NCBI GenBank assembly: GCA_018060885.1
Contig: JAGOVF010000020.1
Location: 1-35,844 of the forward strand
Direction: 5' to 3'
DNA from: Oligoflexales bacterium
GTDB lineage: Bacteria > Bdellovibrionota_B > Oligoflexia > Oligoflexales > JAGOVF01
DNA length: 35,844 nucleotides
Position numbers and translations under genes: made by a program. Within the stretch, counting starts at the first letter, position 1; every line of letters starts with the position of its first letter. Below the pieces are notes generated by a model, which was not told where the DNA came from, ran no database searches, and saw only the letters and a program-made list of their open reading frames with translations. Positions 1-35,844 of this stretch are shown here, piece after piece.

Positions 1-363
1 ATTCTCTACAACATCTTTCCATGCAGTATAGAGTGTCATTAAAAGCGCCTCAACTTGTTCTAGGCACTCAGGGTTATTGTTGATGTTTCCTTCAATCAAC
101 TTATCAATCATAAACACATATAAATTTTCTAAATCAACAGCCAACTGCCCACCAACTTTGAAGTCCAAAGTTGCCATTAACTCTGAAAGAATTGCCGTCG
201 CTTTACTTATAAAACGGCCTTTTTCTGCTATTTTCTTTTCTTTCATGGCTGCATGAGCTTGGCGAGTAAATCGAATTGCTCCTTCGTATAACATGAGGAG
301 AATACGCTCACGACTTGCAGTAGTAACTGACGTTTTCTGGTACTGACGATAAGGATTGTTCAT
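1..363 (-). CDS. fliS: Flagellar export chaperone FliS (3' end cut by window edge)
   Basis: FliS binds the C-terminus of flagellin in the cytoplasm and keeps it from polymerising before export. The first 121 codons are visible and remain open to the window edge, so the stop lies outside. The protein begins MNNPYRQYQKTSVTTASRER and continues with the helical FliS pattern (LMLYEGAIRFTRQAHAAM, a glycine-containing loop, then a DLENLYVFMIDKL helix). The ATG at 361-363 has an AGGAAG Shine-Dalgarno sequence about 16 bases upstream, which is rather far. It lies 36 bases downstream of fliD on the same strand, the usual fliD-fliS order. Family length is about 130 residues, so only a few codons are missing. 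Confidence 0.93.
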   Translation of the reverse strand, partial: MNNPYRQYQKTSVTTASRERILLMLYEGAIRFTRQAHAAMKEKKIAEKGRFISKATAILSELMATLDFKVGGQLAVDLENLYVFMIDKLIEGNINNNPECLEQVEALLMTLYTAWKDVVEN

Positions 364-399
364 AGCAGCAGCCCATCCACTTCCTGTTAATTAAAGTCC

Positions 400-1755
400 T
401 CATCCTTGAGAACCTTTTTGACCAGAAGCTGCTCCCATCCTTGCCGATAGAAAATCACCTTGAGAATTGAGCTTTGACATTTGTGACTCTAGCGAGGAAA
501 ACTGCCTACGAATCTGCTCCTCTTTCTGGGTCAACTGTCGCTGCTTTCTCTCGATGTCTTGATCTTGGTTTTTGATGATCGTATCTAGTCCTTTTATTCG
601 AGACTTTACGACACCAGAAACCGGATCACGAAAACCCTTGATTGCATCACTTACACGCGCCGCAAGTCCAGGCCCATCTTTCGTCGAGACAAACATTGAA
701 GCAACTTCTTCATAATTTTCGGCCAGAGCTGCGCGAACTTTAGAGTCATCCATAGTCAAATTACCTGTTTTGGGGTCGGTGGTTATACCCACATCTGCCA
801 TAATATTATATTTTCCTCCAAAATTTCGGGTTGTTAGAACTGTGCTTTGGAGGTTGCGCATAATCGTTCTGAGGGCACCGTCACCTGCCAAGATGCCTCT
901 CTTTCCCTCTGGATCTTCTTGATTTTGTTGATGAGCGTAATTTGCAATCTCATTGTATTTATCTACAAACGCCTTAATTTGTTCCACCGTGGCATCCATG
1001 TCATGTGTCACATTAACTTGCACTCTGGTGCCTGCTTCGGCGCGCTTCACATTAAAAACAACTCCATCTAACAATTCATCGAGGGTATTGTCTTCATCTG
1101 TGATGGGTACATCTTCAAATAAAATATCTAAGTTTCTCCCAGTGACTTGCTCTTTAAATTCTAAAAAAGTTGTATCTTCGTCTACAACAATTTTTGCCTC
1201 TTCTCCAGAGTCTGCGCTGACCACAAGCAAACGATAAGAATCTGGTTTGAATTTTGTGTTAATCACCATCGCTCGAAGTCCAGCATCTTGATCGTTAATT
1301 TGATTAGCCACATCTTGGAGAGTCGCATCTGGCTCAATAACTATCTCAAGCGGCTCCTTATCGGCGCGATGAACCTCCATAAAACCGAACCCGACAGGAG
1401 TCTGATCTTTATCTGGAAACCCATATGCAAGTTCCTTTTCAGATTTGGCAACACCCCTGACTTCAAATTCATAAGAGCCAAGAAGCGCTATCCCTTCGCT
1501 TACTGTCCCATCAATAATATCAGGATGAGAAGATTCGACTTTAAGCTTAAAAAAATCTCCGCGACTACTTATGGCACGGCTTGTTGTATCTAACTCACTC
1601 AAAAGCTTATCCAGATTAGAAAACTCACCTTTTTCCTGAACGACTTTTTCTTTGCGTTTTTGTGCTGCCTCCATCGGAAGCTTTTGAACTTCGACCAATT
1701 GATCGACCAATTTTGGATCAATCCCCGATGCAAGACCTGTCATTCTTATGCCCAT
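400..1755 (-). CDS. fliD: Flagellar filament cap protein FliD
   Basis: FliD (hook-associated protein 2) caps the growing filament and catalyses flagellin folding at the tip. The 451-residue protein has the typical N-terminus (MTGLASGIDPKLVDQLV, residues 5-21), matching the FliD_N domain. Next comes a variable middle region, then the FliD_C region with a pattern like VEQIKAFVDKYNEIANYAHQ near residues 258-277. It ends in a long charged coiled coil (about 390-435), as expected for the part that enters the filament. The ATG at 1753-1755 is preceded by AGGATA at a good distance; an in-frame second ATG four codons later is less well placed. It is transcribed with fliS. Length is normal for the family. 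Confidence 0.96.
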   Translation of the reverse strand: MGIRMTGLASGIDPKLVDQLVEVQKLPMEAAQKRKEKVVQEKGEFSNLDKLLSELDTTSRAISSRGDFFKLKVESSHPDIIDGTVSEGIALLGSYEFEVRGVAKSEKELAYGFPDKDQTPVGFGFMEVHRADKEPLEIVIEPDATLQDVANQINDQDAGLRAMVINTKFKPDSYRLLVVSADSGEEAKIVVDEDTTFLEFKEQVTGRNLDILFEDVPITDEDNTLDELLDGVVFNVKRAEAGTRVQVNVTHDMDATVEQIKAFVDKYNEIANYAHQQNQEDPEGKRGILAGDGALRTIMRNLQSTVLTTRNFGGKYNIMADVGITTDPKTGNLTMDDSKVRAALAENYEEVASMFVSTKDGPGLAARVSDAIKGFRDPVSGVVKSRIKGLDTIIKNQDQDIERKQRQLTQKEEQIRRQFSSLESQMSKLNSQGDFLSARMGAASGQKGSQG

Positions 1756-1845
1756 TTAGTATCCTTTTTTTTCATCCTAGCTCGGTTATAATAGGATTAG
1801 GAACTTCAACTTCTATTCGCCAATAAACTTGTAAAGAAAGTTACC

Positions 1846-2826
1846 ATGAGTCAAATCCATCAATTTGTCTTTCCAGCGCCTCCAAGCATGTTCCCAGACA
1901 TTGAAAGTCTTTTACACCAAACTCTGCGCGAACCACCCATCGACTACAGTATTCTAAAGGAATACCCGCTGGTTTTTTTTGAACAGCATAGTGACAAGAA
2001 TGTAAGTGGCGGTAGCTTGGTCGGCCGAATTGATGACACGATTGCCACTCACCTGAGCCTTCTTATACGAAACTTTGTCATTGCTGATGGTACTGTAGTA
2101 TTGCGAATTGGCTTTGTTAGCAATGTCGCTACGCAGCCTCATTGGCAAAAAATGGGCTATATGACCGCTACTTTTAAACAACTTGACTCCATAGCTGAAA
2201 AGCATGACCTTGATGCCCTTTTATTATGGGGGGACTTAAGCAAATTCTACCAAAATCTGGGCTATATGTCTCTTGGCCGTGAGCAAAGATATCATTTATC
2301 GCGAAGTCTACTTACGCACTATCAAACAGTCCTTGGGGAATTAATGCAAAAAAGAACGATCAAAACAGAAGTTCGACAGATAAAAAATGCAGAACTTTCC
2401 GAAGAGCAATTTCGAGATCTCAATAAACTTCGTCCTCCACAGAAGATGAATTGTCACCGAACTGTGGCGGAATTCAGAAATCTTATAATGATTCCTGACA
2501 CTTATATTTACTGCTGCTTTTCGGGCACTACGCCTGTTGCCTACGCCGTCATGGGGCGAGGTAAAGATTTTATCGGAGTGATACATGAGTGGGGATCCCT
2601 CAATTTCTTTCATCTACATGAGACAATTAACACGGTTTTTGCTAGTAGTCTTTTTTCGGAAATATTACTACTATCGCCCGCTGATTTGCCGCAAGAATTT
2701 TCCATTGGATTAAGAAGTTTTAGCGAGAAAATTGAACTACTGCCGATGGCGATGGCAAAAGTCTTCAATAGTAAAATAAAAGCAGAATTAGAGGAGATTT
2801 TTGTTTGGGGACTCGATTCGATTTAA
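1846..2826 (+). CDS. GNAT-family N-acetyltransferase, possibly tandem GNAT
   Basis: This is a likely acetyl-CoA dependent N-acetyltransferase of unknown substrate. Residues 88-115 read as GNAT motif A/B: a beta strand with IGFVSNVATQP, then HWQKMGYM and a helix, followed by a DALLLWGD strand and FYQNLGY, the classic C-terminal GNAT signature. The pattern resembles the N-terminal half of two-domain (Eis-like) acetyltransferases. The remaining 170 residues contain a weaker second GNAT-like stretch (YIYCCFSGTTPVAYAVMGRG, then a HEWG strand), so a tandem arrangement is likely. The ATG at 1846 has only a poor AAAG-type ribosome site. The 3' end overlaps the DUF3025 gene by 22 bases, which suggests coupled translation. 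Substrate cannot be read from the sequence. Confidence 0.82.
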   Translation: MSQIHQFVFPAPPSMFPDIESLLHQTLREPPIDYSILKEYPLVFFEQHSDKNVSGGSLVGRIDDTIATHLSLLIRNFVIADGTVVLRIGFVSNVATQPHWQKMGYMTATFKQLDSIAEKHDLDALLLWGDLSKFYQNLGYMSLGREQRYHLSRSLLTHYQTVLGELMQKRTIKTEVRQIKNAELSEEQFRDLNKLRPPQKMNCHRTVAEFRNLIMIPDTYIYCCFSGTTPVAYAVMGRGKDFIGVIHEWGSLNFFHLHETINTVFASSLFSEILLLSPADLPQEFSIGLRSFSEKIELLPMAMAKVFNSKIKAELEEIFVWGLDSI

Positions 2827-3695
2827 TCTGGGAACTGCAAAAAACAGCGACCGATTATTTGTGGCTGAGCAATAGAGATCTACAAATTCCAAGTATTGAA
2901 TTCATAAACAATTTTTTTAAAAATATTAATCGGGAAACAGATCTACAAAACTTAAAGTTTGTCGAGCAGGATGTCTTAAGCCGCCGCCAAGCAGAAAAAT
3001 TCAGACAGGAACTTAAAAAGCTTAAAACGAATCGTTTATTGAATTATGTCGATTCAATTCTAGAAAAAAAAGAAATTTTGACCCGCAAAAATAGCCTTCA
3101 TGACTTCTGCAACAGCATAATTTGGACGCGCTTTCCTAAAAGCAAATGGGCTCTTTGCGAAGTATTCAGAAAGGCCATGCCTGAAACCGCAAGTTTAAAT
3201 GGTCGTAGTGAATTGCAGAATTTTTTAACTTGTTTTGATGAAGGCGGCATCGTTTTAGTAACCAGCAAGCAACACTATAGTAATTTAATGCAACAACTCA
3301 GAAGCTCTAAGGATCACAAAGACTATGGAAAATTAGATAAATTATTTTACAGCTATTTTTTTGGCCACGGACTTATGGAACAAGTCCGGCTCCAAAATAA
3401 AATATTTTATACAAGTTGCTGCGTCCTGGGTTTTGAAGAAAGTTTTTTCAGTCTCGATTTGCTCAAAAAAGCAAACTTAATAGATCTTGAACTTGCCAAG
3501 AATCTCTTTTTACTTAGCCACGATTTTTCTAATTCAAAAAGTAATTCTTGGACTCACTTCTTTTGGACCCGCGATTCTTTTTTGCCCTGCGATTCTCTTT
3601 TAGTCAGCGATTTTTTGGACAACGATTCTCTTTTAGGCAGCGGCGAAGACTTTAATTTAGCTTCGTACGCAAATACAAATTCATTGTCTTTATAA
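2805..3695 (+). CDS. DUF3025-family protein
   Basis: The 296-residue protein carries the DUF3025 signature: NSLHDFCNSIIWTRFPKSKW around residues 98-117, then a FDEGGIVLV strand and an FGHGLMEQ segment. The family is widespread in proteobacteria and has no established biochemical function. I chose the TTG start at 2805 because GAGGAG lies eight bases upstream and no in-frame ATG occurs until deep in the domain. It overlaps the preceding acetyltransferase by 22 bases, so the two are probably co-expressed. Its last 47 codons run antisense through the end of clpA. That tail (repeats of DSLL type) is low-complexity and is probably not part of the conserved fold. Confidence 0.85.
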   Translation: MGTRFDLIWELQKTATDYLWLSNRDLQIPSIEFINNFFKNINRETDLQNLKFVEQDVLSRRQAEKFRQELKKLKTNRLLNYVDSILEKKEILTRKNSLHDFCNSIIWTRFPKSKWALCEVFRKAMPETASLNGRSELQNFLTCFDEGGIVLVTSKQHYSNLMQQLRSSKDHKDYGKLDKLFYSYFFGHGLMEQVRLQNKIFYTSCCVLGFEESFFSLDLLKKANLIDLELAKNLFLLSHDFSNSKSNSWTHFFWTRDSFLPCDSLLVSDFLDNDSLLGSGEDFNLASYANTNSLSL

Positions 3696-5989
3696 TCAAC
3701 TTTTACAGCACCGCCGTTTTGTAATTTGCCAAAAAGCAACTCATCCGCAAGTGGTTTTTTCAAACGTTCTGAAATGACTCGATGGATGGGCCTTGCACCA
3801 AATATCGGGTCATAGCCTATTTTTGCAATATATTCACTGGCAGCTTTACTCATTTTCAACACAACTTGTTTTTTAGCTAATTGTGCTGAAAGTTCCGCTA
3901 TGAATTTCTCTACGACTTGTAAGATAATATCTTTATTTAGAGGTTTAAAGCCGATAATGCCATCGAGGCGATTACGAAATTCTGGGGTGAATAAAGTCTT
4001 TATCGACTGCGATACAGCAGTACTTTCGTTTTGTTCGCGTCGAAAACCCAACTGGCCTCGACTTAATTCTTCGGCACCAGCGTTAGTTGTCATGATTAAA
4101 ACGATATTACGGAAATCCGATTCACGGCCACTTGTATCGGTTAATGTGCCATGATCCATTATTTGTAGTAATAGATTAAAAACCTCTGGGTGAGCTTTTT
4201 CTATCTCATCGAGCAACAAAACACTGTGCGGATCTTTGGTTACCTTATCTGTTAACAAGCCACCTTTGTCGTGTCCAACATAACCCGGAGGAGAACCAAT
4301 CAATTTTGCAACCGAATGCGCTTCCATATATTCGCTCATATCAAATCGGATCAATGGAACCTGCATAATTTTGGCCAATCCGCGAGCCAATTCAGTCTTA
4401 CCTACGCCAGTGGGCCCACTAAATAAATAACTGCCAATTGGCTTTTCCTTGACACCTAAACCCGCACGCGACAGCTTTATCGACGTCGAAAGCGCTTCAA
4501 TGGCTTGATCCTGGCCAAAGACAATTTTTTTAAGATCTTCCGCTATTTTTTTGAGCGAAGATTTTTGCTTTGATTCGAGTTTTTCTGCAGGCACTTTTGC
4601 AATTGCAGCAACAACATTTTGAATATCTTTTAAGGTTACACGATGGAATTTTTCTTTAGCTCCAGGCTCTCTATTAAGAGCATAAGCTGCGCCGACTTCA
4701 TCTATAATATCTATCGCCTTGTCTGGAAGCTTTTTATCTCGAATATACCTTACACTCAGTTCTACTGCTGCTTGCAATGCTTCTTTATCATAACGAACAT
4801 GATGGTATTCTTCGTATTGTTTTTTTAGACCTTCTAAAATCTCAACTGTTTGTTCCTGACTTGGTTCATCCAGATCAACTTTCTGGAAGCGACGTACAAG
4901 CGCCTGATCATTTTCAAAATGTTGCCTGTATTCTTTATAGGTCGTCGCACCAATGCAACGAAGCTCGCCTGAGGCAAGAGCGGGCTTTAGAAGATTGGAC
5001 CCGTCTAGAGAACCACCGCTCACAGCACCCGCTCCAATGACGGTATGGACTTCATCTATAAACAAAACAGCATTTTTGTGTTGCGCTAAGCCTTTAAGCA
5101 CAGCCTTTAACCGTTGCTCAAAATCACCTCGATATTTCGAGCCTGCAACCAATGCTCCCATATCGAGCGCAAAAATTCGCATGTTTTCTAATGCCTGAGG
5201 AACACGTCCTTCAACGACTCGTTTTGCTACACCTTCCGCTAACGCAGTCTTTCCGACTCCTGCATCACCAATTAATAAAGGGTTATTTTTCTTTCGACGA
5301 CATAAAATTTGAAGAACGCGCTCTATTTCTGTTTCTCGTCCTATAATTGGATCTATCTTTCCAGACTCCGCACGTTGAATCAGATCAACGGTGTATTGAC
5401 TCAAAGCATCATTGGCACTCTTACCATTTTGGCTTTCTGGTTCTGTTTCTCGACCCGACTGGGCTTCGTCAAGATTTTTGCGAATATTTCTTGCTCCAGA
5501 CACACGGCTTTCGCGTGACTTCTCGCCACCTTCAGGAAGCAAGAGTTTTTCATCTACTCCTGGTTTAACAACTCCATGAGAAGCAAATTGCAAAAGGTCA
5601 AAAAGACTAATTTCTTGGCGCAGCATTGAATACACAGCATGTGAGTCCTTTTCGGCAAACATTGCTATGAGTACATGCACACCTTTTATTTCATGTTGCC
5701 CCGAAGATCTGACTTGATTTGCCGCAGTTTGAATAACCCTCTGGAAACCGAGGGTCGGTTGAGGAACATAGCCAGATGGGTCTCTCACAATAGGTAACTG
5801 CTCAAAAAAATCTTCGATAAATCTTTTTGTTGCATTGACTGAACCACCGCAGGCGATGATCGCATTTGCGGCTTGTTTATCGTATAGCAATGCGTATAAC
5901 ACGTGCTCTAAAGTCACATATTCATGACTCCTGCGTGCTGCTTCTGTAACAGCTAGATTCAAGGCAACTTCTAACTGATGGCTGATCAT
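3554..5989 (-). CDS. clpA: ATP-dependent Clp protease ATP-binding subunit ClpA
   Basis: ClpA is the AAA+ unfoldase that feeds substrates, including N-degron proteins delivered by ClpS, into ClpP. An N-terminal Clp_N double repeat (1-150) leads into a Ser/Glu-rich linker. AAA domain 1 has Walker A GDAGVGKT near residue 240 and Walker [17 protein letters not shown] domain 2 has GPTGVGKT near 525, the pore loop GYVGHDKGG, and [12 protein letters not shown]. The tripeptide LGF in [11 protein letters not shown] lies where the ClpP-docking IGL loop is found. A start at 5989 (MISHQLE) fits other ClpA proteins and leaves a two-base gap after clpS; a nine-codon longer start is possible but would overlap clpS. 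At 811 residues it exceeds E. coli ClpA (758), largely through the linker and a Lys/Arg/Glu/Ser-rich C-terminal tail. Confidence 0.96.
3571..3635. repeat. Imperfect short tandem repeat in the clpA / DUF3025 convergent overlap
   Basis: Four imperfect copies of a unit beginning (G/A)CGATTCTCTTTT start at about 3571, 3589, 3607 and 3622. The spacings of 18, 18 and 15 bases are all multiples of three. On the minus strand they encode the KRES/KKS-type tail of ClpA; on the plus strand they encode the DSLL-type tail of the DUF3025 protein. The in-frame spacing is seen directly; expansion by slippage is inferred. Confidence 0.6.
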
Positions 5990-5991
5990 TT

Positions 5992-6306
5992 TCAAGCATC
6001 CTTTTCTAGAGTACACTTCAAAGGATATTCATTTGCAGTAGCTTCTTTTGTAACTTGCACAACTTTAGTTTCGGCTATTTCATAGGGAAAAATTCCACAC
6101 AGCGCCTTACCTTCATTGTGCACAATTAACATAATCTGCGTCGCCTCTTGGTGATCTTTATGAAAATATTTTTGCAAAACTGTTATCACAAAATCCATCG
6201 GAGTGTAGTCATCGTTATGCAACATAACTTTGTAAAACGGTGGCGCTAACAGAGACTTTCTGGCTTTTGTGACAACGCCGCCTTGCAATTCTTCATCCGA
6301 AGCCAA
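5992..6306 (-). CDS. clpS: N-end rule adaptor ClpS
   Basis: ClpS recognises N-degron substrates and hands them to ClpA. The 104-residue protein has the core signature [19 protein letters not shown] (residues 22-40), including the Asn-Asp-Asp that binds the substrate alpha-amino group. The second half, [20 protein letters not shown], holds the conserved His and the Gly-hairpin. The start codon is TTG at 6304-6306 with AAGGA about ten bases upstream; the ATG nearby is out of frame. clpA follows after two bases, so the pair is translationally linked. A TTGACA hexamer on the minus strand (6369-6374) could be the -35 box, but no convincing -10 follows at the right spacing. Confidence 0.96.
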
Positions 6307-6411
6307 TAAAATTCATCCTTTTTTACTTAAACATCCATCGCCACTTAGAATGATTATGGAATGTCTTTTGTCAAGATCCTAAATGAAACTACTAAAAAGA
6401 CGGAACCTACT

Positions 6412-7077
6412 CTATTCAAGTCTAATGACCACGCGCCGGTTTCCGGCACGAGCTTTTTGCAGGGCTTCGCCTTTTAATCCAGCAACTGGAAAGCGAGGTT
6501 GGGTGTGGGCAAAAGCTACGATAGTAGAGCGCTCTTCTTTAACTCCAAGGCTTTTTAAACTTCGCATCATTGCTAAACTTCTGGCAGAGCTTAGCTCCCA
6601 ATTCGTTGGGTACTTGCCGCCTCGCATCGGCGTATCATCTGTATGACCTTCAATGAGAACTTTGTATTTAGTAGGGGCCTTGGCAATGACGGCTAAAACA
6701 CCTTTAACTTTTTCTGCAGTTTGTTTATTCGGCTGATCCGAGCCTGGCGCAAAAAGTAAACGATCTTTTAATTCCACGGCAAGTCCGTCGATGTCGAGCT
6801 TAACTTCAGCAAAATCTTGTAAGCGACGACGATGAATTTCGTGTCGAATTTTTTCCGCAAGTTTATCCAAACTTTCTTTTGTTTGGCCTACAATTTCTGC
6901 CTTCATGCCTTCTTTAAGATTTTCATAACGCTTTTTATCTAGTGTTGACATGGAGAGCATAAGTGCAAAAAAACAAAGCAACACCAAAGACATGTCGGTA
7001 AAGGACAACATCCATAACGCTTCACCCTTTTTTTTATTGTTCTTAAGACTACTGACATCAAAAATTGGGTTAGTCAA
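6412..7077 (-). CDS. motB: Flagellar motor stator protein MotB
   Basis: MotB pairs with MotA to form the ion-conducting stator and anchors it to peptidoglycan. Its single membrane helix (LWMLSFTDMSLVLLCFFALM, about residues 21-40) carries the Asp in FTDM that takes part in ion transfer. Polar plug and linker residues follow, then an OmpA-like peptidoglycan-binding domain with GHTDDTPMRGGKYPTNWELS near 143-162 and a closing AGNRRVVIRLE. At 221 residues it is shorter than E. coli MotB (308), mainly in the linker. The TTG start at 7075-7077 follows a GGGGTG site and lies three bases after the motA stop. Coupling ion (H+ or Na+) cannot be decided. Confidence 0.92.
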   Translation of the reverse strand: MTNPIFDVSSLKNNKKKGEALWMLSFTDMSLVLLCFFALMLSMSTLDKKRYENLKEGMKAEIVGQTKESLDKLAEKIRHEIHRRRLQDFAEVKLDIDGLAVELKDRLLFAPGSDQPNKQTAEKVKGVLAVIAKAPTKYKVLIEGHTDDTPMRGGKYPTNWELSSARSLAMMRSLKSLGVKEERSTIVAFAHTQPRFPVAGLKGEALQKARAGNRRVVIRLE

Positions 7078-7080
7078 GCT

Positions 7081-7848
7081 CTATGCACCCCGCTTATTAG
7101 AGGACTCATTTTTCTTAGTATACGTATTCATAATATTATTAAGATGTAAGCTCGATTTTTTGTTTTTCAAATGCAACACACCTTCATAGACTAACAAGTC
7201 AATTTCAAGTGCTTTTTCAGCTTCAACTGCAATTTTTTGACCCCAAGGTGAATAAAGCATACTACCTAAAATAAGCCCATAAAAAGTCGTGATGAGAGCT
7301 AAAGCCATACCTGCGCCAATAGCACTCGGATCTTTAATATCTGCCATTAATGCAATCAAGCCAATTAATGTTCCAATCATCCCGACACCGGGACATAACT
7401 TCGACATATTTTCAAACAGCTCGTTCGCTTTATGCATTTGGCTCTGTTTCGCTTTGAGTTTTGCTTGCAAATTGTGCTGAATTTCATCTAGCGAAAAATC
7501 ATTCACAATCATAGAAACACCATCTCGCAAAAATTCGTATTTCAGCGTCTTTCTTTCGTTCACCAAAGCACCGAAACCTTCGGCTCGAACTTTTGCAGAA
7601 CATCTCGTGAGTGAATCAATAACTTCTAATTGGATGCGCCTTTTATTGGTAAACATAGACTGCAATAAAAGCTGGATACCGAGCACAAAATCCTTAATTG
7701 TATTAGAAAGAAGCATTACTGAGGGCGGGCAAAGGACCAGTAAAACCATGGAGGGCTTATCAAAATAACCGGAAAAGCCCTGAGCAGGAAAAGTAAATAC
7801 ATAATAAAAACTGAAAATAATTCCCGCTATTCCGAGTAATGCAGACAT
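7081..7848 (-). CDS. motA: Flagellar motor stator protein MotA
   Basis: MotA is the four-helix stator subunit that transmits torque to FliG. Helices 1 and 2 are at about 5-25 and 33-52. The cytoplasmic loop contains CSAKVRAEGFGALVNE, matching the region with the conserved charged residues that interact with FliG. Helices 3 and 4 form the MotA/ExbB signature PGVGMIGTLIGLIALM and GAGMALALITTFYGLILGSM, ending in the conserved SPWGQK. The C-terminus is short and basic. The ATG at 7846-7848 has a good AGAGGTGAAG site. It is followed after three bases by motB and preceded by a recognisable promoter. It lies some 5 kb from fliD-fliS, separated by clpSA and the DUF3025 pair. Confidence 0.93.
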   Translation of the reverse strand: MSALLGIAGIIFSFYYVFTFPAQGFSGYFDKPSMVLLVLCPPSVMLLSNTIKDFVLGIQLLLQSMFTNKRRIQLEVIDSLTRCSAKVRAEGFGALVNERKTLKYEFLRDGVSMIVNDFSLDEIQHNLQAKLKAKQSQMHKANELFENMSKLCPGVGMIGTLIGLIALMADIKDPSAIGAGMALALITTFYGLILGSMLYSPWGQKIAVEAEKALEIDLLVYEGVLHLKNKKSSLHLNNIMNTYTKKNESSNKRGA

Positions 7849-7924
7849 TGCTTCACCTCTAGTTTCAAGGAAAGAACGAACTTTAATTCAAAATCGTGCT
7901 ATGTTGATTTGTTATTACAATTTT

Positions 7925-7953
7925 ATTATAAATGTAGAAGGGACTGTTGTCAT
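7925..7953 (-). promoter_or_regulatory. Sigma-70-type promoter for motAB
   Basis: On the minus strand ATGACA (7948-7953) and TATAAT (7925-7930) are separated by exactly 17 bases. This is one mismatch from the consensus -35 and a perfect -10. Transcription would begin near 7918, about 70 bases before the motA ATG. No sigma-28-like element was seen here. The remainder of the 249-base gap (7849-8097) is AT-rich and shows no gene. Confidence 0.6.
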
Positions 7954-8097
7954 CTTAGTCAAGATTTATTCGGGTCTTTACCCTCTTAAGAATTTGAGCT
8001 GTTTCAAAAAAATTTAAAAATTTGTATTTATTTATAAAAACAAAATCGAGTGCAACTTACTCAAGATAACGAGCGCATGCTTAATATTTAGAGATTG

Positions 8098-8892
8098 TTA
8101 ATCTAACTCTAAATCTCGCTTGTCGGCGGGGGCCAGAATAGGCTTACCTTCCGGCAATGACGCGAAACGCCAAGATTCCAGTTCGATAAGTCCAAGCTGA
8201 TTCGATAGTTTTGCAGTCAATTTTTCGTCTTCAATCAAACGACGTTTGCATGACTCAATTTTATATAGATTAGCTGCAAAAGAAATATATCTTCCTTCAA
8301 GTCCCCGACATGCCTCTTGCTGTGAAACAAGTACAATTTCTTTGCCTTCTTCTGTTATCTTCTTAGTGAGATACTTATCTGTTGCCGATGAAAGTGGAAT
8401 CCCCTCTTCAATTGCATTGTATTCTTCCCAACTTAATTCAGTAATCCTACTATTAGATAAAGTTGTTTTTTGACTGTGTTCAATATAATTATCCCAATCT
8501 TGCAAAAGCCTTTTTTTACAATTTTCTACATAATAAATTTCGTTAAGTGTATAGGTAATGTACTTTCCGTTTAAGCTGCGGCAGTCATGACCTTTTGCTA
8601 TTTTAGGCTCATTCTTAGTTTTCTCTGTGGTATCTAACTTCATGGAAGCTACAACATCCCTGTCAATCTCGACTATATTTTGACCTTGGCGCTGAATATT
8701 CATCAATTCCAACTCAGATTCAATGGGAATTAATGTGCAATCTTTTACGCGATAAACATCAGAAAAATAGGCGACTATCTTACCGTTATAATCTTTACAG
8801 CGAATTACCTTGGCCGCGCCTCGATCGACTGACAATGCAACAGGACAGATAACGCAAAGCAAAAAAAGAATACTAATAAAAAGCTTCATCAT
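8098..8892 (-). CDS. Secreted protein with three two-cysteine repeats, unknown function
   Basis: I do not recognise this 264-residue protein. It begins with a signal peptide (about residues 1-21, MMKLFISILFLLCVICPVAL). The rest contains three copies of one module: near residues 31-53 (IRCKDYNGKIVAYFSDVYRV, then KDC), 102-126 (HDCRSLNGKYITYTLNEIYY, then VENC) and 193-217 (EACRGLEGRYISFAANLYKI, then ESC). Each has C(K/R)xxxG(K/R), a tyrosine-rich strand and a second Cys about 20 residues later. Copies two and three add KRRL, an ELSWEEY/ELESWRF helix and an EGxP turn. Paired cysteines suggest one disulfide per module in the periplasm. The ATG follows an AGG-containing site eight bases after maf, so it is probably the last gene of purD-maf. 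Confidence 0.75.
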   Translation of the reverse strand: MMKLFISILFLLCVICPVALSVDRGAAKVIRCKDYNGKIVAYFSDVYRVKDCTLIPIESELELMNIQRQGQNIVEIDRDVVASMKLDTTEKTKNEPKIAKGHDCRSLNGKYITYTLNEIYYVENCKKRLLQDWDNYIEHSQKTTLSNSRITELSWEEYNAIEEGIPLSSATDKYLTKKITEEGKEIVLVSQQEACRGLEGRYISFAANLYKIESCKRRLIEDEKLTAKLSNQLGLIELESWRFASLPEGKPILAPADKRDLELD

Positions 8893-8900
8893 TCTTTCGC

Positions 8901-9524
8901 CTAATTTGAAATTGAACCTTCTAAATTGTATACCATAATTCCAAAATGTTCACGTAAGGCCTCAAAAAGTTGAAATATCGGTAGTCCCACTACATTGGTA
9001 AATGATCCTTCGATCTTTTCTATAAACAAACTTCCCTTACCCTGCGCTGCATAAGAACCAGCTTTGTCCAAAGGTTCTTTAGTCGAAACGTACCAGTCTA
9101 TCTCTTCATCAGATAGGTTTTTAATCAAAACTTGGGTGTCAACATTAAAACTTTTGTGTCTATATACGCCTTTAATATATCCGGCTAAACTTACCGCAGT
9201 AATAACCATGTGGCTTTGACCTGAAAGGCTCTTTAGCATAAGGACCGCATGTTTTTCATCCACGGGTTTTTCCAAAATAGTATTATTTAGAACCACAATA
9301 GTATCTGCCGCAATTGTTACAAAATCCTCTGTAGGATCGATATTTCTGCGAGCAGCACAAACTTTTAAAGCCTTTTCCTGGGCATTTCTCAATGCATAAG
9401 CAGAAGGCTTTTCATTTTGCATTGGAAACTCAAGTATATCTGGAACTAACACATCAAATTGAAGTCCCAACGCTTGTAAAAGCTCTTGCCTGCGTGGAGA
9501 AGAGCTTGCGAGGTAGATTTTCAT
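8901..9524 (-). CDS. maf: Maf-family nucleoside triphosphate pyrophosphatase
   Basis: Maf proteins hydrolyse non-canonical or selected nucleoside triphosphates (dTTP, UTP and modified forms in the YhdE subgroup) to monophosphates. The protein starts with the signature YLASSSPRRQELL. It contains AADTIVVLNN (catalytic Asp region), a KPVDEKHAVLMLKSLSGQSH segment and LDKAGSYAAQGKGSLFIEKI, which resembles the YhdE rather than the YceF subgroup. The ATG at 9522-9524 overlaps the purD stop as ATGA, with AGAGGATA upstream inside purD, which points to translational coupling. A longer reading from 9584 would add 20 non-homologous residues and is rejected. Resulting length, 207 residues, is normal. Confidence 0.93.
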   Translation of the reverse strand: MKIYLASSSPRRQELLQALGLQFDVLVPDILEFPMQNEKPSAYALRNAQEKALKVCAARRNIDPTEDFVTIAADTIVVLNNTILEKPVDEKHAVLMLKSLSGQSHMVITAVSLAGYIKGVYRHKSFNVDTQVLIKNLSDEEIDWYVSTKEPLDKAGSYAAQGKGSLFIEKIEGSFTNVVGLPIFQLFEALREHFGIMVYNLEGSISN

Positions 9525-10837
9525 AAAATTAACGTATCCTCTGCATCCATAGCAATATCTGTTCTGAATATCACTTCCGGCCAATTCGGCTTCAGCATAT
9601 TTATATAATCATATATTGATGAGCGTGCTTGCAAAAAACTTGGCTTTTTTGCAACGATGCTTAGAACTCTACCAGAACCAGCATTTAATTTAGAAGAAGA
9701 AGCATCTTTATTAGAAACAACACTTGCTGCAAAAACAATACGTCCATCTTGAACTTGACCGATATTTCCCAGATCTAATTCTGGAAACTGATTAGCTTGG
9801 TCAAAAGGGTAGCCCGCATTTGCCATGACAACAGCGACAGTTTTCATTTTATCAGTATCTTTTCTATTATTTGGATACCTGAGTGGCTTGCTGCCCTTCT
9901 CTAATATCCACTCCAGCCAATCACCTTCATCGCTCATGGCTAGAACTTGGGCTTCCGGATCCCCAAGACGTACATTGTATTCAATGACTTTGGGCCCTGA
10001 AACTGTCCACATGAGTCCTATATAAAGAAAACCCTGATAGTTAATCTGACGATAATTTAAAGCTTGAAGTAAAGGCCGAAGAATCTTTTTCTGAATTTGC
10101 TCCTCTGCATCGACAGGTAACCAAGCTACTGGCGTATACGCACCCATTCCTCCCGTATTGGGTCCAAGATTTCCATCGCGTAGTCTTTTATAGTCAACAA
10201 CAAATCCCAAACTTTCAGAGTTATGATTGCAAATCAAACTAAAATGTGACACCTCGCGACCAATTAAACATTCTTCTATAAGCACCTGTTTTGCAGCAGT
10301 CTTTAGCTGAAGAGAATTTAAACGAAGGACTGCTTCTTTAATACTAGCCTCGTCATGACAGACAAAGACGCCTTTCCCAGAAGCCAAACCGTCGGCTTTG
10401 AGCACTACTGAGCCAGCTTTTTGAAAATATTTTAGAGCCACATCTAAAATACTTTCATTTTCTTGCACTATGACGAAATCTGCTGAAGGTATGCCAGCAT
10501 CTCTCATTAATTTTTTTGCAAAATATTTAGACCCTTCAAGCTGCGCGCCCTCTTTTCCAGGACCGAAGAACAAAATGCCGGCTTCTCTAAATGCATCGCC
10601 TAAACCATCGACCAAAGGTTGTTCAGGACCACAGATAACTAAATCAATCTTCTCGAAAAGACACTTTTCAATGAGTTTTTGGAAGCTATTTAAATAATTC
10701 ACTCCCCAAACCTTTGTTTGGCGAGCAATTGCTGGATTACCTGGACAAACTATGATTTCGGGATTTAAAGGTGATTTCTCTAATTTATAGAGCAGGGCGT
10801 GTTCTCTGGCTCCTGATCCTATTAACAATACTCGCAA
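9521..10837 (-). CDS. purD: Phosphoribosylamine-glycine ligase PurD (GARS)
   Basis: PurD joins glycine to phosphoribosylamine using ATP, the second step of de novo purine synthesis. The N-terminus RVLLIGSGAREHALLYKL is diagnostic, followed by DLVICGPEQPLVDGLGDAF. The ATP-grasp core includes LKADGLASGKGVFVC and NTGGMGAYTP, and IEYNVRLGDPEAQVL provides metal-binding residues. The C-terminal GARS domain covers about 325-430. Length (438) is typical. The start is TTG at 10835-10837, chosen because AAGGAG lies six bases upstream and the second residue begins the conserved strand. It heads an operon with maf (ATGA overlap) and diverges from the TPR/tam operon. No other pur genes lie within the window. 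Confidence 0.96.
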   Translation of the reverse strand: MRVLLIGSGAREHALLYKLEKSPLNPEIIVCPGNPAIARQTKVWGVNYLNSFQKLIEKCLFEKIDLVICGPEQPLVDGLGDAFREAGILFFGPGKEGAQLEGSKYFAKKLMRDAGIPSADFVIVQENESILDVALKYFQKAGSVVLKADGLASGKGVFVCHDEASIKEAVLRLNSLQLKTAAKQVLIEECLIGREVSHFSLICNHNSESLGFVVDYKRLRDGNLGPNTGGMGAYTPVAWLPVDAEEQIQKKILRPLLQALNYRQINYQGFLYIGLMWTVSGPKVIEYNVRLGDPEAQVLAMSDEGDWLEWILEKGSKPLRYPNNRKDTDKMKTVAVVMANAGYPFDQANQFPELDLGNIGQVQDGRIVFAASVVSNKDASSSKLNAGSGRVLSIVAKKPSFLQARSSIYDYINMLKPNWPEVIFRTDIAMDAEDTLIL

Positions 10838-10872
10838 TTAACTCTCCTTTTTATAGAAAATTAAAATATTTC

Positions 10873-10923
10873 TATACCTGAAAAGCATCGAAAACGTAAG
10901 CATGATAAAATTATTCAGGTATA
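10873..10923. promoter_or_regulatory. Perfect 10-bp inverted repeat between divergent purD and TPR/tam operons
   Basis: TATACCTGAA (10873-10882) and TTCAGGTATA (10914-10923) are exact reverse complements, with 31 bases between them. They lie in the 141-base gap between two divergent operons. Such spacing fits two half-sites bound by a looping or dimeric regulator, or a weak hairpin. Function is inferred only from position and symmetry. Confidence 0.4.
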
Positions 10924-10978
10924 ACAAATAAAAAATTGTGTAAAAAATAACTCCGGAACTCCGAAAGCAGAGGTTGAA

Positions 10979-11956
10979 TTGACCGAATCTCCAGCTTTAA
11001 ATCAAGTATGGCCAGAAAAAAAAGCTGCACTTATAGCGGCATCACTTGAATCATCTCGAGTCATAAAAGAAATATTTGCTCCCTTCTCTTGGGAATTAGA
11101 GATTTTTATTGAACAAGAAACTGCTGCATTACAAAGTATTACAAAAGGCAAAAATTACTTATTGATTTATGAAGAGCCTGAACAAGATAGTGTTTATGAA
11201 TTTATTAGAAAAATAAATCGTGAGCCGCAATTCCTTTCCACTCCGCTTATGATGTTTTTAAAACCAAATAGTTATACTCATCAAAATATCTACAAATCAT
11301 TAAGCATAGCCGCTCTATTTTCAACACCACCTAGCCCAAGCAAAGCAACTCCGACAATCGCAAAATTTCTTTCTTTTTGGGAGACCACTGATTTTAAACT
11401 CCTAAGAGCCTGTAATTATCACGACATCAAGGGCAATCAAGAACAAAGCAATAAATTTCTTGCATCATTAATAGAGCAAAAGGGCCTATTAGGCTCGATT
11501 GCAAGCCGTATTCTTGCATTAAAACTCGAAAAAAAATCCCAAGTAGACGAAGCGGAAAAAGTTCTCATTAACGCTATAAAAATAGCACCGCAAAATCTCG
11601 GACTTCTACTTATGCTCGGTGAGTTTTATTTAAATTACAATCTACCTCAACTTGCTCTAAAGGTGTTTCAATCAGCTTTAAGAACGTCAAACAACTTTCC
11701 TCCCTTGCTACTTGATATTATTCAAGCCAAATTCGCCCTAAAAAAATACCCTGATACTCTCGAAAGCCTCATCACACTTTCTGACTCGAAATTCTTTCAA
11801 ATCGAGGCTCTGTGCAATCTCTATAAAATTTATATGATGAGAGGTATTCAAAGCAGTGCACTTAAATTAGAACAAAAAAATTTAGAGGCAACTAAGCATA
11901 TCTCTAAAGACTGGCGCAATCTAAATTATGAGAATAAGATCATCACTGCCAGCTAA
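10979..11956 (+). CDS. Pseudo-receiver plus TPR protein, first gene of the tam operon
   Basis: No signal peptide or membrane helix is seen, so the protein is probably cytoplasmic. Residues 14-130 follow the alternating strand/helix pattern of a response-regulator receiver (KKAALIAASLESSRVIKEIF; YLLIYEEPEQDSVYEFIRKI; TPLMMFL). The acidic pocket is changed: the paired Asp after strand 1 is replaced by Ala-Ser, the phosphorylation site region reads YEE, and the late Lys is not evident. Residues 180-290 form two or three TPR-like helix pairs (DEAEKVLINAIKIAPQNLGL, then LALKVFQSAL). The TTG start at 10979 has GAGG upstream. tamB follows after 34 bases. A scaffold role is likely; the receiver reading is inference from pattern. 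Confidence 0.6.
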   Translation: MTESPALNQVWPEKKAALIAASLESSRVIKEIFAPFSWELEIFIEQETAALQSITKGKNYLLIYEEPEQDSVYEFIRKINREPQFLSTPLMMFLKPNSYTHQNIYKSLSIAALFSTPPSPSKATPTIAKFLSFWETTDFKLLRACNYHDIKGNQEQSNKFLASLIEQKGLLGSIASRILALKLEKKSQVDEAEKVLINAIKIAPQNLGLLLMLGEFYLNYNLPQLALKVFQSALRTSNNFPPLLLDIIQAKFALKKYPDTLESLITLSDSKFFQIEALCNLYKIYMMRGIQSSALKLEQKNLEATKHISKDWRNLNYENKIITAS

Positions 11957-11990
11957 GCGCTAAATATCCAGTTTTGATACAGAATGGCTT

Positions 11991-14900
11991 ATGCGTCAAT
12001 TTATAAAATTTACAATATATTCATTACTTATCTTAATTGTCATTTTGTGGCTTTCTGTCACAATTTTAAATCATAATTATATCCAAACATTTGCCAAACA
12101 AAGCACCAAAATTCTTTTTAAAGAATACACCGAACTCCAACTTGACTACGAACAATTGAGTTTAGAATTCTTCCCGCCCGCAATTTCAATGAATAGTATA
12201 ACGATCAACCACCCATCTAATTTAGATTTATTGAAAATTGAAAAGGTAAACGCAAATATTTCGCTGCTATCTCTTTTTGTAGCTGAACCAAACTTTGACA
12301 AACTACAAATTATCGGCTTAAAAAGCACCATGAGAGAAACACAGTTGAAATCGATAATAGATACTATTAACAAAAACTTATCGAATCTCCCTAAAAGCAA
12401 ATCGCGACACAATAGTCGTCCTCTTTTCAACAATATTGAATTAGTAGAAAGTCTAATAAAATTCTCTACAGATACTCCTTATAAGAACGAATTACTTGAT
12501 TTTGATTTAAAAGTAGATTTTGTAAAACTAAGTTTTGGAAATCAAGACAAAATTAGCATTGCTGCTCGCACAATTTTTAATATGAGCTCTGTGAGCAAAA
12601 CATTTTTTAGTAATACTGAACTGGCGCTGCGGGCGAATTATTCAAATAAAAGCACGACAATTGAAAATCTTTCGCTAAATTCCGCAAAAAATCAATTAAT
12701 CTCAAGCGGAACTATAATTTCAAATAACAAGCAAAATCAGCTAACAATCGAATTAGATTCAAACTTAAAAAAACTTGATTTTTCTCTACTTGGCACCTTC
12801 CTTAACATCGAAAACACCTACGGAAATTTAACCGGAAAAAGCAAAAGTGTATTTAAGTTACCGAGCAATGCAAACGATGCATTCACTATGAGTATTACTG
12901 CCAATGCAAATATTACTAACGCAGCAATTTATAATTATAAAATAGCAGAATGTGACACTGTCGCTCACATTGATCTAAATGGTATTAATTTCGAAAAAAT
13001 AATATTAAAAAATGCAAGTTCCACATTAGGAGTTGCTGCAGGAAACCTATTCTTTGATGACAAAATAAATTTTGACTTTGAGCTAGAGCCAGAATTTTTG
13101 CCTCTATCAGAAATTCTTAATACTGTCGGAATAAACAGCGATCTCGCAGTCGATGCAATTTTTTCCAAGGGAACTTTAAATATTCAGGGGAGCGGTGAGC
13201 CATTCCTTATGGAAATCAAAGGTAAAAGCAATCTCTCTTTGAATTTAGGGAAGGTAAACGCTGAAAACAGAATAAAAGATCTTTCTCCTAAATATCACTT
13301 ATTTTCTGATATTCAAATAGACTCAAAGTCAATGCGCTTTAGTGAAACAAAAATACTACCTAATTCAGAAACAAAATATGACCAAAATGCCTTGAAAGTA
13401 AACGGAAAAATTAATTTTGGTGCCTTATCAAATTTAGATTTAAAAGTAACGACAAACAATTTTGATCTCGCTTTTTTTGAGAACCTTGCAGGCTTTGAAA
13501 TCGAAGGACTCTTAAATTCTGAATTTTTCCTTACTCAGCCCATAAATCGCCTTTTAGTTCATGGAAATTATAAAATTACAAACTTTGCCGGATTTGGTTT
13601 AATTTTTAATTCTATAGATGGCAAATTATTGATCGATAGAAATAAATTGCAATTACAAAAGCTGCGTCTAATTTATAACAGTAGTGGTGTTTTTTCATTT
13701 CAAAATGTACTTCTTGACTTTGGTCCTCAAAGAATTTTACAAGTCCACGGTAGGGTCGCGGATGTAAAAGAATTTTTATTAATCAATTCTTCGGACAAGC
13801 CGCTTATTTTTAATATTCCAAAAGCTGACTTTAGGTTAAAAATTCCTTTAATTAGGCCACAAAAAACTACAGGTGATTTTGATTTAAATCTCACTAAAAT
13901 TGCGTCTAAAGAAACTGTCTATGCTGACAAACTTTTCATAGAAGGCGCTATTGCAGAATCATATAAAAAAATAGTTATTAAGGAATATCAAATTGGGAAT
14001 TTTACTTCTGGAGCAGAGCTGGTAACGACAAAAATCGCGACAAAATCCGCCAGCAACACAATTTCAAAGAAATTATTTTGGATTGATTGGTTAGCGCATA
14101 TCGACATAACTCCACACGACCAAATAAAATTTAATTTTAAAACAACACAAGATAGATCAAGTCAGATAAATAACTTAAGTGACTTACCTACACTAAAAGA
14201 ATATTTAAAAGCTGTTGAATTGGACGGAAACCTAAATATTAACTGTGAAATAAGTGGAACCGCAGCCAAATTTGATGGTGTTATCAAAACCAATCTTAGT
14301 CATGTGTCATTGCTTGGCAGCCTATGGCCAAGTTTCAACAGTACAATATTTTTCACAAATGAAAATTTAGATGGCATATTCAGTATGAGTGGCAGCTCTT
14401 TACGCGGCCGACTGAAAATTAACGAATTTTATAGTAATCCTTCGTTTAATTTATATTTAATTGCTGATCGCTTCGATCTTAGAGGTTTTCTTGGTCCTAA
14501 ATTTTCGCAAGATTCAAGAAACTATCTATATACTAAATTCGATTTACAGCTTGAGGGCCCCCTAGACAGCTCAGAAAAAATTCATGGTGAGTTAAACATT
14601 GACAACATCTGGGGTGGTTTCACTCAATCTATTGGACGTCAGCGCCAAACAATTAATGCCCAACTCGATCGCGCACTCAAATTTTCCATCAAGTCTGGAA
14701 CACTCAGGGAAATAAATAATCAACCTTTAATTCTTTTCGGAGATCGTTTTTATTTTGAAGCTCTATTAGATAAAGTCTCCCGAAAAGCAAATAATATAGT
14801 TATTAAGTCTCAAATAGATTTATCTATTCTCGCGCAACTATTTCCTGAAATTGAAGCAGCACAGGGAATGATAGAAACGGAAGCAAAACTTACTGGAAGT

Positions 14901-16172
14901 TTTGAAGAACCAAATTATTTTGCCAAAATACAAGATAGTAAAAAGTCGACATATAATGCCGGAGAATGGCAGCCGGTGCTTCTCAGTGTCCACGACTTAA
15001 GACCTGCACTAAGAAATATTAAGCTTGATCTCGAATTGGATCACAAATCTATAAGAATACTCCAGCTAAAAGCAGATAAAGGCAATGGTACTGTAGATGT
15101 TCGTGGTGAATATTTCTTTCAGGAAGAAAAGTCAGCCCTAAGCAATATAATAATAGATTTCTTCAATGCAAAGATTGTCTATCCGATTGCTGTTTTTAAG
15201 AGCTTTGAAGCGAATTTTACTGGCACGACAACTATCAGCGGAGCTAAACCACCTTTTAAAGTATTTGGCGATTTAGTGATCAACAACGCGCGCAATACTG
15301 CCGATTTTAATTTGCGAACAGAAATCTTGAATGCGTTGAGGACACGTCGAGTTACTCAATCTACGCGCATGGAACAAGCTCTTGCCGAATTTGATCTGGC
15401 AATTAAATCTAATAGATCTATCGATATTTTGACAAAAAATCTTGTCGCGACTATGTCTTCAAATTTGATTTTAAAAGGTGATGATACAAACCCAATATTG
15501 CTTGGAAGTGTGACGGTTGATAAAGGAAAGTTTGTTTACAAACGAAGTTTTGAACTTCTCCAAAGTAGTATTAATTTCGATAATTCTGTAAAAATTGACC
15601 CTATATTAGACATCCGTGCGTATTCGGATATTAGTCCCTATCGAGTTTACTTAAATATATCTGGGGAAACTTCAAATCCTCTCGTTGAATTTACGGTTGA
15701 TCCGCCCTATCGACCGGACGGATCTCCGATAAGCACAATGGATATTCTTTTATTAGTATCTAGAGGAAAACTGCCAGATTCAAATCGGCTGTCAGGCGAA
15801 ACTCAGGAATCTATCACATCTGAAGCCGTCAATTTGCTAGCGGGATATATAGAAGAGCCCGTCGAAAAGCTATTCGAAATTTCTGGACAAAAAGTTGTGC
15901 AGCAAATCTACATTGACACCTTTGTTTCAGAAGAGACTGGAGCAACAGGCATAAGATTGAATCTACCCATTAACATTAGTAAGAATTTTGATATCGTATT
16001 TCGATCTGAGTCTATGAAATCACAGAGTTCACGTGTTGGTATTACTGCAGATTATTCACTTCATAATAATATATCGATCTCAGCCGGATTAGACGACATT
16101 GGAGAAAATCGCCAACAAAGCGAAACTGTCGATGGGAATGTTGATTTAAATTTTCAGTTCGCTTTTCCCTAA
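11991..16172 (+). CDS. tamB: TamB-like translocation/assembly module inner-membrane protein
   Basis: TamB-type proteins span the periplasm as a long beta-helical groove and help deliver outer-membrane proteins or phospholipids. The 1393-residue protein has one N-terminal membrane helix (about 7-27), then an AsmA-like region with LQLDYEQLSLEFFPPAISMN and many beta-strand repeats. The C-terminal 330 residues are the TamB/DUF490 domain: a VDPPYRPDGSPISTMDILLL motif, LLAGYIEEPVEKLFEISGQK, and a final amphipathic strand ending in FAFP. The ATG at 11991 has only a weak ribosome site. It sits between the TPR gene and an Omp85 gene eight bases downstream, the usual tam pairing. Asn/Lys/Ile-rich composition matches the AT-rich genome. 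Length is near the E. coli protein (1259). Confidence 0.9.
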   Translation: MRQFIKFTIYSLLILIVILWLSVTILNHNYIQTFAKQSTKILFKEYTELQLDYEQLSLEFFPPAISMNSITINHPSNLDLLKIEKVNANISLLSLFVAEPNFDKLQIIGLKSTMRETQLKSIIDTINKNLSNLPKSKSRHNSRPLFNNIELVESLIKFSTDTPYKNELLDFDLKVDFVKLSFGNQDKISIAARTIFNMSSVSKTFFSNTELALRANYSNKSTTIENLSLNSAKNQLISSGTIISNNKQNQLTIELDSNLKKLDFSLLGTFLNIENTYGNLTGKSKSVFKLPSNANDAFTMSITANANITNAAIYNYKIAECDTVAHIDLNGINFEKIILKNASSTLGVAAGNLFFDDKINFDFELEPEFLPLSEILNTVGINSDLAVDAIFSKGTLNIQGSGEPFLMEIKGKSNLSLNLGKVNAENRIKDLSPKYHLFSDIQIDSKSMRFSETKILPNSETKYDQNALKVNGKINFGALSNLDLKVTTNNFDLAFFENLAGFEIEGLLNSEFFLTQPINRLLVHGNYKITNFAGFGLIFNSIDGKLLIDRNKLQLQKLRLIYNSSGVFSFQNVLLDFGPQRILQVHGRVADVKEFLLINSSDKPLIFNIPKADFRLKIPLIRPQKTTGDFDLNLTKIASKETVYADKLFIEGAIAESYKKIVIKEYQIGNFTSGAELVTTKIATKSASNTISKKLFWIDWLAHIDITPHDQIKFNFKTTQDRSSQINNLSDLPTLKEYLKAVELDGNLNINCEISGTAAKFDGVIKTNLSHVSLLGSLWPSFNSTIFFTNENLDGIFSMSGSSLRGRLKINEFYSNPSFNLYLIADRFDLRGFLGPKFSQDSRNYLYTKFDLQLEGPLDSSEKIHGELNIDNIWGGFTQSIGRQRQTINAQLDRALKFSIKSGTLREINNQPLILFGDRFYFEALLDKVSRKANNIVIKSQIDLSILAQLFPEIEAAQGMIETEAKLTGSFEEPNYFAKIQDSKKSTYNAGEWQPVLLSVHDLRPALRNIKLDLELDHKSIRILQLKADKGNGTVDVRGEYFFQEEKSALSNIIIDFFNAKIVYPIAVFKSFEANFTGTTTISGAKPPFKVFGDLVINNARNTADFNLRTEILNALRTRRVTQSTRMEQALAEFDLAIKSNRSIDILTKNLVATMSSNLILKGDDTNPILLGSVTVDKGKFVYKRSFELLQSSINFDNSVKIDPILDIRAYSDISPYRVYLNISGETSNPLVEFTVDPPYRPDGSPISTMDILLLVSRGKLPDSNRLSGETQESITSEAVNLLAGYIEEPVEKLFEISGQKVVQQIYIDTFVSEETGATGIRLNLPINISKNFDIVFRSESMKSQSSRVGITADYSLHNNISISAGLDDIGENRQQSETVDGNVDLNFQFAFP

Positions 16173-16180
16173 GGTACTTG

Positions 16181-19100
16181 ATGCAAAAAAGAGTTTCTAA
16201 AAATTTGTTTCAACTTTCAAGCCTGCTTTTTATGCTTGCTATATTGGCCACTACCCTATTTGCAAAATCAAAAAAATTTGCCGACAGTTCCTGGGAGCTT
16301 AAGTCGGACTTTCCCCTTAATGAAGATCATTTAGCCTCGCTAAAGAAAAGCTACCCTTCTATCCAAAATAGCGATCAACTATCATCACTTCTTAAAATGC
16401 TTTCTAGAATCAGTCATTTTGATAGAATAGAGGTCATCAAAAAAAACAATCACTATATAGTCACTACTAAAGTGACTGGCGCTATTAGCGAAATTAACTT
16501 CGAAGTAGAGACAAACAACTTAAGAAACGCCTTAAGCTCCCAAGTACACCCCTATATTGGAAGAGCTGCATATCTAGAAACACTGACAAAGCTGGATAGT
16601 ATTGTAAACGAAACAATGGAAGCCAATGGATTTTTCAATGCAAAATTAAATAAAAATATAAGATCTGAAAATCAAAAATTATCTATTTTATATCAAATTG
16701 CATCTGGCCCCCCGTGCTTTATCGAACGCGTTGAGCTATTTTTTGAATTACCAGAAGAACTCGATTTCGACATCCCTCCTGGAACTATGTGTAAAGAATC
16801 AATTGTCTTATTAAAATTAGATGAAATGATCCATGCACTCGAAGCGAACCACTACAGGAATAGCGAAGTTCAGTTAAAATCGATTGTATTTAACAAAAAC
16901 AAGACAAGTGCAGTCGTAAAAATTGCCGGAAAAATCGGTCGCAAAATTACCTTTGAAATTCAAGATGATTTAGGAAATATTTTTACAAACAAATTATTCT
17001 CACAAGCAATTATCACTCCAGATGAATTGAAATTAATAGATCCAGACAGTATGCAAGCCGAGCTGAAAAGTCGTTATTCAAATTTAGGCTACTATGACGT
17101 TAAAGTTAAAAGAAAAAATATCGAAAAATTAACTAGTAACCACTATCATTATATTTATGAAGTAACGACCGGAACTCAGTACCTTGTAAAGACGATAACA
17201 ATGGATGGCCTACGTGAATTTGATCTTAATACAGCGATAGGAATTATGGGGCTATCATCAGTTTGGACAGCAGAGTTTATTTTAAGTTCGAATAAAATTA
17301 ACGAAGCAATTGATAAGCTTCGTGCAACTTATCAAGAACGCGGCTATTGGCTTGCAAAAATACGCTACCCAGACATTATTTTTCAACCAAATTCTAACGC
17401 GGTACAATTAAACTTCACCGTAGAAGAAAAAGAGCAGAGAATCCTCGATAAAATTAATATAAACGGTAATTATGATAAAAATATACTAAATCTAGAAAAG
17501 ATCGTTAACTTTCCCAGAAAGCAGCCCCTTTCTCAAGAACAACTCGCCTCTGCTGAAACTGAGATAAAAAAGACTCTTTCAAATCAAGGCTTCCTTTACA
17601 ATTACGTAAATTTCGAGCTTAAAACTAAACGTGGCGACTCAGAAAGAATATTATTTGATCTTAATATCGAAATTGATGCTTTACAGCGCGCAAAATTTGG
17701 CAGTGTCACCATTGTTGGATTACAAAAAACTATGGCAAAAGTTGTGCTCAGAGAGCTGAGATTTACAACGGGAGAATATTACGATCCAGAACTAGTTAGA
17801 AGCACTAGGCGGGCTCTCCTGAATCTTGGACTTTTTCGAAGTGTGGAAATTACTCCCGCAGATCCAGATAGCTTTATTTCTAAATCTGAAATACTTGATC
17901 TCATTATAACTGTTCAAGAAGGCGATTCAGGTGCGATCAATTTTGGTCCAGGTTATAATCTGATTGAAGGAATTAGATTCAACAGCGAGCTATCCTATAG
18001 CAATTTGATGGGCGCAGGTAGACGATTCACTACTCGCGGCCAAATTAGTGAACAGCAACACCAATCTGCTTTAAATAATCGATCTCTGCTCGGAAGGAAA
18101 ATTTCCTTTAGCTATATTGAACCATATATATTTGATTGGCCTTTAGATGGGCAATTCGTTCTTCGCCATGAAGCGCGCGTGTCGCCGCAAAATACTGCAT
18201 TGTGGGAACTTAACTATGCTGGAGAAGTTTCGCTGACGCATAAGTTTCGCGGCTACTTTGAAGGTCTTTCTTTGAGTCTTTTCTATGGACAAAAAATTAG
18301 CTTAGAAGAGGGCACTAAAGAACAGAAAGATTTTTTTATTGCAACCGGCGACGTGCGAATTGGTGAAACAGGCATACGCTTATTTTATGAAGGCCGTGAT
18401 GACAGCGCTTGGCCGACACACGGCTATCTATTAGAAGCAGAATTGAGTCGAGCCGAATATGCTTTAGGCGGTAATTTGCGTTTCCAAAAATGGTCTTATC
18501 TGGTCAGTTATTATTATCCACTCTTAGAAATGACGAGCCTCGCATTCCAACTTTCTATGACAGGGTATGAAAACGTCGGCCGCCAAAATAGCGATTTGAA
18601 CGTCTTGCCAACATCTGAACGACTAAGCGCAGGCGGTACGGGCAGCAGCAACGTGAGAGCATTTCGCTATGCTTCCCTTGGGCCCTTTATCCGTCATCCC
18701 AATTATGACGAAGAGCTTGATGTCTATACCTCTGATGTGAGCCAAAAAATATTAGGTGGCAGCAAACGCACAGTTGCTAAATTTGAAATTAGGCAACGAC
18801 TAAGCGAACAAGTCGGAGCTAGTTTGTTTTTGGATAGCGGAAATATTTTTCTATCGAATGAGGAGGTTAAAAATTATCGCGACGCACTTGCTCGAGAAAA
18901 TGCTGCTCAGTCTCTACCTTTTCAACCGAGCTTAGAAGAAAATATTTCGTACCTTCAGGAAGACTTATTTACGAACCCACAATATCTTTACACGAAACAC
19001 GCGGTGTCATACGGAATAGCTTTTTCATGGTTAACTCCAATCGGATCGGCTAGTGTATCTTGCGGATTACCTTTACATTCTCCCAAAACTTCTACTTGCG

Positions 19101-19195
19101 AAAACGATCCAAGCTATTGCTTTGATCGCAGCAAACAAACACCTTATTGGTATTTAAATGTGGATTGTAACCTAGATATCGGAACAAAATTTTGA
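16181..19195 (+). CDS. tamA: Omp85-family outer-membrane assembly protein (TamA/BamA-like), long
   Basis: Omp85 proteins are 16-stranded barrels with periplasmic POTRA domains that insert or translocate proteins. A signal peptide covers about 1-30. Residues 35-580 consist of repeated POTRA-like units (for example GSVTIVGLQKTMAKVVLREL, and GLFRSVEITP). The roughly 545 residues suggest six or seven units, more than TamA (three) or BamA (five). The barrel follows (GPGYNLIEGIRFNSELSYSN onward) and ends in a terminal Phe (DIGTKF). The L6 loop reads SSNVRAFRYASLGP, where VRGF/Y is usual. I prefer ATG at 16181, five bases after AAGGT, over TTG at 16178. Position directly after tamB supports TamA-like function, but BamA-like is not excluded. 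Confidence 0.87.
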   Translation: MQKRVSKNLFQLSSLLFMLAILATTLFAKSKKFADSSWELKSDFPLNEDHLASLKKSYPSIQNSDQLSSLLKMLSRISHFDRIEVIKKNNHYIVTTKVTGAISEINFEVETNNLRNALSSQVHPYIGRAAYLETLTKLDSIVNETMEANGFFNAKLNKNIRSENQKLSILYQIASGPPCFIERVELFFELPEELDFDIPPGTMCKESIVLLKLDEMIHALEANHYRNSEVQLKSIVFNKNKTSAVVKIAGKIGRKITFEIQDDLGNIFTNKLFSQAIITPDELKLIDPDSMQAELKSRYSNLGYYDVKVKRKNIEKLTSNHYHYIYEVTTGTQYLVKTITMDGLREFDLNTAIGIMGLSSVWTAEFILSSNKINEAIDKLRATYQERGYWLAKIRYPDIIFQPNSNAVQLNFTVEEKEQRILDKININGNYDKNILNLEKIVNFPRKQPLSQEQLASAETEIKKTLSNQGFLYNYVNFELKTKRGDSERILFDLNIEIDALQRAKFGSVTIVGLQKTMAKVVLRELRFTTGEYYDPELVRSTRRALLNLGLFRSVEITPADPDSFISKSEILDLIITVQEGDSGAINFGPGYNLIEGIRFNSELSYSNLMGAGRRFTTRGQISEQQHQSALNNRSLLGRKISFSYIEPYIFDWPLDGQFVLRHEARVSPQNTALWELNYAGEVSLTHKFRGYFEGLSLSLFYGQKISLEEGTKEQKDFFIATGDVRIGETGIRLFYEGRDDSAWPTHGYLLEAELSRAEYALGGNLRFQKWSYLVSYYYPLLEMTSLAFQLSMTGYENVGRQNSDLNVLPTSERLSAGGTGSSNVRAFRYASLGPFIRHPNYDEELDVYTSDVSQKILGGSKRTVAKFEIRQRLSEQVGASLFLDSGNIFLSNEEVKNYRDALARENAAQSLPFQPSLEENISYLQEDLFTNPQYLYTKHAVSYGIAFSWLTPIGSASVSCGLPLHSPKTSTCENDPSYCFDRSKQTPYWYLNVDCNLDIGTKF

Positions 19196-19359
19196 CGAGC
19201 TTTTAATTTTCGTGATTCTTTCAGAGAGAAGAATTTATGAAAAACAAAAATCTTTGTCAAAGAAAATAAAAGAAATCTGTGATTAATTTTTACGCAATAC
19301 CAAGAAAGCTCTTTTTAGAGGGCTTAGCTTGACTAAAAGTGTCACTCATCCACCGCACC

Positions 19360-19384
19360 TGTGGAAAACTCAAACTTGTCCACA
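19360..19384. other. Two facing DnaA-box-like sequences in the tamA/metH convergent gap
   Basis: TGTGGAAAA (19360-19368; reverse complement TTTTCCACA matches the TTWTNCACA consensus) and TTGTCCACA (19376-19384; one base off TTATCCACA) face each other across seven bases. They lie in the 232-base gap between convergent genes. No dnaA, dnaN or repeated AT-rich unwinding region is nearby, so an origin is not claimed. The gap otherwise shows only weak hairpins. Confidence 0.25.
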
Positions 19385-19427
19385 TGCGCAAAAAGTAACT
19401 AAAAAAAATAACTGCCACTTTATTTTC

Positions 19428-22400
19428 CTAAACTTCACCAAGTCCTAGACTCAGTGATTTTTTAATAATCCGAGCTTCGACGCCTTTTCGCAGTGCATAG
19501 CTGTTTAACTGATCATCACCAATAGACCCTACGCGAAAGTAAGCAGCTTGAGGATGATTGAAATACCAACCACAAACAGAGCTAGCAGGTGTCATTGCCA
19601 AATTCTCTGTCAAAGAGACGCCAGTTAGTTTCTCAACATTCAACAAACGCCATAATGTTAATTTTTCGCTGTGATCTGGGCAAGCCGGATAACCCGGTGC
19701 CGGCCTAATTCCCCGATATTTTTCCTTGACAAGTTGCTCAATTGTCAAATTTTCATTCTTTGCAAAAGCAAATTGCCGGCGATATCTGGCATGAAGATAT
19801 TCTGCAAAGGCTTCGGCAAGGCGATCGCCCAATGCTTTTGTCATAATACTTGAGTAATCATCTCCGGCAGCTGCGAAGCGATTTGACAATTTCTCAACAC
19901 CATCTCCCATAGTGACAACAAACGCACCGATATAGTCGGTCAGTCCACTTTCTATAGGTGCAATGAAATCGCTTAAGCACATTTGCGGAGTCTTATCTTC
20001 TTTCAATCTTTGTTGGCGCAAAAAGTGAAATGTCTCTAACTTATTCTTCTTTTGGAAATCATCTATTGATGCAAAAATATCTACATCTTCGCTATGTCTT
20101 GATGCAGGCCATATCCCGAGAACTGCTTTTGGCTGAAACTCATTGTCTTTAATAATTCCGGCCAATAGTTTTCTCGCATCTTCAAAAAGCTCTCGAGCTT
20201 GTTTTCCAAATTTTGCATGATCAAATATTTTTGGATAAAACCCTTGTAGTTGCCAAGCCCAAAAGAACGGCGACCAATCAATATACTCCATCAAGGTTTC
20301 TATCTTAACTTGCTCAAAGACTTGTATACCGATCTTTTCCGGTGGATCAATAATAGATTCGTTCCAATCCGACTTCCATGCGTTTGCTTTTGCTTGCTCA
20401 AAACTTAGCAGAGTTTTTTCACGCTGCTTTTCAAGAAATTTATCGCGCAGATCGCGCTGTTCTATTTTTAATTCTTTGCAATAGTCTTTTGACTTTTCGA
20501 CATCAATTAAATTGTTACAAATATTAATTACACGAGAGGCATCTTTAACGTGCACAACTGCAGCAGAATAATGCTCCGAAATTTTAATTGCTGTATGAGC
20601 TGCGCTGGTGGTTGCTCCGCCGATGAGGATTGGAACAGAAAGCCCTATACGCTCGGCTTCTTGCACAACATGTATCATTTCATCTAGCGATGGAGTGATC
20701 AGTCCGCTTAAGCCAATAAAATCTGCCTTCTCATCTTTTGCCGCTTTTAAAATAGTTTCGCAATTAACCATGACTCCCAAATCGACGACTCTATAATTGT
20801 TGCAAGCTAAAACCACCGCAACTATATTTTTGCCTATATCGTGCACATCGCCTTTTACCGTTGCGATAACAAAACAAGACTGCCTTTTTGCCTCTGTATC
20901 AGATTTGCTATTTTCCATAAATGGCAATAGTACGGCCACAGCCTTTTTCATGACCCGCGCACTTTTTACAACCTGTGGTAGGAACATCTTGCCTGCACCA
21001 AATAAATCACCAACGATTTCCATACCCCCCATGAGAGGGCCTTCAATTACCTTTAAAGGCTCAACATACTTTTCGTAGGCTTCTAAGGTGTCTTTTTCAA
21101 TATAGTCAGTAATGCCATTGACCAAAGCATGGCTAATGCGCTCATTCAACGGGAGCTCTCGCCACACATCTTTAGTCGTTTCTTTGCGTATATTATTCTT
21201 ACCGCGTAAAGAGTCAGCATGCTCAAGGAGTTTCTCGGTTGCACCCGGATGTCGATTTAATACCACATCTTCAACCAATTCTCGCAGTTTTGGTTCAATT
21301 TGATCGTAAACTTCCAACATTCCAGCATTGACGATACCCATATCAAGTCCAGCGGAAATCGCGTGGTATAAAAAAACAGAATGAATAGCTTCTCGAACCG
21401 GATTTACGCCTCGAAATGAAAAAGACAAATTACTAATGCCTCCAGATATTCTGGCTCCTGGGCATTTTTGTTTTAGAATCCTTATCGCTTCTATAAAATC
21501 CACAGCATAATTATCGTGCTCACTCATCCCAGTGGCGATTGTCAAAACATTTGGATCGAAAATAATATCGTTGGGATCAAATCCTATTTTATTTGTTAGA
21601 AGTTCATAGGCTCTATGTAGAATTCTTACTTTTTCATCACAAGTTGCTGCTTGGCCTTTTTCATCAAATGCCATAACAACTACGGCGGCTCCATATTTTT
21701 TTATAGTCTCAGCTTGTTTTAAAAAGGTTGCTTCGCCTTCTTTTAAGCTTATGGAATTTACAATACATTTTCCCTGAACATTTTTGAGACCGGTTTCAAG
21801 AACGCTAAATTTCGAACTGTCTAACATAAAAGGCACTGAAGCAATGTCGGGCTCTGCACCCAATAAACGTAAGAACTTTTCCATGCAGAAAGCCGCATCC
21901 AAAAGATCATCGTCAAAACAAATGTCCAATACGTTAGCGCCACTTTCAACTTGTTGTCGAGCTATGCTCACCGCCGCTTCAAAATTATCTTCTTTGATTA
22001 ATTTTGCAAATTTTGGTGAGCCCATAATATTTGTGCGTTCACCGATCATCACAAATGGAATCTTTTCACCTGCAAGCTTTAATGGCAACAATCCGCTTAA
22101 AAGCATGGCTTGCTGTGGTTTTGGCTTATTTCGCGGAGATAGATTTTTCGTAGCTTGTGCTATCGCTTTAATATGTTCTGGTGTTGTTCCGCAACATCCA
22201 CCGACTAAATTTAAAAATCCGGCATCAGCAAATTCAGCAATAGCTAATGCAAGTTCATCTGGTGTTTGATCGTAGCCAGTAGGACTGAGTGGGTTGGGTA
22301 AACCCGCATTTGGATAACAACTTACCAAACAATCAGCGGAAGCAGACAGTTCCGCTAAAAACGGCCGCATTTGATCTGCACCTAAAGCACAATTTATTCC

Positions 22401-23135
22401 GACACTAAAAGGCTGTGCATGGCGGATGGCATACCAGCAGGCTTCAATCGTTTGCCCTGATAAAGTGCGGCCTGATGCGTCTGTAATTGTCACCGAAAGT
22501 GAAAGAGGCACTTCCTTTTCTGGATTCTTTTCAAAATAAGTTTTAATTGCAAAAATAGCCGCTTTTAAGTTTAAAGTATCAAAGCTCGTCTCAACTAAAA
22601 CAAGATCAATACCGCCAGCGATCAATCCACGCAATTGTTCGTCATAAGCAGCAACTAGCTCATCAAAAACTACCTGCCTTGCGCCAGGAGCATTGACATC
22701 TGAAGACATGGACGCTGTTTTATTCGTCGGACCAATTGCACCCGCAACAAAACAAGGATGATCAGGATTTTTAGCTTTGAATTTATTTTTTGCAGATTGC
22801 GCGATTGAAGCTGCAGACTTGTTAATTTCAAAAGCAAGTTCACTTAAACCATAGTCAGCCTGCGCAATGCTGGTCGCATTGAAAGTATTGGTTTCGACAA
22901 TATTGGCACCAGCTTCGAAATACTGCAGATGAATTTTTTCAATCAAGTCCGGACGCGTCAAATTTAAAAGGTCATTATTACCTTTTAAAAGTTTTGGATG
23001 ATTGACAAATCTATCACCACGAAAGTCATTTTCACTTAAATGATATTGCTGAATCATTGTGCCCATTGCACCATCGATTATTAATATCCGTTGCGCAGCA
23101 AGATCATTTAGTAATTTCGCATTTTGATGACTCAA
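19428..23135 (-). CDS. metH: Cobalamin-dependent methionine synthase MetH
   Basis: MetH transfers a methyl group from methyltetrahydrofolate through cobalamin to homocysteine. All four modules are present in 1235 residues (E. coli 1227). The homocysteine domain (1-325) has VGINCALG and GGCCGTTP supplying the three zinc cysteines. The folate domain (about 345-610) has [17 protein letters not shown]. The cap and B12 domain (about 640-890) has [11 protein letters not shown], with the cobalt-ligand His near residue 765. The activation domain (about 905-1235) has [19 protein letters not shown] for SAM binding. The start is TTG at 23133-23135 with GGAAGG upstream. It is monocistronic, convergent with tamA. 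I saw no cobalamin or SAM riboswitch in the 270 bases upstream. One folate-site segment reads [11 protein letters not shown] where DVNMDEGMLD is common. Confidence 0.97.
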
Positions 23136-23405
23136 ATTTTTCGCCTTCCACTCGAATTAGCTTTAAAATATTTTCAACTGTCTGGCGCTCATAGATACAG
23201 AGTAGACCTTTTAAATTACAGAGGCTTACTTTACACAATGATTGTCTGAAGTATAGTAAAAATAGCGTCCATTGAACTTTGCTGAAATTGATTTTTTTCT
23301 TGCCTTACGCCAACGCCATGGGCTACAATGGGCTGCTTGAGCTGTGACGACAGTCTTGAGCAAAATGTTTAAAAAGCAATTTACGTACTAATGCAAGGAG
23401 TGCCT

Positions 23406-24707
23406 ATGCAATGGTCTTTATATTTAAATTACTCATCAATTTTTATGTTCTTAATTCTAACCAACTCTGCTTTAGCTAACGATACATCTGACTGGACTGT
23501 CGGCATCAACTGCCAACGAACTCAAACCTTAGCTGAGCCATTAAACCTTCGGATTTTAAAGCTAATTGTCGACCCACAGCTCTCAGATGGACGCACGGCC
23601 CGTCAAGCTTCTGGACAGCTAGATATTCAACAAGAATTTAACGAACAAAAAGAATTCTTTGAGCGAGCAAGTTGCAATCGATTAAATATCAATTCAGTCG
23701 GCGAAATCAGAGTTAATTATTTTCCAGTAAAACAAGACGGCTTTCAATATAGCAGCCAAAGTTGGCTTGATGTTATGTCGGGACGACGTCAACCCCATCC
23801 GGAGGATAAATTAAATTACGATAAATTGATCGCAGAACAACAACTATGCAGTCATGCCAATAGATTAAATGCAGATGAATTTTGGGTCTATTCAGCCCCC
23901 TGGGTGGGTTTCTACGAATCGGCGCAAATTTCTGGACCCAACACGGCCGAAGGTTTTGTCGTCAATGGCCCAGTATTTAGAAGCAACTGTAATAAGCTGA
24001 CTTCACTTGGCATTGCAGGCGGGCATACTTTTGGACATCGTGCAGAAGCGACTTTAAGTCATGTTTTTGGCGGTTGGAAGGCTAGCGGCATTTCACACCA
24101 TTGGGATGGCTTTGGGCTGAATAAAGCACAAGCTCCAAACTATGCAAGCGTAGGCTGCGGCAGCATTCACTACGCACCTAATTCTACTTGCGCTCCAGGT
24201 ATCAATCTTGCGATCTGCCAGGGCAGAGACGATGACTATGAATACAATCTCACAAACACGCAGTACTCATTTTGTGATTCTTTTTTAAACTACCCGAATA
24301 TTAACTTCTCGGATGGCCGCTGGATATCATGCGTCGATTGGGGTTGCAACGCCAAAGGCCACGAAGCCTGGTGGTGGAATCATTTACCAATGTACCGAGG
24401 CGTACAGGCAAACGGACTTTTAAATGATTGGTGGCGTTATGTCTTTGATCCAAGTATGGCCAGTCGGCATAAAGGATTAGGTAGCTCAAGTTTGTCAAGT
24501 TCGCCTCCTAATAATCCTTCACCGGCGCCGATAAAACCAGCTCCGCCACCTCGTCATACAAATCCTGCTCCAATAAGCGGACAAGATTGTAAAAGTTATA
24601 GTCATTGGGGAAAAGACTGTAAATCGAGTCAGTGCATTTGGTCATGTTGGAATCGCGGAGCAGAACCACCCGTATGCCTTATTAAAGGGACAGCTCAAAG
24701 TTGCTAA
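23406..24707 (+). CDS. Secreted protein with HFGHRxE-type motif, Pro-rich linker and Cys-rich tail
   Basis: Function unknown. The second of two in-frame ATGs (23406) is chosen because AAGGAG lies five bases upstream; it gives a signal peptide ending near NSALA (about residue 24). The main domain (25-360) has DEFWVYSAPWVGFYESAQIS, an NGPVF strand, then GGHTFGHRAEATLSHVFGGW and SHHWDGFG, a cluster of His/Arg/Glu that looks like a metal or catalytic centre. From memory, similar FGHR-x-E patterns occur in uncharacterised secreted bacterial proteins; this is unverified. A Ser/Pro-rich linker (about 365-390) joins a final module of about 45 residues with six Cys and several Trp, possibly a carbohydrate- or wall-binding domain. 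CTTGAGC occurs twice upstream (23336, 23355), 19 bases apart. Confidence 0.75.
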   Translation: MQWSLYLNYSSIFMFLILTNSALANDTSDWTVGINCQRTQTLAEPLNLRILKLIVDPQLSDGRTARQASGQLDIQQEFNEQKEFFERASCNRLNINSVGEIRVNYFPVKQDGFQYSSQSWLDVMSGRRQPHPEDKLNYDKLIAEQQLCSHANRLNADEFWVYSAPWVGFYESAQISGPNTAEGFVVNGPVFRSNCNKLTSLGIAGGHTFGHRAEATLSHVFGGWKASGISHHWDGFGLNKAQAPNYASVGCGSIHYAPNSTCAPGINLAICQGRDDDYEYNLTNTQYSFCDSFLNYPNINFSDGRWISCVDWGCNAKGHEAWWWNHLPMYRGVQANGLLNDWWRYVFDPSMASRHKGLGSSSLSSSPPNNPSPAPIKPAPPPRHTNPAPISGQDCKSYSHWGKDCKSSQCIWSCWNRGAEPPVCLIKGTAQSC

Positions 24708-24762
24708 GGCAGTATAAATTGCATCTAATGCACTGCGATGTTCCTCATTTTGAAATTAAATA

Positions 24763-24786
24763 AAAGCTCGTATTTCTACGAGCTTT
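24763..24786. terminator. Bidirectional rho-independent terminator
   Basis: AAAGCTCGTA and TACGAGCTTT form a perfect 10-bp stem with a TTTC loop. On the minus strand it is followed by a T-rich run; on the plus strand the arm itself ends in TTT. It lies between the convergent HR-x-E gene and the small Cys/Met/His-rich gene and probably serves both. Confidence 0.75.
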
Positions 24787-24809
24787 AAAATGAATCTAAT
24801 CTAAAGAAA

Positions 24810-25091
24810 TTATTTATGTGCGTCTTTGCTTGGCGCAGCTTCGTGTCCTGCTTCTGCTTTACCAGCTTCGGCTTTCGCGGCTCCATGGTTCATGTCACCA
24901 TGTTTCATATTGCCATGGTCTTTCATTTCAGAACATTTTTCTGCTTTCCATCCACACTTAGTATCCGCTTTGCAAGTCTCTTCTGTACTATGTTGGCAAG
25001 CTTTCTTAGCTGTTTCTGTCGAAGATGCAAAGCCAGTCGCACTTACCAAAGCCATTACAAACACCGCTGACAATACTTTTACTAACAACAT
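24810..25091 (-). CDS. Small exported Cys/Met/His-rich protein, possible metal binder
   Basis: This 93-residue protein starts with a signal peptide (MLLVKVLSAVFVMALVSATG, cut near FAS). The mature part has four Cys in the pattern CQHSTEETCKADTKCGWKAEKC. This C-x7-C-x5-C-x-W-x4-C arrangement resembles short disulfide motifs in small periplasmic proteins. Next comes MKDHGNMKHGDMNHG, three repeats rich in Met and His that resemble copper- or silver-binding tails, and then an Ala/Glu/Lys/Gly/His tail. The ATG has an AAGGTGG site. It has its own promoter (25148-25176) and a palindrome just inside the transcript, so it is likely a regulated single gene. Metal binding is inference from composition; opposite-strand frames here are shadows. 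Confidence 0.75.
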   Translation of the reverse strand: MLLVKVLSAVFVMALVSATGFASSTETAKKACQHSTEETCKADTKCGWKAEKCSEMKDHGNMKHGDMNHGAAKAEAGKAEAGHEAAPSKDAHK

Positions 25092-25119
25092 AATTCCACC
25101 TTCTACAAAATAAATTCAC

Positions 25120-25136
25120 CTTTCAACAATTGAAAG
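25120..25136. promoter_or_regulatory. Palindrome just downstream of the small-protein promoter
   Basis: CTTTCAACAATTGAAAG has perfect 7-bp arms around CAA. It lies about 5-21 bases downstream of the predicted minus-strand start of transcription, and 29 bases before the ATG. It could be a repressor operator or a short RNA hairpin. Seen in sequence; role inferred. Confidence 0.4.
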
Positions 25137-25147
25137 AGCTAACTTAG

Positions 25148-25176
25148 ATTACAGCTAATACAAGTGCATAAGTCAA
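25148..25176 (-). promoter_or_regulatory. Sigma-70-type promoter of the small Cys/Met/His-rich gene
   Basis: On the minus strand TTGACT (25171-25176) and TGTAAT (25148-25153) are exactly 17 bases apart, each one mismatch from consensus. Transcription would start near 25141, about 50 bases before the ATG. Further upstream, 25199-25210 is the perfect palindrome GGCCAATTGGCC. Confidence 0.6.
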
Positions 25177-25295
25177 TTATTATAGAAGATTTGAAGTTGG
25201 CCAATTGGCCGATTTATTTAGCTAAGTCCCGTTTGAATGTAGACTAATCCAGGGTCTTTATACAATTTTCAATCGTTCAACTTGTAAATTTAATA

Positions 25296-27416
25296 TTATG
25301 CAGTTTTTTCAAATTGGTTTTTGGCTTTCATTGGAACTGAAATAATAAATTTCGTCCCTTTATTTAAACGTGATTCAATGTCTATTTCCCCACCTAATGA
25401 TTTAACCGCGTCAAGAACCGCCTTCATACCGACTCCTCTACCAGACACATCACTAATTGTATCGGCGGTCGACAATCCATCTGAAAAGATGAAAGCGAAG
25501 GCTTGTTTGTCACTCAATAATTCAGCGGCTTTTTTGTCAATAAGCCCAAGTTTAATCGCTTTACTCAACACTTTTTGGCGATCTATACCGCGTCCATCGT
25601 CCTCTATTGTAATTAAAAATCCATGTCGATTTTCTATAAATTTAATTTCTAAGTTTCCTGTAGTCGGTTTTTCCCCGCGGTCCTCTGGCCGCTCAATGCC
25701 ATGATCAATAGAATTTCTAACCAAATGAATTAAGTTATTCATCAATTCTTTAATATTATTTGCATCTACTCTTAAATCTCCACCAGTAATTTTGAAATCT
25801 ACTTTTCTCCCCAAATCACCAGCAATTTTACCGATATAATCACCCAAAGGACCTAAAACTTGGCTCACTGGAGTCAGGCTCATATTTTCTAACCAAGAAT
25901 CAACTCTATCGCGCAAAGTCTCAAAACTCTTTAAATTATGAATTTGATTTTTAAAAGTTTGTAGCTCACTACGGCTTATCTGAACATTTTTTTCTGCTAT
26001 TTCACCATAACGTAGTCTAAACAACTCGAAATTGTTATCAAGAAAGGAAGAAAATGCAGTTTCTATTTCTTTTATGTGATTCTGGGAAATTTTATTTTGG
26101 TCTTCGATATGATGTATGAGCGATGCAACGCTTTCGATGCCATACGCTGCAGAATTGCCTTTTAGCGTATGTAACTCTCTACGCACCACTGACTCGTTAT
26201 CGGTATCAATAGCTTTTATAGCATCATTAATTCGTTCACTTGTTTCATTGATAAAATCACTAAATGAAGTGATATTTTGCAGAATTTTTACCACTGCTTT
26301 ATTTGAACGATTTTCGGCTTCAATTTCTTCAAGTTTCGTAATATCGGTGATGGTAAACAATATTTTTTCTACCTCGCCTTTTGCATTTCTCACTGTACTT
26401 CCATCTAATGCGATCGAGCGATTCTCGAGCTTAAAACGGCGCGGAATCTGAGCTAAGGTTGTCACTTCTGGCATAAAGTCATCGAACACTTGATCTACAC
26501 ATATTTTAAAGTATTCGGCGTTTGTTTTATTAAGACCTAATATATCTGCAAGAGCTTGCGACGCGAAGTTGTTTCTCGCAAGTAATTCTTCACAACTTCG
26601 ACTATAGCCATCTTGAACTTGTAAACTTTTATCAACGAGTAGCAATCCTGACTTTACGTTGTCCAAAATCATTTTTATAGTCGCGGTTCTTTCTGCGACG
26701 AGAGACTCTAGATTATTATTCATAATCGCTAAATCGGCGTTTTTTGCCTCTAACTCTTCAAATAATGTTTTTAATGCCACACGTGTTGTTTCTAAGGAAC
26801 TACCTAATTGCCCTATTTCGTCTGGCTGTGCCCAGAGAAAAGGCTGATCAAGAGATTTTTTTGCTAACATATTGGCTTGGTTTTTAAGTTTATTTATAGG
26901 ATCCAACAAACGTCGATTAATGAGAAGCAACAAGATAAAGATACATGCAATAGCTTGTATGGCCGAAAGTACGAACACCTCAATCATTTTTGCCTGTATC
27001 TCGCCTGCTACGCTAGCAAGAGAAAATTCGACCCGCACTAAGCCGATCTTTTCACCCTCGTTTGTCACTTCCTTCTCTACACTAATGACTTCCCCCCATG
27101 CGTCTTTCAGGGAAGTCCTTCGCGTGGAAACTTGCATTTTGAGCATCGAGAACAGTCGCGCTGACAATTCGAGTATCCTCTAGTATAGACTCAACAAGAG
27201 GAGCAGCCGCTTCAGGAGAAAGATCCCAAAGGGCTTTGGAGACGCCCCAAGCGCCAGAACATTAGTCGCACGCTGGTGTGCTGCCGCAGCATCTTGCAGT
27301 AGCTTTTCTTTTTGAGTTTTCAAAACATACCAAGTACCAAAACCCATGGGACCAAGCAAGCCAACCACGAGACCGCCAATCACCACAGTTCTTAAAGATT
27401 TATTTATAAATTCCAT
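25296..27416 (-). pseudogene. Membrane histidine kinase (HAMP-PAS-HPt-ATPase) interrupted by two compensating 1-base shifts
   Basis: Restored, this is a CheA-like hybrid sensor kinase of about 706 residues. It starts at ATG 27414-27416 (MEFINKSLRT, GGAG upstream). TM1 is about 10-32, a small periplasmic sensor follows, TM2 is about 146-167, then HAMP (to about 220), a coiled coil and PAS. An HPt domain has RRELHTLKGNSAAYG (phospho-His near 416). The ATPase has LVRNSIDHGIE, EDDGRGID and SGRGVGM. No CheW or receiver domain is present. The reading frame breaks at about 27225-27236 (a C run looks one base short; KPLWDLSPE expected) and returns at the six-C run 27092-27097 (one base too many). Between them the third frame holds the plausible sensor sequence ILEDTRIVSATVLDAQN. 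Without the correction a TAG at 27180-27182 stops translation. Sequencing error, true decay or homopolymer switching are all possible. Confidence 0.8.
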
Positions 27417-27484
27417 TCTGTATTCTCCATCACAGATAGTAGAGCGATAGAAATATTCGGATAGAAAGTTATTTTCTAAAGCCA

Positions 27485-27608
27485 AGAATTCTATTAACTG
27501 GCTTAAACAAACAATTGCCTTTGTTTATATAATGTTTTCATTGCGATTTTTTATTAATTTCTTTTGCTTCTATAAACAAAGAATTAAAAACTGCCAGTTA
27601 AGAATTCT
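27485..27608. repeat. Nested inverted repeats between kinase and solute-binding gene
   Basis: Outer arms are AGAATTCTATTAACTGGC (27485-27502) and GCCAGTTAAGAATTCT (27593-27608), matching except for an extra AT. Inner arms are CTTTGTTTATA (27519-27529) and TATAAACAAAG (27571-27581), a perfect 11-bp match. The 41-base centre is AT-rich. The element occupies the divergent promoter region of the kinase and the solute-binding protein. It could be a pair of operators, a cruciform, or a small mobile repeat; no obvious target duplication flanks it. Confidence 0.65.
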
Positions 27609-27692
27609 AATCCTATGACTTAAGACAATATGCCTGCTATCATAAACGCAGCGAAAATATTAAAAATTTATTCAGTGCTTTGGAGGTTAGCC

Positions 27693-28481
27693 GTGCGTAA
27701 AATTTCTTGTCTATTAACTACAACCGTTTTGATATCAAGCTATAGTTTTGTTACTCATGCCGAAAATATCACATTAAGAGCAGATACCTGGTGTCCCTAT
27801 AATTGTGAACCAAAAGATGCTCGCCCGGGTTATATGATTGAAATAGCAAAAGCGGCTCTAGAACCTGCCGGTCACAAAGTAGAATACGAGACTCTAAATT
27901 GGGCTCGAGCCATTGCAGATTCTCGCGCCGGGAAATTTTCAGGAATAGTCGGAGCAGCAAAATCAGATGCGCCTGATTTTATTTTCCCTGAAACTTCTCT
28001 TGGTACGTCTAAAAATTGCTTTTTTGCAAAAGCAGATGCGACTTGGTCTTTTAAAGACAAATCAAGCCTTGAGACTGCAAGCATCGGCGTCATAAAAGAC
28101 TATACATATGGCGATGAAGTTGACGACTATATAAAGTCAAATGCAAAAAATGCAAAAAATGCAAAAAAAGTTGATGTAGTTTCTGGAGACAACCCTTTAG
28201 AACTAAATATCAAAAAAGTTCAGATGGGTCGTGTCACAAGTTTATTGGAATCTGAAGCTGTTCTTAAAAACTATATGTACGTCAATAAACTTGCAGATTC
28301 TTCCTTCAAAAATGCAGGCTGTCTGAAAGATTCTGACGATCTATTTATCGCATTTAGTCCAAAACATCCAAAGGCAAAAGAATTCGCTAAACTTGTCGGT
28401 GATAAGGTTGTTGCCATGCGAAAAGATGGAAGTTTGAAAAAAATGCTTGAACAGTATGGTATTAATGATTGGGGAAAATAG
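27693..28481 (+). CDS. Periplasmic solute-binding protein (SBP_bac_3-like)
   Basis: A GTG start at 27693 is preferred over ATG 27630, because GGAGG lies six bases upstream and it yields a clean signal peptide (RKISCLLTTTVLISSYSF, cut after THA). The mature protein of about 240 residues has the family-3 pattern: ITLRADTWCPYNC, GYMIEIAKAALEPAG, then a LNWARAIADSRAGKFSGIVG segment and a C-terminal FAKLVGDKVVAMRKDG with LKKMLEQYGI. Such proteins bind amino acids or small acids for ABC uptake or for sensing. No permease or ATPase is adjacent. The divergent membrane kinase makes a sensory role plausible, but that is inference. A three-fold AKN repeat lies in the middle. Confidence 0.83.
   Translation: MRKISCLLTTTVLISSYSFVTHAENITLRADTWCPYNCEPKDARPGYMIEIAKAALEPAGHKVEYETLNWARAIADSRAGKFSGIVGAAKSDAPDFIFPETSLGTSKNCFFAKADATWSFKDKSSLETASIGVIKDYTYGDEVDDYIKSNAKNAKNAKKVDVVSGDNPLELNIKKVQMGRVTSLLESEAVLKNYMYVNKLADSSFKNAGCLKDSDDLFIAFSPKHPKAKEFAKLVGDKVVAMRKDGSLKKMLEQYGINDWGK
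28142..28168 (+). repeat. 9-bp tandem repeat (TGCAAAAAA x3) inside the solute-binding gene
   Basis: Three exact head-to-tail copies of TGCAAAAAA encode AKNAKNAKK. The unit is a multiple of three, so slippage would change length by three residues without breaking the frame. It falls in a surface-like Asn/Lys-rich loop. Confidence 0.7.
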
Positions 28482-28510
28482 ATTAAAAAGAAAGACCTTC
28501 TAGGAATATA

Positions 28511-28545
28511 AAAGAGCCTCACAAATAAACTTTGTGAGGCTCTTT
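28511..28545. terminator. Strong bidirectional terminator
   Basis: AAAGAGCCTCACAAA and TTTGTGAGGCTCTTT form a perfect 15-bp stem around TAAAC, with T-rich sequence on either side. It sits 29 bases after the solute-binding gene and 25 bases beyond the stop of the convergent lipoprotein gene, so it can end both transcripts. Confidence 0.88.
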
Positions 28546-28570
28546 TTCATTTAGTTACCTGTGAAAAATG

Positions 28571-29947
28571 TTACTTAATTAGTTTATCAAATCCACCCGG
28601 TACTGACCAATAGTCGCAAGCGCCATTATCGCGAAGCGCTGTAGCTTTGCCATCTTGATTAAAGTCAGCTCCTAAATCAATAACTTGAAATTCTTTCTTC
28701 TCAAGAACAACATCTGTGTGATGGTAGTAACCACCGCCGCCATCTTGGTTTTGGCCATGGATAGAACGTCGAACGCGCAGACTGTTCTTTACACTTTCAA
28801 ATTCATGCTCAAAAAAGTCAAAAACCAAAGTTACGACAGGTGCAGAACTCCAAATTTTCGAACCATCTTCGCGATCAACTAATTTAAATGCTGCTTGGCT
28901 GACCGTCGATTTTACTTTGTCGCTATGATCCATTAAAGAAACAAAATCAAAGCCGTCTGTTTTTTGGCCAAATTTACCCTTTTGCTCAGGATTTGCACAA
29001 ACATTAATTACAGCTGTGTATTTCACCCGTGCAGGAAGAGTTAAGTCTATATTTGCATCACCATAATTTTCTTTCAATACAACCAAAACATCATATTCGA
29101 TTGAAGTATTAGGCGAAGTTCCATCTAACCAACTTCTCAAGTTTGCACCATACAGAGCGGATGCCGTCACATTCTCATGGTAACGAACGAATGCAGCACT
29201 TCTATTGCTAGAAGGACGCAACATTATCGCGAGTTTATCGTCATGAGATGCTTGAAAACTAACATCTGTAAGCTTGACATTGTAGCGTAAGAAAGCTGCG
29301 GTAAATTGCTCTACCCAAATTCTGTGATCAGGAGACCCAAGACCCCAGTTTTTAGAAATTTTTGCTGCAGAAGTATAGAGACATTCTTTTGTTGTATTAG
29401 AATTCAACAAGCTTTCTTGGCCAAAATAAGTCAAATTAGACCAAATTTGTTCTGAAGAATCATTGAAATAGTGCGCGACCCAACTTTGTGAAGGATTGCT
29501 ATTAGGGCAAGAAACTTCGTTGACTGGTGGTGGTGGCGGCGGCGGTGGAACAACGGGCAAGGTCTCACAAGGCTCATATTGATAATTGTAACAAGACAGA
29601 TAGGCACCCGAAGAATAACCTTCAACCGTCCAACCTGGGCCTACATAAGAAATTTTATGCCAGCCATTAGGTTCACTACATAAATAATTAGCACTCGGGT
29701 CAGATGCAACTATAGTATTTGGATTTCTATTAATCGGTAAAAGACCAAGAACTTGGCCGCTAGTTGAAGGTGCACTGCGTATATTTAATCCTGCATCTGC
29801 TCCCGTGTTATAACAAAAACCATTTCCGATTCCTTTTAGAGAACTATTCGCTCCGAAATTTTTTGATTCGTCGCCGCTGCAAGCAACAAATGCTGCAAGA
29901 CCCGGTGCCAGTAAAAATACTGACTTCAATTGACTGATAAACTTCAT
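28571..29947 (-). CDS. Lipoprotein with SH3b-like and PA14-like domains
   Basis: The ATG at 29945-29947 has an AGGAG site and starts a lipoprotein-type signal (MKFISQLKSVFLLAPGLAAF, then VAC with the modified Cys at 23). A longer reading from 30058 lacks support. Residues 40-125 resemble a bacterial SH3 domain (DAGLNIRSAPSTSGQVLGLL, then NGWHKISY) and could bind cell-wall peptides. A run of eight prolines in about 150-160 leads to a PA14-like beta domain (ISKNWGLGSPDHRIW, then VSFQASHDDKLAIML), a fold often tied to glycan binding. The last 120 residues, ending in an Asp/Asn-rich FNQDGKATALRDNG segment, are unassigned. Surface anchoring and glycan binding are inferred. Confidence 0.72.
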   Translation of the reverse strand: MKFISQLKSVFLLAPGLAAFVACSGDESKNFGANSSLKGIGNGFCYNTGADAGLNIRSAPSTSGQVLGLLPINRNPNTIVASDPSANYLCSEPNGWHKISYVGPGWTVEGYSSGAYLSCYNYQYEPCETLPVVPPPPPPPPVNEVSCPNSNPSQSWVAHYFNDSSEQIWSNLTYFGQESLLNSNTTKECLYTSAAKISKNWGLGSPDHRIWVEQFTAAFLRYNVKLTDVSFQASHDDKLAIMLRPSSNRSAAFVRYHENVTASALYGANLRSWLDGTSPNTSIEYDVLVVLKENYGDANIDLTLPARVKYTAVINVCANPEQKGKFGQKTDGFDFVSLMDHSDKVKSTVSQAAFKLVDREDGSKIWSSAPVVTLVFDFFEHEFESVKNSLRVRRSIHGQNQDGGGGYYHHTDVVLEKKEFQVIDLGADFNQDGKATALRDNGACDYWSVPGGFDKLIK

Positions 29948-30213
29948 ACAGACTCCTAAATTTTGTGATGTGTAAATAGAACCAACAATAATTGAAACTA
30001 TTTTAGCGATACTGTCTGGACTTCTATTTTTAGCTTGGCGAACTGTGTGCGCTTGCACACTTTAAGGGAGAACGACCAAACAACTTCTACAAAGCTCTCG
30101 GTTTATACAGAAGAGGTAAATCAGAATCAAGCTTTATCTCATAATATTTATTAAAATCAGCCACTTATGACTGCGAAAACTAAAATGAAGCGATTAAATT
30201 AAAATTTTTTTAC

Positions 30214-31212
30214 TTATAAACCATATTGGGCTTTAAGTTGCTGAGCAATTTCTCTCGAAACCATTCTAGATTTACGACTATTTGAAAATACAAAAATTGC
30301 ATGATTACTTTCTTCCGGCAAACTAGTAAACCAAGCTGCATGATAAGAATCGATAACTCCAGGATGGAAGTACATAGCTCCAAATTGCATAAACCCCATG
30401 TTATTGCGCATTAAATTAGAAAGGTTTCTAACATCGATGATTTTTCCTTGTTTCATAGCTTGATCTATTTTTAGGAGCTCATTAATACTTGTGACAAATG
30501 CCCCCGCTGAAAAGGGAAAGTTATTAGATTCGCGTGGTCCGTTAGGATTTCCTTCGGGTGCAGCATAGCCCTCCCCTAAAGGACCGAATGGAAAGTCAAA
30601 GCCGCTCCGTATAGCTCCTGCTGGATCAAAAACTGTCTTTTTAACAAAATCTCGATAAGATCCGCTTAATTTTTCAACTATAATCCCCAAGAGAAGGAAG
30701 TTTGTACTCGAATACGAGTAAGCTGATCCAGATTTTCCAAATGAACGCATACTCAAAATACGAGCATGAAGATCATCTGCATCTGTAACATTCTTAAAGC
30801 TATTTGCGTAACGCGGATTCTCAACGTTAGCTATACCCGATGTATGTTTTAACAAGTCCCTAATCGTAACATCGCCTTGCCAATTTAAATTAGGTATTTC
30901 AGAAATTTTTTGTCCAATTCTCAACTGGCCCCGCTCTAGAAATTTTGCAATTGCGATAGCGGTTATTGGTTTTGAAATAGAACCTACACGAAACAACGTA
31001 TCTAAATCGTTTTTCTCGCGAGAAGCATTGTTAGCTAAACCAAGCCCCTTTGAATCTAAAATAACTCCGTCTTTTAAGACCAAGTAGCTACCTTGAAAAC
31101 CATTTGGGACTTGTGCGAAATTTTGATTTTTTGTTGGATATGAACAAGCAAACGAATAGAGAAATAATAAACTAAAAATAAAAAATCTACATAATATAAT
31201 TATAATTTTCAT
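30214..31212 (-). CDS. Serine hydrolase of the beta-lactamase/S12 (penicillin-binding-like) family
   Basis: The 332-residue protein has the class C beta-lactamase/D-alanyl-D-alanine peptidase fold signatures. FRVGSISKPITAIAIAKFLE places the SxxK nucleophile Ser at 78 and Lys at 81, TIRDLLKHTSGI follows, and AYSYSSTNFLLLGIIVEKLS carries the YSS variant of the Tyr motif near 167. The third motif is atypical (FHPGVIDSYHAAW). These proteins may be D-amino-acid peptidases, esterases or lactamases; substrate cannot be told. The N-terminus is hydrophobic with a Cys at 23 (SFAC), an imperfect lipobox, so periplasmic anchoring is likely. The ATG follows GAGGGG. It lies 93 bases downstream of a lipoprotein gene on the same strand. 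Confidence 0.88.
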   Translation of the reverse strand: MKIIIILCRFFIFSLLFLYSFACSYPTKNQNFAQVPNGFQGSYLVLKDGVILDSKGLGLANNASREKNDLDTLFRVGSISKPITAIAIAKFLERGQLRIGQKISEIPNLNWQGDVTIRDLLKHTSGIANVENPRYANSFKNVTDADDLHARILSMRSFGKSGSAYSYSSTNFLLLGIIVEKLSGSYRDFVKKTVFDPAGAIRSGFDFPFGPLGEGYAAPEGNPNGPRESNNFPFSAGAFVTSINELLKIDQAMKQGKIIDVRNLSNLMRNNMGFMQFGAMYFHPGVIDSYHAAWFTSLPEESNHAIFVFSNSRKSRMVSREIAQQLKAQYGL

Positions 31213-31305
31213 AATATTCAGCCCCTCTTATTAAATTTTCTGCGTTTCTGCGCAAATTAATAACAATAAAAGGCTTAAACATCAACAAATAGATATTTCC
31301 TCAAA

Positions 31306-31962
31306 TTATTTCATTAGGGCCATTTCAACGGTTCCAATTATATCGTTTTTTAATACAACATAATCTTTATTCGACAGCACTTTTTTACTTCGCGATTGTG
31401 AAGCAATTTCACTAAGAATTGAATTTAATTTCGGATCACCTTCAGTTAATTGAGAACTGACAACTGCCCCGCCTGCAGCTCCGACACCGCCTGCAGCTAA
31501 AACCGGAATAAGAAGACATAATCCACCTGTCACGGAGCCACATGCCACAGCGGCAATTAACCCTGCTACAACAACTGAAGCTGATGCACCAGCAAAAGCA
31601 CCTAATATCGTCGCACCTTGATCTGCATTACGAATATCATAAATAATATAATTATAAACTTCCATAAGCTCTGAGTAGGTCAATACACGCTTGTTATATA
31701 AAATATTTTCGCACGATGAATTTAAAATTTCTCTTGGATCATTGCTCACTCTCGAATATTCAGCTTCGTCCTGACACTCAAGCAATTGAATATTTACACT
31801 GGATGTACCCGTCTTATGCATATCAACAAATCCAAAAACTTTTTGATTTTGGCTGTTTGCGAAAACATATGGACTAGAACTTTTGATCTGCTGACTACAG
31901 CTAGAGAAAATGAGAGCTAAGGCACAAACAATAGCAACTGATTTAGATACTCGATTTTGCAT
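31306..31962 (-). CDS. Lipoprotein with glycine-zipper-like hydrophobic stretch, unknown function
   Basis: The start at 31960-31962 has an AAGGAA site. The N-terminus (MQNRVSKSVAIVCALALIFS, then SC) is a lipoprotein-type signal with Cys at 22. The first part of the mature protein has two further Cys and a polar domain (VNIQLLECQDEAEYSRV). The middle, about residues 115-165, is a Gly/Ala-rich hydrophobic segment (ATILGAFAGASASVVVAGLI, with GGVGAAGGAVV following) resembling glycine-zipper helices that insert in or span the outer membrane. The short C-terminal part is helical and charged. No family is recognised. It may be co-transcribed with the serine-hydrolase gene. Confidence 0.72.
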   Translation of the reverse strand: MQNRVSKSVAIVCALALIFSSCSQQIKSSSPYVFANSQNQKVFGFVDMHKTGTSSVNIQLLECQDEAEYSRVSNDPREILNSSCENILYNKRVLTYSELMEVYNYIIYDIRNADQGATILGAFAGASASVVVAGLIAAVACGSVTGGLCLLIPVLAAGGVGAAGGAVVSSQLTEGDPKLNSILSEIASQSRSKKVLSNKDYVVLKNDIIGTVEMALMK

Positions 31963-32167
31963 ATGAATTCCTTGGGAGTTTAAAGTATTTTCGATACATC
32001 AAAAATGATGGTCGTCGTAGAAGTTGGGTATTATGAATTTCTAAGCAAGTCAATGATTAAAATAATCACTTCTTGAGATGTTAAATATCTGTGAGCTTAT
32101 TTTTCCCAGATTATCATTTCTATTTATAAATTAATTGGTAAAATCTTAGGCAAAAGCATTTGTTCCT

Positions 32168-32204
32168 AACCCCCTTTTGATGGCTACCTTTTTTTGAAAG
32201 GGTT
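32168..32204 (+). promoter_or_regulatory. Possible SD-masking hairpin upstream of the 145-residue gene
   Basis: AACCCCCTTTT (32168-32178) can pair with GAAAGGGTT (32196-32204), with a two-C bulge. The second arm contains the AAAGGG Shine-Dalgarno sequence for the GTG start at 32210. Pairing could limit ribosome access. Seen as complementarity only. Confidence 0.3.
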
Positions 32205-32209
32205 CCTTC

Positions 32210-32647
32210 GTGAAACGATTTATTAAGTCTATTTCGCTCATAATGACTCTAACGCTGTGGTCGCTACTTCCAACCTCATCATACGCCGATGAGCAAATTA
32301 TTCTTACTGGAACTTTTAGCGCATTAAGTGGTGGAGTTCAAGTCAAAGGGACGGTTAATATAATTCAAGATGATTTGGGCAACGATTACATCGAACTCAT
32401 TGACTTCGCTTTAAGAGGTGGTGTCATACTGGATCTTAAAATTTGCGGAGATGTTGCTACAGGCACGCCCTTTGAAAATATTTGTGTTTCAAATGCAGAA
32501 CCGCCATACAAAACGATGCAAAAACGCTTTAAAGTACGCTCGAAAGCATTTATTCAGTATAAACAAGTTTTGATATTTGACGCTGAAATCGGTGATAATT
32601 TGGCTGAAGCTGAATTGTACGCGCCTTTAATCGAAACTCTGCCATAG
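32210..32647 (+). CDS. Exported small protein, unknown (weak DM13-like pattern)
   Basis: A GTG start at 32210 with AAAGGG upstream gives a 145-residue protein with a clear signal peptide (KRFIKSISLIMTLTLWSLLP, cut near SYADE). The mature region is beta-rich: LTGTFSALSGGVQVKGTVNI, a YIELIDFALRGG segment, then two Cys (KICGD and NICVS) that could form a disulfide. The GTF..G..V.G...I....G..YIEL.DF pattern weakly resembles DM13-type domains; I do not claim membership. A similar-sized exported gene follows 164 bases downstream with its own promoter. Confidence 0.62.
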   Translation: MKRFIKSISLIMTLTLWSLLPTSSYADEQIILTGTFSALSGGVQVKGTVNIIQDDLGNDYIELIDFALRGGVILDLKICGDVATGTPFENICVSNAEPPYKTMQKRFKVRSKAFIQYKQVLIFDAEIGDNLAEAELYAPLIETLP

Positions 32648-32694
32648 AAAAAGTAAGCCAATTTTTTAATTGATTTTAGTAAGTTATAAATTTA

Positions 32695-32723
32695 TTGACA
32701 TGCAGCGGCATTCTTAATACAAG
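32695..32723 (+). promoter_or_regulatory. Sigma-70-type promoter for the 162-residue exported gene
   Basis: TTGACA (32695-32700) matches the -35 consensus exactly and is followed after 17 bases by TACAAG (32718-32723), four of six matches to the -10 box. The transcript would have about 80 untranslated bases, including a small GTTGC/GCAAC hairpin at 32731-32752. Confidence 0.5.
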
Positions 32724-32811
32724 GATGCTCGTTGCTGTTTTAGAGACGGCAACCAGTAATTTATTTATAACAGATTAGTAAAATCTAATTACAAAATTAA
32801 AGGGCAAACTA

Positions 32812-33300
32812 ATGAGTTCTTATATTAAATTTTTCTTAATCGGCGCACTTTTGTCCTTATCAAATGTATCTCTCGCAGATGAAGAAGACTTTTTTTACGG
32901 AAAATATTTGGCTGTTTTTGATCATTGGGCGGGCGAAGTCTCGTTTGAATTTTTGCTCAATTCAAATGATGAAATTTTGCCGCTAAAAATAAATTCTTTT
33001 GGCGGTGGTTGGAAAGAGGCAAGATCCGTAGAAACAAACGTACATCGCGTCGAGAGCTTCGCTTCGTCTAGCCCTTTTATTGATCAGTTCACAATTGGCT
33101 TCAGCTATGGAACTCACGAAGATGGCTTGGCAAGTTATGTTACTCTTGCCTGGTTGGGTAAGGAAGAGAATTTGAAACTGACGGTGCTATCTTCGATGTC
33201 ACTTTATAAAGATGGTGAAAGAAGAGCATTTAAAGATAACGTCACCCTTTACTCTTGGAACAAATCCAAGAACGTGTATGAGAAATTAGAAAATCTCTAA
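32812..33300 (+). CDS. Exported small beta-rich protein, unknown function
   Basis: The ATG at 32812 has AAAGGG upstream. The 162-residue product has a signal peptide (MSSYIKFFLIGALLSLSNVS, cut at SLADE) and no Cys in the mature part. Alternating hydrophobic strands (YGKYLAVFDHWAGEVSFEFL; FIDQFTIGFSYGTHEDGL; KLTVLSSMSLYKDGERRAF) suggest a small beta-barrel or beta-sandwich. I recognise no family. It ends 13 bases before the convergent DUF6311-like gene. It is not an obvious paralogue of the preceding exported gene, although size and layout are similar. Confidence 0.62.
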   Translation: MSSYIKFFLIGALLSLSNVSLADEEDFFYGKYLAVFDHWAGEVSFEFLLNSNDEILPLKINSFGGGWKEARSVETNVHRVESFASSSPFIDQFTIGFSYGTHEDGLASYVTLAWLGKEENLKLTVLSSMSLYKDGERRAFKDNVTLYSWNKSKNVYEKLENL

Positions 33301-33313
33301 TCCCCATTAAGCG

Positions 33314-34966
33314 TCAAACATCGTCGCTATAACACGCTAAATATCGATCAACTGGAATACATTTTAGCTTTTTCAAAGCTTTCTTTGGCATTTGTTCTTT
33401 TGCCCAAACGGAATCTAGAATGTAAAGACTATCAGGATCGTAGCGCGCGCTTTTAAAATTTTCAACCGCTAGCCCACATGTCTCTTCTATATCTTTTTTT
33501 GTCTTGCGAGCAGAGATTCCGCTATTTACCATCGCATCTGTTTTGAGTGCATAGTATGCAAAAGCGATGTACGCATTGATATCGAAAGGAGAATTCAAAA
33601 CACAGTTAGTCGGTTGAATAAACGGTGGAATCAGCTCGACACTTTTAAATTTTCGAACGTCCCCTATTATAATCTCCATTTTGTCATAAATACTACTTTG
33701 AATCCTTCCACCTGCTTTTAATTCTTCGGTTCTTTTGAGCGACTTTGAGACATCAATAATTTGCAGAAAAACCGCAATAACAATTAATGCTAGGACTCTC
33801 TTGTCTTGGCGATATCTATTTAATGCTACCATTGTTACAAGAATTATTAAGTATAACATTGGCCATATAAAACGCCCGGTCGCCCGAAAAGAGCCAAATA
33901 GAAAATTAAATTTTTCATATAGAAATTCTAAATTGACGATCCAAAAACCAAAAACTCGAATATTTGAACCCAAAGCATAGATCCAAAGTAAGAAAGCTAA
34001 CATTGCCAATTTTCTAATCCATTCGTTTTCAAGAAGTAAAAAAGGCTCCTTCTTTCTCCGGTAAAAAACGTAAGCAATAAGAATTAACAATCCGAATCCT
34101 AAAAATGAGTACCCCTCATAAGAACCCATGCGAGGCTTCCACAAAGAAGGAAAAAGCAGCGAGTGATCGCTTGAATGGACAAACGAAAATAAATCTGCAC
34201 CATAATAGCCAATTTTTGCATCAACATTTTTTATCGCATCGACAGAAAAATACCCAAAAAACAAAAAAGCCCCAAGGCAGGTGCTTATAAAAAAAACAAA
34301 CTTTGTTAGTCTATTACGCACTGAAATATTGGCTTCAAAAACTACTTTACCTAAAGCAATAAATAGGACCATCATTGCTAAGTAAGGATGAACCCCTGAA
34401 ACGAATAGAAGCAGTATGGACCAATAAAATATATCTCGCTTCTTTTCTGTTTCACTTAAAAATAAATAGATTGCTGCCAGTATTAAAAAGTGACCACAAA
34501 GGGCAAGGTGTGCAACTCGCGTCACAAATGCAGCCTGAAAAATACAAAACAACGTAAAGGCCACTGTTACTATTGGATGTAATTGTAAGTGCTGCGCAAT
34601 TTTACAAGCAAAAAATCCTTGTAGTGTAAAACAAATTAAAAGCCACAGTCCGCTGTATTGGACTACCGCATGAGTCGGGGATATAAATGACATAATAAAT
34701 GAATAAATTGGAAGGCTATCGGTATATGCCATATTAACTGGCATGGGATAAATATATCCTAATGACACTTCCGATGGCAAAGTCAAACTAGAATCTATTC
34801 GATTATAAAAAGCCCAACCAAAAAAGTGAGTCGCAGGATCTCCACTTAAAAGCCACTGCACATTTTTCGGATCGAGTATTGCTGCACCATGGAAAAATAA
34901 AAAACTCCCGCCGCCTATAAGGGCAGAAATAGTAAGCATGAAAAAATTCAGGTGTTTTTTGAACAT
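33314..34966 (-). CDS. DUF6311-like polytopic membrane protein (GT-C-type)
   Basis: This 550-residue protein has about ten to twelve hydrophobic helices followed by a soluble C-terminal domain of about 130 residues. The first periplasmic loop (LLSGDPATHFFGWAFYNR, then a YTDSLPIYSFIM segment) matches the pattern I associate with DUF6311 proteins, which look like GT-C glycosyltransferases. The family assignment is from memory. The neighbouring upstream gene is a GT2 glycosyltransferase of the polyprenyl-phosphate type, 21 bases away, so the pair could act in envelope or surface glycan synthesis: GT2 loads a sugar on the lipid carrier and the GT-C-like protein transfers it. The ATG at 34964-34966 has a weak ribosome site. 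Confidence 0.68.
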   Translation of the reverse strand: MFKKHLNFFMLTISALIGGGSFLFFHGAAILDPKNVQWLLSGDPATHFFGWAFYNRIDSSLTLPSEVSLGYIYPMPVNMAYTDSLPIYSFIMSFISPTHAVVQYSGLWLLICFTLQGFFACKIAQHLQLHPIVTVAFTLFCIFQAAFVTRVAHLALCGHFLILAAIYLFLSETEKKRDIFYWSILLLFVSGVHPYLAMMVLFIALGKVVFEANISVRNRLTKFVFFISTCLGAFLFFGYFSVDAIKNVDAKIGYYGADLFSFVHSSDHSLLFPSLWKPRMGSYEGYSFLGFGLLILIAYVFYRRKKEPFLLLENEWIRKLAMLAFLLWIYALGSNIRVFGFWIVNLEFLYEKFNFLFGSFRATGRFIWPMLYLIILVTMVALNRYRQDKRVLALIVIAVFLQIIDVSKSLKRTEELKAGGRIQSSIYDKMEIIIGDVRKFKSVELIPPFIQPTNCVLNSPFDINAYIAFAYYALKTDAMVNSGISARKTKKDIEETCGLAVENFKSARYDPDSLYILDSVWAKEQMPKKALKKLKCIPVDRYLACYSDDV

Positions 34967-34987
34967 GCTAAATAGATTCTCTTTTCA

Positions 34988-35587
34988 TTAAAATTTCTTT
35001 CGAAGTATTCTTGCTTCAAACCCAAAACGGATTAAAAAAAGGAGCACAGCAAAAACCGCCGAGGGTTTCAGTTTTGATCCCTTGACATCACGCCACTTCT
35101 TTAGCGGAATTTCCCTAATTTGGTTCTGCAACAAACGCAATTCGATGCGCTTCGTATTGAGTAGGCGATATATCAGTTCAATATCAAAAGCCCATGCTGA
35201 GCAAAACGGGGTTTCAAGACTTTGGGTTAAAGCTTCCGTGCAGCGAAAAACTTTTGCTCCACATTGCGTATCGTAAACAGGTAATTGCAAGATGATAGAA
35301 GCAAGTGTTGCAAAGCCACGCCCCAAATAATGCCGAAGTAAGGTACGCTGAATATCATGACCTAAAAGTCGCACACGAGAACCAAAAACTGCTGTTACAA
35401 AAGTGTCTTTTTGAATAGCTTCTAAAATTACTAAAAATTCGTTTACCGGAGTCGCTAAATCAGCATCCCAATACCCTGTAATTTTTGCTCCACTTGCCAA
35501 AGCATACAGCATCCCCTGCCGCACAGCCTCGGCCTTACCTTGGTTACGTGTGTGCAGTCCGAGCTCGTTTGACACAAATATAGCCAA
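34988..35587 (-). pseudogene. GT2 glycosyltransferase lacking its N-terminus (next to an insertion sequence)
   Basis: The readable 199 residues match the later part of polyprenyl/dolichyl-phosphate glycosyltransferases: NQGKAEAVRQGMLYALASGA, then GYWDADLATPVNEF (the metal-binding DxD), FGSRV, and VYDTQCGAKVFR, ending with a hydrophobic C-terminal stretch. The expected N-terminal Rossmann half (a VVIPAYNEE-like strand and 60-70 residues) is missing. The reading frame meets a stop two codons upstream of the TTG at 35587, and insertion-sequence DNA follows. The simplest reading is truncation by the insertion. If the first half survives beyond the element, it lies outside the window. The gene is upstream of, and 21 bases from, the DUF6311-like gene. 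Confidence 0.7.
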
Positions 35588-35597
35588 AATTTAAGAT
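35569..35597 (+). promoter_or_regulatory. Promoter-like element at the glycosyltransferase/insertion-sequence junction
   Basis: TTGACA (35569-35574) and TAAGAT (35592-35597) are 17 bases apart on the plus strand and point toward the transposase. TTGACACA also forms an 8-bp inverted repeat with TGTGTCAA at 35605-35612. Because the true end of the element is not visible, the -35 box may come from host DNA. Confidence 0.4.
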
Positions 35598-35655
35598 AGG
35601 ATCATGTGTCAATTCTCTTGTAACTATTTGAATTAATTATCTGCTCTGGCTCCAG

Positions 35656-35669
35656 CCTCCCAAAGGAGG
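35656..35669 (+). promoter_or_regulatory. Hairpin that can hide a Shine-Dalgarno sequence
   Basis: CCTCC (35656-35660) and GGAGG (35665-35669) pair perfectly around a CAAA loop, and GGAGG is the strongest SD in this region. A second small hairpin, GGCT/AGCC, overlaps its left arm. Several insertion sequences use such structures to block translation from read-through RNA; here this is inference. Confidence 0.4.
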
Positions 35670-35695
35670 TCAATTTATGTTAAAAGGATGCCACT

Positions 35696-35844
35696 ATGAC
35701 AAAAGCAAACGAAATAACTCAAAAGAAAATCCGTGTTCGTCGCAGTCCAGAAATGATTGCAAAATTGATTCTCGAAGCCGAGAGAGCTGGCAACACTGCC
35801 GCGATTTGCCGAAGAGAAAACATAGCACCCAACCTGTTTTATCG
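35696..35844 (+). CDS. IS3-like transposase OrfA, N-terminal part (cut by window edge)
   Basis: The frame from ATG 35696 (AAGGA eight bases upstream) stays open to the edge and gives 49 complete codons. It reads MTKANEITQKKIRVRRSPEM, then an AKLILEAERAGNTAAICRRE helix pair and NIAPNLFYR. The ICRRE..IAPNLFYR segment is the helix-turn-helix of Tnp_1 (IS3-type OrfA) transposases, which binds the terminal repeats. Another family with a related HTH (for example IS66 TnpA) is possible. An overlapping frame from ATG 35677 is also open but gives a Ser/Cys/Arg-rich sequence with no domain and is treated as a shadow. Confidence 0.75.
   Translation, partial: MTKANEITQKKIRVRRSPEMIAKLILEAERAGNTAAICRRENIAPNLFY

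Follow-up and report, generated by a model that had tools for sequence, protein, structure and literature searches.

Two open reading frames that form one broken CheA-type histidine kinase gene in a draft Oligoflexales genome

Two open reading frames on the minus strand of a 35,844-nucleotide stretch from an Oligoflexales bacterium (assembly GCA_018060885.1, contig JAGOVF010000020.1; the whole stretch is referred to here as the window) belong to a single gene of about 706 codons for a transmembrane CheA-type histidine kinase, which the draft assembly shows broken by two opposite single-base shifts. The shifts lie about 150–170 nt apart in the sensor part of the gene, and the flanks on either side share one frame. 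We put the probability that they reflect a local consensus or assembly error in the sensor stretch at about 0.5, and we lean towards this explanation over a recent inactivation of the gene.

Architecture and frame structure of the gene

In the joined reading, a membrane helix is followed by a short periplasmic sensor, a second helix, a HAMP domain, a PAS-like linker, an Hpt domain and a CheA-like ATPase. Pfam matches this reading to HAMP, Hpt (residues 385–446) and HATPase_c (residues 561–696), and the family profile matches CheA structures at about 1e-63. The Hpt histidine, H415 of the joined reading, is invariant, the motifs RNSIDHG, DDGRGI and SGRGVGM are retained, and the N, G1 and G2 boxes of the CheA-like ATPase (P4) are present. 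Pfam gave no match to a CheW-like (P5) domain, and the protein stops after the ATPase. The position of Hpt before the ATPase, together with the profile match, thus identifies a membrane-anchored kinase that is CheA-like in its catalytic parts but, as it has no CheW-like domain, is not a canonical CheA. It shares with the CheA-type (class II) histidine kinases an Hpt phosphoacceptor upstream of a CheA-like ATPase, and differs from them in its membrane anchor, its own sensor and HAMP, the missing CheW-like domain and the broken frame in the assembly.

Frame 0 of the minus strand is open from an ATG at 27416 to a TAG at 27182–27180, then reopens and is open down to 25296. The first of the two frames (27180–27416) encodes the N-terminal membrane helix and the start of the sensor, followed by out-of-frame residues up to the TAG. 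The second (25296–27167, delimited from the frames, Pfam, the profile and the motifs) encodes the rest of the sensor, the second transmembrane helix, HAMP, the linker, Hpt and the CheA-like ATPase; the HAMP, Hpt and ATPase domains fall in the reopened 600-codon kinase half, and the catalytic half is intact, the remaining 1.9 kb being free of additional lesions. From about 27260 to 27092 the sensor is encoded outside frame 0. The sensor segment VSKALWDLSPEAAAPLVESILEDTRIVSATVLDAQNASFHAKDF lies in frame 2 (27098–27246, minus strand, from the coding model, the homologue alignment and the sensor profile), and frame 2 is itself stopped by a TAG at 27084–27082, just beyond a G6 run (C6 on the plus strand) at 27092–27097.

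Relative to the ancestral reading, the upstream shift is one base short and the downstream shift one base extra. The downstream lesion is at or near the G6 run, where the initial annotation had placed an extra base; both the frames and the switch to frame 0 at 27097 in the frame-switching model described below agree with this. The same annotation put the upstream lesion at about 27231–27236, but it cannot be pinned there. The frames, the model boundary at 27260 and homologues that align from before the Trp codon give an interval of 27229–27260, and any position from the Trp codon (27226–27228) to about 27260 fits, with no run longer than four bases in that stretch.

Ancestral frame of the sensor segment

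We trained a codon-periodic coding model on about 239 kb of long open reading frames from the same genome, with the window excluded. Across the 149 nt segment this model places frame 2 ahead of frame 0 by 16.4 nats, a lead matched by none of 70 stop-free alternative-frame windows in other long open reading frames of the genome (2472 tested). A frame-switching coding HMM, likewise trained without the window, was run over a sample of about 390 kb of stretches that includes the window and excludes one stretch consisting of N only (L058). With a frameshift cost of 8 nats it switches at 27260 and 27097, and at a cost of 12 or more it does not call them. At a cost of 8 nats there are 47 frame-change calls in the whole sample (0.12 per kb), and the HMM scan alone is therefore modest evidence.

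Homologues provide the second test. The first 209 residues of the joined protein have matches in eight genomes elsewhere in the phylum, each in one open frame and free of stops, and the best sensor matches (L028, L037, L029 and L040) remain aligned across the middle segment and its W-D motif. A sensor profile was built from these four sequences of other genomes and no others. It gives the joined protein 80.6 bits, frame 0 read straight through 50.2 bits, and the highest-scoring of 2000 middle-segment shuffles 61.1 bits. Judged from these alignments and scores, homology settles the ancestral frame, and the middle segment reads as genuine ancestral sensor sequence. The earlier proposal that one gene is hidden as two open frames is thus borne out by two independent tests, the coding model and the sensor profile. 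The restored protein aligns with its homologues uninterrupted through the middle segment; none of the sensor homologues lacks that segment and follows the frame containing the TAG, which is the pattern that would have spoken against the proposal.

Pfam holds no family for the sensor. The best full-length kinase matches (L003 to L006) have different sensors and are uninformative about the segment. A scan of genome contigs with the kinase half recovered no close relative, and an alignment-based scan gave distant matches only, mostly to the CheA-like ATPase. The closest kinase of the same family, L011, runs off its contig before the sensor is reached, and a search of the rest of that genome did not find the sensor half. 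A search of the organism's own genome for a second copy of the kinase found none, leaving one copy. In another genome (L007), a homologous kinase has a TAG and a TAA in close succession where the match begins, at positions that are Glu in relatives; these stops are near a contig end and are not counted as evidence of decay.

The homologues also bear on whether the two shifts might be read through by the ribosome. Programmed double frameshifting, −1 and then +1, would be allowed by the directions of both changes, but the sensor homologues in other genomes all have a single open frame and we know of no gene with both shifts 150 nt apart. We rejected this explanation, to which we give almost no weight.

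Origin of the two shifts

The gene is open over the rest of its 2.1 kb and keeps all its catalytic motifs, and the two indels are confined to about 170 nt, as expected from one badly read stretch. In the living cell the kinase gene would then most likely read straight through as one frame, and its product would pass a signal from the sensor through HAMP to the ATPase and on to phosphorylation of the protein's own Hpt histidine. In the draft consensus, two opposite single-base errors within about 160 bases of the sensor would make the gene appear as two frames; one poor read or thin coverage would be the likely source. The draft state of the assembly supports a local error: it comprises 266 contigs, one sampled contig has a 100-N gap, and the contig that carries the kinase ends in a truncated glycosyltransferase gene.

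That glycosyltransferase (34988–35587 of the window, minus strand) is 199 aa long and lacks about 60 N-terminal residues, including VDDGS, that are present in its roughly 260-aa homologues. No matching frame for the missing N-terminus was found in the 250 nt up to the window end, and the short gene reflects either truncation or misjoining of sequence where the contig ends.

The assembly is not frameshift-prone in general. At a cost of 12 nats the HMM calls six frame changes in 387 kb, and one of these (L044:1060) is in a gene which, from its sequence, we take to be an IS3-type transposase. A frame shift is expected in transposases of this type. Most genes of the window have full-length family matches, and the two G8 runs described below, both in unbroken genes, likewise speak against a generally poor assembly.

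The alternative to which we give most weight, albeit somewhat less than to a local error, is that the organism carries both indels and that the gene is a young pseudogene. Its frame is broken relative to its homologues, the opposite signs of the shifts would be coincidental, and the product would be a 78-residue fragment, perhaps with a restarted kinase half. Elsewhere the assembly is clean in frame, and relatives carry many similar kinases, so losing one would be easy; these points favour inactivation. Against it stand the remaining 1.9 kb, which have not decayed further, and the coincidence that neutral decay would require to place two opposite indels so close together. The locus resembles the frameshifted pseudogenes and consensus indels seen in draft genomes in having single-base indels in a gene that is otherwise normal and whose relatives are intact; unlike them, it has two close indels of opposite sign, so that its flanks share a frame.

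The initial annotation described the two shifts as compensating, which is misleading as biology. The in-frame TAG at 27180–27182 spans the ancestral Leu-Glu codons of SILED, and the change of frame alone is enough to create it. It blocks a full-length protein despite the second shift, so we rejected the idea that the second indel rescued the complete protein; selection for such compensation does not explain the pair of shifts. A literature search for compensating frameshifts in pseudogenes found nothing.

If the indels are real, translation might instead end at the TAG at 27180 and restart just downstream to give a membrane-bound, CheA-like kinase that has lost its sensor. In-frame starts are available at 27167 (TTG), 27146 (ATG) and 27137 (ATG), 13–43 nt past the TAG, and these match the kinase frame only with the extra base, that is, in the G6 state. 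However, no strong ribosome-binding sequence is evident ahead of any of the three, this layout is seen in no homologue, and we regard such a split gene as improbable.

Phase variation, in which changes in the length of the G6 run turn the sensor on and off, is similarly doubtful and was rejected as an explanation. The downstream lesion does coincide with a homopolymer, and a frameshift at a short C/G run is reportedly found in a sensor kinase of Bordetella pertussis, a resemblance to the present locus. There one tract switches the gene; at the present locus a single tract is not enough to restore it. Tracts of a single nucleotide can vary within coding genes (PMC4746626), and phase variation by frameshift has been published for a two-component gene of B. 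pertussis (Stibitz 1989, as cited in PMC4746626). In a phase-variable gene the length of one tract alone turns the gene on; at this locus the upstream lesion is in no run above four bases and outside the tract, so a change in G6 alone would leave that lesion in place and the protein still broken. With only six bases the tract is short, and the homologues have no frame break here. Two G8 runs in the same genome (L061:4338 and L069:19547) sit inside intact housekeeping genes, HflX-like and AroB-like respectively, which also argues against switching. These runs are unusually long for the genome, and no G/C runs of seven were seen in the sampled stretches. Of the three causes first suggested, assembly error and a decaying gene are thus both live, with the former preferred, and on/off switching is not supported.

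Neighbourhood and implications

A divergently oriented gene for a family-3 solute-binding protein (27630–28481, plus strand) adjoins the kinase in the window. Near 28140–28168 it contains a nine-base unit repeated three times in tandem, which encodes NAKNAKNAK, and a divergent solute-binding gene was not found next to the kinase homologues that we fetched. Downstream of the kinase, at about 24790–25100 on the minus strand, is a gene for a small, Met/His/Cys-rich protein that looks secreted and, from its composition, may bind metal.

For annotation, the two frames should be handled as a single CheA-like transmembrane kinase, and their separation, without read support, should not be taken as a switch. 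If the indels are real, the locus would be a further case of recent sensor loss, in a bacterial group whose relatives hold many related kinases.
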